From Cryptosporangium aurantiacum (GTDB lineage: Bacteria; Actinomycetota; Actinomycetes; Mycobacteriales; Cryptosporangiaceae), in assembly GCF_900143005.1 (NCBI RefSeq), contig NZ_FRCS01000009.1:248001-312000 (forward strand): DNA of 64,000 nucleotides, read 5' to 3'. Below the pieces are notes generated by a model. That model saw only the letters and a list, made by a program, of their open reading frames with translations, made no database searches and had not been told where the DNA came from. This document shows positions 1 through 64,000 of the stretch, one piece after another. The stretch's first letter is position 1, and each line of letters starts with the position of its first letter. A program made the position numbers and the translations under genes.

Positions 1-48
1 TGGTTCCCCGCGCTGCTCACCCTGCACGACGTCCCGGCCCGCGGCTAG
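1..48 (+). CDS. 3' end of an unidentified gene cut by the window edge
   Basis: One open frame runs in from the left edge and ends at TAG 46-48, encoding about 15 residues that end in a short LTLHDVPARG tail. The stop overlaps the stop of the convergent CopD-CtaG gene (TAG read on the minus strand at 45-47) by three bases, a compact tail-to-tail arrangement typical of this genome. Too little is present to name a family. The frame choice rests only on that neat ending, so confidence is modest. Confidence 0.4.
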   Translation, partial: WFPALLTLHDVPARG

Positions 49-2060
49 CGGGCGCGGCTCGTGTCCGTGCCCGTGCTCTTCTGCCGGCGACGACCGGTGA
101 GCGTGGCGGCGAGCCGGTCGGCGACCAGCGCGGCGAACACGACCGCGGAGGTCACCCACAGCACGGTGCCGCCGACGACCTGGTCCGCTCCGGCGCTGGT
201 ACTCCCCCACGGCCACGGCAGGGCGAGCACCCGCAGCAGGCCGATGTACCAGTCCGCGGCGACCAGCCGGGACCCGTGGATGAGCAGCAGCCCCGCGGTT
301 ACGGCGGCCCCGCCCGCGCACACCGCGACCGCGATCCGGGCCCGGTTCGTGCGGCGGCCCGACGGCCGCGGATCGGGACCGGCCAGCCACCAGAACAGCA
401 GGTAACCGGTGCCGAGCAGGGCGCCGGAGACGGCCAGATCGACGGCGTACGACCAGCGGCTCTCCTCGAACACGCCGGTGAAGTACGTGCCGAACAGCGC
501 CGCGGACCAGAGCCCGGCCACCGCGACCGGCGTGGTGAGCACCCGGACCGGGCGCGAGCGCAGCGCCGCCGGTAACCGGTCGCCGGGGCCGGTCACCGGG
601 CCGGTGCCCGGCCGCAGCACCCGCAGCGCCAGCGTCAGCGGCGCGCCCCAGACCAGCAGCAGCGGCGCGACGATCCCGAGCAGCACGTGCTGGATGACCG
701 TGACGCTGAAGAACGCGGGCGCGTACCGGGCGACGCCGCTGCTGGTCGCCACCGCGACCACGGCGACCCCGGCCAGCCACGCGGCGCTGCGGCGGAACGG
801 CCAGGGCGTGCCGGCCCGGTGTGCCCGCTGCTCCAACCGCAGGTACCCGGCGACCGCGACCGCGCACAGCGTCAGAACAAGCAGGTCGGGACGCCAATCG
901 GCGGCCAGCTGCCAGAGCGACACCACCGGCGGTAGGTCGTAGCCGAGCATCTGCTGGCCCGCCGACTCGTGGTGCACGGTGGCGTCCCCGGCGTCCAGCG
1001 GGGCCGGGGTGCGGGCCAGCGCGACGGACAGGCCGACGGCCGCGCCCAGCAGCAGCAGCTCGAGTACGGCGAACCGGACGAACGGGTCGCGCCGATCCCG
1101 GCCGAGCGCGGGCACGGTCTGGGTCCGGCGCCAGTGCCCGACGCCGGCCAGGGCGGCCAGGACGACGAGCTGCACGGCGACCAGCTGCCCGTACGCGCTG
1201 CTCAGGCCGGTGCCGCTCGGCGCGAGCACGAGGTAGGCGCTCAGCGCGGCGGTCGCCGCGGCCGCGATCAGGCAGAGCAGCGCCGCGCGGCCGTAGCGGG
1301 TCGCCACCGCGTGTAGCGTCTCGCGGTCGTGGACGGCCCGGGTGAGCACGGCGGCCAGGCCACCGGTCCACAGCGTGAGCGCGACCAGCGACAGCAGCGC
1401 GGACGCGACCGCGGTGCGGTGGTCGGCGGTCGATACGGCGGGGCCGACGAATGCCGGCGGAACGATGCCGATGACGGCCACGATCAACGCCGCCACACCG
1501 AACCGGCGGCACAGCGCCGCCGCGGCGAGCGCGGCCACGACCGTCAGCAGGCCCGCCTGCCCGTCCGGCGTCCGCAGCCCCACGTTGCCGAGGGCGTCCG
1601 CGGTGAGGATGCCGGTGACCGGGAGGCCCCGCAGGTCCGAGAGCGTGAACAGCCAGGCCGCGGCGGCGGCGACCGCCCAGACGGCGGCGGCCCGCAGCGC
1701 GACCCGCCGGTGGATCCCCACCACCGGCGACCCCTCCCGGGCCACCGCAGACGGGGCCACCGCAGAACGGGCCACCGCAGAACGGGGCGCCCAGAACACC
1801 GCGGCGACCAGGTTGCCGACGACCAGCGACGCGGCGAGCAGGCCGATCAGCTGGGACAGCGGCAGCCCCCAGCTGGTCAGTGCCCCCGGGCTCGGCAGCC
1901 CCGGGTCGACGGATCGGCCGACGCCGTCGCCGTAACCGAGCGCGAGCGCCGTGGTGACGACGGCGGCAGCGACGGCCGCGGCGGCGACCAGGCGCGCGGC
2001 GCGGTCCGGTGGAAGCGTGAACCCGGGTGGCGGTGTGGTGCGAGGTGTGGCGTGCCCCAT
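45..2060 (-). CDS. CopD / CtaG (caa3-type) fusion membrane protein
   Basis: Polytopic membrane protein of about 671 residues. The N-terminal part, after an initial helix pair, has the CopD copper-resistance/import fold. The C-terminal part carries the caa3 CtaG region, with a VIQHVLLGIVAPLLLVWGAPL stretch followed by repeated hydrophobic helices. This fusion is common in actinobacteria and is thought to deliver copper across the membrane for cytochrome oxidase assembly. I chose the ATG at 2060 because a GAGGGGG run lies just before it. An in-frame start at 2102 would overlap the end of the LuxR gene and has no ribosome site. A 15-bp repeat in three copies (1741-1785) encodes a Ser-Ala-Val-Ala loop between early helices. 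The family call is firm; the exact metal role is inferred. Confidence 0.88.
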   Translation of the reverse strand: MGHATPRTTPPPGFTLPPDRAARLVAAAAVAAAVVTTALALGYGDGVGRSVDPGLPSPGALTSWGLPLSQLIGLLAASLVVGNLVAAVFWAPRSAVARSAVAPSAVAREGSPVVGIHRRVALRAAAVWAVAAAAAWLFTLSDLRGLPVTGILTADALGNVGLRTPDGQAGLLTVVAALAAAALCRRFGVAALIVAVIGIVPPAFVGPAVSTADHRTAVASALLSLVALTLWTGGLAAVLTRAVHDRETLHAVATRYGRAALLCLIAAAATAALSAYLVLAPSGTGLSSAYGQLVAVQLVVLAALAGVGHWRRTQTVPALGRDRRDPFVRFAVLELLLLGAAVGLSVALARTPAPLDAGDATVHHESAGQQMLGYDLPPVVSLWQLAADWRPDLLVLTLCAVAVAGYLRLEQRAHRAGTPWPFRRSAAWLAGVAVVAVATSSGVARYAPAFFSVTVIQHVLLGIVAPLLLVWGAPLTLALRVLRPGTGPVTGPGDRLPAALRSRPVRVLTTPVAVAGLWSAALFGTYFTGVFEESRWSYAVDLAVSGALLGTGYLLFWWLAGPDPRPSGRRTNRARIAVAVCAGGAAVTAGLLLIHGSRLVAADWYIGLLRVLALPWPWGSTSAGADQVVGGTVLWVTSAVVFAALVADRLAATLTGRRRQKSTGTDTSRAR
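1741..1785 (+). repeat. Three copies of a 15-bp tandem repeat inside the copD-ctaG gene
   Basis: The unit gccaccgcagaacgg is repeated three times head to tail; the first copy differs near its end. The unit is a multiple of three, so the reading frame is kept, and on the minus strand it adds Ser-Ala-Val-Ala-Arg/Pro units to a loop between predicted transmembrane helices. Confidence 0.9.
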
Positions 2061-2091
2061 GCCCCCTCTACGGGGCGCGGGACCCTTCAGT

Positions 2092-5067
2092 TCAGGTGGC
2101 AACGGAGTTCGCGCCGGGCACGTCGCCGAGCAGCCCGGCGCGGCGGGCCAGCGCGGCGGCCTCGGTGCGCCCCGCGGCGCCGAGCTTGGCCATCAGGTTC
2201 GACACGTGGACGCTGACGGTCTTGTCGCTGATGAACAGCGCGCGCCCGATCTGCCGGTTGGTGCGCCCCAGCGCCAGCAGCTCGAGCACCTGCTGTTCGC
2301 GCGGCGTCAGCTCCGCGTCACGCCGTTCGGCGGCGGCCCGGGAGGCCGGCAGCGCGGACAGCTCGGCGAGCAGCGGCGCGGCACCCAGCCCACGGGCGAC
2401 CACCCGGGCGGCGTCGGCCTCGCGCTGGGCACCGGCCGGGTCGCCGGTGGCGGCCAGCGCCGCCGCCAGCCGCGCCCTCGACCGCGCGGTCTCGTAGCGG
2501 TGACCGTAGTCGAACTCGGCGACCGCGGTGCGCCAGGCCGCGACCAGCTCCTCGGCGGTCGGGACGTCGATGCCCGCCCCCCACCGCAGGCGCGCCCACT
2601 CCGCCTCGGCTCTGGCCACCCAGGCGCCGCTCTCCGGCCCGAGCGCGCCCCGGCGGCCGACGACGCCCTCCGCGACCCGCCGGACGTCCGCGATCAGCTG
2701 CCCGCCGCGCTCGATCGCGGCGGCTCGCTCGGCGTCACCGGCGGGGGCGACCGCGCCGGCCAGCACGCCGAGCGCGAGCGCGTGCAGCCGGAACCGCGCG
2801 TCGAACCAGCGGTTGCCCCAGAGCGTCGCGACGGTCTCGACGACGTCGTCGTGCATGGCCAGCGCCGCGTCGGCGGCCCCGAGGTTGCCGTAGGCGTCGA
2901 TCAGCGCGGAACCGCCGATGATGCCGAGCACGGCGTCGCGTTTCCACCAGGCGCGGTGCGCTTCGCCGCGGCGCGCGGCGTCGGCGGCGCCGCGTCCGGC
3001 GTGCACGGCGAGGCCGGCCAGCGCCAGCCCGGCCCGGTGCAGCGGCGGCGCCTCCGGATAGGACTCCGTGGTGCGGATCGCCTCGTCCCAGTTCCCGATC
3101 GCGTAGTCGGCCTGTGCCCGCATGATCAGCGCGTCGGCGCCGTAGGGCGCCCAGGGCCTGCCGCCGTCCCTGGCGATCTCCGCGACCTCGGCGAACGTGT
3201 CCCGGCCTGCTTCGAGCTGACCCCGCTCGTACTGGAACAGCGCGAGGCTGAACACCGAGCGCAGGCGCGCCGGGAGGTCGCCGGATTCCCGGGCCCTGGC
3301 CATGCTGTCGCGCAGGAGGCGTTCGGCGTGGGCCGGATCGGCGCGCCAGCGTTCGACGCGGCCGCGGGTGGTCACCGCTTCGGCCTCGACGTTCGCGATC
3401 CCGACCTGGACCGCGACCGATCGGGCGTACTCGGCGTATTCGATCGATTCGTCCGCGTTCCGGTCGCTCGTGGACAACGCGCGCGCCAGCGCCGCCAGCG
3501 CCCGCGCCCGCAGCGCGGTGGGCGGTTCCTCCGGGATCGCTCCCAGCGCCTGGCGGGCGAGCTCGATGACGTCGTGCCCGGCGTCCACCGTGAGCGCGTG
3601 CTCGGTCAGCTCGATCAGCAGCGTGGCATGGACGTCCGGTGTGGCGTCCTCGGGCATTCGCCGCAGTGCCTCTTCCAGCAGATGCACGGCACGGAACGGG
3701 TTTCCGGCGTGCGACGCCGCTATCGCGGCCTTGCGCGGCAGCTCGACGACCGTCCGCGGGTCGGCCACCGGCGGCGCCAGCTCTTGCGCCGCCTCGTACA
3801 GGCGGAGCGCCTCACCCGGTGCCGCGACCCGCATCGCCTCGTCACCGGCGCGGATACCGGCGTCGAACGCGGTCTCCAGGTCACCGGCCTCGCGCGCGTG
3901 CCGAGCCAGGTCGGCGTCGGTGCCGCCGGGCAGCTCCTGCCGGGCGATGACCTCGGCGAACTGCGCGTGGTGGCGGCGCCGCTCACCGGGCAGCAGGTCG
4001 TCGTAGACCGCCTCGGCCAGCAGCGCGTGCCGGAACGCGTACCCGTCGGTGGGCATCCGGTCGAGGACGTGCGCGTCGGTGGCCTCGCGGAGGGCGGCGT
4101 CCAGCGCGGCGTCGTCCAGGCCGGCGACCCGGGCCAACCGGTCGTGGTCGATCTGGCGCCCCGCGACGGCGACGACCTGCAGCACGTGCCGGGTCTCACC
4201 GGAGAGCCGCTCCAGCCGGAGCAGCAGCAGGTCGGCCAGGTCACGCGGGACACCGGCCGACGACGCCCGGTGGACGCTGCGCTCGGCGAGCAGCTGTTCG
4301 GCGAAGAACGCGTTGCCCTGCGCCCGGTCGAGGACGTCGTCGAGCGCCTTCTCGTCCAGGTCGGCCAGCGAGCCGCCGGCCAGCGCGCGCACCAGCGCGG
4401 CGACGTCGGCACGCTCCAGCGGCTCCAGCCCGACGCGCATCACGCCGGGAAGCCGCCCCCACTCCAGCGCGACCGTGCGCAGCGGATGCCTGCGGTGCAG
4501 GTCGTCCGACCGGTAGGACGCGACCAGGACGACCGGGGCGCCGGGCTCACCGGAGAGCCGGGCGAGCAGGAAACCGAACAGGTCGCGGGTCGCGCCGTCG
4601 GCCCAATGCAGGTCTTCGACGACGAGCAGCACGCGCCGGTCGGCCGACAGGTCGAACAGCGCGCCGAGCACCGCCTCGTAGAGATCGGCCGGGTCGAGCC
4701 TGCCCTCGGTGCCGTCGGAGCCGACCAGCCGCCGGTGCGGCAGCAGGCGGGCCAGCGGGGGGTAGTGCGCACGCAGCCGGTCGACGGTGTCGGGTTCGTC
4801 CCGGGCCAGGCGCCCGAAAGCCTCGCTCACCGGCAGGAAGGGAACAGCATCACCCCCGAAGCTGACGCAGTGCCCCACCAGGACCAGCGCGCCCTCGGCC
4901 GCGGCGGACCGGGCGAACTCGCGGAGCAGCCGGGTCTTGCCGATGCCCGCCTCGCCGGACACGATCGCCGCGCCGGGCCCGCCCGGCGCGGATCCGTCGA
5001 GCAGCCCGCGCAACGTCGCCAGCTCGGCGTCTCGGCCGACCAGGGGCGCCGGTTCCGCACTCGTCAT
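2092..5067 (-). CDS. Large ATP-binding LuxR-family (LAL) transcriptional regulator
   Basis: Protein of about 991 residues with the MalT/LAL layout. An AAA ATPase module at the N terminus has a Walker A motif GEAGIGKT near residue 40 and a Walker B-like LLVVEDLHWAD near 145. A long alpha-helical TPR-like middle follows. The C-terminal LuxR helix-turn-helix begins LTPREQQVLELLALG and contains DKTVSVHVSNLMAKLG. Such proteins activate target promoters when a small ligand is bound; the ligand and targets are not visible here. The start was placed at ATG 5067 because homologous proteins begin just before the PLVGRDAEL segment; the open frame extends further upstream but through the small gene at 5133-5309. 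The gene is followed after 31 bases by copD-ctaG on the same strand. Confidence 0.9.
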   Translation of the reverse strand: MTSAEPAPLVGRDAELATLRGLLDGSAPGGPGAAIVSGEAGIGKTRLLREFARSAAAEGALVLVGHCVSFGGDAVPFLPVSEAFGRLARDEPDTVDRLRAHYPPLARLLPHRRLVGSDGTEGRLDPADLYEAVLGALFDLSADRRVLLVVEDLHWADGATRDLFGFLLARLSGEPGAPVVLVASYRSDDLHRRHPLRTVALEWGRLPGVMRVGLEPLERADVAALVRALAGGSLADLDEKALDDVLDRAQGNAFFAEQLLAERSVHRASSAGVPRDLADLLLLRLERLSGETRHVLQVVAVAGRQIDHDRLARVAGLDDAALDAALREATDAHVLDRMPTDGYAFRHALLAEAVYDDLLPGERRRHHAQFAEVIARQELPGGTDADLARHAREAGDLETAFDAGIRAGDEAMRVAAPGEALRLYEAAQELAPPVADPRTVVELPRKAAIAASHAGNPFRAVHLLEEALRRMPEDATPDVHATLLIELTEHALTVDAGHDVIELARQALGAIPEEPPTALRARALAALARALSTSDRNADESIEYAEYARSVAVQVGIANVEAEAVTTRGRVERWRADPAHAERLLRDSMARARESGDLPARLRSVFSLALFQYERGQLEAGRDTFAEVAEIARDGGRPWAPYGADALIMRAQADYAIGNWDEAIRTTESYPEAPPLHRAGLALAGLAVHAGRGAADAARRGEAHRAWWKRDAVLGIIGGSALIDAYGNLGAADAALAMHDDVVETVATLWGNRWFDARFRLHALALGVLAGAVAPAGDAERAAAIERGGQLIADVRRVAEGVVGRRGALGPESGAWVARAEAEWARLRWGAGIDVPTAEELVAAWRTAVAEFDYGHRYETARSRARLAAALAATGDPAGAQREADAARVVARGLGAAPLLAELSALPASRAAAERRDAELTPREQQVLELLALGRTNRQIGRALFISDKTVSVHVSNLMAKLGAAGRTEAAALARRAGLLGDVPGANSVAT

Positions 5068-5132
5068 GAACGCATTCTCGCTCGCGAGTACGACACATTT
5101 TTCGGCGCCCGCGTCGAGGGCCATGATCGGCG

Positions 5133-5309
5133 TCAGCAGTCGGGTAACGACGGACGGAGCCGATGGCGCGCGAACAGGTGCGTGAACATCCCGGTGCGGC
5201 GCCGCGCGGGGCGCTCGTCCTTCTCGACCCGCGGGCGAACGTCGGCACGGAGGCGCTCGCGGGTGTAGTCGTACTGCGCCTTCGCGAACTCCTCGGTGAG
5301 CGAGAACAT
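5133..5309 (-). CDS. Small basic protein of 58 residues, unknown function
   Basis: ATG 5309 is preceded by GAGAGGTCACG, a good ribosome site. The frame encodes 58 residues beginning MFSLTEEFAKAQYDYTRERL and ends at TGA 5133-5135. The protein is rich in Arg, with Lys and Glu, and has a helical N-terminal half (an amphipathic EEFAKAQYDYTRERL stretch) and a basic second half ending near HLFARHRLRPS. No transmembrane segment is visible. It lies 65 bases upstream of the LAL regulator on the same strand, so the two are probably co-transcribed. I do not recognise a family. The ribosome site, codon bias and position make it a likely real gene. Confidence 0.7.
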   Translation of the reverse strand: MFSLTEEFAKAQYDYTRERLRADVRPRVEKDERPARRRTGMFTHLFARHRLRPSLPDC

Positions 5310-5329
5310 CGTGACCTCTCAGCGGTGCG

Positions 5330-5349
5330 GTGGTGTGTCTGGTCACCAC
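5330..5349. promoter_or_regulatory. Inverted repeat upstream of the 58-residue protein gene
   Basis: GTGGTG and CACCAC face each other across eight bases, about 20 bases before the ATG of the small gene. The position fits an operator or leader hairpin for the small gene-LAL unit. No assignment to a particular regulator is possible from sequence alone. Confidence 0.3.
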
Positions 5350-5435
5350 GGTGCTCGGCTGAGGGGAGTCGGTGCATCGCCACTATCCACTAATCGCGCT
5401 GGTCGGCGGGGCCTTAGATCGGCCTGAGGGGCCCC

Positions 5436-6452
5436 TTAGAGGGCCGTCGGCAGGCTTAGCGCGCGGAAGTGGTCGACGCCGATGAACGAGGTGATCCCGG
5501 CGATCCGGTCGTCGCGCAGCGTCAGCACGTTCACCGACCACGCCGGGTACGTGCCCGGGTCGGCTGCGGGTCCCGCCAGGTAGGACGCCACCGCCGGCTG
5601 ACCGTTCGCGGTCGCCGCCCGGTGCCGCCAGGAGCCGCAGCGGGCCAGCGGGACCTCGGTCGCGAAGTCCCGCACCGCGACGATCCCGGCGTACCAGTGC
5701 CGCAGCGGCGGCATCGACCAGGTGACGTCCTCGGTGAGCAGCGCGACCAGCGCGTCGGCGTCGCCGCGCTCCAGCGCACCGGCGTACCCGGTGACCAGGC
5801 CGCGCACCCGGGCGTCGTCCAGCGTGCGGAGCGTGCTCTGCTGGCTGATCGGCGGCACCCGCTCGGCCACCAGGCGCCGGGCCCGCTGCAGCGCGCTGTT
5901 CACCGACGCGACGCTGGTGTCCATCATCTCGGCGATCTCCGCCGCGGAGAACCCCAGCACGTCGAAGAGCAGCAGCGCGGCCCGCTGGTTCCCGGGCAGG
6001 TGCTGGCAGGCGGCGACGAACGCCAGCTCGACGGCTTCGCGCTGTTCGTAGCGGCCGTGCGGGCTGGTCGGCAGGTCCGCATCGGCGTACGGCGTCAGCC
6101 ACGCGACCTCGGTGACCGGTGCGTCGTCGAGCACGGCCCGTTCGCCGGACGGGCCGAGGTCGATCGGGAGCATCCGCCGGGTGCCGCGCGCCAGAGCGTC
6201 CAGACAGACCCGGGACGCCACCGTGTAGAGCCAGGTGCGCAGCGAGCTGCGTCGCTCGAACCGGGCCAGGCCGCGCCACGCCCGGAGCAGCGCGTCCTGC
6301 AGGGCGTCGTCCGCGTCGTGGGTCGAACCCAGCATGCGGTAGCAGTGCGCGTGCAGTTCCCGGCGCAGCGGTTCGACGAGACGGCCGAACGCCGCGTCGT
6401 CGCCGTCCCGGGCGCGCGCCAGATCCGCGTCCGGCGAAAAAACCTCACTCAC
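5436..6452 (-). CDS. ECF sigma factor with C-terminal SnoaL-like domain (SigG/TIGR02960 type)
   Basis: Protein of 338 residues. Sigma region 2 spans roughly residues 18-85 (HCYRMLGSTHDADDALQDALLRAWRGL), and region 4 lies near 140-200 (ACQHLPGNQRAALLLFDVLGFSAAEIAEMMDTSVASVNSALQRARR in outline). A C-terminal domain of about 130 residues with an NTF2/SnoaL look follows (LVTGYAGALERGDADALVALL). This three-part build is that of the mycobacterial SigG-like group, in which the NTF2-like tail is thought to control activity in place of a classical anti-sigma factor. No anti-sigma gene is adjacent. The start is GTG 6452 without a strong ribosome site. It faces an alpha/beta hydrolase remnant across a 69-base gap. 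Confidence 0.9.
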   Translation of the reverse strand: MSEVFSPDADLARARDGDDAAFGRLVEPLRRELHAHCYRMLGSTHDADDALQDALLRAWRGLARFERRSSLRTWLYTVASRVCLDALARGTRRMLPIDLGPSGERAVLDDAPVTEVAWLTPYADADLPTSPHGRYEQREAVELAFVAACQHLPGNQRAALLLFDVLGFSAAEIAEMMDTSVASVNSALQRARRLVAERVPPISQQSTLRTLDDARVRGLVTGYAGALERGDADALVALLTEDVTWSMPPLRHWYAGIVAVRDFATEVPLARCGSWRHRAATANGQPAVASYLAGPAADPGTYPAWSVNVLTLRDDRIAGITSFIGVDHFRALSLPTAL

Positions 6453-6521
6453 GAGCGATGAGTCTGCCTCACCGGCGCGGTCTCCATGGGCGACGACCGA
6501 ACCGCACCCTGGGAGGAACCG

Positions 6522-6719
6522 ATGAACGCCGCGACGCTCGCCGTGCCGGACGCCACCCTGTACTACGAGGTCCGCGGTGAGGGGCCGCTGGTCGTGCTGG
6601 TCGGGGCGCCGATGGACGCGGAGTCGTTCACCGCCGTCGCCGACCTGCTCGCCGACCGTTACACGGTGCTCACCACCGAGGCCTTCGCCGCCCGCCTCCG
6701 CGACGTTCTGCGCGCGTAG
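6522..6719 (+). pseudogene. Internally deleted alpha/beta hydrolase remnant (65 codons)
   Basis: The ATG at 6522 follows a strong GGGAGGAACCG ribosome site. The first 53 or so codons read like the N terminus of an alpha/beta hydrolase (LYYEVRGEGPLVVLVGAP, then ADLLADRYTVLT). The reading then jumps straight to AFAARLRDVLRA, which matches the usual last dozen residues of the same family. The whole core between them is absent, including the nucleophile elbow, acid and histidine. The frame is kept across the joint, so a short protein could still be made, but it cannot be an active hydrolase. The closest normal relatives are proteins of about 270-290 residues, so roughly 210-220 codons appear to have been lost. 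Confidence 0.8.
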
Positions 6720-6726
6720 ACGCCGA

Positions 6727-6758
6727 ACCGGGGTCTCAGGGCGCCCTCAGACCCCGGT
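6727..6758. terminator. Bidirectional hairpin between hydrolase remnant and HMG-CoA lyase-like gene
   Basis: ACCGGGGTCT at 6727-6736 pairs perfectly with AGACCCCGGT at 6749-6758. The 12-base loop holds a second palindrome, AGGGCGCCCT. The hairpin covers the stop codon of the minus-strand gene and follows the plus-strand stop by eight bases. There is no T run, as is usual for terminators in GC-rich actinobacteria. Confidence 0.65.
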
Positions 6759-7655
6759 CTCGGGTGAACCTCCGGGGAAATCCCCGGCGCGGCCCAGCAA
6801 CGCGGGGACCTCGGCGCCCAGCTCCTTCTCGATGAGGGCGGCGGCGCGGATCACCCCGGAGAGTTCCAGGCCGGACGCCACACCGCTGCGGCGCAGGGCG
6901 TAGGTGAGGTCTTCGGTGGCGATGTTGCCGGTCGCGGCCGGGGCGAACGGGCAGCCGCCGATCCCGCCGGCGCTCGCGTCCAGCGCCGTCGCGCCGCCCT
7001 CCACCGCGGCCAGCGCGTTCGCGTAGCCGGTGTTGCGGGTGTTGTGGAAGTGGAACCGCAGCGGCAGGTCCGTGACCTCGCGGGACACCGCGATCAGCCG
7101 GGCCACGTCGGCCGGGACGCCTACTCCGATCGTGTCGGCGAGCGCGATTTCGTCCGCCCCGGCGTCCACACAGGATTTGACCAGGCCCGCCACCCGCTGC
7201 GGGTTCACCTCGCCCTCGAACGGGCAGCCGAAGGCTGCCCCGATCGTGGCCGTCACCCGCAGGCCGGCCGCCCGCGCCCGCCCGCTGATCGCGCCGAACG
7301 ACCGCAGCGCGTCGGCCACCGACATGCCCTGGTTGCGCTCGCTGAACGTCTCGGTGGCCACCACGACGACGTTCACCTCGTCGACCCCGGCGGCCAGCGC
7401 GCGGTCCAGCCCGCGTTCGTTGACTACCAGCCCGATGTAGCGGACGTCGTCGCGGCGCGGGACCCCGGCCATCACCGCCTCGGCGTCGGCCATCTGCGGC
7501 ACGCGTTTCGGATGCACGAAGCTGGTGGCCTCGATCCGTCGCGCACCGGCGGCGATCAGGGCCTCGATGTACGCGATCTTCGCGGCGGTCGACACCAGCG
7601 CACTCTCGTTCTGCAGCCCGTCCCGCGGCCCGACCTCGACGATCTCCACGGCCAT
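6747..7655 (-). CDS. Hydroxymethylglutaryl-CoA lyase family protein
   Basis: Protein of 302 residues of the DRE-TIM metallolyase superfamily. The N-terminal EVGPRDGLQNE motif holds the catalytic Arg-Asp. GCPFEGEV, the metal-binding HFHNTRNTG and the GGIGGCPFAPAATGN loop with the HMG-CoA lyase cysteine are all present. Family members cleave 3-hydroxy-3-methylglutaryl-CoA to acetyl-CoA and acetoacetate, or a related acyl-CoA. ATG 7655 is used because GGAGGGAGACACG precedes it; an upstream in-frame start at 7691 has no site. The gene stands head to head with the gntR-CoA transferase operon, so the real substrate may be a CoA thioester made by that pathway rather than a leucine intermediate. Confidence 0.88.
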   Translation of the reverse strand: MAVEIVEVGPRDGLQNESALVSTAAKIAYIEALIAAGARRIEATSFVHPKRVPQMADAEAVMAGVPRRDDVRYIGLVVNERGLDRALAAGVDEVNVVVVATETFSERNQGMSVADALRSFGAISGRARAAGLRVTATIGAAFGCPFEGEVNPQRVAGLVKSCVDAGADEIALADTIGVGVPADVARLIAVSREVTDLPLRFHFHNTRNTGYANALAAVEGGATALDASAGGIGGCPFAPAATGNIATEDLTYALRRSGVASGLELSGVIRAAALIEKELGAEVPALLGRAGDFPGGSPETGV

Positions 7656-7701
7656 CGTGTCTCCCTCCACCCGACCGTGCCTGTTTAGCATTCACCGTGA
7701 G

Positions 7702-7775
7702 ATGTATGCAATGCACGAGAAACAGCGGGCGCAACCCTTGTCGAGACCACCGGGGATCCACTACATGTATGCAAT
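7702..7775. promoter_or_regulatory. Two direct operator-like repeats in the divergent lyase / gntR promoter
   Basis: The 11-mer ATGTATGCAAT occurs at 7702-7712 and again at 7765-7775, exactly 63 bases apart or about six helical turns. The left copy is 47 bases before the lyase ATG and the right copy is 22 bases before the gntR ATG. FadR-type GntR repressors bind TNGTATNCNA-like sites, so these are probably the operators of the adjacent regulator controlling both directions. Confidence 0.6.
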
Positions 7776-7796
7776 CGGCGAACGGGAGACCCTCCG

Positions 7797-8450
7797 ATGA
7801 CAGCAGCCAGCGACCGCGCGGCAGACGAGCTGCGCACCCGCATCCTGGGTGGCGAGTACCTGCCCGGCGAGCGGCTCGGTGAGGTGGAGCTCGCCGAGGC
7901 GCTCGGCGTGAGCCGCACCCCGATCCGGGAGGCGCTGCGCAAGCTGTCCGCCGACGGGCTGGTCGAGATCACCCCGAACAAGGGCGCGCGGATCGTCGAG
8001 CACCCCCGCGCCGACCTCGACGCGATCTTCGGGATCCGCGCCCACGTCGAAGGGCTCGCCGCCCGCACCGCGGCGCAACGGGCGTCCACCGAGGACATCG
8101 ACCGGCTCGAGGAGATCGCCACCGAGCTGGAGAAACACTCCGACGCCGGGCGCCTGGCCGAGGTGTACCGGCTCAACGCCGAGTTCCACGGCCGGATCAA
8201 CGGGCTGTCGCACAGCGCGGTGCTGACCGGCACGGTCAGCCAGCTGATCCACGCGTCGGTGCTGTTCCGGACGCTGCACGCGTTCGACGAGGCCGCCCGC
8301 CGCCGCAGCTGCGCGCACCACCACGAGATCGTCGCCGCGCTGCGCGCCCGCGACCCCGACTGGGCCGAAGCCGTCATGCACGCACACCTCTACAGCGCCC
8401 GGGCCTCCCTGCTCGGGCCCCGCCGCCCCGCCGTCGAGGAGGCAGAATGA
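7797..8450 (+). CDS. GntR-family transcriptional regulator, FCD (FadR-like) subgroup
   Basis: Protein of 217 residues. An N-terminal winged helix (residues 5-70) carries the GntR signature LGVSRTPIREALRKLSADGL. The helical C-terminal FCD domain has the spaced Asp/His residues that usually bind a metal and an organic-acid ligand (LNAEFHGRIN, HHHEIVAAL). GGGAG at 7783-7787 serves the ATG. The stop overlaps the next start by four bases (ATGA), so the regulator is the first gene of the operon it most likely controls, together with the divergent lyase. The ligand is presumably an acid intermediate of that pathway. Confidence 0.92.
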   Translation: MTAASDRAADELRTRILGGEYLPGERLGEVELAEALGVSRTPIREALRKLSADGLVEITPNKGARIVEHPRADLDAIFGIRAHVEGLAARTAAQRASTEDIDRLEEIATELEKHSDAGRLAEVYRLNAEFHGRINGLSHSAVLTGTVSQLIHASVLFRTLHAFDEAARRRSCAHHHEIVAALRARDPDWAEAVMHAHLYSARASLLGPRRPAVEEAE

Positions 8451-9646
8451 CCCGACCGCTCCCCCTCCGCGACGTCCGCGTGATCGAGCTGGGCCAGCTG
8501 CTGGCCGGGCCGTTCTGCGGTCAGCTGCTCGGCGACTTCGGCGCCGAGGTCATCAAGGTCGAAGACCCCACCAAGGGCGACCCGATGCGGCAGTGGGGCC
8601 GGGAGAAGCCGCACGGCCGCTCGCTGTGGTGGCCGGTCGTCGCGCGCAATAAGAAGTCGGTCACCTGCGACCTGCGCACGGCCGACGGTCAGCGGCTCGT
8701 CCGCCAGCTGGTCGGCCGCGCCGACGTGCTGCTGGAGAACTTCCGGCCGGGGACGCTGGAGCGCTGGGGCCTCGCGCCCGAACAGCTCTGGGAGATCAAC
8801 CCGCGGCTCGTGGTCACCCGGGTGACCGGCTATGGGCAGACCGGCCCCTACGCCGCGCGCGCCGGGTTCGGGTCGATCGGCGAGGCGATGGGCGGCATCC
8901 GGTACGTCACCGGCTCGGCCGACCAGCCGCCCTCCCGGGCCGGCATCTCGCTCGGCGACTCCCTCGCCGCGATGCACGCCGCGCTCGGCACGCTCGTCGC
9001 GCTGCACGAGCGGAACAACTCGAACAAGGGGCAGGTCGTCGACGCGGCGATCTACGAGTCCGTGCTCGGGCTGATGGAGTCGATGCTCTCGGAGTGGCAG
9101 CAGGCCGGCTACCAGCGCGAACGCACCGGACCGGTGCTGCCGAACGTCGCGCCGAGCAACGTCTACCCGACCCGGGACGGCGACAGCGTGCTGATCGCGG
9201 CCAACCAGGACAGCGTGTTCGGCCGGTTGGCGGCCGTGATGGAACGCCCGGAGCTGCGCGACCACCCGCACTACGCGACGCACGGCGCCCGGGGCGAGTA
9301 CATGGCCGAACTCGACGCGCTGATCGCCGAGTGGACCGCCCGGTACGACACCGAGGACCTGCTGGCGCGCCTGCACGAGGCCGGCGTCCCGGCGGGCCGG
9401 ATCTATCAGGCCAAGGACATGTTCGACGATCCGCACTTCGCCGCCAGGGACGCGATCGTCACGGTGCCCGACGAGGCTCTCGGGCCGATCGCGATGCAGA
9501 ACGTCTTCCCGAAACTGTCGGCGTCGCCCGGTTCGGTGCGCCGCACCGGGCCGGCGCTCGGCGAGCACAACGACGAGATCTACCGCGGACTGCTCGGCCT
9601 GTCCGACGAGGAGTTCGACCGGCTCACCAGAGCCGGAACCATCTGA
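8447..9646 (+). CDS. CaiB/BaiF family (class III) CoA-transferase
   Basis: Protein of 399 residues. It opens with the family N terminus (RVIELGQLLAGPFCGQLLGDFGAEVIKVE) and has the Asp of the conserved LGDSLAAMHAALGTL helix expected to carry the acyl-enzyme link. These enzymes move CoA between carboxylic acids at the expense of, for example, succinyl-CoA or formyl-CoA. Translation is coupled to gntR by an ATGA overlap, and hyuA follows after 12 bases. In this locus it probably activates the acid that the lyase family protein later cleaves. The substrate cannot be read from sequence. Confidence 0.92.
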   Translation: MTRPLPLRDVRVIELGQLLAGPFCGQLLGDFGAEVIKVEDPTKGDPMRQWGREKPHGRSLWWPVVARNKKSVTCDLRTADGQRLVRQLVGRADVLLENFRPGTLERWGLAPEQLWEINPRLVVTRVTGYGQTGPYAARAGFGSIGEAMGGIRYVTGSADQPPSRAGISLGDSLAAMHAALGTLVALHERNNSNKGQVVDAAIYESVLGLMESMLSEWQQAGYQRERTGPVLPNVAPSNVYPTRDGDSVLIAANQDSVFGRLAAVMERPELRDHPHYATHGARGEYMAELDALIAEWTARYDTEDLLARLHEAGVPAGRIYQAKDMFDDPHFAARDAIVTVPDEALGPIAMQNVFPKLSASPGSVRRTGPALGEHNDEIYRGLLGLSDEEFDRLTRAGTI

Positions 9647-9658
9647 GAGGAGGCGCGG

Positions 9659-11698
9659 ATGCGCTATCGGTTAGGTGTCGACGTCGGTGGCACGTTCACC
9701 GACGTCCTGCTCATCGACGAGGACAGCGGCGATTCGTTCCGCGCCAAGACTCCGTCCACCCCGCACGACCAGTCGGTCGGCATCCTCACCGGGATCGAGA
9801 AGGTCTGCGCCTCGGCCGGCACCGGCCTCGACGCGATCGGCCAGGTGTTGCACGGCACCACGGTCGCGACCAACGCGATCCTGGAGGGCAAGGGCTCGCG
9901 GGTCGGCCTGGTCACCACCGCCGGGTTCCGGCAGGTGCTGCAGATCGCCCGCTCGTTCGTGCCCGGCGGCCTGGCCGGGTGGATCATCTGGCCCAAACCC
10001 GAGCCGCTGGCCGCGCTCGAGCACACGGTGGAGGCGATCGAGCGGATCGGCGCCGACGGGTCGGTCGTCACCCCGCTCGACGAGGACGACCTGCGGCAGA
10101 AGCTCCGCGGGCTACGCGCGGCCGGCATCGAGGCGCTCGCGGTCGCGCTGATCAACGCGTACGTCACGTCCCGCCACGAGGACCGCATCGCGGAGATCGC
10201 CGCCGAGGAACTGCCCGGCGTCCCGGTGTCGGTGTCCTCCCGGGTGCTGCCCGAACTGCGGGAGTACGAGCGGACGATTACGACGGTCGCCAACGGGTAC
10301 GTGCAGCCGCAGGTGGCCAGCTACCTGGAGAACATGGGCCGCAAGATCGGCAAGAAGCTCTACGTCCTGCGCAGCGACGGTGGCCTGGCCAGCGCGGAGA
10401 CCGCCACCGCGAACCCGGTGTCGATGCTGCTGTCCGGCCCGGCGGGTGGCGTCAGCGGCGCGGTCTGGGCGGCGACCAGGGCCGGGTTCAGCGACCTGCT
10501 CACGTTCGACATGGGCGGCACGTCCACCGACGTCGCGCTCGTACAGGGCGGAGTGCCGCGGATCGGGCGGGAGACCACGGTCGGCGACCTCACGGTCCGG
10601 TCGGCGTCCGTCGACGTCCGCACCGTCGGCGCCGGTGGCGGGTCGATCGCGCACGTCCCGGCGCTCACCAGGGCGCTGCGGGTGGGGCCGCAGTCGGCGG
10701 GCGCGGACCCCGGACCGGCCGCGTACGGCAAGGGCGGCGCGGAACCGACGGTCACCGACGCGAACGTCGTCCTCGGGTATCTGCCCTCGCAGCTCGCCGG
10801 AGGCGAGATCGACCTGGATCGGGAGGCCGCCCGCGCTGCGGTGGTGCGTGTGCAGGACGGTATGGGGCTGGGGTCGGTGGAGGCGGCGGCCGCTGGCATC
10901 GTCGACATCGTCAACGAGAACATGTTCGGCGCGTTGCGGCTGGTGTCGGTGCAGCAGGGGTATGACCCCCGTGACTTCGCGCTGGTCGCGTTCGGTGGGG
11001 CCGGGCCGCTGCACGCGAACGCGCTCGGCAAGCTGACCGGCGCCTGGCCGGTGATCATCCCGCCCTCGCCGGGCGTCCTCTGCGCCTACGGGGACGCGAC
11101 GACCGGGCTGCGCGACGAGGCCGCCCGCACCTACATCCGGCGGTTCTCCGAGCTGACCGACGACGAGGTGCGCGGGCTCTTTGGCGAACTGGCCGAACAG
11201 GCGATCGCGACGCTGGAGGCCGAAGGCGTCCCGCGGGCCGACCAGACCCTCACCTACCAGGCCGACCTGCGGTACCACGGCCAGGGTTTCGAGATCACGG
11301 TCAGCCTCGACCTGGCCGACTTCAGCCTCGCCGCGCTGGGGGCAGCGTTCGACGCCGAGCACGAGCGGCTGTTCTCGTTCCTGCTGGACAAGAACGAGCA
11401 CGAGCTGGTGAGCGCCCGCGCGGCGGCCACCGGTCCGCGGCCGCACGTCCGGACCCCCGAGCTGCCCGACGGCGGCGCCGACCCGGCGCCCGCCCTCCGC
11501 ACGACGACCACGATCTACGTCGGGGGCGCCGCCGCCGAGGCCCGCGTCTACGACCGGGGAAAGCTGCTCGCCGGCAACGTCGTGACCGGCCCGGCGATCG
11601 TCACCGAGATGGACTCCACCACGCTCGTCCTGCCCGGGCACGCGGCCACCGTGCACCCCAGCGGCAGCCTGCTCATCCGTCCCGTCTCGGAGGCGTGA
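9659..11698 (+). CDS. Hydantoinase/oxoprolinase family subunit A (HyuA-like)
   Basis: Protein of 679 residues with the ASKHA ATPase-type phosphate motifs GVDVGGTFTDVLL at the N terminus and FDMGGTSTDVALV near residue 285, plus the acetone carboxylase-like GGGSIAHV segment. A strong GAGAGGAGGCGCGG site precedes ATG 9659. HyuA works with HyuB as an ATP-dependent amidohydrolase (N-methylhydantoinase, 5-oxoprolinase or caprolactamase) or, in the related carboxylases, activates a ketone. The gene is one base from hyuB. The C-terminal cysteine amidohydrolase gene downstream favours the ring-opening interpretation. Confidence 0.92.
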   Translation: MRYRLGVDVGGTFTDVLLIDEDSGDSFRAKTPSTPHDQSVGILTGIEKVCASAGTGLDAIGQVLHGTTVATNAILEGKGSRVGLVTTAGFRQVLQIARSFVPGGLAGWIIWPKPEPLAALEHTVEAIERIGADGSVVTPLDEDDLRQKLRGLRAAGIEALAVALINAYVTSRHEDRIAEIAAEELPGVPVSVSSRVLPELREYERTITTVANGYVQPQVASYLENMGRKIGKKLYVLRSDGGLASAETATANPVSMLLSGPAGGVSGAVWAATRAGFSDLLTFDMGGTSTDVALVQGGVPRIGRETTVGDLTVRSASVDVRTVGAGGGSIAHVPALTRALRVGPQSAGADPGPAAYGKGGAEPTVTDANVVLGYLPSQLAGGEIDLDREAARAAVVRVQDGMGLGSVEAAAAGIVDIVNENMFGALRLVSVQQGYDPRDFALVAFGGAGPLHANALGKLTGAWPVIIPPSPGVLCAYGDATTGLRDEAARTYIRRFSELTDDEVRGLFGELAEQAIATLEAEGVPRADQTLTYQADLRYHGQGFEITVSLDLADFSLAALGAAFDAEHERLFSFLLDKNEHELVSARAAATGPRPHVRTPELPDGGADPAPALRTTTTIYVGGAAAEARVYDRGKLLAGNVVTGPAIVTEMDSTTLVLPGHAATVHPSGSLLIRPVSEA

Positions 11699-11699
11699 C

Positions 11700-13589
11700 A
11701 TGGCCCAGATCCTCGAGACCACCACCGAACCGGTGAACGCGGTCGACGTCGACCCGGTGACGCTCGACATCATCGAGAACGCGCTGCGCAACGCCCGGTA
11801 CGAGATGGACGAAGTGCTGTTCCGCACCGCGCTGTCGCCGGGCATCCGCGAGCAGCACGACGAGTTCCCGCTGATCGGCGACCCGTCCGGCCGGATGGTC
11901 GTCGGGCAGTTCGGACTGTCGATCCCCGCGCTGCTCGACCGCTACGAAGGCACGATCGGCGAGGGCGACGTGCTGCTCACGTCCGACCCGTACTCCTGCG
12001 ACGGCGCGATCAGCCACGCCAACGACTGGCTGGTCGTGATGCCGATCTACGTGGACGGCCGGGTCGTCGGCTGGTCGTCGATGTTCGGGCACATGTCCGA
12101 CGTCGGGGGCAAGACCGTCAGCTCGATGCCGACCGACGCGCACACGATCTACGAGGAGGGCGTGGTCATCCCGCCCTTCAAGCTCTACGCGGGTGGCGTG
12201 CTCAACGAGGACGCGCTGCGCATCATCCTCAACCAGGTGCGGCAGCCGGACTGGAACCGGGCCGACCTCAACGGGATCGTCGCCGCCTGCCGCACCGCGT
12301 CCCGCCGGATCCAGGAACTGTGCGAGCGGTTCGGCGTCGACACGTACGTCTCCGCGCTCGACGCGCTGCTGCAGCGCAACTACGAGGCGATGAAGACGCT
12401 GCTCACCACGATCTTCGAAGACGGCGAGACGATCAGCTTCACCGACTACATCTGCGACGACGGCGTCGGCCACGGACCGTACGAGCTGAAGCTCTCGCTG
12501 ACCCGGACCGGCGAGAAGGTGCTGCTGGACTTCACCGGTTCCTCGCCGCAGTCGCCGGGACCGATCAACTACTACCTGAACGAGAACCTGGCCCGGATGT
12601 TCTTCGGCATCTACCTGATCACGGTGGCCGATCCGCAGATCCTCTGGAACGACGGTTTCTACCCGCTGGTCGACGTCCACATCCCGGACGGGACGTTCTG
12701 GAAGCCACGGCATCCGGCGGCCCTCAACGCCCGCAACCACGGCGTCGGACGGATCTTCGACCTGTTCGGCGGACTGCTCGGCCAGAAGAACCCGGACCTT
12801 CTCAACGCGGCGGGTTTCTCGTCGTCGCCGCACTTCATGTACTCGGGGCACTACGTCGACGGCGACCGGGCCGGTGAGTGGTTCCAGCTGTACTCGATCG
12901 GGTTCGGCGGCATCCCCGGGCGGCCGATCGGCGACGGGCCGGACGGTCACTCGCTCTGGCCGTCGTTCGTCAACATCCCGTGCGAATACCTGGAGTCGTA
13001 CTACCCGCTGCGGATCGAACGCTGGGAGACCGTGCCGGACACCGGCGGCGCCGGACTGCACCGCGGCGGCAACGGCGTCGACGTCGCGTACCGTTTCCTG
13101 CAGCCGGGCACGATCGCGATCCACGACGACCGCTGGCTCACGTACCCGTGGGGCGTCAACGGCGGTGACCCGGGGGCCCGGGGACGGAAGTGGATCGACC
13201 GGGCGGACGGCACCACCGAAGTGCTGCCGTCGAAGATCCACGACGTCGCAGTCGGCGTCGGCGACGTGCTGCACTTCGTGACCTGGGGCGGCGGCGGGTG
13301 GGGTGATCCGCTCGCCCGGGATCCCGCGCTGGTCGCGCTGGAGGTGCGGCGCGGGCTCGTGTCCGCGGAGGGCGCCGCGCGGTACGGCGTCGTGCTGGAT
13401 CCGTCCGGCGCGGTCGACGGGCCGGCCACCGACACCGCGCGGGCGGAGTTGCGGGCCACCCGGCCCGAGGCGGGCGTGTTCGACATGGGCCCGCCGCTGG
13501 CCACGATCCTGGCGAACTGTGAGGCGGAGACCGGCCTGCCCGCCCCGCGGCCGCCCGCCGAGGCGGCGCGCGCCGTCACGTCCGAATAG
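11700..13589 (+). CDS. Hydantoinase/oxoprolinase family subunit B (HyuB-like)
   Basis: Protein of 629 residues, the second subunit of the HyuA/HyuB pair. Recognisable family segments are SNDPYSCDGAISHANDWLV near residue 95 in outline, GHMSDVGGKTVSS, and the C-terminal GGAGLHRGGNGV and TWGGGGWGDPL glycine motifs. It starts one base after hyuA, so the subunits are made together. The product of an N-methylhydantoinase would be N-carbamoylsarcosine, a substrate for the enzyme type encoded next. A strong hairpin follows the stop codon. Confidence 0.92.
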   Translation: MAQILETTTEPVNAVDVDPVTLDIIENALRNARYEMDEVLFRTALSPGIREQHDEFPLIGDPSGRMVVGQFGLSIPALLDRYEGTIGEGDVLLTSDPYSCDGAISHANDWLVVMPIYVDGRVVGWSSMFGHMSDVGGKTVSSMPTDAHTIYEEGVVIPPFKLYAGGVLNEDALRIILNQVRQPDWNRADLNGIVAACRTASRRIQELCERFGVDTYVSALDALLQRNYEAMKTLLTTIFEDGETISFTDYICDDGVGHGPYELKLSLTRTGEKVLLDFTGSSPQSPGPINYYLNENLARMFFGIYLITVADPQILWNDGFYPLVDVHIPDGTFWKPRHPAALNARNHGVGRIFDLFGGLLGQKNPDLLNAAGFSSSPHFMYSGHYVDGDRAGEWFQLYSIGFGGIPGRPIGDGPDGHSLWPSFVNIPCEYLESYYPLRIERWETVPDTGGAGLHRGGNGVDVAYRFLQPGTIAIHDDRWLTYPWGVNGGDPGARGRKWIDRADGTTEVLPSKIHDVAVGVGDVLHFVTWGGGGWGDPLARDPALVALEVRRGLVSAEGAARYGVVLDPSGAVDGPATDTARAELRATRPEAGVFDMGPPLATILANCEAETGLPAPRPPAEAARAVTSE

Positions 13590-13597
13590 GAGTTGTT

Positions 13598-13627
13598 CGT
13601 GCGGTCCGGCAGACGCCGGGCCGCACG
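13598..13627 (+). terminator. Hairpin between hyuB and the cysteine amidohydrolase gene
   Basis: CGTGCGGTCCGGC at 13598-13610 pairs with 13615-13627 over 13 positions, with one G-T wobble and a four-base loop (AGAC). A mildly T-rich TTCCGTTTGTG follows. It starts nine bases after the hyuB stop and could act as a partial terminator or as a stabiliser between operon segments. Confidence 0.55.
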
Positions 13628-13650
13628 TTCCGTTTGTGCGGAGGTCTGAC

Positions 13651-14280
13651 GTGAGCGAGCTGTCGGAAGACTATGCCGACGCCGGGTTCGGGCGTCCGCT
13701 CGACTGGGGGACGTCGCCCGCGGTCCTGGTCATCGACATGGTCCGCGCGTACTTCCAGCCGGGCGCCGAGCTGTACCTGGGTTCGCGCGCGTGCCTGGAC
13801 TCCGCCGCCCGCATAGTCACCACCGCCCGGGGGGCAGGCGTCCCGGTGATCGTCACCCGCGTCGCGTACGCGGCCGACGGCGCCGACGGCGGCCTGTTCT
13901 ACCGCAAGGTCGGCGCGCTCCGGCACTTCGCCGCCGGGGCTCCCGGCGGCCTCGGTGAAGTGATGCCCGAGGTCGCGCCGCAGCCCGGTGACGTCGTCGT
14001 CACCAAGCAGTACGCCAGCGCGTTCTTCGGGACGTCGCTGGCCGCGACCCTGGCGTCCCGGCGTATCGACACGCTGGTGCTCTGCGGCGTCAGCACCAGC
14101 GGATGCGTCCGGGCGACCGCCGTGGACGCGATCTCGTCCGGCTACGTTCCGATCGTCGTCCGGGAGGCCGTCGGCGATCGCGACCCGCGCCCGCACGAGG
14201 CCAACCTGTTCGACCTCGCCGCGAAGTACGCCGAGGTCTGGTCCGAAGCGGACGTCGTCCGTCACCTCACCCGCGCCTGA
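13651..14280 (+). CDS. Isochorismatase-family cysteine amidohydrolase (N-carbamoylsarcosine amidase-like)
   Basis: Protein of 209 residues with the family catalytic triad visible: Asp29 (VLVIDMV), Lys119 (VVTKQYAS) and Cys152 (GVSTSGCVRATA), with a cis-peptide-type VST before the cysteine. GTG 13651 follows GGAGG at 13640-13644 with ideal spacing; longer in-frame readings run back through hyuB and are not credible. N-carbamoylsarcosine amidase, maleamate and ureidoacrylate amidohydrolases share this fold. Next to HyuA/HyuB, release of ammonia and carbon dioxide from a carbamoyl-amino acid is the natural guess, but the substrate is unproven. Confidence 0.88.
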   Translation: MSELSEDYADAGFGRPLDWGTSPAVLVIDMVRAYFQPGAELYLGSRACLDSAARIVTTARGAGVPVIVTRVAYAADGADGGLFYRKVGALRHFAAGAPGGLGEVMPEVAPQPGDVVVTKQYASAFFGTSLAATLASRRIDTLVLCGVSTSGCVRATAVDAISSGYVPIVVREAVGDRDPRPHEANLFDLAAKYAEVWSEADVVRHLTRA

Positions 14281-14302
14281 CCGCGCCGCGCGCCGTCCGA
14301 TG

Positions 14303-14363
14303 TTGACACCGCACGCCCTCCCCCGTCAGGCTTCTCTGACAGGGGGCGTCAGAGAAGTCTGAC
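14303..14363 (+). promoter_or_regulatory. Promoter region with two tandem palindromic operators before the ArsR-like gene
   Basis: Two copies of the palindrome GTCAG-N6-CTGAC lie at 14325-14340 and 14348-14363, 23 bases apart. Their facing halves also build a perfect 10-bp inverted repeat (14331-14340 with 14348-14357). A TTGACA hexamer at 14303-14308 could be the -35 element; the -10 would fall on the first palindrome, as expected for repression. The obvious candidate binder is the winged-helix protein encoded at 14391. Confidence 0.6.
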
Positions 14364-14390
14364 ACCCTCTGCGGAGGAGAGGGTTTCCGG

Positions 14391-14723
14391 ATGAGCGCGC
14401 CGACCGGCGACGAGCTGGTGTCGCTGATGGCCGCGCTGGCCAGCCCGCACCGGGTGCGGATCCTTGCCGCCCTGGCCGAGGGGCGGACCTACGTCAGCGA
14501 GTTGGCGCGGCGGCTGCAGATGAACCGGCCCCTGCTCTACATGCACCTGCAGAAGCTGGAAGCGGCCGGTCTGGTGACCGGCGAACTGGTGACCGCACCC
14601 GACGGCAGCTCGGTGAAGTACGTCGAGGCCGTGCCGTTCACGGTGGCCTTGACCTTGGACGCGATCGCGCTGGCCGCGCAGAGCCTGACCGGCCCGGCGC
14701 CCGCCGCAGAACGGGAGAAATGA
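14391..14723 (+). CDS. ArsR-like winged-helix transcriptional regulator
   Basis: Protein of 110 residues that is almost entirely a winged helix-turn-helix: LASPHRVRILAALAEGRTYVSELA followed by the recognition helix region NRPLLYMHLQKLEAAGLVTG, in pieces. No cysteine metal site of classical ArsR/SmtB proteins is present, so metal sensing is unlikely. GGAGG and GAGAGGG lie upstream. The stop codon abuts the next gene, a membrane protein of 85 residues. Two palindromes in its own promoter suggest autoregulation. Confidence 0.85.
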   Translation: MSAPTGDELVSLMAALASPHRVRILAALAEGRTYVSELARRLQMNRPLLYMHLQKLEAAGLVTGELVTAPDGSSVKYVEAVPFTVALTLDAIALAAQSLTGPAPAAEREK

Positions 14724-14981
14724 GTGGACATGGCAGAGCTTTCCACGATCGCCGCAGCGGCAGTCGTGGTGACGATCATCGCGGTCGCCGGGTTCGTGGC
14801 GACCGGCGTCTACCGCGCCCGGTACGCGGCGACGCGGGACGGCGGTTACCGGGTGCTCGCCGAGCGCAGCGCCGACAGCGCCGAAGCGGCAGCGGCCGAG
14901 CTCAAGGGTGTGCGGGACGAGCTCAGTCAGGTCCGGGAGCGGCTGGCCGCGCTGGAGAAGCTCCTGAGCCAGATCGGCTGA
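14724..14981 (+). CDS. Small membrane-anchored coiled-coil protein
   Basis: Protein of about 85 residues, with GTG 14724 or ATG 14730 as start. An N-terminal transmembrane helix (AAAAVVVTIIAVAGFVATGVY, split over residues 9-30) is followed by a charged heptad-like helix (ELKGVRDELSQVRERLAALEKLL) typical of a short cytoplasmic coiled coil. The start directly follows the regulator stop, so the two are co-translated. Similar regulator plus membrane coiled-coil pairs occur in actinobacteria, but the function is not known to me. Confidence 0.75.
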   Translation: MDMAELSTIAAAAVVVTIIAVAGFVATGVYRARYAATRDGGYRVLAERSADSAEAAAAELKGVRDELSQVRERLAALEKLLSQIG

Positions 14982-14986
14982 CGATC

Positions 14987-16555
14987 ATGACGACCTGGAA
15001 GCAAGCACTCCGATCGGGCCTGGCCGGCTGCCTGATCGCGCTGACGCTGGTGGCCGCTCCGATTCCGGCCGGCGCCGCGGCGTCGGTCGGCGAACTGGCC
15101 AGTGGCGAGCAGTACCTCCGCGCCTACATGGATCAGGTCGAAGCCCCCGGGTTGGCGTACGCGGTGATCCGCGGCGACGAGGTGCTCCGGCAGGGCGCCT
15201 GGGGCGTCGACGGGGACGGCCGGCCGATGACCACCCGGACGCCGTTCCTGCTCGGGTCGACGAGCAAGTCGTTCACCGCCTTGGCGGTGGCGCAACTGGC
15301 CGAAGCCGGCCGCGTCGACCTCGACACCCCGGCGTCCACGTACCTGCCGTGGCTGCGGCTGGGCAACGCGAACACCGCGCGGACGGTCACCGTCCGCCAG
15401 CTGCTGACCCACACCAGCGGCCTCCCGCAGGTCTGGAGCACGGACCTGACCGACCGCTACGACAACCGCTCCGATGGGCTGGTCCGATCCGTGCGCGACC
15501 TGGCCGGCCTGCGACCCACGGCCGCCGTCGGGCAGACCTACGAGTACAGCGACGCCAACTACCTGATTCTCGGCGCGCTCGTCGAGGCCGTCACCGGCGA
15601 CACGTTCGGCGAGTACCTGCGCCGCCACGTCCTCGGCCCGCTGCGGATGACGCGGTCCGCGGCCACCGCCGACGAGGCCGACGCGGTCGGCATCCCGGCC
15701 GGGCACCGCTACTACTTCGGCCGTCCGCAGCGTTTCGCCGCGCCGTTCGACACGGCCGGAGTGCCGTACGGCTTCCTCGCCGCCAGCCTCGAGGACCTGT
15801 CCCATTACACGATCGCGCAGCTCAACGGCGGCCGCTACGGCGACGCGCGGGTTCTCGGCCCGGAGGCCACGGCCCGGATGCAGACCGGAACCGTGGACGC
15901 CGGTCACGGCACCTACGGGTTCGGGTGGAGAAACAGCACTCTGGACGGTGTCGGCACGCGCATCGTCTGGCACGCCGGCGCGACCCCGGACTACTTCACC
16001 CACGTGGTGCTCGCCCCCGACTCGGACCTCGCCGTGATCCTGATGACCAACATCTACGGTCTGCCGATGGACGGGCCGTTGAGCGCCGGGGCGTTCAACC
16101 TCACCCGCATCCTGCACGGCGGCACACCCGCGGCCGCCACCGCGGACCCGATCCATACCTGGACCCTGGCCGGGTTGCTCGGCGTCGCCGCGGTGCTGCT
16201 CGTCGTCCTGACCTGGTCCTGGATCCGGCCGGTCCGGGCGTGGCGGCGCGGCTCCCCCGGTTCACCGGGCCGTTCCCGCGGCCGGACGATCGTCACGACC
16301 AGCGCGTGGGTGCTGGGATGCGCCGGTCTGGCCGCCGTCGCCGCCTGGACGGTCCCGTCGTTCTGGAAGGGTGCCGGTCTGGCCAAACTCCAGTTGTGGG
16401 CACCGGACATCGGCCACGCCATCGGTGCGGTCGTCGCCCTGTCGGCGGTACTCGCGCTGACCCGGCTGGGCCTGGGCGTCCACGCGCTGATCACCGCGCG
16501 TCCCGGCTCGGATCCGCGGGTGCCAATCGGCCGGAACCGGCCGACGGCCCGTTAA
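14987..16555 (+). CDS. Secreted/membrane serine hydrolase of the beta-lactamase (class C) family
   Basis: Protein of 522 residues. A signal peptide with an AGAA-type cleavage region precedes the beta-lactamase fold: nucleophile motif Ser91-Thr-Ser-Lys94 (LLGSTSKSF), the tyrosine motif in YEYSDANYLILG, and HAG (WHAGATPDYF) in place of the Lys-Thr-Gly box. From about residue 390 there are three or four transmembrane helices, so the enzyme domain is displayed outside the membrane. Family members are D-peptidases and esterases rather than true antibiotic resistance enzymes. The start ATG 14987 is five bases after the previous stop. The third operon gene may be co-regulated with the ArsR-like protein. 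Confidence 0.88.
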   Translation: MTTWKQALRSGLAGCLIALTLVAAPIPAGAAASVGELASGEQYLRAYMDQVEAPGLAYAVIRGDEVLRQGAWGVDGDGRPMTTRTPFLLGSTSKSFTALAVAQLAEAGRVDLDTPASTYLPWLRLGNANTARTVTVRQLLTHTSGLPQVWSTDLTDRYDNRSDGLVRSVRDLAGLRPTAAVGQTYEYSDANYLILGALVEAVTGDTFGEYLRRHVLGPLRMTRSAATADEADAVGIPAGHRYYFGRPQRFAAPFDTAGVPYGFLAASLEDLSHYTIAQLNGGRYGDARVLGPEATARMQTGTVDAGHGTYGFGWRNSTLDGVGTRIVWHAGATPDYFTHVVLAPDSDLAVILMTNIYGLPMDGPLSAGAFNLTRILHGGTPAAATADPIHTWTLAGLLGVAAVLLVVLTWSWIRPVRAWRRGSPGSPGRSRGRTIVTTSAWVLGCAGLAAVAAWTVPSFWKGAGLAKLQLWAPDIGHAIGAVVALSAVLALTRLGLGVHALITARPGSDPRVPIGRNRPTAR

Positions 16556-16566
16556 CCGGCGTTAAC
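16551..16566. promoter_or_regulatory. GTTAAC-N4-GTTAAC element upstream of the P450 gene
   Basis: Two GTTAAC palindromes are separated by CGGC and lie 41 bases before the P450 start; the first contains the stop codon of the upstream hydrolase. Such A/T-containing symmetry is unusual in this GC-rich surrounding and is placed where an operator would be. Confidence 0.4.
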
Positions 16567-16606
16567 ATGGGGCGGCTCGCTTCCCACGACGACGTCAGGA
16601 GCGGCG

Positions 16607-17875
16607 ATGAGTACAGTCAGCGCGACCGCCCGCGAGTACGACCCGATCGACATCAGCTCGCTGGACTTCTGGTCGACCACGGCGGTCGACCGGGAGCGCA
16701 CGTTCGCGGTCTTGCGCGAACAGCGCCCGGTCTCCTGGCACCCGATGCCGGAGAGCGGCCTGCTCGACCAGCCGGACGACCCGGGTTTCTGGGCGGTGGT
16801 GCGGCACGCCGACATCGTCGAGGTGAGCCGCCGCAACGACGTGTTCGTGTCCGGCCGGGGCGTGATGTTCGGCAACGTTCCCGAGGAACTCCTCGAGATG
16901 TCGCAGTCGTTCCTCGCGATGGACCCGCCCCGGCACACCACGATCCGCAAGCTGGTCAGCGCCGCGTTCACCGCGCGCCAGATCGCGCGGATCGAGGACC
17001 AGATCGCCGCCAACGCCCGCGCGATCGTCGCCGAGCTCACCGAGCGCTTAGCGGCGGGCGGCGACGTCGACTTCGTGACGCACTGCGCGTCCAAGCTGCC
17101 GATCCGGACGCTCGCCCAGATGATGGGCATCCCGGAGTCCGACTGGGACGCGGTGGTGACGCACGCGAACACGCTGGTGTCGGTCGCCGACCCGCAGTTC
17201 CTCGGTGACCGCGACCCGATCGCGGTGCTGCTCGAGTCGTTGTTCGCGCTGCACCAGGAGGCCCAGGAACTGGCTGCCCGCCGCCGGGTGGAGCCGCGTG
17301 ACGACCTGATGACCGCGCTGGTGCAGGCCGAGGTGGACGGTGCCCGGCTCACCGACGCCGAGATCGCCGCGTTCTTCGTCCTGCTGTCGGTCGCCGGCAA
17401 CGACACCACCCGGCAGACGACGAGCCACGCGATGCGCGCGCTGACGCTCTTCCCGGAGCAGCGGGAGTGGCTGCTCGCCGACTTCGACGCCCGGATCGGC
17501 GGCGCGGTCGAGGAGTTCGTCCGCTGGGCGAGCCCGGTGATGACGTTCCGCCGCACCGCCTCGGCACCGTTCGTGCTGCACGGGCAGGAGGTCGCCGCCG
17601 GCGACAAGGTCGTGATGTTCTACGCGTCGGGCAACTGGGACACCGCGGTGTTCGACGCACCCGACCGGTTCAACCTGGCGCGGAAGCCGAACCCGCACGT
17701 GGCGTTCGGCGGCGGTGGTGCGCACTACTGCCTGGGCAGCAACGTCGCGAAGGTCCAGTTACGGTGCCTGTTCCGGGAGTTGCTGCACCAGCTTCCGACG
17801 CTCCGGGCCGGCGAGCCGGAGTACGTGGCCGGCGCGTTCATCCACGCGGTCCGCACGATGCCCTGCGAACTCTGA
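16607..17875 (+). CDS. Cytochrome P450 monooxygenase
   Basis: Protein of 422 residues with the full bacterial class I set: I-helix oxygen motif AGNDTTR near residue 263, K-helix ExxR in EEFVRWASP, and the heme loop FGGGGAHYCLG with the thiolate Cys375. The wording of the heme loop and the AMDPPRHTTIRKLVSAAFT segment resemble the CYP124/125/142 group that hydroxylates steroid or lipid side chains, but substrate choice cannot be decided. It needs ferredoxin and reductase partners, which are not encoded nearby. The gene stands alone, 51 bases after the beta-lactamase-fold hydrolase. Confidence 0.93.
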   Translation: MSTVSATAREYDPIDISSLDFWSTTAVDRERTFAVLREQRPVSWHPMPESGLLDQPDDPGFWAVVRHADIVEVSRRNDVFVSGRGVMFGNVPEELLEMSQSFLAMDPPRHTTIRKLVSAAFTARQIARIEDQIAANARAIVAELTERLAAGGDVDFVTHCASKLPIRTLAQMMGIPESDWDAVVTHANTLVSVADPQFLGDRDPIAVLLESLFALHQEAQELAARRRVEPRDDLMTALVQAEVDGARLTDAEIAAFFVLLSVAGNDTTRQTTSHAMRALTLFPEQREWLLADFDARIGGAVEEFVRWASPVMTFRRTASAPFVLHGQEVAAGDKVVMFYASGNWDTAVFDAPDRFNLARKPNPHVAFGGGGAHYCLGSNVAKVQLRCLFRELLHQLPTLRAGEPEYVAGAFIHAVRTMPCEL

Positions 17876-17990
17876 GGACTCTGTCCGCACGCGGACGCCG
17901 TGGGCGTCGCCGCGCTGATCGTACGCACGTCGGATCGGCGCCACCCTGTCCCCGCGAAGGACTGTCGATGCGCGGGAACGGGGACGGGTC

Positions 17991-18332
17991 ATGGAATGGG
18001 TGTTGCTCGGCTGCGCCGGTGTGCTGTTGGCGCTGGCCGCACTGTGTGGATGGTCGGCGTGGGTCGTCGGCCGCGGGAAGCAAGCCCCGGCCGCGTCGCG
18101 GGTGTGGTTCCCGCGGCAGTTCACGGGTCCGGGCGCGAACGCGGCCGCGCTCTGGTGGAGCTGCGCGGATCTGACGCTGTTCGGCGTCGGGGCGATCTTC
18201 TTCTCGCTCACCGAGTTCCCGCGCTTCGAAGAGCACGGGTGGCTCGACGGGCTGGGAGCGCTGTTCTTCCTGTCCGGGCTGGCGGCGGGCTTCGTCGCGT
18301 ACCGGAAGCGGCCGCAGGACCGCGTCAGCTGA
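17991..18332 (+). CDS. Small integral membrane protein, unknown function
   Basis: Protein of 113 residues with three hydrophobic segments: an N-terminal helix at residues 3-27 (VLLGCAGVLLALAALCGW), one near 53-75 and one near 83-103 (GALFFLSGLAAGFVAY). A basic tail ends the protein. ATG 17991 is the best start although the upstream GGGACGGGTC is a weak site. No family recognised. It is followed by a strong hairpin that separates it from the convergent 89-residue gene. Confidence 0.65.
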   Translation: MEWVLLGCAGVLLALAALCGWSAWVVGRGKQAPAASRVWFPRQFTGPGANAAALWWSCADLTLFGVGAIFFSLTEFPRFEEHGWLDGLGALFFLSGLAAGFVAYRKRPQDRVS

Positions 18333-18336
18333 ACGC

Positions 18337-18368
18337 GGCGGAGGGTCCCCGATCAGGGACCCTCCGCC
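18337..18368. terminator. Bidirectional terminator, 13-bp stem
   Basis: GGCGGAGGGTCCC at 18337-18349 pairs perfectly with GGGACCCTCCGCC at 18356-18368 around a six-base loop. It lies between two convergent stop codons at 18332 and 18374 and so can end transcription from both sides. Confidence 0.85.
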
Positions 18369-18373
18369 TCGCG

Positions 18374-18643
18374 TCAGGCCCGCGCGAGCGTGCCGTTCGG
18401 GTGACGGTAGAGCCAGAAGCCCAGGGCACGCGGCATGCGCCGGGCACCGGAGCGGGCGACGTAGGGCTCCCAGATCGTGCGTAAGTGTTCCGGTACTTCG
18501 CTGTCCGCCAGGTGGCGGTTGCACGAATCGCACGGAACGCGTTCCAGCGCTGCGTAGAGAGCCCTCGTGGTGCGCGCGGCTTCGACCCGCTCGTACCAGT
18601 CGCAGCAGCGCTCGGGGCGCGTTAATCCGTCGTTCTGGGCCAT
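18374..18643 (-). CDS. Small cysteine-containing protein, possible zinc knuckle
   Basis: Protein of 89 residues with two cysteine pairs: CCDW near residue 13 and CDSCNRHL near 38. The spacing could form a small zinc site. The rest is rich in Arg, Trp and Tyr (TIWEPYVARSGARRMP, FWLYRHPNG). The start is ATG 18643 with AAGGGACAG upstream. No family recognised. It is the last gene of a same-strand series following the mycothiol-dependent isomerase, 98 bases away, with its own possible promoter in that gap. Confidence 0.6.
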   Translation of the reverse strand: MAQNDGLTRPERCCDWYERVEAARTTRALYAALERVPCDSCNRHLADSEVPEHLRTIWEPYVARSGARRMPRALGFWLYRHPNGTLARA

Positions 18644-18741
18644 GGGGGAGCTGTCCCTTCGACGCCGTCGTCGATCAAATCCTGGGACGATTCTGCCTGC
18701 TCATGTGATTTCTGTCTCGATGATCCCTGTGCCCGTTCGAC

Positions 18742-19521
18742 TTAGAACCCCGGGAAGACCGCGCGCAAAGCGTCCAGATCGACGTTTTCCGCCGTGACCG
18801 AGGGGCTGTGGGCCGGGTCGAGGCGGCCGTAGAGCAGCCGGAGGAATGCCTCGGCCGGAAGCTCGAGCGAGCCGGTGCTCTCGCCGCCGCCCCACGGCTC
18901 GAGCGCGACCGCGTCGCCGAGGACCAGTGCGTATTCGCGGTCCGGGTCGGTGACCGTGACGTGAATACGCCCGGCCGGGCCGGGCTTGCCCGCGAAACCA
19001 ACAAGCTTTTGGGCGACGTCGAGCACGAGGCCGACGGCGGCGGGGTGCACGGTCGCGGACGGGTCGAGCATCACCTCGACGTCCCAGACGTGCACGGCGT
19101 GCTCGGACAGCCGGGAGGAGACGAACCCGGCGATGTCGGTCGGGCCGCTCCAGACCGCGAACGTGGCCGAGGCGCGCTGGTCCGCGTCGAGCGCTTCGAT
19201 CTTCTCGACGAGACGCGCGTCGGCGGTGAGGACGTCGGCGGCCTGCGCGTCCGGGGTCTTGGCGTCCCAGACCGCCCAGATCGCCTGGAAGTCCTCCTGC
19301 TTCGGCGGATCGGTGCCGGCCACCCCGGCGTCGAAGATCAGACCGTTGATCTCGGCGCCGGAGCCGAGGTGCGACAGAACCTGGGCGATCGTCCACTCGG
19401 ACGGGTAGCCGGGGCGGCGGACCTGGTCCGGGGTGAGCGGCGCGGCGACCGCGCGGAGCCGGTCGTGGGAAGCACGGAGGGCCGCGATACGGGTGAGGGC
19501 CTCGGCGTCGGGAGTGCTCAT
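18742..19521 (-). CDS. Maleylpyruvate isomerase-family mycothiol-dependent enzyme (DinB-like)
   Basis: Protein of 259 residues. The N-terminal four-helix DinB/MDMPI bundle (ALRASHDRLRAVAAPLTPDQVRRPGYPSEWTIAQVLSHLG in outline) carries the metal histidines His52 and the SEHAVHVWDVEV pair near residue 145. A C-terminal MDMPI_C-type domain follows (LDVAQKLVGFAG, then the VTDPDREYALVLG strand pair). Enzymes of this family use mycothiol as cofactor for isomerisation or S-transfer. The ATG at 19521 overlaps the stop of the upstream transporter remnant (ATGA), showing the two were once one operon. Confidence 0.85.
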   Translation of the reverse strand: MSTPDAEALTRIAALRASHDRLRAVAAPLTPDQVRRPGYPSEWTIAQVLSHLGSGAEINGLIFDAGVAGTDPPKQEDFQAIWAVWDAKTPDAQAADVLTADARLVEKIEALDADQRASATFAVWSGPTDIAGFVSSRLSEHAVHVWDVEVMLDPSATVHPAAVGLVLDVAQKLVGFAGKPGPAGRIHVTVTDPDREYALVLGDAVALEPWGGGESTGSLELPAEAFLRLLYGRLDPAHSPSVTAENVDLDALRAVFPGF

Positions 19522-20099
19522 GGGGTCACTGTAAGACGCCGACGGCGCCGTTCTCCGCGCCCCGCCGCGAGCCCGTCCGCAGCCAGCGCGGGCGCGGGCA
19601 GCGCGGGCGCGGGGGCCGGTTTCGGGTGCGGGCGCATGCGGCGGGTGACGACGAGGCTCGCGGCGGCCGCGAGGAGCACCAGCGCCTCGATCAGCACGAC
19701 CGTGAGCATCCATCCCCCCGCGTGCCAGCCGAGGCCGACCACCGAGCCGAACACGCTCGACCCGGCGTAGTACGCGAACACGTACAGCGCGCTCGCGGTC
19801 GCCGGACGCGCCGAACCGACCACCGGCGCCCATCCGCTCGCGGTCGAGTGCGCGGCGAAGAACCCCGCGGTGAACACCAGCAGGCCGAGCGCCACGGTCG
19901 GCAGCCAGGGCGGCAGCGTCAGCAGCAGCCCGACGGCCATCAGCCCGATCGACACCGCCAGCACCGGCGGGCGCCCGACACGGTCGGCCAGGCGCCCGGC
20001 GATCGCGGACGCGGCGGTCCCGGCCAGGTAGGTGAGGAACACCGCGCCGACGACCGCGTCGCAGACGTCGAACGGCGCGTACCCGGTGCTTCCACGGCC
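19518..20099 (-). pseudogene. C-terminal half of an MFS transporter; N-terminal half deleted
   Basis: The open frame gives six C-terminal transmembrane helices of a YnfM-like major facilitator, beginning with the linker and helix 7 (APFDVCDAVVGAVFLTYLAG) and including the GRLADRVGR cytoplasmic loop. Helices 1-6, about 215 residues, are missing. Reading upstream, the frame hits TGA at 20100-20102, which is also the stop codon of the deoR-like gene, so the truncation joint lies directly at that gene's end. A GTG at 20042 could start a fragment, but no ribosome site serves it. The 3' end is intact and overlaps the isomerase start by four bases. Confidence 0.8.
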
Positions 20100-20873
20100 T
20101 CACGGCGTCGCGATGATCACCTCGGTGCCGCCGCGGCGGATCGCGTCGACGCCGGCCGGGTCGGCCGTGGAGTCGGTGACCAGCACCGAGACGTCGGTGA
20201 TCGGGCAGATCCCGGCCAGGTTGACCCGGCCGACCTTCGACCCGTCGGCCACCACGATCACCCGGTCGGCGCGGCGGATCAGACACGCGTCGGTGTGCGC
20301 CTCGATCTCGTCGTGGGTGGTCAGGCCGCCGCGGGCGCTGATCCCGTCGACGCCGACGACCGCGACCTGGATGTTCAGGCTCTCCAGCGCGCGGTCGGCG
20401 ATCGGCCCGACCAGCTCGTAGGACTGGGTCCGCGACACCCCGCCGGTCATGATCAGCTTCAGCCGCGGTCGCAGTGCGAGCTCGGACGCGATGTTCAGCG
20501 CGTTCGTCACGACCGTGAGGTCCACCCGCTCGGCCAGCAGGCGAGCCAGCATGTGCGTGGTCGTGCCGCCGGTCAGCCCGAGCGTCAGCGGCCCCTTCGG
20601 CAGCAGCGCCGCCGCGCACCGGGCGACGAGCGCCTTCTCGTCCCGGTTCTGCCCGACCCGGTACCGCACCGGGAGCTCGTAGGCGACGTCCACCGCCACC
20701 GCGCCGCCGTGCGTCCGCGACAGCAGCTTCTGGTCCTCCAGAACCTGCAGATCACGGCGGATAGTCGCCGCGGAGACCGCGAACTCCCCGGCCAGCGCAC
20801 CGGCGTCGACCGAGCCGTCGGCGGCCAGCCGCTCCAGGATGGCCGAAACACGCTCGGCCCGGCGTAGCGACAC
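20100..20873 (-). CDS. DeoR-family sugar-phosphate-responsive transcriptional regulator
   Basis: Protein of 257 residues. The N-terminal DeoR helix-turn-helix (RVSAILERLAADGSVDAGALAGEFAVS followed by AATIRRDLQVLEDQ) is joined to a phosphosugar-sensing domain with LGLTGGTTTHMLA and VGVDGISARGG motifs. GTG 20873 is chosen because GGAGGAGG lies seven bases upstream; a longer ATG start at 20906 lacks a site. Divergent to the GH4 gene, it probably represses the sugar locus until a sugar phosphate such as tagatose- or galactosamine-phosphate binds, as AgaR does in enterobacteria. Confidence 0.9.
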   Translation of the reverse strand: MSLRRAERVSAILERLAADGSVDAGALAGEFAVSAATIRRDLQVLEDQKLLSRTHGGAVAVDVAYELPVRYRVGQNRDEKALVARCAAALLPKGPLTLGLTGGTTTHMLARLLAERVDLTVVTNALNIASELALRPRLKLIMTGGVSRTQSYELVGPIADRALESLNIQVAVVGVDGISARGGLTTHDEIEAHTDACLIRRADRVIVVADGSKVGRVNLAGICPITDVSVLVTDSTADPAGVDAIRRGGTEVIIATP

Positions 20874-20903
20874 CTGCCCGCCTCCTCCGCTGAGTGAACC
20901 GAT

Positions 20904-20931
20904 CAAACGAGCACTGAGAATAGTCCGTTTG
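20904..20931. promoter_or_regulatory. Candidate DeoR operator between deoR-like and GH4 genes
   Basis: CAAACG at 20904-20909 and CGTTTG at 20926-20931 form a perfect inverted pair across 16 bases, in the 104-base divergent promoter. The CGTTT core recurs at 22283 (before the SIS gene) and at 27366 (between the two kinase genes), that is, at the other transcription entry points of the locus. Confidence 0.5.
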
Positions 20932-20977
20932 CCGCGTTCTGCTGTGCGTTCGTGAGCGACCCGCGCAGGATTCCGCC

Positions 20978-22276
20978 ATGACCGTGATCACGTTCCTCGG
21001 CGCGGGCAGCGTCGTGTTCACCCGCGAGCTGCTGGCCGACCTGCTGTCCTTCGACGAGTTGCGGGGCGTCACGCTCGCGCTGCACGACATCGACCCCGAA
21101 CGGCTGGAGACCGCCGAGGCGATCGCGCACCGCACCGCCGAGCAGCTCGGTGCGCACCCGACGATCCTGGCCACCCTCGACCGGCGCCGCGCCTTGCAGA
21201 ACGCCGACTACGTCATCAACGCGATCCAGGTCGGGATGCACGCGGCGACCGTCCGCGACTTCGAGATCCCGGCGAAGTACGGGCTGCGCCAGACGATCGG
21301 CGACACGCTCGGCGTCGGCGGGATCTTTCGGGCACTGCGCACCTTTCCGGTCCTCAAGAGCATCGCGGACGACATGCGCGAACTCTGCCCGAACGCACTC
21401 CTGCTCAACTACACGAACCCGATGGCGATGAACGTGGCCTACCTGGCCGCCATCGCCCCGGACCTGAACACCGTAGGGCTGTGCCACTCGGTCTACTGGA
21501 CCGTCCACGACCTCTGCGAGCTGGTCGGCGTCCCGCTCGAGGAGGTCGACTACACCGGCGCCGGCGTCAACCACCAGGCCTGGCTCCTGAACTGGGAACA
21601 CCACGGCGAGAGCCTGTACCCGAAGCTGGACGCCCTGCTGGCAACCGACGAGCAGCTCCGGCGCCGCGTCCGGATGGACCTGTACGCACGACTCGGCTAC
21701 TTCCCCACCGAGACCAGCGAGCACTCGTCCGAGTACGTCCCCTGGTACCTGCACGACGACGCCGAGATCGAGCGGCTGCGCATCCCGGTCGGCGACTACC
21801 TGCGGATCAGCGAGGACAACCTGCGCGAGTACGCGCGCACCCGCGCCGACGTGCTCGCCGGCAAACCGCTCGACCTGCATCGGGACGCCACCGAGTACGC
21901 GCCGCAGGTCATCCACAGCATGGAAACCGGCACGCTGCGACGGATCCACGGCAACGTCGCGAACCACGGCCTGATCAGCAACCTGCCCGAGGGGTACGCG
22001 GTCGAGGTCCCGTGCGTCGTCGACCGGCTCGGCGTCCGCCCGGAGCGCGTCGGCGCGCTGCCGCCGCAGTGCGCGGCGGTCAACCGGCCGTTCGTGAGCG
22101 TCGGAGAACTCACGGTGCGGGCCGCGCTCGACGGCGACCCCCGACTCGTCCGGCAGGCCGCGATGGTCGACCCGAACACCGCCGCCACGCTGCCGCTCGA
22201 CCGGATCTGGGAGCTCTGCGACGAGCTGACCGCCGCCCACGGCGACCTGCTCCCCGAAGCGTTGCGCGCATCCTAG
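20978..22276 (+). CDS. Glycoside hydrolase family 4 (alpha-galactosidase MelA-like)
   Basis: Protein of 432 residues with a Rossmann N terminus (FLGAGSVVFTRELLADLL) for NAD, the NYTNPM motif, and the Mn-binding Cys and His in GLCHSV and GVNHQAW. GH4 enzymes cleave alpha- or beta-glycosides by an oxidation-elimination route. The CHS sequence and overall text are closest to alpha-galactosidase-type members. Because uptake here is by an ABC importer and not a PTS, the substrate is probably an unphosphorylated galactoside or galactosaminide. It is the first gene to the right of the deoR-like regulator. Confidence 0.9.
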   Translation: MTVITFLGAGSVVFTRELLADLLSFDELRGVTLALHDIDPERLETAEAIAHRTAEQLGAHPTILATLDRRRALQNADYVINAIQVGMHAATVRDFEIPAKYGLRQTIGDTLGVGGIFRALRTFPVLKSIADDMRELCPNALLLNYTNPMAMNVAYLAAIAPDLNTVGLCHSVYWTVHDLCELVGVPLEEVDYTGAGVNHQAWLLNWEHHGESLYPKLDALLATDEQLRRRVRMDLYARLGYFPTETSEHSSEYVPWYLHDDAEIERLRIPVGDYLRISEDNLREYARTRADVLAGKPLDLHRDATEYAPQVIHSMETGTLRRIHGNVANHGLISNLPEGYAVEVPCVVDRLGVRPERVGALPPQCAAVNRPFVSVGELTVRAALDGDPRLVRQAAMVDPNTAATLPLDRIWELCDELTAAHGDLLPEALRAS

Positions 22277-22299
22277 ATTGCACGTTTGCGTTCGAATCC

Positions 22300-22327
22300 T
22301 TGTCTCCGATGAGCGAATGAGCATAAT
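22300..22327 (+). promoter_or_regulatory. Promoter of the SIS gene giving a likely leaderless mRNA
   Basis: TTGTCT (22300-22305) and CATAAT (22322-22327) are 16 bases apart. The -10 element ends only eight bases before the ATG at 22336 and no Shine-Dalgarno is visible, so transcription would begin at or next to the start codon. A CGTTTG motif at 22283 sits just upstream. Confidence 0.5.
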
Positions 22328-22335
22328 CCTCGATC

Positions 22336-23217
22336 ATGGACGCCACCGCACGTGAGATCGCCAGCCAGCCCGACGTCTGGGAACGCGGGCTGTCGCTGGC
22401 CGACGAGGCCCGCGCCGTACTCGCCGCCCCCGGCGAGCGGACGCTGATCCTGGGCTGCGGCACGTCCTGGTTCGTCGCGCAGAGCCTCGCCGAGCTGCGG
22501 GAAGCCGCGGATCTCGGCGAGACCGACGCGGTCTGCGCCTCGGAGTACGTGCCCCGGCGGCGGTACGACCGGGTCGTCGCGATCACCCGCTCGGGCACCT
22601 CGACGGAGGTGCTGGACGCGCTGCGCGTGGTGCCGGCCGGAACCCGTCGCGTGGCGGTCACCGCGGTCACCGGCGAGGCCGTCGACGACCTGGTGGACGA
22701 CCGGCTCCTGCTGGACTTCGCCGACGAGACCAGCGTCGTCCAAACGCGTTTTCCGACCACCGTGCTGGCCGCCGCCCGCGCGGCCTACGGCGAGGACCTC
22801 ACCGGGCTGCTCGCCGACGGGCGGGACGCGCTCGCCGCACCCCTCCCGGTCGACCCGGCGGCCGTCGACCACCTGGTGTTCCTCGGCACCGGCTGGACCG
22901 TCGGCCTGGCGCACGAGGCCGCGCTCAAGGCGCGAGAGGCGGCGCAGGCCTGGTCGGAGTCGTATCCGGCCCGCGACTACCGGCACGGTCCGGTGGCGGT
23001 GGCCGGCGAGCGCAGCCTCGTCTGGTCGTTCGGTGCGGTGCCCGCGAGCCTCGACGACGTCGCCCGCTCGGCCGGTGCCACTCCGTACCGGGACACCCGC
23101 GACCCGCTTGCCCAACTCGTCCTCGCCCAGCGGTTTGCGGTCGCGCTCGCCGCGCACCGCGGGCTCGACCCCGACCAGCCCCGACTCCTCACCCGATCGG
23201 TCGTCCTGACCGCCTGA
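22336..23217 (+). CDS. SIS-domain sugar isomerase/deaminase (AgaS-like)
   Basis: Protein of 293 residues with two SIS domains, as in the isomerase half of GlmS and in AgaS. Phosphosugar loops are LILGCGTSWFVAQSL near residue 37, ITRSGTSTEVLDAL near 80 and FLGTGWTVGLAHEAALKARE near 180. The EAALKAREAAQAWSESYPARDYRHGP stretch in outline is the usual active-site region with Glu and His. In a galactosamine pathway this protein would deaminate and isomerise galactosamine-6-phosphate to tagatose-6-phosphate. The neighbouring kinases and aldolase support that; glucosamine-type substrates remain possible. Confidence 0.85.
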   Translation: MDATAREIASQPDVWERGLSLADEARAVLAAPGERTLILGCGTSWFVAQSLAELREAADLGETDAVCASEYVPRRRYDRVVAITRSGTSTEVLDALRVVPAGTRRVAVTAVTGEAVDDLVDDRLLLDFADETSVVQTRFPTTVLAAARAAYGEDLTGLLADGRDALAAPLPVDPAAVDHLVFLGTGWTVGLAHEAALKAREAAQAWSESYPARDYRHGPVAVAGERSLVWSFGAVPASLDDVARSAGATPYRDTRDPLAQLVLAQRFAVALAAHRGLDPDQPRLLTRSVVLTA

Positions 23218-23274
23218 CCGCACGACCCGCCGCAGCCGGTAACACCCCGAACCCCCCTCGAGAGGTGTAACGCG

Positions 23275-24609
23275 ATGAGGTACTCCACCCACGGCCGCCG
23301 ACGGCGGGTACTGGCCGGTCTGGCCACTGCCGCTGCGACCGCCCTCGCCCTGTCGGCCTGCAGCGGCTCGACGTCGGTCGGCAACGGCAAGGACGCCGCC
23401 GACGGCTACGACCCGAAGGCCACCGTCGAAATCACCTGGTGGACCGGGCAGACCACCGAGGCCGAGAAGAAGGCCGAGGAACTCGCGGCCGAGTACCACC
23501 GCTTACACCCGAACGTCACGGTCAAGACGTCAGCGGGCGCGACGGTCACCGACGACCTGCTGACGAAGCTGTCCGCCGGGTTCACCAGCGACACCTACCC
23601 GGACATCTCGTACGCGTTCGGGAGCTGGGCGGGTGAACTCGCGGCCAGCGGCCGGACCCAGGACCTGAGCGACTACGTGAAGGACCCCGCGTTCGGCTGG
23701 GACGACTTCCCCGCCGCCGCGCGGGAGACCGCTACGTCGGGCGACACCGTGATCGGCGTCCCGGCGCTGGTCGACAACATCGCGCTGATCTACAACAAGA
23801 CGATGTTCGACGCGGCGAAGCTGCCGTACCCGACCGACGACTGGACGTGGGAGGACTACCGCGCCGCCGCCAAGAAACTCAGCAACCCGGCGAAGAACTA
23901 CTACGGCAGCGCGTACTCGGTGTCCGGCAGCGAGGACACCACCTGGCACCTGTGGCCGCTGCTCTGGCAGCACGGCGGCAAGATCCTCGACGGCAAGAAA
24001 CCCGCGTTCAACAGCGACGCCGGGGTCGCCGCGCTGGAGACGCTGCGCACGATGGCCGTCGACGACAAGTCGCTGTACCTGGATCAGACCGACGAGAAGT
24101 ACGGCCCGCTGTTTTGGAGCGGACGGATCGGGATGATCATGTCCGGCCCGTGGGAGCTGCTGGAACTCGCCAACCACAAGCTGAACTACGGCGTCACCCA
24201 GTTGCCGGGCCACAACGGCGACCACCAGACGGTCTCCGGCCCCGACCTCTGGGTGCTGTTCAACCACGACGACCCGAACCGGGCTGGCGCGTCCCGCGAC
24301 TTCATCAAGTGGCTGACCAGCAAGGAGATCGACGCGAAGTGGAACCTCGCGATCGGCAACCTGCCGCTGCGCAGCTCCGAGCAGAGCACGCCGGAGTTCG
24401 CGTCCTACGTGAAGCAGTACCCCGGCGGGCAGAAGTTCTTCGAGAACCTGAAGAACGCGAAGCAGGCCCGGCCGACGCTCGCGGGCTACGAGGAGATGTC
24501 CCGCAACGTCGGTGACGCGATCGCCAAGGTGTTGCAGGGCGCGGCCCAGCCGAAGGAGGCGCTCGACGAAGCCGCGAAGGCGTCGGCCGGCGTCCTGGAG
24601 GATTCGTGA
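23275..24609 (+). CDS. ABC transporter substrate-binding lipoprotein (carbohydrate, CUT1)
   Basis: Protein of 444 residues. An arginine-rich N terminus and hydrophobic stretch lead to the lipobox LSAC with Cys29 as lipidation site. The mature part is an extracellular solute-binding protein family 1 fold (VEITWWTGQTTEAEKKAEELAAEYHRLHP in outline; GKILDGKKPAFNSDAGVAAL). GAGAGG precedes ATG 23275. It binds the sugar for the two permeases that follow. No ATPase is encoded in the locus, so a shared MsiK-type ATPase elsewhere probably powers it, as in streptomycetes. Confidence 0.92.
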   Translation: MRYSTHGRRRRVLAGLATAAATALALSACSGSTSVGNGKDAADGYDPKATVEITWWTGQTTEAEKKAEELAAEYHRLHPNVTVKTSAGATVTDDLLTKLSAGFTSDTYPDISYAFGSWAGELAASGRTQDLSDYVKDPAFGWDDFPAAARETATSGDTVIGVPALVDNIALIYNKTMFDAAKLPYPTDDWTWEDYRAAAKKLSNPAKNYYGSAYSVSGSEDTTWHLWPLLWQHGGKILDGKKPAFNSDAGVAALETLRTMAVDDKSLYLDQTDEKYGPLFWSGRIGMIMSGPWELLELANHKLNYGVTQLPGHNGDHQTVSGPDLWVLFNHDDPNRAGASRDFIKWLTSKEIDAKWNLAIGNLPLRSSEQSTPEFASYVKQYPGGQKFFENLKNAKQARPTLAGYEEMSRNVGDAIAKVLQGAAQPKEALDEAAKASAGVLEDS

Positions 24610-25553
24610 CCTCGGTGGCCACGCCACCGCGGTTCGCGGTCGGGGCACGGAAACCGAAGTCCGCGCCCCGGCCTCGCGGCCGGGGCGCGCGCCGGGCCCT
24701 GACCGGCTGGGCGTTCGCCGGCCCCGCGACGGTGGTGGTCGTCGGGCTGTCGATCTTCCCCGCCGTCAGGGCGTTCTTCATCAGCCGGACGAAGTGGAAC
24801 GGCATCGCTCCCCCGGCCGACGTCGGGTGGCGCAACTACGAGCGGCTGGCCCAGGACCCCGCGGCCGCCGACGCCGCCAGGCAGACGCTGATCCTCACCG
24901 CGACGTTCGTCCCGGCATCGATCGCGCTCGGCCTGCTCGTCGCGGTGGCGCTCAACCGGCGGATCCGGTTCATCGGCTTCTACCGGACCTGCATCTTCGT
25001 CCCGTACGTCGCGTCGGCGGCGGCCACCGGCATCCTCGCCGGGTACGTGTTCAGCCCCCAGTTCGGGGTCGTCAACGACGCCCTGCGGCGGCTCGGGCTG
25101 CCCGCTCAGCAGTTCCTGGAGAGCCCGAGCCAGGCGCTGCTGACCGTCGTCGTCATCGCGCTCTGGGGCGAGGTCGGCTTCGTCGCGGTGATCTACCTCG
25201 CCGCCCTCCAGGACGTCCCCAAGGAACTGGTCGAGGCCGCGGTCGTGGACGGCGCGGGACCGTGGCGGGTGTTCCGCCACGTGACGCTGCCGCAGCTGCG
25301 TCCGGTGACCGTGTTCGCGACGGTCTGGCAGACGATCACCGCGCTGCAGCTGTTCGACCTGATCTACACGACGACGCGCGGCGGGCCGCTGAACACCACC
25401 CAGACGATCGTCTACTACATCTACGAGCTCGCGTTCCAGACCCGGCGGCTCGGGTACGGCGCCGCGCTGGCCTACCTGCTGTTCGCGGTGACGCTGCTGC
25501 TCACGGCCGCGGTCGTGCTCTACAACCGGCGGCGCGGATCGGAGGCGTTCTGA
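24606..25553 (+). CDS. Carbohydrate ABC transporter permease (MalF type)
   Basis: Protein of 315 residues with six predicted membrane helices after a basic cytoplasmic N terminus. The EAA loop that docks the ATPase is visible near residue 210 (KELVEAAVVDGAGPWRVFRHVTLP in pieces). The GTG start overlaps the lipoprotein stop (GTGA), and its own stop overlaps the next ATG by one base, so the three transporter genes are made together. Confidence 0.93.
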   Translation: MTSVATPPRFAVGARKPKSAPRPRGRGARRALTGWAFAGPATVVVVGLSIFPAVRAFFISRTKWNGIAPPADVGWRNYERLAQDPAAADAARQTLILTATFVPASIALGLLVAVALNRRIRFIGFYRTCIFVPYVASAAATGILAGYVFSPQFGVVNDALRRLGLPAQQFLESPSQALLTVVVIALWGEVGFVAVIYLAALQDVPKELVEAAVVDGAGPWRVFRHVTLPQLRPVTVFATVWQTITALQLFDLIYTTTRGGPLNTTQTIVYYIYELAFQTRRLGYGAALAYLLFAVTLLLTAAVVLYNRRRGSEAF

Positions 25554-26377
25554 TGCGTCGTCGGCGCTTACCGTTCAGCCCGTGGCACCTGCTGCTGATG
25601 CCGCTGGCGCTGCTGTTCGTGATCCCGCTCGTGCAGATGGTTTTGACGTCGTTCATGAGCGAATCGCAGATCACCCAGATCCCGCCGTCGTTCATCCCGC
25701 GCGGCCTTCACCTCGACGGGTACCGGGCGCTGCTGGACGAGACGCACATCGTCCGGTGGTTCTTCAACACCGTGCTGGTGTCGGGGGCCTCGGTGGTGTC
25801 GCACCTGGTGCTGTGCTCGCTGGCCGGGTACGGGTTCGCGCGCCTCCGGTTTCCCGGGCGGGGCCTGGCGTTCCTGGCGATCCTCGCGACCGTGATGATC
25901 CCGATCCAGCTGCTGATGATCCCGACGTACCTGATGTTCGCCAGGCTGGGCATCGTCGACACGCTCGCCGCCGCGATCGTGCCGTGGCTGGCCTCGGCGT
26001 TCGGCATCTTCCTGATGCGGCAGTTCTTCCTGACGCTGCCGGTCGAGCTGGAGGAGGCCGCCCGGCTCGACGGCGCGGGTGCGCTGCGGACGTTCGTGTC
26101 GATCGTGCTGCCGCTGGCCCGTCCGGCGCTGGCGACGCTGGCCGTGTTCACGCTGCTGTCGAGCTGGAACGACCTGCTGTGGCCGCTGATCGCGATCAGC
26201 GACGACACGAAGTACACGCTGCAGATCGGGCTCGCGACGTTCCAGGGTTCGCGCCGGACGGAGTGGGGGCAGCTGATGGCGGGGAACGTGATCGCGACGC
26301 TGCCGCTGTTCCTCGCGTTCCTGTTCGCTCAGCGTCGCTTCATCGCGACGATGTCGTTCACCGGCCTGAAGGGGTGA
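25553..26377 (+). CDS. Carbohydrate ABC transporter permease (MalG type)
   Basis: Protein of 274 residues with six membrane helices and the EAA loop ELEEAARLDGAGALRTF near residue 175. It pairs with the preceding permease. The C terminus (AQRRFIATMSFTGLKG) is the usual end of this family. The gene closes the rightward transport operon; the PfkB kinase downstream is convergent. Confidence 0.93.
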   Translation: MRRRRLPFSPWHLLLMPLALLFVIPLVQMVLTSFMSESQITQIPPSFIPRGLHLDGYRALLDETHIVRWFFNTVLVSGASVVSHLVLCSLAGYGFARLRFPGRGLAFLAILATVMIPIQLLMIPTYLMFARLGIVDTLAAAIVPWLASAFGIFLMRQFFLTLPVELEEAARLDGAGALRTFVSIVLPLARPALATLAVFTLLSSWNDLLWPLIAISDDTKYTLQIGLATFQGSRRTEWGQLMAGNVIATLPLFLAFLFAQRRFIATMSFTGLKG

Positions 26378-26420
26378 GCAGCGCGTTCTCGCGGCGCCGC
26401 CCGGGTCGCACCGCCGCGGG

Positions 26421-27347
26421 TCAGGCGAGCTTCAGGGCCGCGCGGATCTCGTCGGGGGTGGCCTGGGCTGCGGTGCCGCCTGCGGCGCGGGTGCTCAGCG
26501 ACCCGGCCGCGGCGGCCCAGGCCACTGCCTCCGGCAGCGGCGCGCCGCCGAGGTGCGCGGCCAGGAAGCCCGCGTTGAAACTGTCCCCTGCGCCGGTGGT
26601 ATCCACAACGTCCACGGGGACGCTCGGCGCCGCGTACTCCCCGGCCGGCGACCACACCCGGCCGCCGCGGGCGCCGTCCTTCAGCACGACCGTGGTGCCG
26701 CCCGCGACCAGCGTCGACGCCGCCTCGACCAGGTCGTCGCACCCCGTTACGGCAAGCAGTTCCGCGGTGTTCGGCAGGAACACGTCGACGTTCGCGAGCA
26801 GCTCCCGGATCCCGGTCCAGCGCTCGCTCGGGTCCCAGTTCGTGTCCAGCGACGTGCTGACGCCCGCTGCCCGAGCCCGCGCGAACACGTCGGCGAGCCC
26901 GGCGGCCAGCGTCGGCTGCAGGAACACCGACGCGACGTGCACGTGCCGCGCCCGGCCCAACAGCGCGTCGGTGACGTCGGCCGGGGACAGCGTCGGGATC
27001 GTGCCGGGCAACGTGAGGATCGCCCGGTCGTCCGGGGTGGACAGGATCACCGACAGCCCGGTCGGGTCCGGCTGCTGCGGGCGCTCCGGCCTCTCCAGCG
27101 GAACCCCCCGTTCGGCGAGCCACCCGCGCGTCACGGTGCCGAACACGTCGTCCCCGACCCGCGCGAGCAGCGCCGTGCGCAGCCCGAGCCGCGCGCAGCC
27201 CACCGCGGTGATCGCCGCGGACCCGCCGAGCACCAGGTCGGCGCTGTCCAGCAGCTGTTCCGCCTGGCCGAACCGCGGCACGACGTCGCCGCGCAGCACC
27301 AGGTCGGGATTCGCGTCGCCGACCACCAGGACGTCGAGGTCCGTCAC
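26421..27347 (-). CDS. PfkB-family sugar kinase (ribokinase-like)
   Basis: Protein of 308 residues. It has the first PfkB signature region with GGSAAITAVGCARLG and the second, VVDTTGAGDSFNAGFLAAHLG, with the catalytic Asp. The start is GTG 27347 with AGGAGTGAG upstream. Divergent to the LacC-like kinase, it belongs to the same locus. A pathway for a free sugar taken up by an ABC importer needs a hexose kinase before the SIS step; this protein fills that place, probably acting on galactosamine or galactose at the 6 position. The exact sugar is inferred. Confidence 0.88.
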   Translation of the reverse strand: MTDLDVLVVGDANPDLVLRGDVVPRFGQAEQLLDSADLVLGGSAAITAVGCARLGLRTALLARVGDDVFGTVTRGWLAERGVPLERPERPQQPDPTGLSVILSTPDDRAILTLPGTIPTLSPADVTDALLGRARHVHVASVFLQPTLAAGLADVFARARAAGVSTSLDTNWDPSERWTGIRELLANVDVFLPNTAELLAVTGCDDLVEAASTLVAGGTTVVLKDGARGGRVWSPAGEYAAPSVPVDVVDTTGAGDSFNAGFLAAHLGGAPLPEAVAWAAAAGSLSTRAAGGTAAQATPDEIRAALKLA

Positions 27348-27365
27348 AATCTCACTCCTGATGAT

Positions 27366-27371
27366 CGTTTA
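27366..27371. promoter_or_regulatory. CGTTTA motif in the divergent kinase promoter
   Basis: GATCGTTTATCG at 27364-27375 lies in the 75-base gap between the two kinase genes and shares the CGTTT core of the candidate DeoR sites at 20904-20931 and 22283. It would allow one regulator to control all transcription units of the locus. Confidence 0.35.
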
Positions 27372-27422
27372 TCGTCGGTTCGGGCGCGAACCGAGCATAC
27401 TCGCGCAGAACGAGGTGCAGAA

Positions 27423-28376
27423 GTGATCGTTACCGTCACGCTGAACCCCGCACTCGACATCACGTACCGGGTGGACGGGCTGGTGCCCCATCGCACGCAC
27501 CGGGTCTCCGCGGTGGACGAGCGGGCGGGTGGCAAGGGGCTGAACGTCGCCCGTGTACTCCACACCGCCGGGGAGCCGGTGCACGCCACCGGACTGCTCG
27601 GCGGCGACACCGGCGCGCGGGTGCGGGCGCTGCTCGACAACGATGGGATCGCGTCCGCGTTCGAGCCGATCGGCGCCGAGACGCGCCGGACGATCACGGT
27701 CGTGGACTCCGACGCGACCGGGTTCTGGGAGCCCGGACCCGTGGTGACGCCTGGCGAGTGGAGCGCGTTTCGCGCCCGGTTCGTCCGGTTGCTCGGGTCC
27801 GCGTCGGTTGTCGTGCTCTCCGGGTCGCTGCCCCGTGGCCTGCCCGCCGACGCCTACGCGACGCTGATCGCGGACGCCCGCGAGGCCGGGGTCCGTACTG
27901 TGCTCGACACCAGCGGCGAGGCATTACGTGCGGGCGTCCCGGCGGGCCCCGACCTCGTCAAACCCAACCTCGACGAGCTGATCGCTCTCACCGGGAGCGC
28001 TGACCCGGACGCCGCGGCCGCCGCCGCGTGGGTGGAGCGGCTCGCCGCGCAGGTCCGAGCGCTCGGAGCCGGTGCCGTCGTCGCGTCGGCCGGGGCGGAC
28101 GGGCTGGTGGCGGTCACCGCCGACGGCACCTGGCACGCCCGCCCGCCGGAGATCGTCACCGGCAACCCGACCGGCGCCGGGGACGCGTGCGTCGCCGCGC
28201 TCGCCCGCGGCCTGCGCGACCGCACCCCGTGGCCGACCCTCCTCGCCGACGCGGTCGCGCTCTCCGCCGCCGCGGTGGCCGCCCCCGTCGCCGGGGCCAT
28301 CGACGCCGCGCTGGCCGCGCGGCTCCGCCCGTCCGTGATCGTCACCCCACTGTCGCAGGAGCGCCCCGCATGCTGA
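27423..28376 (+). CDS. 1-phosphofructokinase family kinase (tagatose-6-phosphate kinase LacC-like)
   Basis: Protein of 317 residues of the FruK/LacC branch of PfkB kinases, starting with the branch hallmark IVTVTLNPALDITYRVDGL. GGKGLNVARVL forms the sugar-binding Gly loop, KPNLDEL is the second hallmark, and NPTGAGDACVAALARGL carries the catalytic Asp. GTG 27423 has a GAGG site. In the proposed pathway it makes tagatose-1,6-bisphosphate. The stop overlaps the aldolase start by seven bases, so the pair is translationally coupled. Confidence 0.9.
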   Translation: MIVTVTLNPALDITYRVDGLVPHRTHRVSAVDERAGGKGLNVARVLHTAGEPVHATGLLGGDTGARVRALLDNDGIASAFEPIGAETRRTITVVDSDATGFWEPGPVVTPGEWSAFRARFVRLLGSASVVVLSGSLPRGLPADAYATLIADAREAGVRTVLDTSGEALRAGVPAGPDLVKPNLDELIALTGSADPDAAAAAAWVERLAAQVRALGAGAVVASAGADGLVAVTADGTWHARPPEIVTGNPTGAGDACVAALARGLRDRTPWPTLLADAVALSAAAVAAPVAGAIDAALAARLRPSVIVTPLSQERPAC

Positions 28377-29206
28377 CCCCCACCGGAGAACTGGTCGCCG
28401 CGGCCCGAGCGGCAGGCACCGCGGTCCCGGCGTTCAACGTCATCACGATCGAGCATGCCGAGGCGATCGTGGCCGGCGCCGAGGCCGCACACTCCCCGGT
28501 GATCCTGCAGATCAGCGAGAACGCCGTGCGCTTCCACGGCGGACGGCTCGCGCCGATCGCCGCGGCCACCCGAGCGGTCGCCGAGGCCGCGAGCGTCGGG
28601 GTGGCGCTCCACCTCGACCACGTCGAGGACACCGAACTGCTCGACCAGGCAGCCGCCTGCGGTCTGCACTCGGTGATGGTGGATGCCTCCCGGCTGCCGT
28701 ACGCCGAGAACGTCGCCGCGACCGCCGCTGCGGTGGTTCGCTGCCACGAACAGGGATTATGGGTCGAAAGTGAACTCGGGGAGGTCGGGGGCAAGGACGG
28801 AGCGCACGCGCCGGGCGTCCGCACCGACCCGGCAGAGGCAGCGCGGTTCGTCGCGGCGACCGGCGTCGACGCGCTCGCAGTCGCGGTCGGCTCGTCGCAC
28901 GCGATGACCGACCGAACCGCCCGCCTCGACCACACGCTGATCACCGCGCTGCGCGACGCGGTGCCGGTGCCGCTAGTGCTGCACGGCTCGTCCGGGGTGC
29001 CTGACGACGAGCTCCGCGCGGCGGTGGCGGCGGGCATGGTGAAGATCAACATCGGCACCGCGCTGAACACCGCGTTCACCGGCGCGGTCCGCGCTGCGCT
29101 GGCGGGCGCGCCGGACGTCGTCGATCCGCGCAAGTACCTGGCCCCGGCCAGAGACGCGATGGCCGAGACCGTCCGCACCCTGACCACCCTGCTCGCCAGT
29201 CACTGA
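28370..29206 (+). CDS. Class II ketose-bisphosphate aldolase (GatY/KbaY/Fba family)
   Basis: Protein of 278 residues. The zinc and catalytic motif HLDHVEDTELLD, the second metal segment ESELGEVGGKDG, and the phosphate loops VPLVLHGSSGVPD and KINIGTALN are present. It cleaves a ketohexose-1,6-bisphosphate into dihydroxyacetone phosphate and glyceraldehyde-3-phosphate. Coupled to the LacC-like kinase, a tagatose-1,6-bisphosphate substrate is likely, though fructose-1,6-bisphosphate cannot be excluded. It closes the sugar locus. Confidence 0.9.
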   Translation: MLTPTGELVAAARAAGTAVPAFNVITIEHAEAIVAGAEAAHSPVILQISENAVRFHGGRLAPIAAATRAVAEAASVGVALHLDHVEDTELLDQAAACGLHSVMVDASRLPYAENVAATAAAVVRCHEQGLWVESELGEVGGKDGAHAPGVRTDPAEAARFVAATGVDALAVAVGSSHAMTDRTARLDHTLITALRDAVPVPLVLHGSSGVPDDELRAAVAAGMVKINIGTALNTAFTGAVRAALAGAPDVVDPRKYLAPARDAMAETVRTLTTLLASH

Positions 29207-29237
29207 GCCGCCCGGCCGCGCCTCGACACCGCCCCTC

Positions 29238-29243
29238 TACAGT
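29238..29243 (+). promoter_or_regulatory. -10 element of a probable leaderless promoter before the Sel1-repeat gene
   Basis: TACAGT ends seven bases before GTG 29251 and no ribosome site is present. This is the standard TANNNT-N6/7-start spacing of leaderless actinobacterial mRNAs and argues for 29251, not the in-frame GTG at 29242, as the start. Confidence 0.5.
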
Positions 29244-29250
29244 GGCCGCC

Positions 29251-30435
29251 GTGACATGGCGGCCGCTGGACCTGGGCATGCTGGCCTTGCAACGCCGGAA
29301 CTTCCCGGCCGCGCGGGAGCACCTCGAGTCGGCGGGGCCCGACGACAGGGCACTGCTGCTGCGTGGTGAACTGGCCGAGCACGGGCACGGCGGTCCGGCG
29401 GCGCGCGATCTCTACGAACACGCCGCCCGGCTGGGCAACGCCGAGGCCGCGTTTCGTCTCGGCGCACTGCATGCCACCGGCCGAGGAGGCTCCCGGGACG
29501 ACGCGGCGGCCCTCGACTGGTACCGGCGCGCCGCCGAAGCGGGACATGCCGCGGCTCACCGCGAGTCCGGAGTGCTCCACGCGGCCGGTCGGGGCGTCCC
29601 GGTGGACGACGTCGCCGCCGAGTACGACTGGCGTCTCGCCGCGGAAGCCGGGAACCGCGACGCGATGCACGACCTCGGCGTGCTGTTCGCCCACCGTCGG
29701 GACGACCCGGTGGAAGCGACCTCCTGGTTTCTCCGGGCGGCCGCGGCCGGCGACGAGCGGGCGGACGCGGAGCTGGTCCGGCTGGCACCCGCGCTGGTCG
29801 AACCGTCGGCGCACGACCGCACCGCGCGCACGCTGCTCGGCGTCGTCCACGCGTTCCACCTCGGTGATCCCGTCCGCGGCGCCGAACTGCTAACGACCTC
29901 CAGCGCCGAGGGCGATCCCGTCGCCACCCGGACCCTGGGGTACCTCGTTCAGCACGGCCTCGGAACGCCCGCGGACGCCGACCGCGCCGTCGCGCTCTAC
30001 CGCGCGGCAGCCGAGGCGGGCGATGCGCTGGCCGCCTACAACGTCGGGATGCTCCACGGCGCCTCCCCGGCGGCGGTGCCCTGGCTCCTGCAGGCCGCCG
30101 ACGCGGGCATCGTGCCTGCGTACGCGCCACTCGGTGACCGGCTCGGGGAGCAGGACCGGGACGAGGAAGCGCTGCGCTGGTTCGTGCGCGGCGCCTCCGC
30201 GGGTGATCCTGGCTGTATGTTCGCCGCGGCCTGCTGGTACCGAGACGGCTTCGGCGGCCCGGTGGATCGCGTCCAGGCGTTGCGGTGGTACCTGGCGATG
30301 CTGGACGCCGGGAACGGCAACGGGATCCACGAGGCGCACGGGCTCGTGCCGCACATGAGCGTGGACGAGATCCACGAGGCCGGCCGGCTCTCCGGCCGCT
30401 TGCTGGAGGCGGACCTGTTCGCCCGGCAGCAGTGA
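29251..30435 (+). CDS. Sel1/TPR-like repeat protein
   Basis: Protein of about 394 residues built of repeated 30-36 residue alpha-helical hairpins of Sel1 type. Examples are AARLGNAEAAFRLGALHATGRGG, YRRAAEAGHAAAHRESGVLHAAGRG and YRAAAEAGDALAAYNVGMLHG, each with the Gly-Ala-Leu turn. There is no signal peptide or membrane helix, so it is probably a cytoplasmic scaffold for protein contacts. It stands alone between the sugar locus and a very strong hairpin. Confidence 0.8.
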   Translation: MTWRPLDLGMLALQRRNFPAAREHLESAGPDDRALLLRGELAEHGHGGPAARDLYEHAARLGNAEAAFRLGALHATGRGGSRDDAAALDWYRRAAEAGHAAAHRESGVLHAAGRGVPVDDVAAEYDWRLAAEAGNRDAMHDLGVLFAHRRDDPVEATSWFLRAAAAGDERADAELVRLAPALVEPSAHDRTARTLLGVVHAFHLGDPVRGAELLTTSSAEGDPVATRTLGYLVQHGLGTPADADRAVALYRAAAEAGDALAAYNVGMLHGASPAAVPWLLQAADAGIVPAYAPLGDRLGEQDRDEEALRWFVRGASAGDPGCMFAAACWYRDGFGGPVDRVQALRWYLAMLDAGNGNGIHEAHGLVPHMSVDEIHEAGRLSGRLLEADLFARQQ

Positions 30436-30444
30436 GACCGCTCC

Positions 30445-30496
30445 AAAAATGGATGACCCGCGCTGGGTGCTATAGCGCCCAGCGCGGGTCATCCAT
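30445..30496. terminator. Strong intrinsic terminator, 19-bp perfect stem with T run on the minus strand
   Basis: The 19-base arm at 30449-30467 (starting ATGGATGACCCG) pairs perfectly with 30478-30496. Three more pairs close the inner part around a TATA loop. On the minus strand, five T residues (AAAAA at 30445-30449 read in reverse) follow the stem, making a textbook terminator for the alanine dehydrogenase gene ending at 30503. It can also stop the Sel1-repeat transcript. Confidence 0.9.
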
Positions 30497-30502
30497 GAAC
30501 CG

Positions 30503-31618
30503 TCAGGCCAGCACGTCCGCCGCCGCGACGCTCGGCAGGTCGTGCGCGGCCGCCACCGGGGCGGAGACCAGCTGCCCGCCGTGCGTGGTCAGACCGCGCG
30601 CCAGCGCCTCGTCGTCGCGGAGCGCCTGCTGCCAGCCCTTGTCGGCCAGCGCCAGCGTGTACGGCAGCGTCACGTTGGACAGCGCGTGCGTCGAGGTCGC
30701 CGGCACCGCACCGGGCATGTTCGCGACGCAGTAGAACACCGAGTCGTGAACCTGGTACGTCGGCTCCGCGTGCGTGGTGGGCCGGGAGTCCTCGAAGCAA
30801 CCGCCCTGGTCGATCGCGATGTCGACGAACACCGAGCCCGGCTTCGCGCGGCTCACCAGCTCGTTGGAGACCAGCGTCGGCGCCTTCGCACCGGCGACCA
30901 GCACCGCGCCGATGACCAGGTCCGCGTCGACCACGGCCCGCTCGATCTCGTACGAGTTGGACACGACCGTCGTCAAGCGTCCCTGGTACAGCCGGTCGGC
31001 CGCGCGGAGCTTCTCGATGTCGAGGTCGAGCAGCGTCACCTGGGCGCCCATGCCGGTGGCGATCGCGGCGGCGTTCATGCCGGAGACACCGGCGCCGAGG
31101 ATGACGACCTTCGCCGGGTGCACACCCGGGACGCCGCCCAGCAGCACGCCGCGGCCACCGCCTGCGCGCATCAGGTGGTACGCGCCCGCTTGCGGAGCGA
31201 GCCGGCCCGCGACCTCGCTCATCGGCGCGAGCAGCGGCAGCGCGCCGTTGGCCAGCTGCACGGTCTCGTACGCGATCGACGTGACGCCACGATCGAGCAG
31301 CGCGTCGGTGCACGGCCGGGACGCGGCGAGGTGCAGGTAGGTGAAGAGCACCTGACCGTCGCGCATCCGGGCGTACTCGGCCTCGATCGGCTCCTTGACC
31401 TTGAGGATCAGGTCGCCGGAGGCCCAGACGTCGTCGGCGGTGTCGAGGATCTTCGCGCCTGCCGCGAGGTAGTCCTCGTCCGGCAGCGCCGAACCCACGC
31501 CCGCGCCGGTCTCGACGAACACCGAGTGACCGCGCCGGACGAGTTCCTGAGCCCCGGCCGGGGTGAGCGCGACCCGGTACTCGTGGTTCTTGATTTCCTT
31601 CGGGACACCGATCCGCAT
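30503..31618 (-). CDS. ald: Alanine dehydrogenase
   Basis: Protein of 371 residues, the usual family length. The N terminus [20 protein letters not shown], the catalytic His region FTYLHLAAS, the NAD loop [22 protein letters not shown] and the C-terminal [14 protein letters not shown] are all present. It interconverts L-alanine and pyruvate plus ammonia with NAD. ATG 31618 has AGGAG upstream. An Lrp/AsnC regulator gene stands head to head, the arrangement in which an AldR-type protein senses alanine and induces the enzyme. Confidence 0.96.
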
Positions 31619-31690
31619 GACAAGGGCTCCTGGGTTCGCCGTGACTGCGGCCATCGTGGCGAAAGATTCGGCTCTTCCGAGCGTCGGTCG

Positions 31691-31744
31691 ACGATTATTC
31701 GTGGGAACGCCAAATCCGTTACGATTCTTCGGCTGGGCACGATT
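31691..31744. promoter_or_regulatory. Repeated ACGATT boxes in the ald / lrp divergent promoter
   Basis: ACGATT occurs at 31691, 31721 and 31739 within the 141-base gap. The first is part of an imperfect palindrome, ACGATTATTCGT. TACGAT (31720-31725) could be the -10 element of the regulator gene. Lrp-type proteins bind several spaced AT-containing boxes, so these are candidate binding sites of the adjacent regulator. Confidence 0.5.
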
Positions 31745-31759
31745 CAGAGGGGTTCCTGG

Positions 31760-32230
31760 GTGAACAAGCTTCGGCCGGAGCTGGACGACGTCGACCGGAC
31801 GATCCTGCGCGCGCTCGCCGCCGACGCGCGGATCCCGAACAGCACGCTGGCCGCGCAGGCGGGCATCGCGGCCTCGACGTGCCTCATGCGGGTACGGCGG
31901 CTCCAGGAGACCGGCGTCATCCAGGGGTTTCACGCCGACCTGTCCCCGGCGGCGCTGGGGAGGCCGCTCCAAGCGGTGGTCGCGGTCCGGCTCCAGGCGC
32001 ACGCCCGGACCCGGATCCGGCAGTTCGGGGCCGCGATCGCCGCGCTGCCGGGCGTCCTCAACGTATTCTTTCTGGCGGGGGCGAACGACTTCCAGGTGCA
32101 CCTGGCCGCCGAGTCCGCGGACGAATTGCGTGACTTCGTCGTCGAGAACCTCAGTGCGTCCCGGGACGTTGCGATGACCGAAACCAACCTGATCTTCGAG
32201 CACCTCCGCGGCGGCTCACCGATGGTGTAG
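31760..32230 (+). CDS. Lrp/AsnC family transcriptional regulator, probable regulator of ald
   Basis: Protein of 156 residues. The N-terminal helix-turn-helix (LDDVDRTILRALAADARIPNSTLA and AASTCLMRVRRLQETGVI) is followed by a RAM effector domain with AALPGVLNVFFLAGANDFQVHLA. GTG 31760 follows AGAGGGG. The divergent position and typical boxes in the shared promoter point to alanine-responsive control of the dehydrogenase. Confidence 0.9.
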   Translation: MNKLRPELDDVDRTILRALAADARIPNSTLAAQAGIAASTCLMRVRRLQETGVIQGFHADLSPAALGRPLQAVVAVRLQAHARTRIRQFGAAIAALPGVLNVFFLAGANDFQVHLAAESADELRDFVVENLSASRDVAMTETNLIFEHLRGGSPMV

Positions 32231-32247
32231 CGCTCGAGGCGGCTCGG

Positions 32248-32253
32248 TACGGT
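32248..32253 (+). promoter_or_regulatory. -10 element of a probable leaderless kinase promoter
   Basis: TACGGT ends six bases before the GTG start of the kinase at 32260, with no ribosome site in between. The upstream Lrp gene ends at 32230, so the promoter lies in a 29-base gap. Confidence 0.45.
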
Positions 32254-32259
32254 GTTCGG

Positions 32260-34032
32260 GTGCTTCGTCCTGGAACTGCGCTCGGCAACCGCTATGTACT
32301 GACCGAACGCGTGGCCAGCGGTGGGATGGGCGAGGTCTGGCAGGCGACGGACCCGGTGCTGCAACGCACGGTCGCGGTGAAGGTGCTACTCCCCTCGCTG
32401 CTGTCGGACGCCGAGTTCATCAGCCGCTTCCGCACCGAGGCGCGGCTGATGGCCGCGCTGCGGCACCCGGGGATCGTGCAGGTCCATGACTACGGTGCCG
32501 ACGCCTTGGTGGACGACGTCCGGCGCGACTTCCTCGTGATGGAGTACATCGAGGGGGTGTCGCTCGGCAAACATGTCGCCGCGGCCGGGGCGTTGGGGGT
32601 CGCCGAGACGTTGTCGATCGTGGCGCAGGCCGCCGAGGCGCTGGACGTCGCGCACCGCGCCGGGATCGTCCACCGGGACGTGAAGCCGAACAACTTGCTG
32701 GTGCGGCCGGACGGCACGATCGTGCTGGTCGACTTCGGTGTCGCGCGGTCGGTGGACACGACCAGCATCACGAACCCGAACATGATCGTGGGGTCGCCGC
32801 AGTACATGGCGCCGGAGCAGGTCACCGGGGAGCCGGTCACGGCGGCGACCGACATCCACGCGCTCGGGTCGGTCGCGTTCTGCTGCCTGACCGGACGGTC
32901 GCCGTTCGCGGCCGACAACGCGGTCCAGGTGATCGCGCGCCTGTTGCACGGCGGCCCACCGGCGTTCCCGGCCGCGGTGCCGGACGCGGTGGCGCGGCTG
33001 GTGCTGCGGGCGCTGGACCCCGATCCGGCTCGACGGTTCCCCACGGCGGCCGCGTTCGCCGCGGCCGCCCGTGCCCTGGCGTCGGCGCCGGACACGGGGG
33101 TTGCGCTCAGCGCGCCACCGCCGGCCGATCCGGATGCGACCCCGCGCCTCACCGCCGCCCCACCGCACGTCCCCGCACCACCGTCCGGGGCGCCCACGCC
33201 GCAAAACGGGCTCGCGCCGCACGGTGCGCCGTGGAGCGGGCCGGGGGTTGGCTCGCCGGTGAGTGGGGCGCCGGTGTTTCCGATGGCGGACGCCGCTCCG
33301 GCGGCGGCGTTATCGGCGCGGGCCGGGCGGCGGAATCGGATGCTCGCGGTGGCCGGGGCGGCGGCGCTGGTGTTGGGCGTGACGACGGTTGCCGGTGTGA
33401 TCGTTCTGCAGCCCAGCGCCGAGCGATCGACGGCCACGACCACGGCCGCGGGGCGCGGCGACGCGGACGGACCCGACGACGCCGGATCCGGGGCGCCGGC
33501 GAGCACTTCCGCCGGCCCCTCGGCGAGCGCCGCATCGCCGACGGCGTCCGGGTCGCCGGCTGCCGCGCCGAGCGGATCCCAGCCCGCAGCAACACAGCCA
33601 GCGGCGGCGCCGCCCACGGCGTCCACCGGCGTTTCGGAGGAACCCGTGGAGACGGAGAGCCCGACGCGGCGGCCCACCACCGCACCGGCGACGAACCCGT
33701 ACAGCGCGACGCAGGTCTGCGGCAGTGGCTACCGCGTCGTCGACTCGGCGGCGCTGAAGAAGTCTGACGGCACCCTCGTCGGCACGGTCTACCTGTTGTA
33801 CCAAGCGTCCGGCGGCCGCAACTGTGTGCTCACGTTGAAGCGCACGGCGATCGGCAGCAAGACCGCCGCCACCGCGTTCCTGCAGGTCCAGGGTAAGACG
33901 CGGGCCACCGACAGCGGCTCGTTCGCGTACTACGCCGGACCGGTCCGCGCGGCGGCGGCCAAGACCTGCGTGAAGTGGGGCGGATCGACGGGCGGCGCCA
34001 CGTACGCCAGCCCCTACGAGCACTGCGGCTGA
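32260..34032 (+). CDS. Transmembrane Ser/Thr protein kinase (PknB type) with SapA-like exodomain
   Basis: Protein of 590 residues. The kinase domain (about 11-275) has the Gly loop VASGGMGEVW, Lys41 in AVKVLL, HRDVKPNN, DFG and YMAPEQ. A Pro/Ala-rich linker leads to one transmembrane helix near 367-389 (LAVAGAAALVLGVTTVAGVIVL in outline), then a Ser/Thr/Ala-rich stalk. A final domain of about 110 residues with four cysteines follows (VCGSGYRVVDSAALKK, GRNCVLTLKRTAIGS, YYAGPVRAAAAKTCVKWGG). That outer domain resembles spore-associated protein A of streptomycetes. The kinase probably senses a cell-surface signal. Its stop overlaps the end of the convergent SARP gene by 19 bases. Confidence 0.9.
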   Translation: MLRPGTALGNRYVLTERVASGGMGEVWQATDPVLQRTVAVKVLLPSLLSDAEFISRFRTEARLMAALRHPGIVQVHDYGADALVDDVRRDFLVMEYIEGVSLGKHVAAAGALGVAETLSIVAQAAEALDVAHRAGIVHRDVKPNNLLVRPDGTIVLVDFGVARSVDTTSITNPNMIVGSPQYMAPEQVTGEPVTAATDIHALGSVAFCCLTGRSPFAADNAVQVIARLLHGGPPAFPAAVPDAVARLVLRALDPDPARRFPTAAAFAAAARALASAPDTGVALSAPPPADPDATPRLTAAPPHVPAPPSGAPTPQNGLAPHGAPWSGPGVGSPVSGAPVFPMADAAPAAALSARAGRRNRMLAVAGAAALVLGVTTVAGVIVLQPSAERSTATTTAAGRGDADGPDDAGSGAPASTSAGPSASAASPTASGSPAAAPSGSQPAATQPAAAPPTASTGVSEEPVETESPTRRPTTAPATNPYSATQVCGSGYRVVDSAALKKSDGTLVGTVYLLYQASGGRNCVLTLKRTAIGSKTAATAFLQVQGKTRATDSGSFAYYAGPVRAAAAKTCVKWGGSTGGATYASPYEHCG

Positions 34033-37000
34033 ATACCGGCGAGCGCGGCTCGGGCCACGGCTGAGGCTCCGGCCGCGGTGAGGCTCCGGGCCCGCTCCTC
34101 CAGCGCCGCGATCGCCGTGGGGCCGAGCCGGTCCGCGAGCGCGGCCCGCTCCTTGGCCGCGTGCTCGGCGTCGGCGCCGGTGAGCCGGGACGCGGACGCC
34201 GCCCCGTCGGCGGCGGCGAGCAGCAGTGCGGCGTCGGCGTCCCGGCCGTGGTCGGCCAGAAGCCTCGCGACGTTGCGAATCGTCGTCCAGAGCTGGGTCG
34301 CGTTGCCGGTGCGGTTCCAGTAGCCCAGCAGCGAGAGGTACCCACGCACCGCAGCGGCCACGTCGCCGGTCGACGTCCACACCGACGCCTGCCCGACCCG
34401 CGCGATGCCCTCGACGAACCCGGCGTTGCAGCGGCGAGCCAGGTCGATCGCGGTCGCGTAGGCGGCGCCGGCCGCGGCGGGGTCGTCGGCGGCGAGCGCC
34501 TCCCCCTCGGCGTACCGGGTGAACGCGTGGTGCGAGCCGCACGGGTGGGCGCGTTCGGCGTCCAGTGCCCGGCGGACCAGGTCCAGCGCGCCCGGCCGGT
34601 CCCCGCCGTAGGTGGCGGCCAGTGCGGCGCTCGCGAGGTGAACGGCCGGGCGGGCGGCGACACTGGCGGCGTCCGTCCAGAGTCGCTGGGCTTCGTCGAA
34701 GCGGCCGGAGAACAGCGCCAGCGCGGCGGCACCACCCCAGCAGCGCCGCTGGGCCTCGGGGGCGGAGGTTCGGGTGACCGCGTCCAGGGCGGCGGTGCGG
34801 AGCCGCTCGGCCCGGGGCAGGTCACCGGCGAGCCAGGCGGCCTCGGTCGCGCTGCCGAGGACCGCCGCCGCGCGCGGATGGTCGCGCAGCGCGGGGTCGT
34901 CGGCGAGCTCGACCGACCAGTTCCACAGTTCCTCGAGGTCGCGGTAGATCGCGGCCTCGTCGAGGGCGAGCGTGACGTCGATGACGAGGTCGAGGTCGCC
35001 GCGGGTCCGGGCGGCGTCGCGGGCCGCGCGGAGGTTGGCCAGCTCGGCGCGGAGCCTGCGGTCGGCGCGGACCTCGTCCGGGCCGTTGAGCCCGGCGCCG
35101 ATCGACCGGGCGGTCTCCCGCGCCCAGGTGAGGAACGCCTGCTCGGCGGCGTCCCGTTCGCCGCGCGCGTCGGCATCGTCCAGCAGGTACGCGCGGACGG
35201 TCTCCAGGATCCGGTACCGCGCCTCACCAGCGGTGCGTTCCGGGATGACGAGCGAGGCGTCGACCAGGCGGCGGAGCGGCACCAGTGGGTCGGTGCCGGG
35301 CGACGTCCGGGCGGCCAGCTCTTCGACGGTGGCCAGGTCGGTGCCGCCGGGGAACGGGGCGAGCGCCCGCAGCAACGCGCGCTCGGTCTCGTCGAGCAGC
35401 CGGTAGGACCAGTCGATCGTGGTGCGCAGCGTCCGGTGCCTGGCGTCCCCGGCCGGGCGGTCGGCGGACAGCGCGTCCAGGGCCCGGCCGAGCCGCTCCC
35501 GGAGCGCGGCGGGCGGCAGCACGGCGAGTTGCCCGGCGGCGAGTTCGATCGCCAGCGGCAGGCCGTCGATGCGGCGGACGACCTCGGCCACCGCGTCCGC
35601 GTCACCGGGGGCGAGCGCGAAGGCCGGGTCGCGGCGCCGGGCGTGCTCGACGAACGCCCGGACGCTCGGCTGGTGGGCGAGCTCCGCGATCGGCGCCGCC
35701 GCCCGGGGCAACGGCAGCGGCTGCAGGCGGACGACGTACTCCCCCGGTACGTGGAGCGTCACCCGGGACGTCGCGAGGATCCGGACGTCGGGTGCGCGGG
35801 TGAGCAGCGCCGCGCCCAGGTCGCGGCACGCGGTGACGACGTGCTCGCAGTTGTCGAGCAGCAGGAGCAGCGGGCGGGCTGCGAGCGCGTCGGCGACCGT
35901 GTGCGGGGTGGGGTCGCCGCCGATGCGGAGTCCGAGCGCGGTCGCGACCGCGTCGGTGACCCGTGCGTCGTCGGCGACCTCGGCCAGCGCGACGAACGCG
36001 ACGTCGGTGCCGCGCTCGGCCGCGTCCGCGGCGACCTCGAGCGAGAGCCGCGTCTTGCCGACGCCGCCCGGCCCGGCGACCGTGACCAGGCGCTGCGTGC
36101 CGAGCAGACGGCGCAGCTCCGCGGCGTCCCGGTCGCGGCCGATCAGCGGACCCGCGGGCCGCGCCACCGTCCGCACCGCCCGATCGGCGTGCGCCGGCGC
36201 CGTGGCGGGCGCGGGCGCCTGGGGCGCTCCCGGCGCGGACGCGGCACCCGGCGCGGACGCGGCACCCGGCGCGGACGCGGCACCCGGCGCGGACGCGGCA
36301 CCCGGCGCGGACGCGGCACCCGGCGCGGAAGCGGCACCCGGCGCGGGTGGCGGGCCCGGCGGGGGTGACGGAGGCACGGGCGCCGGGAGCGCGGGTGGGG
36401 CGAGGGCGCCGGACGCGATGTGCTGTTCGAGCGCTGCCACCGCCGGCCCGGCGTCCAGGCCGGTCTCCTCGACGATCCGCCGCCGGTACGCGGCGCCGGC
36501 CGCGAGCGCGTCGCTCGCCCGGCCCGCTCCGGCCAGCGCGCGCAGCAGCAACAGCGTCGTGCGCTCGCGCAGCGGCTCCTCGGCGGCGGCCGCGGCGGCG
36601 TCGGCGGTCACGGTGGGGTCGCCGGTGGCCAGCCGCGCCTCCAGCCCGTCGTCGCGGACCTGCAGGAAGACCTCGCGGAGCCCGACCGCTTCGGCGGCGA
36701 GCGCGGCGACGTCCGCGAACTCGGCGAGCGCGGGTCCGCGCCAGAGCGCGACCGCCTCCGCGGCCGCCCTGGCCGCAGCCGCCGGACCCCCGGCCACAGC
36801 CGCCGGACCCCCAGCCAGCCCGGTCGCTGGATCTCCGGCTGGCCCGGCCGCCGGATCTCCGGCCAGCCCGGCCGCCGGATCTCCGGGCAGCGCGGCGGCC
36901 GACCGGCGGCCCAGGGCGGCGGCCGACCGGTGGGCCAGAACGGCGGCCGACCGGTGGGCCAGGGCGGCGGCCGACTGCCGTGCCAGGGCCCGTAGCCGGG

Positions 37001-37304
37001 TCGCGTCGACGTCGTCGGGGCCGAGGCGCAGCGCGTAGCCGGCACCGGCCCGCTCTAGCCGGGAAGCGGCCGGACCGAGGTGCCTGCGTAGCCGGGAAAG
37101 GTGGCTGTGCACGGCCCGGTGACCGGTCTCCGGCGGATCGTCCGGCCACAGCGCGTCGACCAGCGTCTCGGTCGGCACCACCCGCCCGTCGGCCACCGCG
37201 AGCAACGCGAGGACCGCGCGACGGCGGTGCCCGGGCACGTCGACCGGCGCACCGTCGACGAACAGGCACAGTGGCCCGAGGACGTCGATCCGAACCGGTA
37301 CCAC
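34014..37304 (-). CDS. SARP/AfsR-type regulator: OmpR-like HTH, BTAD, NB-ARC ATPase, TPR
   Basis: Protein of about 1096 residues. It starts at GTG 37304 after GGGGGG. The OmpR-like winged helix (IDVLGPLCLFVDGAPVDVPG, then LVDALWPDDPPETGHRAVHSHLSRLRRHLG in outline) is followed by the bacterial activator domain, an Ala/Pro linker and an NB-ARC type ATPase with Walker A GPGGVGKTRLS near residue 410 and DNCEHVV as Walker B. A long helical TPR-like C terminus ends the protein. AfsR-like proteins activate secondary-metabolite or developmental genes. No biosynthetic cluster is adjacent. Two repeat arrays have expanded inside the BTAD and the linker. The open frame continues upstream into the deacetylase gene, but that part is an antisense-type reading and not coding. 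Confidence 0.9.
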   Translation of the reverse strand: MVPVRIDVLGPLCLFVDGAPVDVPGHRRRAVLALLAVADGRVVPTETLVDALWPDDPPETGHRAVHSHLSRLRRHLGPAASRLERAGAGYALRLGPDDVDATRLRALARQSAAALAHRSAAVLAHRSAAALGRRSAAALPGDPAAGLAGDPAAGPAGDPATGLAGGPAAVAGGPAAAARAAAEAVALWRGPALAEFADVAALAAEAVGLREVFLQVRDDGLEARLATGDPTVTADAAAAAAEEPLRERTTLLLLRALAGAGRASDALAAGAAYRRRIVEETGLDAGPAVAALEQHIASGALAPPALPAPVPPSPPPGPPPAPGAASAPGAASAPGAASAPGAASAPGAASAPGAASAPGAPQAPAPATAPAHADRAVRTVARPAGPLIGRDRDAAELRRLLGTQRLVTVAGPGGVGKTRLSLEVAADAAERGTDVAFVALAEVADDARVTDAVATALGLRIGGDPTPHTVADALAARPLLLLLDNCEHVVTACRDLGAALLTRAPDVRILATSRVTLHVPGEYVVRLQPLPLPRAAAPIAELAHQPSVRAFVEHARRRDPAFALAPGDADAVAEVVRRIDGLPLAIELAAGQLAVLPPAALRERLGRALDALSADRPAGDARHRTLRTTIDWSYRLLDETERALLRALAPFPGGTDLATVEELAARTSPGTDPLVPLRRLVDASLVIPERTAGEARYRILETVRAYLLDDADARGERDAAEQAFLTWARETARSIGAGLNGPDEVRADRRLRAELANLRAARDAARTRGDLDLVIDVTLALDEAAIYRDLEELWNWSVELADDPALRDHPRAAAVLGSATEAAWLAGDLPRAERLRTAALDAVTRTSAPEAQRRCWGGAAALALFSGRFDEAQRLWTDAASVAARPAVHLASAALAATYGGDRPGALDLVRRALDAERAHPCGSHHAFTRYAEGEALAADDPAAAGAAYATAIDLARRCNAGFVEGIARVGQASVWTSTGDVAAAVRGYLSLLGYWNRTGNATQLWTTIRNVARLLADHGRDADAALLLAAADGAASASRLTGADAEHAAKERAALADRLGPTAIAALEERARSLTAAGASAVARAALAGIQPQCS
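36229..36336 (+). repeat. Six copies of an 18-bp tandem repeat in the SARP linker
   Basis: The unit cccggcgcggacgcggca is repeated six times, the last copy with one change, followed by a partial seventh. On the minus strand each unit encodes Pro-Gly-Ala-Ala-Ser-Ala, so the array forms a flexible linker of 36 residues between BTAD and the ATPase domain. Confidence 0.92.
36812..36980 (+). repeat. Two adjacent 24-bp repeat arrays inside the BTAD coding region
   Basis: About three copies of a GDPAAGLA-type unit (around 36812-36890) and four copies of an RSAAALAH-type unit (around 36893-36980) lie side by side. Each unit is 24 bases, so the frame is kept. Together they add about 60 residues between the first BTAD helix and the conserved EAVALWRGPALAEF segment. 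Confidence 0.75.
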
Positions 37305-37372
37305 CGCACCACCCCCCGTGCGGCCACTGTGCCCTACGGGGCGGTCACTCCGCAGCAGCTCGAGCCCGGCGC

Positions 37373-38125
37373 TCACGCCCGCAGGGCGGCGTCCACGAAG
37401 CTCTCCACGCCGACCCAGGCGGAGTAGCGCTCGACGCCGAGGTAGTCGACCAGGACCGCGGTCTGGCTGTGGTGCGCGCGCAGCGCGCCCAGCTTCCGGT
37501 CCAGCAGGTCGCCGGAGAGTTCGAGCCGCACCGCGAGCTCCGCGGGTTCGCAGATCCGGGGCTCGCCGAGTGAGTAGACGCCGAACAGGTCGGCGATCTC
37601 GCGGCCCGCGGCCCGGTCGTCGGCGGTGAGCACCGGGTGCAGCAGCCGGCCGCGCCAGCCGAGGTCCCGCAGCGCGCGTCGGGTCCACAGGCCGACCGCG
37701 ACGTGGTCCGGGTGGCCGGTGAACCCGTCCAGCCCGAACGTGACGACGGTGTCCGGCCGGACCGCGCTCACTACGCGCTGGACGGCCGCCGCACCGGTGG
37801 TGAGGTCGACGTCCGCGCAGCCGCCGTCGGCGAAGCCGAGCTGGTGGTGGTCGGAGACGCCGAGCCGGCGCAGCGCCGCCGCCAGCTCGTCGGCGCGCGA
37901 GGGCGGCGGCAGGTCGGCGAACCCCGGCCGCGGCGCCGGACCGGACAGCCCGGCTTCGCCGAGCGTCGCGGTGACGACCGCGGTGTGGCGGTCCGCGGCG
38001 TGCAGGGCGGCGAGCAGCCCGGCGCCGAGGTACGACTCGTCGTCCGGGTGAGCCCAGACGCACAGCGTGGTCCCGAGGGCGGCAACGGTGTCCGCGCTGA
38101 GCGTGGAGATCAGAGAGGTGTCCAT
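37373..38125 (-). CDS. PIG-L/LmbE family zinc-dependent deacetylase
   Basis: Protein of 250 residues with the zinc motif AHPDDE at residues 25-30 and the second motif GHPDHVAV, as in MshB and Mca. Such enzymes remove acetyl groups from N-acetylglucosamine conjugates or cleave mycothiol conjugates. ATG 38125 is chosen; a longer reading has no site. It precedes the SARP gene by 68 bases on the same strand and faces the methyltransferase gene across a promoter full of inverted repeats. The substrate is unknown. Confidence 0.88.
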   Translation of the reverse strand: MDTSLISTLSADTVAALGTTLCVWAHPDDESYLGAGLLAALHAADRHTAVVTATLGEAGLSGPAPRPGFADLPPPSRADELAAALRRLGVSDHHQLGFADGGCADVDLTTGAAAVQRVVSAVRPDTVVTFGLDGFTGHPDHVAVGLWTRRALRDLGWRGRLLHPVLTADDRAAGREIADLFGVYSLGEPRICEPAELAVRLELSGDLLDRKLGALRAHHSQTAVLVDYLGVERYSAWVGVESFVDAALRA

Positions 38126-38145
38126 GCCGGCGAGCGTGCGCGGCG

Positions 38146-38192
38146 CCGGTGTCACGGGTGTGTCACCGATCGCGGCACCGCGGTGACACCGG
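38146..38192. promoter_or_regulatory. Nested inverted repeats in the deacetylase / methyltransferase promoter
   Basis: CCGGTGTCAC (38146-38155) is mirrored by GTGACACCGG (38183-38192). TGTCACCG (38161-38168) pairs with CGGTGACA (38181-38188). Thus three TGTCAC half-sites lie within 47 bases of the 118-base divergent gap, a pattern expected for a dimeric repressor controlling both genes. Confidence 0.55.
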
Positions 38193-38243
38193 CAGCGGGC
38201 ACGGTCGTCGGGACGCAACGCACAACGTCCGAAAGGCAAGAAC

Positions 38244-39338
38244 ATGACGACGACGACGATCGACTTTGACCGGGTCCAGGAATTCGCGACGAAGGTCGCC
38301 GGTGACCAGGCCGTGGCCGCCAACGCGCTGCTGGCCTACCTGGGCGACCGCCTGGGGCTGTGGCGGGCGCTAGCCGCCACCCCCCGCACCACCAGCGCAG
38401 ACCTGGCCGCGCAGACCGGGCTCGCCGAGCGGTATCTGCGGGAGTGGCTGGCCGCCCAGGCCGCCGCCGGATACGTGGAATACGACCCGGCCACCCGCAC
38501 GTATACGCTGCCCGCCGAGTACGCCGCGGTGTTCGCCGACGACGACTCGCCCGCGTCCCTGGCCGGTGTGTTCGAGTTCATCGCCGCCACCTGGGCGTCG
38601 TCCGACCGGCTCGCCCACGCCTTCGCCACCGGAGAGGGCATCGCCTGGCACGAGCAGGACCCCCGGCTCACCACCGCGGTCGAGCGCAACTTCCGTCCGT
38701 TCTACACCGGTTATCTGCTGCAGGAGTGGCTGCCCGCGCTGGACGGCGTCGAGGACCGGCTGCGGGCGGGCGCCCGGGTGCTCGACGTCGGCTGCGGGCT
38801 GGGCACCGCGACGCTGCTGCTGGCCGAGGCGTTCCCGGCGTCGGTGTTCACCGGTGTCGACGCGGACACCGAGTCGATTCGCCGGGCGCGGACCGCTGCC
38901 GCGTCCCGTGGCCTCGCCGACCGGGTGACGTTCCGCGAGGCGTACGCGGGGGCGTCCCCGGACGACCGGCAGGACGAGGAGGAGACCGAAGGCGAGTGGG
39001 ACCTGGTCTGCTTCTTCGACGCGCTGCACGACCTGGGTGACCCGGTCGGCGCGCTGCGGCAGGCTCGCGCGTCGCTCGCGCCGGGCGGCACCCTGCTGGC
39101 GGTCGAGCCGTTCGCGGGCGACCGGGTCGAGGAGAACCTCAACCCGGTCGGGCTGACGTGGTACGTGTCGAGCGCGCTGGTGTGCGTCCCGAACAGCCTG
39201 GCGCAGCCGGGTGGCGCGGCGCTGGGCGCACAGGCCGGGCCCGAGCGGCTGCTCGCCGCGTTCCGCGCGGCCGGTTTTCCGCAGGCACGGATCGCGGCGA
39301 CGTCGCCGTTCAACCTGGTGATCGAGGCCAGGGCCTGA
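38244..39338 (+). CDS. SAM-dependent methyltransferase with N-terminal winged helix (Rv2258c-like)
   Basis: Protein of 364 residues. An N-terminal dimerisation/winged-helix region (AANALLAYLGDRLGLWRAL, then TSADLAAQTGLAERYLREWLAAQ in outline) is followed by a class I methyltransferase fold: motif I VLDVGCGLGTATLLLAE near 178, FTGVDADTES, and CFFDALHDLGDP for motif II. The build is that of small-molecule methyltransferases similar to mycobacterial Rv2258c. AAAGG precedes the ATG. The acceptor is unknown. Confidence 0.88.
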   Translation: MTTTTIDFDRVQEFATKVAGDQAVAANALLAYLGDRLGLWRALAATPRTTSADLAAQTGLAERYLREWLAAQAAAGYVEYDPATRTYTLPAEYAAVFADDDSPASLAGVFEFIAATWASSDRLAHAFATGEGIAWHEQDPRLTTAVERNFRPFYTGYLLQEWLPALDGVEDRLRAGARVLDVGCGLGTATLLLAEAFPASVFTGVDADTESIRRARTAAASRGLADRVTFREAYAGASPDDRQDEEETEGEWDLVCFFDALHDLGDPVGALRQARASLAPGGTLLAVEPFAGDRVEENLNPVGLTWYVSSALVCVPNSLAQPGGAALGAQAGPERLLAAFRAAGFPQARIAATSPFNLVIEARA

Positions 39339-39373
39339 GCGGTGGCGGCGTGCCGCTCCGGTGAGCGACGAGA

Positions 39374-39417
39374 GATGGATGTGGCGCCTTCCGGGTAACG
39401 CCCGCGATGGATGTGGC
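39374..39417 (+). repeat. Direct repeat GATGGATGTGGC
   Basis: The 12-mer occurs at 39374-39385 and 39406-39417, 32 bases apart. The second copy forms the foot of the long hairpin at 39410. The ATGGATG foot is shared with the hairpin at 30449. Confidence 0.7.
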
Positions 39418-39451
39418 CGATTCCGTGTTATGGCACGGAATCGGCCACATC
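39410..39451. terminator. Long hairpin between convergent methyltransferase and tetR genes
   Basis: GATGTGGCCGATTCCGTG at 39410-39427 pairs perfectly over 18 bases with 39434-39451, around a six-base TTATGG loop. It lies between stop codons at 39338 and 39463 and probably ends both transcripts. Its base composition is less GC-rich than the genes around it. Confidence 0.8.
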
Positions 39452-39462
39452 GACGCGTGCCG

Positions 39463-40068
39463 TCACACGGAAAGTGCGTCGATCGGGGCGAGGTAACCGA
39501 CGAGCGCGCGGCGCAGCTCGCCGATCAGCACCTCGCGTTCGCCCTCGGACGCGGCGACGATCGGCCCCATCAGCGCGCGGACGATGTGGACGGCCACGGT
39601 GGCGTAGCGCACCGCTTCGGCGTCCGACAGCTGGGGCGAGCGCGCCGCGAGCACGGCGGCCACGCGGCCGGTGACCGCCTCGTGCAGCGGACGTGTCGCC
39701 GCCGCCAGCGCGGCGGGCATGTCGGTGTTGCCGAACAGCGCTTTCGCTCCCGGGTTCGCGACGTTGAACCCGATCAACGGGTCGGTCATCCGCTCGACGA
39801 GCTCGGCCAGCGGCAGCTCGACGACGTCCCGGTCGGCGAACGCGTCGGCGTGGGCCGTGCGCAAGGCGTCGACCAGCCGCTCCGACAGCGCCTGCGCGAT
39901 CTCTTCCTTGTTGCGGAAGAACTGATAGAGCGAGCCGGGCGAGATGCCGGCCCGGGCCGCGATCGCGTTGGTCGACGCGGCGGCGTACCCCACCTCGGCG
40001 AACAGTGCGAGCGCGGCGTCGAGGATCTCGGCGATCCGCTGCTGTCCCCGCGCCTGGCGACGGACCAC
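39463..40068 (-). CDS. TetR-family repressor, probable regulator of the MMPL exporter
   Basis: Protein of 201 residues. The TetR helix-turn-helix is at the N terminus (AEILDAALALFAEVGYAAASTNAIAARAGIS, in outline, then PGSLYQFFRNKEEIAQAL), followed by a helical ligand domain. GTG 40068 follows GGAGGGG. It is divergent to the MMPL gene, with palindromic sites in the 96-base gap, the standard layout for a repressor that senses the exported compound. Confidence 0.92.
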   Translation of the reverse strand: MVRRQARGQQRIAEILDAALALFAEVGYAAASTNAIAARAGISPGSLYQFFRNKEEIAQALSERLVDALRTAHADAFADRDVVELPLAELVERMTDPLIGFNVANPGAKALFGNTDMPAALAAATRPLHEAVTGRVAAVLAARSPQLSDAEAVRYATVAVHIVRALMGPIVAASEGEREVLIGELRRALVGYLAPIDALSV

Positions 40069-40090
40069 GCGTCACCCCTCCCTTGACTTT

Positions 40091-40135
40091 TACGAGCAAC
40101 CGCTCGTACTTTTTGACGAGCGATCACTCGCAAAA
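40091..40135. promoter_or_regulatory. TetR operators between tetR and mmpL genes
   Basis: TACGAGC-AACC-GCTCGTA (40091-40108) is a perfect 18-bp palindrome. A second related site, TTTTGACGAGCGATCACTCG plus CAAAA (40111-40135), follows directly and shares the CGAGC half-site. Two adjacent sites fit a pair of dimers blocking both promoters. TTGACG at 40114-40118 may be part of a -35 element. Confidence 0.7.
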
Positions 40136-40164
40136 TACCCCACCCACTGGAGGGCTGCGTCCGC

Positions 40165-42471
40165 ATGCCGTTCCTCGTTCGTCACCGCCTGGCCACGCTG
40201 TGGACCGGCCTCGCCGTCGCGCTCGCGCTCACCCTGGTCGCCGCCGGTGCGCTGAACTCGTTCGTGCTGAGCCGCTGGGAGGCCCCCGGCAGCGCGTCCG
40301 TCCGCGCCGAGGAGATCCTGGGCCGGGACTTCGCCACCGGGAACGCCAACCTGATCCTGCTGGTCACGGCCCGCGACGGCACGGTCGACGACCCCGACGT
40401 GCACGCGGCGGCCACGGCGCTGGGCCGGGAACTCGCCGCGGACCCGCAGGTCGGTGACGTCTGGTCGTACTGGTCCCAGGAGCGCGATCCGACGCTGCGC
40501 AGCCGGGACGCCCGGCAGGCCGTCGTGCTCGCCTGGGTGACCGGCGACGCGACGACGACCCGTGCGCACATCCGGGAGACGCTGCTGCCCACGTTCACCC
40601 GGACGTCCGGGCCGCTGGACGTCCGGGTGGCCGGCGCCGAGGCGGTGTCGGCGCAGGTGAGCGAACAGGCGTCCCGCGACTTCGTCCGGGCCGAGTTGCT
40701 GATCGTGCCGCTGATGCTGCTGCTCCTCGTCGCGCTCTACCGCCGTGTCCGGCCGGCGTTGCTGACGCTCGGCATCGGACTGTTCGCGGTCGTCACCACG
40801 CTCGCGGCGCTGCGGTTGCTCACGTCGTTCGTCGAGGTCTCGACGTTCGCCGCGAACATCACGCTGGTGATGGGCATCGGCCTCGGCGTCGACTACTCGC
40901 TGTTCCTCATCGCCCGCTTCCGCGAGGAGCTGACCGGTGGCGCCGCCGTACCGGACGCCGTCGCCACGACGCTGCGCACCGCCGGCCGCACGGTCGTGTT
41001 CAGCGGCCTCACGGTCGCCGCGTCGCTGGCCGCGCTGCTCGCGCTGCCGTACCCGTTCCTCCGGTCGTTCGGGTACGCCGGGGTCCTGACGGTGCTGTCC
41101 GCGATGCTCGGAGCGCTGGTCCTCCTTCCGGCGGCCCTGGCGGTGCTCGGCCACCGCGTCCTGCGACGCCCCCGCCGCCGGCGCCGGACCGCCGACGGCG
41201 ACCCACGGCCGGCCGACGACGGCGACGACGTGCGCGCGGGCAGCGCTGGCGCGGGCAGCAGCGTCAGCATGGGCGGCAGCAGCGTCGTCGGCGGCGGTGG
41301 CGACCGGCTGAGTGGGCGGTTCTGGCGGCGCGCCGGAGAGGTCGTGACCCGCCGGCCGGTCCTGTTCTCGGTCGCCGGGTTGCTGCTGGTCGGCACGCTC
41401 GCCGCTCCGGCTGCCGGGCTCCGGATCGGTCTTCCCGACGACCGCGTGCTCCCGCCCTCCGCCTCCACCCGGACGACGTACGACGCGCTGCGCGCCGCGT
41501 TCGGCACCGAGGCGAACGACGCCGTCCACCTGATCGCGCCGGACGGACGGAGCACACCCCCGGCCGCGGTCGCCCGGTACGCGGCGGCGCTGTCCGCGGT
41601 GCCCGGCGTCGCGCAGGTCAACTCCACCGCCGGTGTCTACGCCGACGGGGAGCGCGTCCGAGCCGCGGTCCGACCCGAGCGGCTGCTGAGCCCGGACGGC
41701 GTCCGGCTGGAGGCCGTGCCGACCCGCGCGGTGCTCGCCGGCACCGAAGCCGGACCGTTCCTCGACCGGGTCCGCGCGGTGCCCTCCCCGTTCGGCGACG
41801 ACCTGCTCGTCGGCGGCTACCCGGCCGAGCTCACCGACTTCCGGGCCGCGCTCGCCGACCGGATCCCGCTCGTCGCCCTGCTGATCCTCGGCGTCACGTT
41901 CGTCCTGCTCACCGTCGCCACCCGCAGCCTGCTGCTGCCGGTCAAGGCCACGGTTCTCAACCTGCTGAGCCTGGCGGCGATGTTCGGCGTGCTGGTGTTC
42001 GTCTTCCAGAACGGCGCGTTCGCCGACGTGCTCGGCTTCACCCCGATCGGGACGCTGGACCCGGCGTTCCCGATCCTGATGTTCTGCGTCGCGTACGGCC
42101 TGTCGATGGACTACGAGGTGTTCCTGCTGACCCGGATCGCCGAGCGGTACCGCGCGACCGGCGACAACCGGCTCGCGGTCCGCGAGGGGCTGGAGCGCAG
42201 CGCGCCGCTGGTCACCGCCGCCGCGGTGATCCTCGCCGTGTCGTTCGCGCTCTACGCGACCGGCGACGTGATGTACCTGCAGATGATCGGCGTCGGTACC
42301 GCGCTCGCGATCCTGGTGGACGCCACCGTGATCCGCGCGGTGCTGGTTCCGGGGCTGATGGTGCTGGCCGGCCCGGCCAACTGGTGGTTCCCCTCGCGCC
42401 GCCGCGGGGTCCCCGCCGCTACCGGATCGTCAGCTCGACGCCCTTGCTTCCGGTCTCGCCGTACAGCGTGA
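40165..42471 (+). CDS. MMPL/RND family membrane transporter
   Basis: Protein of 768 residues with two MMPL repeats. Each has a leading helix, a periplasmic loop and five clustered helices. The first repeat shows the GIGLGVDYSLFLIARFREEL motif of family members. The second shows the corresponding AYGLSMDYEVFLLTRIAERY, both with the proton-relay Asp-Tyr pair. A Gly/Ser-rich cytoplasmic loop near residue 350-385 joins the halves. It exports lipids or toxic small molecules using the proton gradient. The last 20 or so codons run over the end of the convergent 69-residue gene, so this C terminus may be a recent extension. Confidence 0.92.
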   Translation: MPFLVRHRLATLWTGLAVALALTLVAAGALNSFVLSRWEAPGSASVRAEEILGRDFATGNANLILLVTARDGTVDDPDVHAAATALGRELAADPQVGDVWSYWSQERDPTLRSRDARQAVVLAWVTGDATTTRAHIRETLLPTFTRTSGPLDVRVAGAEAVSAQVSEQASRDFVRAELLIVPLMLLLLVALYRRVRPALLTLGIGLFAVVTTLAALRLLTSFVEVSTFAANITLVMGIGLGVDYSLFLIARFREELTGGAAVPDAVATTLRTAGRTVVFSGLTVAASLAALLALPYPFLRSFGYAGVLTVLSAMLGALVLLPAALAVLGHRVLRRPRRRRRTADGDPRPADDGDDVRAGSAGAGSSVSMGGSSVVGGGGDRLSGRFWRRAGEVVTRRPVLFSVAGLLLVGTLAAPAAGLRIGLPDDRVLPPSASTRTTYDALRAAFGTEANDAVHLIAPDGRSTPPAAVARYAAALSAVPGVAQVNSTAGVYADGERVRAAVRPERLLSPDGVRLEAVPTRAVLAGTEAGPFLDRVRAVPSPFGDDLLVGGYPAELTDFRAALADRIPLVALLILGVTFVLLTVATRSLLLPVKATVLNLLSLAAMFGVLVFVFQNGAFADVLGFTPIGTLDPAFPILMFCVAYGLSMDYEVFLLTRIAERYRATGDNRLAVREGLERSAPLVTAAAVILAVSFALYATGDVMYLQMIGVGTALAILVDATVIRAVLVPGLMVLAGPANWWFPSRRRGVPAATGSSARRPCFRSRRTA

Positions 42472-42628
42472 TCTTCACGAGCTTCTCGCCGTCGGCGATG
42501 TCCCAGACCAGCGTCCGTTCGTACTGTTCGACTTCCTCGCGGGCGAAGGCTGGGTTCGCGGGCGAGGGCTGGTTCGCGGGCGAGGGCTGATTCGGCTCGA
42601 GGGGGTTAGCCACGAGCAGGGAACCCAC
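42419..42628 (-). CDS. Small conserved-looking protein of 69 residues, unknown function
   Basis: The start is GTG 42628 with a GGAG site. The second half (EEVEQYERTLVWDIADGEKLVKITLYG, ending GVELTIR) has the pattern of a small beta-sheet domain. The first half contains a Pro-Ser-Pro-Ala-Asn repeat made by an 18-bp tandem repeat (42539-42593). The stop lies 53 bases inside the end of the convergent MMPL gene. No family recognised. Its own promoter would lie in the short gap to the sigma-factor gene. Confidence 0.6.
   Translation of the reverse strand: MGSLLVANPLEPNQPSPANQPSPANPAFAREEVEQYERTLVWDIADGEKLVKITLYGETGSKGVELTIR
42539..42593 (+). repeat. Three copies of an 18/19-bp tandem repeat
   Basis: Units at 42539-42557 (19 bases), 42558-42575 and 42576-42593 (18 bases) share gcgggcgagggctg. 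The two complete 18-bp copies encode Asn-Gln-Pro-Ser-Pro-Ala on the minus strand. The first, longer copy shifts the register and reads Asn-Pro-Ala-Phe-Ala. Confidence 0.8.
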
Positions 42629-42702
42629 CGTTCTCCGTTCACCACTCCGAGCCCGGTAGGCTAAAACTGCAACACGGTACGGCCTGCCGGTCTCAGGAAT
42701 AT

Positions 42703-43290
42703 GTGACGACTACTGACCCTCCCGACGACCGCAGGCTCTGGGCAGCCGCGGCCGGAGGCGACCGGGACGCGTTCGGCGTGCTGTTCGACCGGCACGCCCG
42801 CGCGGTCTACAACCACTGCTTCCGGCTCGCCGGGAACTGGGCGATGGCCGAGGACGCGACGGCGGCGACGTTCCTCTCCGCCTGGCGGCACCGGAGCGAC
42901 CTGACGCTGACCCGGGAATCCGCGCTGCCCTGGCTGCTGACCGTGGCCACGAACACGGTCCGCACCGAGCACCGGTCGTTGCGGCGCCAGACCGCGCTGC
43001 TCCACCGGGCCGGCCCCCCGGCGCACGTCCCCGACCACGCCGACGACATCGCCGGCCGGATCGACGACGAACGTCGGATGGGCGAGCTGCTCGCCGCGAC
43101 CCGGACGCTGCCGCGCGCCGAGCGTGAAGCGCTGGCGCTGTGCGTCTGGTCAGGGGTCTCGTACGCCGACGCCGCGGTGGTGCTCGGCATCAGCGAAACC
43201 GGCGTGCGCTCCCGGATCAGCCGCGCCAGGGCCCGGCTGAGCGCGATGTTCACCGATCCGGCCCACCCGGAAGCGAGGACTCGGTCATGA
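42703..43290 (+). CDS. ECF-type RNA polymerase sigma factor
   Basis: Protein of 195 residues. Region 2 includes FDRHARAVYNHCFRLAGNWAMAEDATAATFLSAWRH in outline, and region 4 includes LPRAEREALALCVWSGVSYADAAVVLGI and ETGVRSRISRARARLSAMF. GTG 42703 follows TCAGGAAT. Its stop overlaps the start of a membrane-anchored protein (ATGA), the usual position of an anti-sigma factor, so the pair forms a signalling unit. Confidence 0.92.
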   Translation: MTTTDPPDDRRLWAAAAGGDRDAFGVLFDRHARAVYNHCFRLAGNWAMAEDATAATFLSAWRHRSDLTLTRESALPWLLTVATNTVRTEHRSLRRQTALLHRAGPPAHVPDHADDIAGRIDDERRMGELLAATRTLPRAEREALALCVWSGVSYADAAVVLGISETGVRSRISRARARLSAMFTDPAHPEARTRS

Positions 43291-44300
43291 CGCATCTGCC
43301 CCCTCCGCCGCGCGACCTGCCGCCCGGCGTCCACACTGCTCTCCGCGCCCGGGTGCTGGACGGGACCTCCGACGAAGCGGACGTACCCCAGCGGCGCCGG
43401 TGGCTGCTCCCGCTCGCGGCGGCCGCCGCCGTGCTGGTCGTGATGTTCGGTGCGATCGGGTTGTTCCGTAGCGACCCCTCGACGCCGGATCCGGTCGCGA
43501 CGGCTCGCCCGGTCACCGCCCCCACCTCGTTCGACCCGCGGTTCACCCGGGCAACGCCCGGCTGGCTGCCGGACGGTGTCACGGTGGAGACGCACGCGGT
43601 GTCCCCCACGATCGAGCGCCTGCGCACCGCCGGCGGTGAGGTGCTGATCGAGCTGATCCCGCGCGACGGGCGCACCGACCTCGACGCCGCACTCGCCGGC
43701 GCCTACCGGCCGGGGCCGTCGATCAACGGAAAGCGGTCGGTCTGGCTCCCACCGCACGGCGCGGGGGACACCGCCGGCTGGCTGGGCTGGGAGTGGGCTC
43801 CGGGCGCGGGCGCGGTGATCCTGATCCAGGGCGTGCCGGACGGGGAGCGGGTCGCCGCGCGAATCGCGGCGAGCCTGCGGCCCGGCGAACCGAAGCCGCT
43901 GGCGCTGCCGTTCACGCTCACCCGCCCCGCTGACCTGCCGCTCGCCTTCCACTCCGTCGCCGCGCGGAAGTCGGGTGGGTACGCGGCCGCGCTCGAGTTC
44001 GAGCCGGGCACCGGATCGGTCGTTCACGTCGGCCTCGAGTGGCTTCCGGAGCGGTACGCGGCGAAGACCTATCCGCCCAACGGCACGATCGGCGGACGGG
44101 ACGCGAACACGCGGGTCGAGGGCGAGGACGTCGTGGTGTGGCAGCGGTTCGGCTCGGACGTCGCCGAGGTGCGGTGCCGGAAGGGCAAGGGCGCGGCGAT
44201 CGACGTCGTCCGGGCGGAGTGCCAGGCGGTCGCCGCGAGCCTGCGTCCGGCCGGGGAGAACGACGATCCGTCGACGTGGAGCACCGAACCGCTCGGTTAG
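43287..44300 (+). CDS. Membrane-anchored extracytoplasmic protein, putative partner of the ECF sigma factor
   Basis: Protein of 337 residues. A cytoplasmic part of about 45 residues (LPPGVHTALRARVLDGTSDE) is followed by one transmembrane helix near residues 46-65 (LLPLAAAAAVLVVMFGAIGLF in outline) and a 270-residue exterior domain with two related halves (PGWLPDGVTVETHAVS; LPLAFHSVAARKSGGYAAALEF). The cytoplasmic part lacks the usual ZAS zinc motif of anti-sigma factors. Coupled translation with the sigma gene still makes an anti-sigma or sensor role likely. The stop overlaps the convergent aldolase stop by four bases. Confidence 0.75.
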   Translation: MTHLPPPPRDLPPGVHTALRARVLDGTSDEADVPQRRRWLLPLAAAAAVLVVMFGAIGLFRSDPSTPDPVATARPVTAPTSFDPRFTRATPGWLPDGVTVETHAVSPTIERLRTAGGEVLIELIPRDGRTDLDAALAGAYRPGPSINGKRSVWLPPHGAGDTAGWLGWEWAPGAGAVILIQGVPDGERVAARIAASLRPGEPKPLALPFTLTRPADLPLAFHSVAARKSGGYAAALEFEPGTGSVVHVGLEWLPERYAAKTYPPNGTIGGRDANTRVEGEDVVVWQRFGSDVAEVRCRKGKGAAIDVVRAECQAVAASLRPAGENDDPSTWSTEPLG

Positions 44301-45205
44301 CGCGCGGCCTCGCGCCAGGAGCGGGCCCGGCCCGCGACCGCGGCGAGGCAGGCCTCCAGACGTGGCCGGGCGGTGTCCGCGAGGAAGCGGGCCCGCCCGG
44401 CGGCGTCGAGGCCGACCGCTTCCTTCCAGACCGAGCGTCCGGCGATGAACCCGGACGCTCCGCCCTCGTCGCAGGAGACCGTCAGGACCTGCTGGAACTC
44501 CTCGAACGGGACGCCCGCGGACAGCACCGCCCACGGCCCGGTCAGCGCGCCGGCGAGCCGCCTGCAGCCGGACACCGAGCCCGGGTACTCGAGTTTGAGC
44601 AGGTCGGGCTGCAGGTCGTCGAGCGCGATCGCGGCCTCGACGATCAGGTCCTCGCGTGCGCGCGCGGTCAGCTCCTCGCCGGGTAACGCGTAGATGAGGT
44701 TCTCGACGACCGACGGGATGCCCGCCGTGCGGCAGTCCGCAACGACCTGGCGGACGACGTCGAGCGCCTCGGCCTCGAGGTCGGGCTCACCGGGGGTGCG
44801 GTTTCGGTGCGGGCGGTACTGGATCAGGAACTTCACGGCCGTGCCGCCGAGCTCGCGGACCCATTCGCCGTTCTGTTCCGGGTCGCGGGCCGCGCGCGGC
44901 TCACCGTTCCAGGTCGGACGCTTCTCCGGTTCGGCCGCGATCAGCAGGCCGCACGTCCCGGCCAGCGCGCCGGTCTCCCGCACCGCCGGTACGCCGATCG
45001 TCGGGTCGAGCAGGATTCCGCTGGCCAGCGGCGTGAGCGCGGCGGCGACGTCGGCCTTGGCCCGGTGCAGGTCGGCAAGGGTCGCCTCGACGCCGACGGC
45101 GGCGAACATCCGGCGCAGCGTGTTCCGCTGGTCCATCGCGACGATCGAGAAGACGCCGTCCGGGTCGGCGATGTCGTCGAGCGTGCGGGTCAGTGCGGTC
45201 TTCAC
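44297..45205 (-). CDS. LacD/YihT-type class I aldolase (tagatose-bisphosphate aldolase-like)
   Basis: Protein of 302 residues. It has the TIM-barrel pattern of LacD-like aldolases: FSIVAMDQRNTLRRMF, GILLDPTIGVPAV, AVKFLIQYRPHR with the Schiff-base lysine, LLKLEYPGS, and the end motif GFIAGRSVWKEAVG. It would split a ketose-1-phosphate or 1,6-bisphosphate. The start is GTG 45205 with GGAG. A perfect LacI operator and a promoter lie just upstream, so it is both the last gene of the leftward sugar operon and separately controlled. Confidence 0.85.
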   Translation of the reverse strand: MKTALTRTLDDIADPDGVFSIVAMDQRNTLRRMFAAVGVEATLADLHRAKADVAAALTPLASGILLDPTIGVPAVRETGALAGTCGLLIAAEPEKRPTWNGEPRAARDPEQNGEWVRELGGTAVKFLIQYRPHRNRTPGEPDLEAEALDVVRQVVADCRTAGIPSVVENLIYALPGEELTARAREDLIVEAAIALDDLQPDLLKLEYPGSVSGCRRLAGALTGPWAVLSAGVPFEEFQQVLTVSCDEGGASGFIAGRSVWKEAVGLDAAGRARFLADTARPRLEACLAAVAGRARSWREAAR

Positions 45206-45222
45206 GGGGGCTCCTCGGGGTT

Positions 45223-45270
45223 AGGTAATCGATTACCTCGGTGCGTAGAACGGGATATTTACGAACTCAA
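45223..45270 (-). promoter_or_regulatory. Promoter and perfect LacI-type operator for the aldolase gene
   Basis: AGGTAATCGATTACCT (45223-45238) is a perfect 16-bp palindrome with the central CG of LacI-family sites. On the minus strand TTGAGT (45265-45270) and TACGCA (45242-45247) are 17 bases apart and end three bases before the operator, so a bound repressor would cover the transcription start. Confidence 0.75.
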
Positions 45271-45277
45271 AGGACAG

Positions 45278-46618
45278 TCAGGCTCGGAGTGCCGCGGCGA
45301 AGTCCGCGACCGTGCCGGGGTGGTCCGCCGCCGCCCACGCCGCGAGGACGGCGGCGCCGAACGCACCCGGCTGGTCCAGCGCGCTGAAGCACAGACCGGG
45401 CAGCACCGCGCTCTTGCTCTCCCGGATACCGGCGAGCCGGAGCCACCCACCGGCGGCAACCGCCCGCCGGTACGGCCCGGCGACCGGCGTGATGCGGGCG
45501 AGCAGCTCCGCGGTGTGGCCGGCCGTGTGCGCGAGGGCGGCGGCCCAGACGTCGGCCGGTGTCGCTCCCTCGTGGAGCCCGATCACGACGTCCTCGGCCC
45601 GGATGTCGGCGCCGGTCACGACCGCGCGGGACGCGTTCCCGTGTGCCCAGGCAGCGTCCGGTTCGGACGCCCCGAGCGCCCCCAGCACCCGGCGCAGCAC
45701 GAGCCCGGCCCGGGACGGGGCGTTGACCAGCGTCGTCCCGGGCAGGATGTGCCGCCCGACCTCGGCCCGGGTGCCGGTGAGGATCCGCCGCTCGTCGGGG
45801 GTGACGACCCGCGGGATCGCCCGCAGCAGCGTGTCCGCGGTCCCGCACGAGTTGAACAGGTCGTCGCTGCCGACCGCACCGGCGCCGAACGCGGCGACCG
45901 GATGGTCGTGACCGGCGACGCTGAGCGTCGCACCGCGTAACCCGGCCGGCGCCTCGTCACTGCGGACGACGCCCGCCGGCTCCCCCGCGTACCGCCGCTC
46001 CGGAACGAACCGGGGGCCGACGCCGAGCAGGTCGAGCGCGGCGGTCCACGGCTCGCCGCTGTCCTGGTCGAGCAGGCCGGTGCGGGACGCCAGCGACGGT
46101 TCGGCCACCGGGTCCGCGCCGAGCGCGAACGCCACGTACTCGGGGACATTCAGCCAGCGGTCGCCGGGCCGCAGCTCCAACCCGTGGTCGGCGGCCCAGA
46201 GCAGTTTGGCGAGCGTCCACTGCTGGTGGAACGGCAGGCCGGTGGTGACGCCGAACGCGGACCGGACGTCGTCGGGGACCCGGGCGAGCTGCTCGGCGCC
46301 GCGCGGGTCGTGCCAGGCGATCACCGGGCCTCGCGGCTGCCCGGCGGCGTCCACGACGACGCCGGACTCCGCCAGCCCGGTCAGGCCCATCGCGGCGACC
46401 TCTCCCGCGCGGCCGCCGTCCCCGCACGCGGCCAGCGCGTCGCCGACCACCCCCAGTACCCCGTCGAGCAGCGTCCTGGCCGGCGTCTCGACGTGACCGG
46501 AGGGCACATCACGCCAGACCGTGGGCCGCCGCCACACCCCGACCCGGGTGCCGTCGGCCCGCAGGACGAGGACCTTCGTGTCCGACGTACCGACGTCGAC
46601 GCCGAGCAGCAGCCTCAT
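45278..46618 (-). CDS. FGGY-family carbohydrate kinase
   Basis: Protein of 446 residues. The N-terminal ASKHA phosphate motif is LLLGVDVGTSDTKVLVLRADG. The second region is AAMGLTGLAESGVVVDAAGQP with WHDPRG for substrate contact, and the C-terminal adenosine region is AVAAGGWLRLAGIRESK. The family includes xylulokinase, gluconokinase, glycerol kinase and others; the text does not allow one choice. Its start overlaps the lacI-like stop by four bases (ATGA). It probably phosphorylates the sugar that is then acted on by the LacC-like kinase and the aldolase. Confidence 0.88.
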   Translation of the reverse strand: MRLLLGVDVGTSDTKVLVLRADGTRVGVWRRPTVWRDVPSGHVETPARTLLDGVLGVVGDALAACGDGGRAGEVAAMGLTGLAESGVVVDAAGQPRGPVIAWHDPRGAEQLARVPDDVRSAFGVTTGLPFHQQWTLAKLLWAADHGLELRPGDRWLNVPEYVAFALGADPVAEPSLASRTGLLDQDSGEPWTAALDLLGVGPRFVPERRYAGEPAGVVRSDEAPAGLRGATLSVAGHDHPVAAFGAGAVGSDDLFNSCGTADTLLRAIPRVVTPDERRILTGTRAEVGRHILPGTTLVNAPSRAGLVLRRVLGALGASEPDAAWAHGNASRAVVTGADIRAEDVVIGLHEGATPADVWAAALAHTAGHTAELLARITPVAGPYRRAVAAGGWLRLAGIRESKSAVLPGLCFSALDQPGAFGAAVLAAWAAADHPGTVADFAAALRA

Positions 46619-47613
46619 GTCGGCACCGGCTGTTCCCCGGAACCGCGCGGGATCAGGCGCAGCGGCAGCGTGAGGTCGCGCCCGGTTGCCGGAGCACCGG
46701 CCAGCCGCTCGAACATCGTCTCGGCGGCCAACTGCCCGATCGCGAGCGGATCGTGGTCGATCACCGTGACGCCCGGCGCCAGGACGTCGGCCAGCGGGAA
46801 GTCACCGAAGCACACCAGCGCGACGTCGGTGCGCTCGCACGCGTGCAGCGCCGCGACCACACCGAGCGAGCAGCGGGTGTTCGACGAGAAGATCGCGGTG
46901 GGCGGTTCCGGCAGCGCGAGCAGCTCCAGCGTCGCCGCGCGCCCCTCGTCGGCGGTGTTGCGTCCGATGCGGACCAGGCTCTCGTCGGCCTGCAGACCGG
47001 ACGCCGCGACCTCGTCCCGGTAGCCCTGCAGCCGGTTGCGGGTGGTCGCGACGTCCATCTTGCCGCCGACGTACCCGACCCGCCGATGCCCCCGCGCGGC
47101 CAGGTGCGCCACCGCCCGGCGGGCGCCGTCGTTGTCGTCGACCAGGACCGTCTCACCGTCGAGGCCGTCCGGCCGCCGGTCGACGAACAGCACCGGGCAG
47201 GGTGCGTGCGCGAGGTAGGAGTGGTCGGACGCGGTCGGCGCGACGATCAGCCCGGCGACGCGGCGGGCCAGCAGGTCGTCGACGACGGTGGCCTCGATCC
47301 GCGGGTCGCGGCCGGTACTGGCGATCATCACGCGCAGGCCGCGGGCGATCGCGAGCCGCTCGATCGTGCCGGTGACGGCGGCGAAGAACGGGTCGGCGAT
47401 CGAGTCCACGACGATGCCGAGCGTGTCGTCGGTGCCCTTGCGCAGCGAACGGGCGGTCGGGTCGGGTCGGTAGCCGAGGTCGCGGACCGCGGCGAGGATC
47501 CGGGCCCGGGTCTCCTCGGCCACCCGGGGGTCGCCGTTGATCACCCGTGACGCGGTCTTCGTGCTGGTGGCGGCCGCTTCCGCGACGTCCTTGAGCCGAA
47601 CCTGCGCCTTCAC
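46615..47613 (-). CDS. LacI-family transcriptional regulator
   Basis: Protein of 332 residues. The headpiece VRLKDVAEAAATSTKTASRVINGDPRVAEETRARI in outline and hinge PDPTARSLRKG are followed by a periplasmic-binding-protein-like effector domain (TLGIVVDSIADPFFAAVTG; PTAIFSSNTRCSLGVVAAL). The GTG start overlaps the kinase stop (GTGA). It most likely represses its own operon at the AGGTAATC sites at 45223 and 48680 until a sugar or sugar phosphate is present. Confidence 0.92.
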   Translation of the reverse strand: MKAQVRLKDVAEAAATSTKTASRVINGDPRVAEETRARILAAVRDLGYRPDPTARSLRKGTDDTLGIVVDSIADPFFAAVTGTIERLAIARGLRVMIASTGRDPRIEATVVDDLLARRVAGLIVAPTASDHSYLAHAPCPVLFVDRRPDGLDGETVLVDDNDGARRAVAHLAARGHRRVGYVGGKMDVATTRNRLQGYRDEVAASGLQADESLVRIGRNTADEGRAATLELLALPEPPTAIFSSNTRCSLGVVAALHACERTDVALVCFGDFPLADVLAPGVTVIDHDPLAIGQLAAETMFERLAGAPATGRDLTLPLRLIPRGSGEQPVPT

Positions 47614-48665
47614 CGCACACCCACTTCCGCCGAGAGAGACTCGATCTTGCCGCGCAGTTCCCGCGCGCGGGCGGGGACCACCCCACCGGCGAGCGGCGTC
47701 TCGCAGGACGCCGCTGCGGTGGCGACACCACGGACGACGGCCGCGCGCCAGGCGTCCCGCGTCTCCCGGGGACGGCTGCGGAGTTCCAGCGCGAGGCCGC
47801 CGACGAACGAGTCGCCGGCGCCGACGGCGCTGACCACGGTCACCGGCACGGACGGCACCCAGTCGGTGGCCTCGGCTGTGCCTCCGGAGGTGCTTCCGGA
47901 GGCACAGCCGGAGGTGCCTCCCGAGGTGCTTCCGGAGGTGGCGAACGCGGCGCCGGCCGCTCCGGCGGTCACCACGGCACGGCGCGCACCGGCGTCGACC
48001 AGGGCCCGCGCGGCGGCTTCCGCCCGCGCCCGCACGTCGACGCCGTCCGGAACCGGTAAGACGTCGGCCGGCGCGCCGGACAGCGCGGCCTCGGCCTCCT
48101 CCAGGTTCGGGGTGACCAGGTCGGGGCGGGCGGGCAGCGCGGCGGCGAGCGCGGCCGGAGCGGCGTCCATCACGATCAGCGCGCCCGCGCGGTGAGCCAG
48201 CTCGACCAGCTGCCGGTACCCGTCGGCGGTGACCCCGGCGGGCAGGCTGCCGGCCGCGAGAAACAGGTCGCCCGGCGCCAGCCGCGCGGCCGCAGCGTCG
48301 AGGTAGGACAGCCAGGCCCCGGCGGGCACCGGATCCCCCGGCTCGTTGACGACCGTCGTGCGCCCCGCCGCGACCTCGCGGAACACCAGCGCCTGCCGGA
48401 CCCGGCCCGGCGTCGGCACCGCCACCAGGTCCGCACCCTCGTCGGCGAGCAGCCCGGCCAGCAGCGCACCGTCGTCCGCGCAGAGCAGGCCGAGCAGCGG
48501 CACCCGGACGCCGTGCGCCCGCAGCACCCGGGCGACGTTGACCCCCTTGCCGCCGGGCGACAGCTCGGTGCGGCGCGAGCGCATCACGGCGCCGGGCACG
48601 ATCTCGGCGACCGTGACGAGCCGGTCGAGGGCGAGGTTGGGGTTCGCGATCAGCACGGCCGGCAC
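47610..48665 (-). CDS. 1-phosphofructokinase family hexose kinase (LacC-like) with Ser/Gly insert
   Basis: Protein of 351 residues, longer than the usual 310. It has the LacC/FruK N terminus (VLIANPNLALDRLVTVAEI), the GGKGVNVARVLRAHG loop, and SAVGAGDSFVGGLALELRS with the catalytic Asp. The substrate in this family is a ketose-6- or 1-phosphate. A Ser-Thr-Gly-Gly repeat of about 25 residues near position 240-264 is an insertion in a loop. The start is GTG 48665 with GAGGAAGG. First gene of the leftward LacI operon. Confidence 0.88.
   Translation of the reverse strand: MPAVLIANPNLALDRLVTVAEIVPGAVMRSRRTELSPGGKGVNVARVLRAHGVRVPLLGLLCADDGALLAGLLADEGADLVAVPTPGRVRQALVFREVAAGRTTVVNEPGDPVPAGAWLSYLDAAAARLAPGDLFLAAGSLPAGVTADGYRQLVELAHRAGALIVMDAAPAALAAALPARPDLVTPNLEEAEAALSGAPADVLPVPDGVDVRARAEAAARALVDAGARRAVVTAGAAGAAFATSGSTSGGTSGCASGSTSGGTAEATDWVPSVPVTVVSAVGAGDSFVGGLALELRSRPRETRDAWRAAVVRGVATAAASCETPLAGGVVPARARELRGKIESLSAEVGVR
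47876..47945 (+). repeat. Degenerate tandem repeat encoding a Ser/Gly-rich loop
   Basis: Alternating blocks such as tgcctccggagg, tgcttccggagg and cacagccggagg repeat about six times over 70 bases. On the minus strand they encode TSGSTSGGTSGCASGSTSGG. The insertion keeps the frame and lies between the conserved VVTAGAAGAAF and VPSVPVTVVSAVGAGD segments of the kinase. Confidence 0.8.
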
Positions 48666-48679
48666 CCCTTCCTCGCGTT

Positions 48680-48725
48680 AGGTAATCGTTGTCACGAGAC
48701 TGCGCCCGGGATTGGACGCTGTCAA
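48680..48725 (-). promoter_or_regulatory. Promoter and LacI half-operator for the second sugar operon
   Basis: On the minus strand TTGACA (48720-48725) and CAGTCT (48697-48702) are 17 bases apart. AGGTAATCG at 48680-48688 repeats the left half of the perfect operator at 45223 and lies just downstream of the -10 element. The -35 element overlaps the stop codon of the upstream P-loop gene. Confidence 0.6.
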
Positions 48726-49222
48726 GAAAGGGACGCCAGGACGGTGACCAGCTGATTCGCGGGAGTAGCGGTGGCGTCTACCGGGACGTGTGGGACCACC
48801 GGCGCACGGAGCAGCTCCGGTCCGAAGAAGCCGGGGTGCTTGCCCGCATCCCGGCTCGCGCCCCGGGCCGCCACCCGCGCGGCCAGGACGTCGGCCGGTG
48901 CGGTGAGCCAGACCAGCGTCGTGACGGCTCCCGCGAACCGCTCCACGAGCACGCGGTAGGCGTCCGGATCGGACCGTTCGGTGGTGAACGGCGCGACGAG
49001 GACCGCGGACGTCCCCACCGCCAGACAGTCCGCGGCCGTCGCGACGAGTGCGTCGTACCGGGCGTCGCGCAGCGCACCACCGTCCAGGTCGGCGGCGCCG
49101 ACCAGCGGGCCGGTGAGCACGTCCAGGTCGAGCAGCGCCGCGCCCAGCGCCGCCGCCACCCGGCGCCCCAGCGTCGACTTGCCGGCCCCCGGCGGGCCCG
49201 TGATCAGAACGGCGTGCACCAC
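48722..49222 (-). CDS. P-loop AAA/nucleoside-kinase-like protein
   Basis: Protein of about 166 residues. The N-terminal Walker A GPPGAGKSTLGRRVAAAL and LLDLDVLTGPLVG after it give an adenylate-kinase/shikimate-kinase-like P-loop fold. TTLVWLTAPADVLAARVAARG looks like the lid and its Arg residues. It probably phosphorylates a small molecule. The start is uncertain between GTG 49222 and GTG 49219, as no ribosome site is clear. It is divergent from recQ across 54 bases. Confidence 0.7.
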   Translation of the reverse strand: MVHAVLITGPPGAGKSTLGRRVAAALGAALLDLDVLTGPLVGAADLDGGALRDARYDALVATAADCLAVGTSAVLVAPFTTERSDPDAYRVLVERFAGAVTTLVWLTAPADVLAARVAARGASRDAGKHPGFFGPELLRAPVVPHVPVDATATPANQLVTVLASLS

Positions 49223-49276
49223 GATGCCATGATCGACGAGGTGTAGCCGACGGGACAGGTGGGGTAACGCGCAGCC

Positions 49277-50956
49277 GTGACGACAGACAACGAGCGGCGC
49301 CGCCGCCGGCGGCGGTCCCCCCTCACCTGGGCCCGCCGCCGTAGCGACCTGAAGAAACTCCGGACGATCGCCGCGAAGCTGTACGGCTGGGACGAACTCC
49401 GCCCGGTACAGGCCGAAGCGATGCTGCACCTGGCCAACGGCGTCGACACGCTGGTCGTCGCGCCGACCGGCTCCGGCAAATCCGCGATCTACCAGGTCCC
49501 GGCCGTGCTGATCGACGGCCCGACGATCGTCGTCTCGCCGCTGCTGGCGTTGCAGCGGGACCAGATGCAGGCGCTGGCCGAGCACGGCGCGCCCACCGCG
49601 GTCGTCGTGAACTCCGACCAGACCGACAGCGAGAACACCGCGGCGTTCGAGGCGCTCCGCGCCGGCCGGGCCGAGTTCGTCTTCCTCTCCCCCGAGCAGC
49701 TGAGCAAACCCGACGTGCTGGACGCGCTGGCCGCGGCGAAGCCGTCGCTGTTCGTCGTCGACGAGGCGCACTGCGTCTCCGCGTGGGGCCACGACTTCCG
49801 CCCGGACTACCTGCGTCTCGGCGAGGCGATCGAGCACCTGGGCCACCCGACGGTGCTCGCGCTGACCGCCACCGCCGCGCCGCCGGTCCGCAGCGACATC
49901 GTCGACGTCCTCGGGCTGCGCGAGCCGGAGGAGGTCATCGGTGGCTTCGACCGCCCGAACCTGTGGCTCGAGGTGTCCCGCCAGGTCACCGCGCCCGGCG
50001 TCCGCAAAGCCGTGATCGAACGGGTGGCGTCGGAGACGCCGACCGGACTGCTCTACGTGCAGACGCGTCGCGAAGCGACCGACTACGCGGATGCGTTGCG
50101 CGAGCTCGACGTCCCCGCGTACGCGTACCACGCGGGCATGAAGGCGTCCGAGCGCGAGGCCGTCCACGACGCGTTCCGGAGCGACGAGCCGGTGGTCGTC
50201 GTGGCGACCTCCGCGTTCGGGATGGGCATCGACAAGCCCGACGTCCGGTTCGTCATCCACGCCGGGCCCGCCGAGTCACTCGACTCGTACTACCAGCAGA
50301 TCGGCCGGGCCGGACGCGACGGCGAGCAGGCCGTGGCCGCGTTGTACTTCCGCCCGGAGGACCTGCACATCCCCCGTTTCTTCACCGGTGGGACGCCCGA
50401 CGAGGACCTGCTCGTCCGGGTCGGCACCGGGCTCAAGCACCATCGCGGACCGGTCCGGATCGCCGCGCTCTGCACCGAACTCGAGGTGACCAAGGCCAGG
50501 GTGACCCGGGCGGTGAACCTGTTCGAGCAGTCCGGGTCGGTGACCGCCACACCGGACGGGCCGCGGTGGCACGGCCGCCGGACGGTCGAGAAGGCGGTCG
50601 AGCTCGCGGTCGAGTGGGCGGCGCAGCGGCGGCGGATCGAGCAGACCCGGGTCGAGATGATGCGCGGGTACGCCGACACCGAGGGTTGCCGCCGGCAGTT
50701 CCTGCTCGGCTACTTCGGTGAGGACCTCGCGGACGCGTGCGGCTTCTGCGATACGTGCCGGGACGGGACAGCCGCGGAGACGCCGTCCGGCGACACCGGC
50801 TTCCCGGTGCAGTCGCGGGTGCGGCACTCGGAGTGGGGCGAGGGCACGGTCATGCGCGAGGAGGACGACCGGCTCACGGTTCTGTTCGACGAGGAGGGTT
50901 ACCGGACGCTGTCGCTGGCGGCGATCCGTGAGCACGGGCTGCTCGTGCCGGTGTAG
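49277..50956 (+). CDS. RecQ-family ATP-dependent DNA helicase
   Basis: Protein of 559 residues. It has a basic N terminus, motif 0 LRPVQAEAML, Walker A VAPTGSGKSAIYQVPA, the DEAH box VVDEAHCVSAWGHDFRPDY and motif VI QQIGRAGRDG. The zinc-binding RecQ-Ct follows, with cysteines in GCRRQFLLGYFGE and CGFCDTC. After this comes a small beta domain (VRHSEWGEGTVMREEDD) and not a classical HRDC domain. This shorter actinobacterial RecQ type works in DNA repair and recombination. GTG 49277 is the start. Confidence 0.92.
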   Translation: MTTDNERRRRRRRSPLTWARRRSDLKKLRTIAAKLYGWDELRPVQAEAMLHLANGVDTLVVAPTGSGKSAIYQVPAVLIDGPTIVVSPLLALQRDQMQALAEHGAPTAVVVNSDQTDSENTAAFEALRAGRAEFVFLSPEQLSKPDVLDALAAAKPSLFVVDEAHCVSAWGHDFRPDYLRLGEAIEHLGHPTVLALTATAAPPVRSDIVDVLGLREPEEVIGGFDRPNLWLEVSRQVTAPGVRKAVIERVASETPTGLLYVQTRREATDYADALRELDVPAYAYHAGMKASEREAVHDAFRSDEPVVVVATSAFGMGIDKPDVRFVIHAGPAESLDSYYQQIGRAGRDGEQAVAALYFRPEDLHIPRFFTGGTPDEDLLVRVGTGLKHHRGPVRIAALCTELEVTKARVTRAVNLFEQSGSVTATPDGPRWHGRRTVEKAVELAVEWAAQRRRIEQTRVEMMRGYADTEGCRRQFLLGYFGEDLADACGFCDTCRDGTAAETPSGDTGFPVQSRVRHSEWGEGTVMREEDDRLTVLFDEEGYRTLSLAAIREHGLLVPV

Positions 50957-50970
50957 ACCGTGCTGCGGCG

Positions 50971-50988
50971 TCCCTGACTTTCGTCAGG
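50971..50988. promoter_or_regulatory. Palindrome CCCTGAC-TTTC-GTCAGGG upstream of the ABC exporter operon
   Basis: A perfect 18-bp inverted repeat, 60 bases before the ATPase ATG and 14 after the recQ stop. Read on the minus strand it contains CTGACGAAAGT, which recurs exactly at 56175-56185 between the histidine kinase and the TIM-barrel gene. It is therefore more likely a response-regulator site than a simple terminator. Confidence 0.55.
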
Positions 50989-51034
50989 GGCGATCGCTGC
51001 CGATCGGCGGCAGTGCGGGCGCCCGCCGGAAACC

Positions 51035-51040
51035 TAGCGT
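51035..51040 (+). promoter_or_regulatory. -10 element (TAGCGT) of a probable leaderless ABC operon promoter
   Basis: TAGCGT ends eight bases before ATG 51049 with no Shine-Dalgarno in between. The -35 region is not evident, in line with an activated promoter. Confidence 0.35.
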
Positions 51041-51048
51041 CGAACACC

Positions 51049-51768
51049 ATGATCACCCTGCGACATGTGACCAAGATGTACGGCGCCAGGGCGGCCGTCG
51101 ACGACCTCACGGTGGACGTCCGCCCCGGCCGGGTGACCGGCTTCCTCGGCCCCAACGGGGCAGGCAAGTCCACCACGATGCGGATCCTGCTCGGCCTCGA
51201 CCGCGCGGACGCCGGTGAGGCGCTGATCAACGGCGTCCGGTACGCCGAGTTGGCGTGGCCGCTGCGGGAGGTCGGTGCGGCGCTCGACGCCCGCAGCTTC
51301 CACCCGGGCCGCACCGCCCGCGCGCACCTGCTCGGGCTGGCGCGGAGCAACCGCATCCCGCTGCGCCGGGTCGACGAGGTGCTGACCGCGGTGGGGCTCG
51401 AGTCCGCCGCCGACCAGCGGGCCGGCCGGTTCTCGCTCGGCATGGGGCAGCGGCTCGGGATCGCCGCCGCGCTGCTCGGCGACCCCGCGGTGCTGGTGTT
51501 CGACGAGCCGGTCAACGGCCTCGACCCGGAGGGGGTGCGGTGGGTCCGCGACCTCGCCCGGTCGCTGGCCGCCGAGGGCCGGACCGTGCTGCTCTCCTCG
51601 CACCTGATGAGCGAGGCCCAGCTGACCGCCGATCACCTGGTGATCCTCGGTCGTGGACGGTTGCTCGCCGATGCCCCGCTGGCCGAGTTCGTCGCGTCCC
51701 ACGCGTCGCTGGAGGACGCTTACCTCGCGCTGACCGCGGACGCGGTGGAGTACGGGGCTGCTCGATGA
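51049..51768 (+). CDS. ABC transporter ATP-binding protein (drug/lantibiotic exporter type)
   Basis: Protein of 239 residues with Walker A LGPNGAGKSTTMRIL, the signature FSLGMGQRLGIAAALLG (MGQ in place of SGG, common in this exporter branch), Walker B VLVFDEPVNGLDPEG and the H-loop LLSSHLMSE. It pairs with the following permease, whose start overlaps its stop (ATGA). Export of an antibiotic or lipid-like compound is likely. Confidence 0.92.
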   Translation: MITLRHVTKMYGARAAVDDLTVDVRPGRVTGFLGPNGAGKSTTMRILLGLDRADAGEALINGVRYAELAWPLREVGAALDARSFHPGRTARAHLLGLARSNRIPLRRVDEVLTAVGLESAADQRAGRFSLGMGQRLGIAAALLGDPAVLVFDEPVNGLDPEGVRWVRDLARSLAAEGRTVLLSSHLMSEAQLTADHLVILGRGRLLADAPLAEFVASHASLEDAYLALTADAVEYGAAR

Positions 51769-52529
51769 GCGCCGCGCTGGCATTCGAGTGGACGAAACTG
51801 CGGACCCTGCGCTCGACGTGGTGGTGCCTGGGCGTCGCGGTGCTGCTCCAGGTGGCATACGCGACGCTGATCGGGCTCGACGCGCGGCTCGACCTGGAGG
51901 ACAGCGGTGGCTCCTCGCCACTGCCGGTCAGCGACGCGGGCCTGCTGTCGGTGCAGTTCGCCCAGTACGCGCTGATCGCCGCCGCGCTGCTCGCCATCAC
52001 CGGCGAGTACTCGACCGGGACGATCGGCGTCTCGCTGCGGGCCGTTCCGGCGCGGGGGCGGCTCCTCGCCGCGAAGGCCGCGGTCGTGGCCGGAGGTGCG
52101 GCGCTGGTCGGCGTCGTGCTCATGCTGGCCGCGGCGCTGGCCGGCGGTCTCGCCGCCGGGTCACCGGCGGTCTGGGGCGTGGGTGACCTGCTCGCCGACG
52201 GCGCGGTCGTCGCCGCGTACGCCGCCGCGATCGCGGTGTTCACGCTCGGGCTCGGCACCGCGCTGCGCAGTGCGGTCGGCGGGCTGACCGCCGTGCTGGT
52301 GGTGGCCGTGGTGCTGCCCACGGTGATCGGCCGGATCGGCATCGACGCGGTGGCCGAGGTCAACGACTACCTGCCGGGGTCCGCCGGCGTCGCGGTGCTG
52401 TACGGCGCGCTGTCCGACGCCGAGACGAGCCAGCCGTTCGGGCCGGGTGTCGGGCTTCTCGTGCTCACCGTCTGGGCTCTCGCTTCGCTGGGCGCCGGGT
52501 ACGCGGTGCTGCGCCGCCGCGACGCCTGA
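51765..52529 (+). CDS. ABC-2 type transporter permease
   Basis: Protein of 254 residues with six predicted membrane helices. It opens with the usual FEWTKLRTLRSTWW and has an ITGEYSTGTIGVSLRAVPARGRLLAAK coupling region in outline. The start overlaps the ATPase stop. It ends before a strong terminator hairpin. Confidence 0.92.
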   Translation: MSAALAFEWTKLRTLRSTWWCLGVAVLLQVAYATLIGLDARLDLEDSGGSSPLPVSDAGLLSVQFAQYALIAAALLAITGEYSTGTIGVSLRAVPARGRLLAAKAAVVAGGAALVGVVLMLAAALAGGLAAGSPAVWGVGDLLADGAVVAAYAAAIAVFTLGLGTALRSAVGGLTAVLVVAVVLPTVIGRIGIDAVAEVNDYLPGSAGVAVLYGALSDAETSQPFGPGVGLLVLTVWALASLGAGYAVLRRRDA

Positions 52530-52538
52530 GCCTCCGTC

Positions 52539-52578
52539 CGTCCGCCGCGCGCACTCCTCGAGGGGCGCGGCGGACGGG
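52539..52578 (+). terminator. Terminator of the ABC exporter operon, 13-bp stem
   Basis: CCGTCCGCCGCGC at 52539-52551 pairs perfectly with GCGCGGCGGACGG at 52566-52578 around a 14-base loop. It starts nine bases after the permease stop. Confidence 0.8.
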
Positions 52579-52673
52579 CGGCACCGGCGTGTCAGGACAC
52601 GGACACTTGCCGGACCTGCGGCGGGGCGTCCAGACAGGATTGCCGGGACCCGCCGCCTCACGTCAGGATCCCC

Positions 52674-53732
52674 GTGTCCAGCGCCGCCACGCTCTCCGGT
52701 CCGGAACCGTCCACCAGCCCGCTCACCGCACGCCGCCGCACCCGCTGGATCGTCGGGATCCTGCTCGCGGTCGTCCTGGTAGTGGCGGCCGTCGTGACCG
52801 TCGTCGTCGTCACCGTCGTCGATGACCCCGACGTGATCTCGCTCCGGATCGCGGACCAGAACTCGGCGTACTCGGTGGCGATCAGCCCGGACAATCGCAC
52901 GCTCGCGCTGGGGATCGGCAACACCCCCGTAGAGCTCTGGGACGCCACGACCGGCACGTCACGGCGCACGCCGCTCACCGGTCTCGACAACGTCGGCGGC
53001 GAGGTGGAGTTCAGCCCCGACGGCACGATCATCGCCGCCGGCGGGGTGCGCACGATCATGCTCTGGGACCCACGAACCGGCGATCCGATCCACCGGATTC
53101 CCGGGCACGCGGAGTACGCGATCACCGACCTCGCGTTCAGCCCGGACGGCCGGATCCTCGCGTCGGCCGGCTACGACCAGACCCTCCGGCTCTGGGACGT
53201 CCGGACCGGCGCCGCGATCGGAACGCCGTTGAGCGGTCACGGTGCGATCGTGGGCTCGGTCACGTTCAGCCCGGACGGACGCACGCTCTACTACACCAGC
53301 GGCCAGGGCGTCGTGCGCTACGACACCGCGACCCGCAGGCAGCTCGGAGCGCCGCTCCAGGACAGCGACGGCGTGACGACGCTCGTGTTCAGCCCGGACG
53401 GGTCGGTTCTGGTCGGCGGCGACAACGACGGCGTCCTGCGCCGGTGGGATCCGGTCACCGGCCTGCTGCGCGGTGAACCGTTCGACACGAAGACCGAGGC
53501 GGTGGTCGCGCTCGCGTTCCCAGCGAAGGGCGACGTCATCGCGGTCGCCGGGTACTTCAAGGTCGGGCTCTGGGACATCGGTACCGCAGAGCAGGTCGGC
53601 GACGACATCACCCGCACCGAGGGCCCGGAGGACGAGGAGGAGTACCACTCGATGGCGATCAGCCCCGACGGCCGCCGGATCGTTGCCTCGACCAGCAGGA
53701 GCGTCGTCCAGATCGTGTCGCTGGAGGACTAG
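52674..53732 (+). CDS. Membrane-anchored WD40-repeat protein
   Basis: Protein of 352 residues. A short cytoplasmic N terminus and one transmembrane helix near residues 25-47 are followed by about seven WD40 blades, marked by repeated FSPDGRILASAGYDQTLRLWD-type units and closing with VQIVSLED. The beta-propeller would face outward. In other actinobacteria such WD40 domains follow kinase domains; here no kinase is attached. The start is GTG 52674. It may bind a partner protein or polymer at the surface. It lies between an exporter and a two-component system. Confidence 0.82.
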   Translation: MSSAATLSGPEPSTSPLTARRRTRWIVGILLAVVLVVAAVVTVVVVTVVDDPDVISLRIADQNSAYSVAISPDNRTLALGIGNTPVELWDATTGTSRRTPLTGLDNVGGEVEFSPDGTIIAAGGVRTIMLWDPRTGDPIHRIPGHAEYAITDLAFSPDGRILASAGYDQTLRLWDVRTGAAIGTPLSGHGAIVGSVTFSPDGRTLYYTSGQGVVRYDTATRRQLGAPLQDSDGVTTLVFSPDGSVLVGGDNDGVLRRWDPVTGLLRGEPFDTKTEAVVALAFPAKGDVIAVAGYFKVGLWDIGTAEQVGDDITRTEGPEDEEEYHSMAISPDGRRIVASTSRSVVQIVSLED

Positions 53733-53769
53733 GGCGGCCTACTCGGCTCCGGGCTACCTCGGCTCCGGG

Positions 53770-54441
53770 CTACTCGGCGGCGGCGAGGCCGGCCTCGTGG
53801 GCGAGCAGCGCGGCCTGCACCCGGTTCTTGACGCCCAGCCGGCTCAGGATCGCGCTGACGTACGCCTTGACCGTGCCCTCGACGAGGAACAGGCGCCGGG
53901 CGATGTCCGCGTTGGACAATCCCGCGCCCACCAGCGACAGCACCTCCCGCTCGCGCTCGGTCAGCTCGGCGATCCGCTCCCGGGCCGCGGCCGCCCGGCC
54001 GGTGCGTCCCGCCGTCCAGGTCGCGATCACCCGGTGAGCGACCTTCGGCGACAGGAACGCGGCGCCCTCGGCGGCGGCGTGCACCCCGGCGAGCAGCTCG
54101 CGAGGGTCGCCGGACTTGAGCAGGAACCCGGCCGCGCCCGCGGTGAGCGCCCGCTCGATGTACTCGTCCTCGCCGAACGTCGTCAGCACGAGCACCGCCA
54201 CCGACGGCACCGCCCGCCGGAGCTCCTCGGCCGCCGAGAGACCGTCCATCAGCGGCATCCGGACGTCGAGCAGGACGACGTCCGGGCGGTGCTTGCGGGC
54301 CGCGTCCACCGCCTCGCGGCCGTCGGCGGCCTCGGCGACCACCTCGATCTGCGGATCGGTGGTCAGGATGGCCCGGACCCCGGCCCGGATCATCGCCTCG
54401 TCGTCGGCCACTACGACCCGGATCAAATTCTGGCCTCCCAT
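53770..54441 (-). CDS. NarL/LuxR-family response regulator
   Basis: Protein of 223 residues. The receiver domain has the acidic pair near residue 13 (VVVADDEAMIRAG), phosphorylation site Asp59 (VVLLDVRMPLMDG) and Lys in GFLLKSGDP. The C-terminal LuxR helix-turn-helix is LTEREREVLSLVGAGLSNADIARRLFLVEGTVKAYVSAIL in outline. The ATG overlaps the kinase stop by one base (TGATG), so the pair is co-translated. Its likely target motif CTGACGAAAGT occurs upstream of its own operon and of the ABC exporter. Confidence 0.92.
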   Translation of the reverse strand: MGGQNLIRVVVADDEAMIRAGVRAILTTDPQIEVVAEAADGREAVDAARKHRPDVVLLDVRMPLMDGLSAAEELRRAVPSVAVLVLTTFGEDEYIERALTAGAAGFLLKSGDPRELLAGVHAAAEGAAFLSPKVAHRVIATWTAGRTGRAAAARERIAELTEREREVLSLVGAGLSNADIARRLFLVEGTVKAYVSAILSRLGVKNRVQAALLAHEAGLAAAE

Positions 54442-56138
54442 CACCCACGGCCTCCTCGTGCTGTTCGTCCCGGGATCAGGTCGATCCCGGCCACTTTTTC
54501 GTCGGCGAAGCAGATCCGGTACACGTCCCGGACCGGCGGAAACAGTTCGCCGCTGACGTTGTAGTACTCGCAGCGCGCGCCGGGCGGCCGGGCGGGCTCG
54601 CTGACGTTCGGCCGCTCGGTCACCTCGAGGTACGGCAGGATGTCGCGGGCCTCGCTCTCGGCCTGCCCGACGTGCAGGCGGGCCGCGTCGAGCGGTGTGA
54701 GCACCGAGCCCCGGGTCTCGACCACGTAGGCCCCGACGACGGTGCCGACCAGCAGGACCGCGGCCGCCGCCGGAACGAGCACGGTGAGGGCCAGGCCCCG
54801 GCGCGTGCGACGCCGGGCCCGCGCGAGCCGCCCGGACGCCTCGGCCGGCGCCTCGCTCACCAGCGCGGCCGCCCGGCTCTCCCGGGCGGCGGCTCGGCTC
54901 GGTGCGGCGTCCGGGGCGGGGGTGAGCGCGGTCGCGGGTTCGCGGGGAACGGTCGCGGTGAGCGTGAACGTGCCGCCCCCCGTGTCGGTGGTGAGTGTTC
55001 CCCCGGCCAGCCGAACCCGCTCCGCGAGCCCGAGTAGCCCGGTGCCGCCGACGGTGCCGGCCCCGGCGCCCCCTGCGGTGGTGCCGATCGCGGGACGTGC
55101 GCCGGCCCGATCGGTCCGGCTGCCGTCCTCCTCGCCGGGCGCGAGCGGGTTCGTCAGGACGACGGTCACGGTCTCCGGGGCGATCGTCAGGCGGCCGGTC
55201 ACCGCGTTCCCCGGTGCGTGCCGGGCCGCGTTGGTCAGTCCCTCCTGCACCACCCGGTACAGCGCCCGGTCCGCGAGCGGCGGCAACCCGCTGTTCGCCT
55301 GCTGCCCGGCGTCCACACCGTTGTTGTTCTGAATGCGCCAGTCGATCACCAGACCCGCGCGTCGCACGCGGTCGACCAGCGTGGTGATCGTCTCGTCGGC
55401 GGGCTGCAGCGGCGCGTCGGCGCCCGCGCGCAGCACGCCGATCACCGTGCGCAGTCGCTCGGTGGCCGCGGCGGCACCGGCGCGGAGCTCCGCCGCGGCC
55501 TCGCGCTGCGCCGGGCCGAGCGACCGGTCGAGCTCCAGCGCTCCGGCCCGCAGAGCGATCAGGCTCAGCTCGTGGCCGAGCGCGTCGTGCATGTCCTCGG
55601 CGATCCGCGTCCGTTCCCGCAGCCGCGCGCGTTCGGCGACCAGCGTCTGGCCGCGTTCCAGCTCCTCGGCGAGCGCCCATCCGCCGACCGCGAGTTCCCG
55701 GCGCTGGCGCAGGTACCGGCCGACCAGCCACGGGAAGATCCCGCAGAACACGATCTCGGCCACGAGGGAGTAGGCGACCCAGGGGTCGGTGCCGACGAGC
55801 GCCGAACGGATCAGCGCGCAGGCCGCCCCGCCTGCGCCGACCGCGGCGAACGTCTGGAGCGCTGAGCGGGGCTGCACCGTGGAGCGTCCGACGAGGAACG
55901 CGAGGCCCGCGAACGGAGCCGCCAGCCAGACGTCGAAGACCAGCAGACCGGCCGCGAGCACCAGGGACGTCAGCGGGGCGATCCGGCGCAGGCCGACCGC
56001 GACCGCGACGACGAGGCTCGCGAGCGCCAGCCAGTTGACGTAGGTGCCGTCGGCGAGGCGCTCTCCGTTCAGCGGCAGCAGCGCGCACAGCACCGCCCAG
56101 AGCAGCACGTCCGCGCCGATTCTTCGCAGCCGGGTCAC
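54441..56138 (-). CDS. DesK-type sensor histidine kinase with an extra C-terminal membrane/exterior domain
   Basis: Protein of about 565 residues. Four or five N-terminal membrane helices are followed by HisKA_3 with phospho-acceptor His184 (EDMHDALGHELSLIALRAG) and an HATPase domain with VVQEGLTNAARHAPGN as N-box and GTGLLGLAERVRLAGG as G-box. Unusually, the chain continues for about 170 residues: an Arg/Ala-rich stretch, a further transmembrane helix (LALTVLVPAAAAVLLVGTVVG) and an outside domain with two cysteines (ARCEYYNVSGELFPP, YRICFADEKVAGIDLIPG). The start is GTG 56138; a longer reading is possible. The extra part may be a sensor or a fused accessory protein. Confidence 0.85.
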   Translation of the reverse strand: MTRLRRIGADVLLWAVLCALLPLNGERLADGTYVNWLALASLVVAVAVGLRRIAPLTSLVLAAGLLVFDVWLAAPFAGLAFLVGRSTVQPRSALQTFAAVGAGGAACALIRSALVGTDPWVAYSLVAEIVFCGIFPWLVGRYLRQRRELAVGGWALAEELERGQTLVAERARLRERTRIAEDMHDALGHELSLIALRAGALELDRSLGPAQREAAAELRAGAAAATERLRTVIGVLRAGADAPLQPADETITTLVDRVRRAGLVIDWRIQNNNGVDAGQQANSGLPPLADRALYRVVQEGLTNAARHAPGNAVTGRLTIAPETVTVVLTNPLAPGEEDGSRTDRAGARPAIGTTAGGAGAGTVGGTGLLGLAERVRLAGGTLTTDTGGGTFTLTATVPREPATALTPAPDAAPSRAAARESRAAALVSEAPAEASGRLARARRRTRRGLALTVLVPAAAAVLLVGTVVGAYVVETRGSVLTPLDAARLHVGQAESEARDILPYLEVTERPNVSEPARPPGARCEYYNVSGELFPPVRDVYRICFADEKVAGIDLIPGRTARGGRG

Positions 56139-56172
56139 GGGGCTGACGGTACCGACGGCGGTCCGGCCCGCC

Positions 56173-56194
56173 CACTGACGAAAGTGACGACAAT
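56173..56194. promoter_or_regulatory. Response-regulator-like motif and -10 element in the kinase / TIM-barrel promoter
   Basis: CACTGACGAAAGTGAC (56173-56188) contains the 11-mer CTGACGAAAGT found also at the ABC exporter promoter. It is 34 bases before the kinase start. On the plus strand it sits directly before GACAAT (56189-56194), a -10-like hexamer six bases before ATG 56201, the position of an activator replacing a -35 element. Confidence 0.5.
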
Positions 56195-56200
56195 GCCCCC

Positions 56201-57136
56201 ATGCGTGCACGCGGAATCAACTACGACACCGGGTTCCTGCCCGGCGCCGCCTCCCGGCCGGAGTTCTCGCCGGACGCGGTCCGGCACGACCTGGGCGTGA
56301 TCGCCCGGAACCTGCACTGCGACGCGGTGCGGATCTCCGGCGGCGACCCCGAACGGCTCCGGGTCGCGGCGGACGCGGCCGCTTCCGAGGGCCTGGAAGT
56401 CTGGTTCGCACCGTTTCCAGTCGATTTATCGACCGACGAGGTGCTGCGGTTGTTCGGCGAGTGCGCCGAACTGGCCGCCGACCTACCGGGCGACGTGGTG
56501 TTCGTCGCCGGGTGCGAGATGAGCGCGTTCTGCCACGGTTTCCTGCCCGGGGCGACGTACGGCGAGCGGCTGGCGACGCTCGCCGCCGCCGACCTGGAGT
56601 GGTGGTCGTCGCTGGGGCCGGTGATCGAGCGCCTCAACGGTTTCCTCGTCGAGGTGGCCGCGACCGTCCGCCGCCGCTTCGACGGGAGGGTCACGTACGC
56701 GGCCGCTCCGTGGGAGTTCATCGACTGGACGCCGTTCGACGTCGTCAGCGTCGACGCGTACCGGGCCGCGTACAACGCCGCCACGTTCCGCGACGAGGTG
56801 CGCGGGCACTTCGCGCACGGCAAGCCGGTCGCGGTCACCGAGTTCGGCACCTGCGCGTACCGCGGCGCGGCCGACCATGGCGGCATGGCCTGGCAACCGC
56901 CACCCGGCGCGGTCCGCGACGAGGACGAGCAGGTGCGGTACTTCACCGAGCTGATGGACGTGTTCGAAGCCGAGGGGGTGGACACCGCGCTGTGGTTCAC
57001 GTTCGCCGGGTTCGCGCACGTCGGTGAGGCGGACCTCGCGTCGTACGGCGTCGTCCGGATGCTGGACGGCTCGCGCTGGGAGCCGAAGGCGGTGTTCGCG
57101 GCGATGGCCGACCGGTACGCGAGACCGGCGTCATAG
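56201..57136 (+). CDS. Glycoside-hydrolase-like TIM-barrel protein, unknown substrate
   Basis: Protein of 311 residues with the beta/alpha pattern of clan-A-like glycosidases: GINYDTGFLPG at the start, CDAVRISGGDPERL, DVVFVAGCEMSAF with a Glu after strand 4, FDVVSVDAYRAAYN, VTEFGTCAYRGAADHGG with a second Glu, and DTALWFTFAGF. The two Glu residues are spaced as acid/base and nucleophile of retaining GH-A enzymes. No signal peptide is visible. Database names for relatives vary, so the reaction is unproven. Likely leaderless mRNA. Confidence 0.7.
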   Translation: MRARGINYDTGFLPGAASRPEFSPDAVRHDLGVIARNLHCDAVRISGGDPERLRVAADAAASEGLEVWFAPFPVDLSTDEVLRLFGECAELAADLPGDVVFVAGCEMSAFCHGFLPGATYGERLATLAAADLEWWSSLGPVIERLNGFLVEVAATVRRRFDGRVTYAAAPWEFIDWTPFDVVSVDAYRAAYNAATFRDEVRGHFAHGKPVAVTEFGTCAYRGAADHGGMAWQPPPGAVRDEDEQVRYFTELMDVFEAEGVDTALWFTFAGFAHVGEADLASYGVVRMLDGSRWEPKAVFAAMADRYARPAS

Positions 57137-57198
57137 CGGGCGGTGCGCGCGGCCGCCCCGCACCCGTTGCCGCCGGTGCCTTTGATGCAATACGACGC

Positions 57199-57969
57199 AT
57201 GCGGTACGCAGCGATCGGTGACAGCTTTACCGAGGGAGTCGGGGATCCACGGCCGGACGGCACCGTCCGGGGCTGGGCCGACCGGGTCGCGGAGGGGCTG
57301 AGCGCGGCGCTCGGGGAGCCCGTGGAGTACGCGAACCTGGCGATCCGGGGACGGCTGCTGCGGCCGATCGTCACCGAGCAGCTCGACGCCGTGCTGGCGC
57401 TGGACCCGCTGCCCGACGTGCTCACGCTCAACGGTGGCGGCAACGACATGCTGCGCCCGGGGGTCCGGCTCGACGACCTGCTCGCGCTCACCGAGAGCGC
57501 GTTTCGCCGGTGCGCGGACGCCGGCGTCCGGGTGGTGGCGCTCAGCGGGGCGGACCCAACCGCCCAGCTGCCGCTGGGACGCGTGGTGCGGCGCCGGGGC
57601 GCCTACCTGACCGCGGGGATCGCCGGCCTCTGCGAGCGGTACGACGTCACGTTCGTCAACGTCTTCGGGGACGCCGAGATCCGGCATCCGCGCTACTGGT
57701 CGACCGACCGGCTGCACCTCGCGGCGGCCGGTCACGAGCGGGTCGCCGGGCTCGTGCTGCACGCACTGGGGCACGGGCCGGCTCCGGCGCCCGCTCCCCC
57801 GGTGCCGCCGGTGCTTCGCTCGTTCGCGACCACGACGCGCTACTACCGCGAGCACGTGCTGCCGTGGGTGAACCGGCGGTTGCACGGGACGTCGTCCGGC
57901 GACCTGCTGGACCCCAAGTACCCGACCTGGCACCCGGTGACGCCGGGCACCGCCACGGCGGCCGACTGA
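57199..57969 (+). CDS. SGNH/GDSL-type esterase
   Basis: Protein of 256 residues with the block I motif AAIGDSFTEG (nucleophile Ser9), block III LNGGGNDML and the catalytic Asp-His pair in TDRLHLAAAGH. No signal peptide, so it is probably cytoplasmic. A C-terminal tail of about 60 residues (PVPPVLRSFATTTRYYREHV) extends beyond the SGNH core. The ATG at 57199 lacks a ribosome site. It is convergent with the MFS gene, with a 16-bp repeat array between them. Confidence 0.88.
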   Translation: MRYAAIGDSFTEGVGDPRPDGTVRGWADRVAEGLSAALGEPVEYANLAIRGRLLRPIVTEQLDAVLALDPLPDVLTLNGGGNDMLRPGVRLDDLLALTESAFRRCADAGVRVVALSGADPTAQLPLGRVVRRRGAYLTAGIAGLCERYDVTFVNVFGDAEIRHPRYWSTDRLHLAAAGHERVAGLVLHALGHGPAPAPAPPVPPVLRSFATTTRYYREHVLPWVNRRLHGTSSGDLLDPKYPTWHPVTPGTATAAD

Positions 57970-58004
57970 CCCCGGCCGCGCGGGTCTTCGCCCGGGATCC
58001 CTCG

Positions 58005-58068
58005 GTCAGCAGGCCGGGAGGTCAGCGGGCCGGGAGGTCAGCGGGCCGGGAGGTCAGCGGGCCGGGAG
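58005..58068 (+). repeat. Four copies of a 16-bp tandem repeat at the end of the MFS gene
   Basis: gtcagcaggccgggag at 58005-58020 is followed by three identical gtcagcgggccgggag copies to 58068 and a partial fifth. The unit is not a multiple of three. The last complete copies cover the final codons of the minus-strand MFS gene, and each copy carries a TGA in one of the frames. Confidence 0.92.
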
Positions 58069-59325
58069 GTCGGTGAGCAGGGCGTCCGGGTTCGCGGGTG
58101 TGCGCACCCTGGCGGCGAGTACGGCGGCCACGAAACACGCCACGGCGCCCACCAGCAGCCCGGCCCTCGGCCCACCCGCGTCGAGAACCCAGCCGGTCAC
58201 CGCGCTGCCGATCGGCGTCGTCCCGAGGTAGACGAACACCCAGAGCGCCAGGATCCGCCCCCGATACGCCGGGGACGAGTGCAGCTGCAGCGTCGTCGAC
58301 GCGAGCGTGACGAACGTGAACCCGGCCGCGCCGGTCGCGAACAGCGTCACGAAGGCCACCGCGAGCGTGGGCGCGGCGGCGGTGGCCGCCAGCGCCAGCC
58401 CGAACACCAGCGCCGCCGCCATCAGGTAGCGGCGACGCGGATGCCGCACCAGCCCCACCCCGAGCGAGCCGAGCACCGAGCCGACGCTCAGCACCGTCGA
58501 CATCGCGCCGTACGTCCCGCCGGAGCCGTGGAACGTCTCCTTGGCCAGCACCGGCAGCACCACACCGAAGTTGAACGCGAGCAGGCCGACGATCGCCATC
58601 ATCGTCAGCGGCAGCCAGAGCTGCTCGCGGCCGCAGGCGTAGTGCAGGGCGTCCCGCAGACCACCTCCGCGCGAGCGTGACACCACGCCGGACAGCGGAC
58701 GGACCACCGCCAGCGCGGCGAGCACCGCCAGGTACGAGACCGCGTTGACCGCGAAACACGGCGTGGTGCCGACCGCGGCGATCAGGACGCCTGCCACGGC
58801 CGGTCCGACGACCCGTGCGCTGTTCATCACGACGCCGTTGAGGCTGACGGCGCTGGCCAGGTCGTCCGGCGGCACCAGCGCGCCGACGAACGCCTGCCGC
58901 GCAGGCGAATCCACGACGCCGACCAGCGCCCCGACGACCGTGATCACGAGAACGACCGGCACCGTCGCGTCCCCGTTCGCGGCCAGCAACCAGAGCACGG
59001 CGGCCAGCAGGCCGAACGTCGCCTGGGTGACGATCAGCAGCCGACGGAGATCGAACCGGTCGGCGAGACCGCCGCCGAACGGGCCGAACAGCAGCGACGG
59101 GATGCCGCCGACCGCCAGCACCAGCCCCAGCGAGGCCGCCGAGCCGGTCAGCTGGAGCACCAGCCAGGCGACCGCGGTCTGCTGGACGAACGTTCCGCTC
59201 GCGGACGCGATCTGGCCGGCGAAGTACCAGCGGAACGGCGTCGATCGCAGTGCCCGGAACGCGCCGTGCGGACGCGCGGGCGCCCCGGCCGCCTCCGGAA
59301 CTACCGTGAGCCCGTCCCGATCCAT
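58054..59325 (-). CDS. MFS transporter (MdtG/enterobactin-exporter EntS-like)
   Basis: Protein of 423 residues with twelve membrane helices. The cytoplasmic loop motif is GGGLADRFDLRRLL after helix 2, and the N terminus FRALRSTPFRWYFAGQIASASGTFVQQTAVAWLVLQLTG in outline is that of the EntS/MFS_3 group of exporters. ATG 59325 is chosen because GGGAGGCGGCGC precedes it; longer readings are unsupported. No regulator is adjacent. The C terminus ends within the 16-bp repeat array. Confidence 0.92.
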   Translation of the reverse strand: MDRDGLTVVPEAAGAPARPHGAFRALRSTPFRWYFAGQIASASGTFVQQTAVAWLVLQLTGSAASLGLVLAVGGIPSLLFGPFGGGLADRFDLRRLLIVTQATFGLLAAVLWLLAANGDATVPVVLVITVVGALVGVVDSPARQAFVGALVPPDDLASAVSLNGVVMNSARVVGPAVAGVLIAAVGTTPCFAVNAVSYLAVLAALAVVRPLSGVVSRSRGGGLRDALHYACGREQLWLPLTMMAIVGLLAFNFGVVLPVLAKETFHGSGGTYGAMSTVLSVGSVLGSLGVGLVRHPRRRYLMAAALVFGLALAATAAAPTLAVAFVTLFATGAAGFTFVTLASTTLQLHSSPAYRGRILALWVFVYLGTTPIGSAVTGWVLDAGGPRAGLLVGAVACFVAAVLAARVRTPANPDALLTDLPAR

Positions 59326-59508
59326 GCGCGCCGCCTCCCGCTGCCGTGTACCGGCACCGACGCTGCCATCGCGCTGCCTCGCCGACATCAGTCGCGCGAC
59401 TGCACCGAATCGTGCGGGGCGACGACCACAGAAAAGCGTCTTCCGTGGGCGGCATTCGCGTGCCACCCTCTCGGGCAAGGTTTTCCACGGGGTTTTCATG
59501 GGGGAACA

Positions 59509-59586
59509 ATGAATTCTAAATCGGACGAACAGATTCGCTTACGACCGCCGGACGCCATTCCGGGCAGAATTCCGGAGCGGGCATGA
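59509..59586 (+). CDS. Putative 25-residue leader peptide coupled to the protease gene
   Basis: ATG 59509 follows GGGGGAAC. The frame encodes 25 residues (MNSKSDEQIRLRPPDAIPGR, then IPERA) and ends in TGA 59584-59586, which overlaps the protease ATG 59583 by four bases (ATGA). The codons used (AAT, TCT, AAA, ATT, TTA) are unusual for this genome, giving a local drop in GC. It could be a small partner or a translational coupler. A chance frame cannot be excluded. Confidence 0.45.
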   Translation: MNSKSDEQIRLRPPDAIPGRIPERA

Positions 59587-60512
59587 CGATCATTACGGAT
59601 GAACAGATCCGCGAGGCGCTGGACGGTACGGCCTGGCGCCGCGAGCCGCTCAACCGCAGAATCGCCTATGCCCGGCGACGGGGAATTCCGGTGGACGGCA
59701 CTCCGCCGGAAGCCGTGAACGCCGCGCTGGAACGGCTCCTGGAAGGCTCCGACCTGCTGCCGGCCTGGTGGCTCGCCGAGGGAGTCCGGCGGGCGGACGC
59801 GGTCGCGCTGGTCAGGACGCCCGAAGGCCCCGGAACCGGTTTCCTCGTCGCGCCCGGTCTGCTGCTCACGAATAACCACGTGCTGCCGGATCCGGACATC
59901 GCCCGCGACTCGAATGCCCGATTCCGGTATCAGGAGGACACCGGCGGAAACATCACCGGCGCAAAAGCGTACGACTTCCGCCCGGAACGCTTTTTTGTCA
60001 CGAGCCCGACCGACGAACTCGACTACACGGTGGTGGCCGTCGAACCGTCCGCGGACGGTTCGCCGCCGGGCGCCACGTACGGCGTGATCCCGTTGATCGC
60101 CGCGACCGGAAAAATCATGATCGGACAGCCGGTCAACATCATCCAGCATCCGCGCGGAGATCCACGCGAGATCGCTTTCCGGAACAATCTGCTGCTGACC
60201 GTCGACGACGCGACGAAGGTCACGTACCTCACCGATACCGAGCCCGGATCGTCCGGCTCACCGGTCTTCAACGACCAGTGGGAGTGCGTCGCCTTGCATC
60301 ACAGCGGGGTCCCGGCGCGGGACAGCGCGGGGCGCGAGGTCGACGTCAACGGTGATCCGGTGACCCGGTTCACGCCGGAAGAGCTCCGCCGGTGGGTCGC
60401 GAACGAGGGCATCCGCGTCTCCGCGATCGTCGCCGACATCACCGCACGCACGTTCCCGCCCGACCAGAAGGACCTGGTCGACCTACTCCTCGCCCCGGTG
60501 GAGGACCCATGA
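59583..60512 (+). CDS. Trypsin-like (S1) serine protease with N-terminal helical domain
   Basis: Protein of 309 residues. The first 75 residues form a helical region (DEQIREALDGTAWRREPLNR; AVNAALERLLEGSDLLPAWW). The protease core follows with TGFLVAPGLLLTNNHVL (His99), DELDYTVVAVE (Asp147) and EPGSSGSPVFND (Ser226). No signal peptide, so it acts inside the cell. GGAGCGGGC serves ATG 59583. Cytoplasmic trypsin-like proteases with small N-terminal adaptor domains are frequent in bacterial conflict systems. It is coupled by ATGA overlap to an alpha/beta hydrolase. Confidence 0.88.
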   Translation: MTIITDEQIREALDGTAWRREPLNRRIAYARRRGIPVDGTPPEAVNAALERLLEGSDLLPAWWLAEGVRRADAVALVRTPEGPGTGFLVAPGLLLTNNHVLPDPDIARDSNARFRYQEDTGGNITGAKAYDFRPERFFVTSPTDELDYTVVAVEPSADGSPPGATYGVIPLIAATGKIMIGQPVNIIQHPRGDPREIAFRNNLLLTVDDATKVTYLTDTEPGSSGSPVFNDQWECVALHHSGVPARDSAGREVDVNGDPVTRFTPEELRRWVANEGIRVSAIVADITARTFPPDQKDLVDLLLAPVEDP

Positions 60513-61513
60513 GCACCGGTCTCGTCTTCATCCACGGCCGCGGGCAGCAGCTGTCCCGCGGCCTCCGTGGCGACCAGGACCGCGTCGCCGCGCACGTGGC
60601 CGGCCGCAAGCGGTCGTGGCTCGCCGGGCTGTCGAAAGGCCTGGTCCTCGCCCGGCGACCGCCGATCCCGGAGAAGGACGTCTGGTTCCCGTTCTACGGG
60701 AACGTGTTCGCCGACCGCATCGACGCCCACGTCGCCTCCGGCGGCCGGACGCCCGACCTGGAAAGCGCGGGCAGTCCGGACGCCGCAGCCGCCGCGACCA
60801 AGGAGCGGCTCGTCCTCGAGGCCGCGGCCGAGCTCGGCTTCCAGCCCGACCGGGAACTGGGGTACGGCGACCCCGAGGTGGGGGCGGCCGTCCGCGCTAC
60901 GGCCGGGGACGCCCAGCCGGCCACCGAGATCGCCTGGGGCAACGTGCTCCGGCTACCGGTAGCGCGCTCGGCGCTGCAGTTCCTCGCCCGCAAGACCGGC
61001 GCGCCCGAGTGGGTGATCGAGGAGTTCCTCGACGACGTCGCGTACTACCTGGAGGTCCCGGCGATCCGGCGGACCGTACTGGACGTCGTCCGCAAGGCCG
61101 TGCTCGATGCCCGCCAGGTCCACGACGACGTCATCCTGGTCTCGCACAGCCTCGGGACCGTCGTGGCGTACGACTTGTTCGCCGACCTCCCGGCCGACGT
61201 CCGGGTGCGCCTGCTGGTCACCGCCGGGTCGCCGCTCGGCTACCCGATCGTCCAGAAGAACCTGCGTCCGGCGGCGTCGCGCGGGATGCCGCACGTGCCG
61301 AGGATCCAGCCGGCGACGGACGTCGCCTGGGTGAACGCCTACGACGTCCGCGACTTCGTCGCGCTGGTGCACCCGCTCGGTCCGCGTTTTGACGACGGGC
61401 GCACGGCGATCCGGGACGAGGTGACGCACAACGCGTCCGATCCGCACTCGATCGCGGATTATCTGTCCGACCCCGACATCGCCGGCCCGATCGGCGCAGC
61501 CGCCAGCGGCTAG
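60509..61513 (+). CDS. Alpha/beta-fold hydrolase (lipase/esterase-like)
   Basis: Protein of 334 residues. It has the oxyanion region GLVFIHGRGQQ, the nucleophile elbow VSHSLGTVVAYDLFADL with Ser near 214, WVNAYDVRDFVALVHPLG as acid region, and a C-terminal His in HNASDPHSIADYL. The start overlaps the protease stop (ATGA). No signal peptide. It resembles large cytosolic lipase-like proteins found beside proteases and NTPases. The substrate is unknown; membrane lipids or ester intermediates are possible. Confidence 0.82.
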   Translation: MSTGLVFIHGRGQQLSRGLRGDQDRVAAHVAGRKRSWLAGLSKGLVLARRPPIPEKDVWFPFYGNVFADRIDAHVASGGRTPDLESAGSPDAAAAATKERLVLEAAAELGFQPDRELGYGDPEVGAAVRATAGDAQPATEIAWGNVLRLPVARSALQFLARKTGAPEWVIEEFLDDVAYYLEVPAIRRTVLDVVRKAVLDARQVHDDVILVSHSLGTVVAYDLFADLPADVRVRLLVTAGSPLGYPIVQKNLRPAASRGMPHVPRIQPATDVAWVNAYDVRDFVALVHPLGPRFDDGRTAIRDEVTHNASDPHSIADYLSDPDIAGPIGAAASG

Positions 61514-61515
61514 TC

Positions 61516-62212
61516 ATGACGCCACCGCCCGACGAGGGGAGGCCGCCCGACGCCGGGGCGCCGTCTCCCGCCGGGGTGCCGCCTCCCGCCGGGGCGGCGG
61601 CCGCGGATGGGGAGCACCGGCGGGGGCACGGTCCGGTTCGTGCCGCGTGGCGGGAGGGCACGCTCACCCGCGCGAGCGAGCTCGAGGCGCTCACCGCATG
61701 GGTGCTGACGCGCGATCCCGGACCGGGAGCGGACTCGGTCGGGTCAGCGATCCGGGAGAACCTCCGGGCGGCGCGACAGGCCGCCGAGGGCGCCCCGCTG
61801 AACCCACCGAAGTGGCTCTGGATCTTCCGGCGCGCCTCGCGGACCGAACGGGCGACGAGCAGGCTGGACACCGCCGAGGTGCTGCTGCTCAACATCGCGC
61901 GCCTCGGTGGCCGCCGCGGTCGCGATCCGGGGCATCCGCGGGTCGTCGGAGGCCGTCCACCTACCGGTGCTGCTCGCGCTACTGAAGCTGCCGACCGGCG
62001 CGATCACGGCGTTCCTCGGCTTGGTGCTGCTCCGTGGGCAGTTCGTGCCCGGGCTGTCCGCACTGGACACACCCGCGCAGATCCTCGCCTGGGCGCTCGT
62101 CTTCGGGTACGCGCAGCAGCTGTTCACCCGCTTCGTGGATCAGCAGGGCCATACGGTGCTCGAATCCGTCCGCGGCGCCGACAAACGCCCCGACACCGGC
62201 GCGCCGCCGTGA
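61516..62212 (+). pseudogene. Membrane protein gene with internal deletion and frameshift
   Basis: The first frame from ATG 61516 gives a Pro/Ala-rich start and a domain ending ERATSRLDTAEVLLLNIAR near 61895. After that the frame becomes random Arg/Gly-rich sequence. A second frame, shifted by one, continues from about 61896 with SVAAAVAIRGIRGSSEAVHL and two clear membrane helices (LPTGAITAFLGLVLL; AQILAWALVFGYAQQLF) to TGA 62210-62212. Intact relatives I recall carry both parts in one chain, with a helical and membrane middle between them, so this copy has lost the middle and the frame. A GTG at 61907 might allow the tail to be made separately. Confidence 0.75.
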
Positions 62213-62228
62213 CGGCGGCGCGCCGGTG
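62194..62228. terminator. 35-bp palindrome centred on the stop codon of the broken gene
   Basis: CACCGGCGCGCCGCCGT (62194-62210) pairs perfectly with ACGGCGGCGCGCCGGTG (62212-62228) about a single G. The TGA stop occupies the centre. In RNA the loop would open by a few bases, leaving a stem of about 15 GC-rich pairs, enough for termination. Confidence 0.7.
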
Positions 62229-62246
62229 CCGCTTCGCCGTTGAGCA

Positions 62247-62286
62247 GATTGCATTTGGAAGGGCTATACGTCTTCCAAATGCAATC
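62247..62286. terminator. AT-richer 15-bp hairpin between convergent genes
   Basis: GATTGCATTTGGAAG at 62247-62261 pairs perfectly with CTTCCAAATGCAATC at 62272-62286 around a ten-base loop. It lies between stop codons at 62212 and 62316, next to the stop-centred palindrome. Its A/T content stands out strongly from the flanks. Confidence 0.7.
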
Positions 62287-62315
62287 CGCCTGGCGCCGGT
62301 GGGCAGCGACCCGGC

Positions 62316-62744
62316 TCAGAAGTTGCCCGGCGCCACCTGGAAGCAGACCAGGCCCAGCTCGCGCCACATCCGCACCACCTGGTCGCGGTCGTCCAGCACG
62401 AACTGAACGTCGTACCGGTCGCGGATGTGCCGTTTGTACAGCTCCCGCTTCACAACCGCGTCACGCCGGTTGTCGCGGGCGCGGCGCATCAGCAGCTCGT
62501 CGTACGGCACGTCGAGATGGTGGGTCAGCCACGACTCGGTCTGCCGACGGCACTCGTCGTCGCGCCCGGACACCACGACGATCCGGTGCCCGGCGGCGTG
62601 GAGCGCCCGCACCACCGTGACGACCGCCGCTACCGGAGCGTCCTCGCCGACCCGGTGCCAGTCGTACGGCGACCGGTCGGTGACCCGGGCGGCGAGCGTG
62701 CCGTCGATGTCCACCAGCACCGCGGCGGGGAGGAGGGTGTTCAC
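62316..62744 (-). CDS. Polynucleotide-kinase-type 3'-phosphatase domain protein (HAD superfamily)
   Basis: Protein of 142 residues. It matches the phosphatase half of T4 Pnkp in motif order: catalytic Asp12-x-Asp14 (VDIDGTLAARVTDRSPYDW), IVVVSGRDDECRRQTESWL, DAVVKRELYKRHI and the closing LDDRDQVVRMWRELGLVCFQVAPG. T4 Pnkp removes 3'-phosphates from nucleic acid ends; a stand-alone domain may act on nucleic acids or on small phosphates. No kinase domain is present. The start lies four bases after the stop of the flavin oxidoreductase gene, so the two form an operon. Confidence 0.85.
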   Translation of the reverse strand: MNTLLPAAVLVDIDGTLAARVTDRSPYDWHRVGEDAPVAAVVTVVRALHAAGHRIVVVSGRDDECRRQTESWLTHHLDVPYDELLMRRARDNRRDAVVKRELYKRHIRDRYDVQFVLDDRDQVVRMWRELGLVCFQVAPGNF

Positions 62745-62748
62745 GCCC

Positions 62749-63960
62749 TCATTGTGCGGTGGTGGGCGATTGGGTTTCCGGTACCAGCACGCAGCGGCTG
62801 CGGCTGAACGTCGTCGGCATGCATTTGTTGTTGTGGTTGCAGAGCGACCGGACGCCCGGGTCGGCCCGTAACCGGTTGATCAGGTCCGGCTCGCGCAGCA
62901 GCGCCCGGCCCAGCGCGACGAACTGGAAACCCTCGGCCATCGCGGTGTCCATGATCGTGCGGTTCGTGATGCCGCCGAGCAGGATCATCGGCAGTTTCAC
63001 GGCGGCCCGGACCTGCCGGGCGTCGTCCAGGAGGTAACCGTCGTGGTACGGGTACTCGCGCAGGTACCGGTGGCCGGCCAGGCGGGCGCCGGTGCGCATC
63101 GGTTCGGGGAACACCGCGGCGAACTCCCGCACCGGCGCGTCGCCCTTGAACAGGTACATCGGGTTGAGCAGCGAGCTGCCCGCGGTCATCTCGAGCGCGT
63201 CGAGCGTGCCGTCCTGCTCCAGCCACCGCGCGACGACGATCGACTCGTCCAGCCAGAACCCGCCGCGCACACCGTCGTCCATGTTCAGCTTCGCGAGCAC
63301 CGCGAGCCGGTCGCCCGCGGCGTCCCGGACCGCGCGCATGATCTCCCGCGCGAGCCGCGCGCGGTTCTCCAGCGACCCGCCGTACTCGTCGCGGCGGCGG
63401 TTCAGTCGCGGGCTCAGGAACGCGCTCGCGAGGTAGTTGTGGCCCAGGTGGATCTCGACCGCGTCGAACCCGGCCTCGATCGCCAGCCGGACGGCGGTGC
63501 CGTACGCGGCGACGATGCGCCGCAGGTCCGCGCGGGTGGCCGGTGTCGAGGCGAACGTCGCCGGGCTGCCGGAGCGGCTGGGCGAGAGCACCGGCTGCCC
63601 GAGGCCGCGGGAGATGCCGACGGGTCCGGAGTGGCCGATCTGGGCGGAGGCCGCCGCGCCCTCGGCGTGGACAGCGTCGGTGAGTCGCCGCAGGCCCGGC
63701 ACCGCCTCCGGGCGCCAGACGATCTGGTGCCGGTCGGTGCGGCCTGCCGGCTCGACCGCGCAGAACGCGACCGTGGTCATGCCGACGCCGCCCGCCGCGT
63801 GGGCGACGTGGAACGCGATCAGGTCGTCGGTCACCAGCCCCCGGCGGGCGCGGTTCTCGTACGTCGCCGCCTTGATCGTCCGATTCCGCAACGTCACCGG
63901 CCCGAGCCGGGCAGACCCAAAGACGTCCGGCGCGGCCCCGTCGCCGTCGGCCGTGGTCAT
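62749..63960 (-). CDS. NADH:flavin oxidoreductase (Old Yellow Enzyme family)
   Basis: Protein of 403 residues, an FMN TIM barrel. Motifs are LRNRTIKAATYENRA at the start, QIGHSGPVG, the substrate pair in VEIHLGHNYLASAFLSPRLN (His and Asn/Tyr region), RRRDEYGGSLENRARL, and MILLGGITN with FVALGRALLREPDL for FMN phosphate. A C-terminal cysteine cluster CNHNNKC recalls the iron-sulphur region of larger relatives but is incomplete. It reduces activated C=C bonds. GGAG precedes ATG 63960. The 40 bases upstream to the window edge show no gene I can support. Confidence 0.9.
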   Translation of the reverse strand: MTTADGDGAAPDVFGSARLGPVTLRNRTIKAATYENRARRGLVTDDLIAFHVAHAAGGVGMTTVAFCAVEPAGRTDRHQIVWRPEAVPGLRRLTDAVHAEGAAASAQIGHSGPVGISRGLGQPVLSPSRSGSPATFASTPATRADLRRIVAAYGTAVRLAIEAGFDAVEIHLGHNYLASAFLSPRLNRRRDEYGGSLENRARLAREIMRAVRDAAGDRLAVLAKLNMDDGVRGGFWLDESIVVARWLEQDGTLDALEMTAGSSLLNPMYLFKGDAPVREFAAVFPEPMRTGARLAGHRYLREYPYHDGYLLDDARQVRAAVKLPMILLGGITNRTIMDTAMAEGFQFVALGRALLREPDLINRLRADPGVRSLCNHNNKCMPTTFSRSRCVLVPETQSPTTAQ

Positions 63961-64000
63961 GAGCGGGCTCCGTACGGCGGTTCGGGGGGCGCCGCCTCCG

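Follow-up and report, generated by a model that had tools for sequence, protein, structure and literature searches.

A HisKA_3 sensor kinase of Cryptosporangium aurantiacum with an additional membrane helix and a two-cysteine domain of predicted BamE/BLIP-type fold behind its ATPase domain

Where does a histidine kinase receive its signal when the chain continues beyond the ATPase domain? The question is raised by a gene in a 64,000-nucleotide stretch of the Cryptosporangium aurantiacum genome (contig NZ_FRCS01000009.1, positions 248,001 to 312,000; hereafter, the window). The kinase gene, at window positions 54441–56138 on the minus strand, is a single open frame of 565 codons running from a GTG start (56136–56138) to a TGA stop (54441–54443) with no internal stops. 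Its N-terminal membrane part (residues 7–139, positions 55722–56120, minus strand like all the parts that follow) comprises five to six helices, as a hydropathy scan gave five segments, with residues 52–85 possibly forming two, and a low-confidence full-length model gave six; the loops between them measure about 5–14 residues in the same scan. The HisKA_3 dimerisation and phosphotransfer domain (residues 175–239, 55422–55616; Pfam PF07730, 41.1 bits, cut-off 24) includes His184 within an EDMHDALGH box, the H-box being invariant in a six-row alignment. The HATPase_c catalytic domain (residues 291–398, 54945–55268) scored below the Pfam cut-off (PF02518, 19.8 bits, cut-off 26.4), as it also did in four of the five tailed relatives scanned, and the boxes EGLTNAARH and GTGLLGLAERV are present in this region. 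After it come a variable linker (residues 402–449, 54792–54935) that ends in the basic stretch RLARARRRTRRG and whose residues 402–430 have a pLDDT below 50 in the full-length model, a C-terminal membrane helix (residues 450–468, 54735–54791; within a model helix spanning 415–478), and a predicted extracytoplasmic domain (residues 476–557, 54468–54713) containing Cys523 and Cys543. This tail has about 80 residues and is followed by a short low-confidence end. With a pTM of 0.35, the full-length model is uninformative on the geometry between domains.

The preliminary description held that DesK-type kinases normally end at the HATPase domain, and this agrees with what was found in HisKA_3 kinases devoid of the tail: of their 35 stop-to-stop frames, which represent 33 distinct cores from three genomes, 30 have no more than 34 residues after that domain. 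It also described a basic linker, one more transmembrane helix and an outside domain with two cysteines in the window kinase; the hydropathy scan and the conserved cysteine pair bear this out, with the outside position as a prediction. The C-terminal helix has the highest hydropathy of the whole protein (2.42), a value that was reached 55 times when the C-terminal 165 residues were shuffled 20,000 times. Third-position GC stays the same on both sides of the joint, at 0.904 for the core and 0.903 for linker, helix and tail. Searches yielded 85 distinct tails, 73 of them in frame with a HisKA_3 core (that of the window counted, and L023 partial) and 12 without a kinase, the latter consisting of eight solo proteins and four fragments or contig ends (L024, L059, L072 and L074). 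The extra helix and two-cysteine domain after the ATPase domain of the window kinase are thus confirmed as real.

Conservation of the tail was analysed at the level of residues, substitution rates and distribution. Both Cys523 and Cys543 are invariant in a 14-row alignment of tails. Among the 85 distinct tails, 83 retain the pair, the two exceptions being gene fragments; Gly30, Pro44, Arg94 and Phe97 (alignment numbering) are each kept in more than 90% of the tails. Comparison of the window with its congeners G003, G001 and G002 gave dN/dS values of about 0.35, 0.64 and 0.38 for the tail and 0.36, 0.31 and 0.29 for the kinase core, which indicates a constraint on the tail that is weaker than that on the core in two of the three comparisons; judged by these rates, the tail is under purifying selection. 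It was detected in all four congeneric genomes covered and in 10 of the 61 genomes of that search (the window's own genome counted in both), whereas 39 of 61 sampled Streptomyces genomes carry the domain, either borne by a kinase or solo. A phylum-wide sample, in which 13 candidates were scored per genome, gave a lower bound of at least 8 out of 396 genomes, again with the window's own included. No second copy with an E value better than 0.65 appeared in the window's own genome among the 150 of 437 candidates that were scored, and none of the 61 matching records of a plasmid collection covered 80% of the query. Three Streptomyces sequences (L059, L072, L074) have the appearance of disrupted tailed kinases, suggesting occasional loss of the gene.

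Regarding topology, the 15 residues that precede the C-terminal helix, SGRLARARRRTRRGL, include seven arginines and not a single acidic residue, so the positive-inside rule predicts that the tail of the window kinase lies outside the cell. As the N-terminal loops are so short, the tail would be the only sizeable outside part of the protein, and this favours a location of the sensor in the C-terminal tail.

The fold of the tail had to be approached through structure prediction and profile comparison. None of the 14 aligned tails matches any Pfam family at E ≤ 1, including BamE (PF04355) and BLIP (PF07467); a genome search with PF04355 gave nothing at the kinase locus, and a comparison of the window's tail by itself with the NCBIfam models gave no match. 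Sub-cut-off Pfam matches were obtained for a solo relative carrying a DUF2510 domain (L033), both to BLIP (E 0.021) and to BamE (E 0.0076). The best sequence match to a solved structure had an E value of 0.33 and was taken as chance. An AlphaFold model of the tail built from six sequences reached a pLDDT of 82.5 and a pTM of 0.74, and shows two helices (H6–10, H18–22) followed by three strands (E46–51, E63–69, E72–79), the two-helix and three-strand arrangement given for the BamE-like fold in a published account (PMC12419801). Foldseek searches with this model returned BamE chains as the top nine matches (E 0.033 to 0.11; best 5ayw_E, probability 0.99) and an unrelated phage baseplate protein as the tenth, with none of the 403 matches at E ≤ 0.001. 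In VIA comparisons the tail aligned with BLIP (3e2k_C; Z 6.4, 67 residues, 3.1 Å) and with BamE (5d0o_E; Z 6.2, 72 residues, 3.4 Å), moderate values for which the tool itself warns that a Z below 8 can mean merely a common arrangement; ranks 1 to 40 were occupied by BamE, BLIP or BLIP-like proteins, OsmE and one T6SS immunity protein, with Z falling to 3.9 and 3.0 thereafter.

Profile–profile alignment points in the same direction. When 80 tails were compared by hhalign with six BLIP repeats, from three proteins of two Streptomyces genomes, a probability of 93.7% and a score of 40.0 were obtained (pairwise values, not those of a database search), with 90.4% against the second repeats alone and 46.2% against the first repeats alone; the best of 60 column-shuffled controls reached 4.3% and a score of 17.5, and ABC and kinase-core controls gave 0.1% and 0.3%. 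A value of 99.0% for L033 against the tails was set aside, as L033 is itself among the 80. Taken together, the predicted model and the profile comparison assign a BamE/BLIP-type fold to the tail, which probably shares ancestry with these proteins while belonging to neither Pfam family. Since the two cysteines sit on the adjacent strands 46–51 and 63–69 of the domain model, they would face each other by hairpin register, and we infer that a single Cys523–Cys543 disulphide holds the domain together.

The kinase had been interpreted in the preliminary description as a fusion with a small membrane lipoprotein-like gene. In support of part of this interpretation, eight of the 85 distinct tails are solo proteins lacking a kinase, small and apparently single-pass in the membrane. 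A lipoprotein origin found no support, as no lipobox was seen in these solo proteins by eye, and the expectation that the domain would be encoded as a separate gene beside kinases was not borne out, for a HisKA_3 kinase is near none of the eight solo loci (about 4 kb on each side). Fusion is therefore plausible. Six of the solos are small Streptomyces membrane proteins (L065, L032, L063, L073, L077 and L098; MAQRKGCLIGCGVAL...) with little beyond the helix and the two-cysteine domain; three of them (L065, L073, L077) compared with Pfam, and two solos compared with NCBIfam, gave nothing above the family cut-offs. In a tree of 80 tails (L023, L024, L059, L072 and L074 left out), built on few columns and thus weak, the eight solos require three changes: the six from Streptomyces cluster together within the tails of a second kinase clade, and L033 and L034 are placed separately, on long branches. 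Such nesting among the tails of one kinase clade makes fission from kinase to solo as possible as fusion. A GC..GCG motif, recognised by eye in the membrane helix, is common to the Streptomyces solos and members of that second clade, so helix and domain appear to have travelled as a unit.

A tree of the kinase cores, inferred by a quick method from 105 kinases of which 72 are tailed, grouped 43 tailed kinases in one clade, including that of the window, and 25 in another, with three in a third place and L025 in a doubtful one. Four gains or losses of the tail are needed on this tree, of which well-supported branches force only one; a single gain and several gains are both compatible with it. 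A third, divergent group of kinases (L114, L115, L116), placed among untailed ones, has a C-terminal helix followed by a tail with two cysteines that was only just detected (E 5e-7 to 3e-5); here the tail is possibly a separate gain.

The neighbourhood of the kinase was also inspected. Directly downstream lies the gene for its cognate response regulator (53770–54441, minus strand; receiver and LuxR/GerE domains, Pfam PF00072 and PF00196), whose start overlaps the kinase stop (TGATG). Further away, on the opposite strand, are the genes for an ABC exporter ATPase (51049–51768, plus strand; Pfam ABC_tran), a putative partner of the two-component system given that its subfamily occurs near related kinases, and for an ABC-2 permease (51765–52529, plus strand; ABC2_membrane_4, 27.6 bits, cut-off 27) that overlaps it. 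The ATPase gene is 2.7 kb from the kinase. Between the exporter and the two-component genes there is a WD40 beta-propeller gene (52674–53732, plus strand) with one N-terminal membrane segment, as judged by eye; from gene spacing alone, it appears to be present also in G003 and G002 (L091, L093) and not in G001 (L092). On the other side, a divergent glycoside-hydrolase-like gene (56201–57133, plus strand; GH113 below cut-off) begins 62 bases from the kinase start and, for that reason, may share a control region with it.

The association with the exporter was then quantified on 39 loci of the window's kinase clade, namely the window and 38 others, mostly of 12–19 kb and including L186 (the doubtful L025). 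Membership of the ATPase subfamily was set at 360 bits or more against a three-sequence profile, and 11 of the 39 loci had a member at a distance of about 5 kb or less from the kinase; as these 11 include all the loci whose sequences seeded the profile (window, L156, L157), the figure without them is 8 of 36. The 11 loci span four families of bacteria, with four of them from the genus of the window. No such ATPase was found near the kinase in the other 28 loci of this clade, nor in any of the 28 loci of type 2 (25) and type 3 (3), for which the flanks were shorter (about 4 kb, some less). Five genomes, chosen because a subfamily gene had already been seen near a kinase, were searched for their best-scoring relative of the window's ATPase. 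In four genomes (G054, G027, G387, G466) it was a copy 5 kb or less from a tailed kinase, and in G226 it lay elsewhere, with a weaker copy near the tailed kinase. Within the window's own genome, 10 of 14 ATPases scoring at least 200 bits, its own included, are 4 kb or less from a HisKA_3 kinase (for example C5:500918, C4:600103 and C10:162878), against some 4% expected at random. Both results argue that exporters of this subfamily habitually accompany such systems, a pattern that the pair in the window fits.

Architecture, conservation, fold, gene overlap and adjacency, which rest on sequence and prediction, lead us to a reading that we consider somewhat more probable than its negation: the tail would serve outside the cell as the sensing or docking part of a two-component system whose working partner is the nearby ABC-2 exporter. 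The sensor kinase of this HisKA_3/NarL-type system would be held by two anchors, the N-terminal bundle of five to six helices and the single C-terminal helix, the latter carrying the BamE/BLIP-fold domain outside as the part that receives the signal or docks a partner. Binding of a ligand outside the cell, which could be an envelope component, an antibiotic or an exported molecule, would move the long helix leading back into the ATPase domain and shift the balance between kinase and phosphatase activities, and the response regulator encoded by the overlapping gene would then adjust the exporter.

Among the alternatives, it is rather unlikely, though it deserves consideration, that the tail acts as an anchor or as an autoinhibitory clamp, holding the ATPase domain close to the membrane and setting the basal activity while the N-terminal helices do the sensing, as in DesK. 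Membrane fluidity is what DesK senses, and the membrane segments may be the sensing part in kinases whose outside loops are tiny (PMC11043171); the variability of the linker before the tail and the existence of the 33 distinct related kinases without one are consistent with this too. However, a pure anchor needs no conserved folded domain outside, and here the cysteine pair and four further residues are kept almost throughout. We consider it improbable that the docking partner of the tail is the exporter or its cargo, with the kinase reading the load of the transporter instead of a free ligand: BLIP and BamE do bind other proteins, and the 11 exporter-bearing loci speak for it, yet the exporter is missing near the majority of loci of the same clade and near all those of types 2 and 3. 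We give very little credit to a redox switch in which the two cysteines sense outside oxidants, because the nearly invariant pair on neighbouring strands, which might suggest it, is also kept in all eight solos and so looks like a disulphide that holds the fold, in line with the structural role of the cysteines of BLIP. Finally, a frame error at the joint, named in the preliminary description as a refutation, or a chance read-through of two genes is ruled out for practical purposes by the 71 other kinases with the tail in frame, by purifying selection and by the unchanged codon make-up, and nothing was found in its favour.

If the tail of the window kinase and its relatives does act as the sensor, signals must enter the ATPase domain from the C-terminal side in these kinases; we know of no structural model for signalling from the ATPase end instead of the histidine-helix end. 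More speculatively, and with a low probability in our estimation, the BLIP/BamE-type binding domain could be a movable outside receptor of Actinobacteria, used in several kinase clades, in solo proteins and in the secreted inhibitor BLIP, with the kinases reading, in this direction, the binding of a particular protein of the envelope or secretome, or of a lipid. In practical terms, the domain, common in the sampled Streptomyces genomes whether kinase-borne or solo, now has a concrete predicted fold, and the putative sensing part can therefore be expressed alone and assayed for binding partners.

The whole arrangement can be compared with known systems. In LnrJK/LnrLMN of Bacillus subtilis, a HisKA_3-type kinase and a NarL-type regulator are encoded beside an ABC-2 exporter, as in the window; to our knowledge, systems of this type have no C-terminal outside domain, unlike the window kinase. 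A search of titles and the beginnings of abstracts in the open-licence literature found no report of a BamE/BLIP fold on kinases, of the solo form of the tail or of the exporter link. BamE (PF04355), a lipoprotein of Gram-negative outer membranes and part of the outer-membrane barrel assembly machine, resembles the tail in its two-helix, three-strand fold and not in sequence. The resemblance to BLIP (PF07467) extends to fold, profile, cysteines and location outside the cell, predicted in the case of the tail; BLIP, however, is secreted and has two repeats, whereas the tail is a single repeat, membrane-bound on a kinase.

The closest parallel is AbsA1 (SCO3225) of Streptomyces coelicolor, whose topology was reportedly established in a primary paper by McKenzie and Nodwell (2009). 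Mutated positions of AbsA1 that we take to be His202, Leu253 and Ile360 fit the spacing in L035 of genome G387, a weak lead, as a literature search for these position numbers returned nothing; the neighbours of L035 include an ABC exporter ATPase and not an antibiotic cluster. As summarised in the relevant passages of reviews of 2013 and 2022 (PMC3881020, PMC9739842), AbsA1 is an atypical kinase with an unidentified signal. Of its five membrane domains four are at the N-terminus and one is at the C-terminus, and its C-terminal portion is extracellular according to eGFP fusions and probably includes the sensor. The architecture of the tailed kinases is thus not new, being known from AbsA1 as these passages present it: compared by description, both layouts run from N-terminal helices through the kinase to a C-terminal helix and an outside domain, with four N-terminal helices in AbsA1 against the five to six predicted in the window kinase. 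AbsA1 regulates antibiotic clusters, whereas the neighbour of the window kinase is an ABC-2 exporter.
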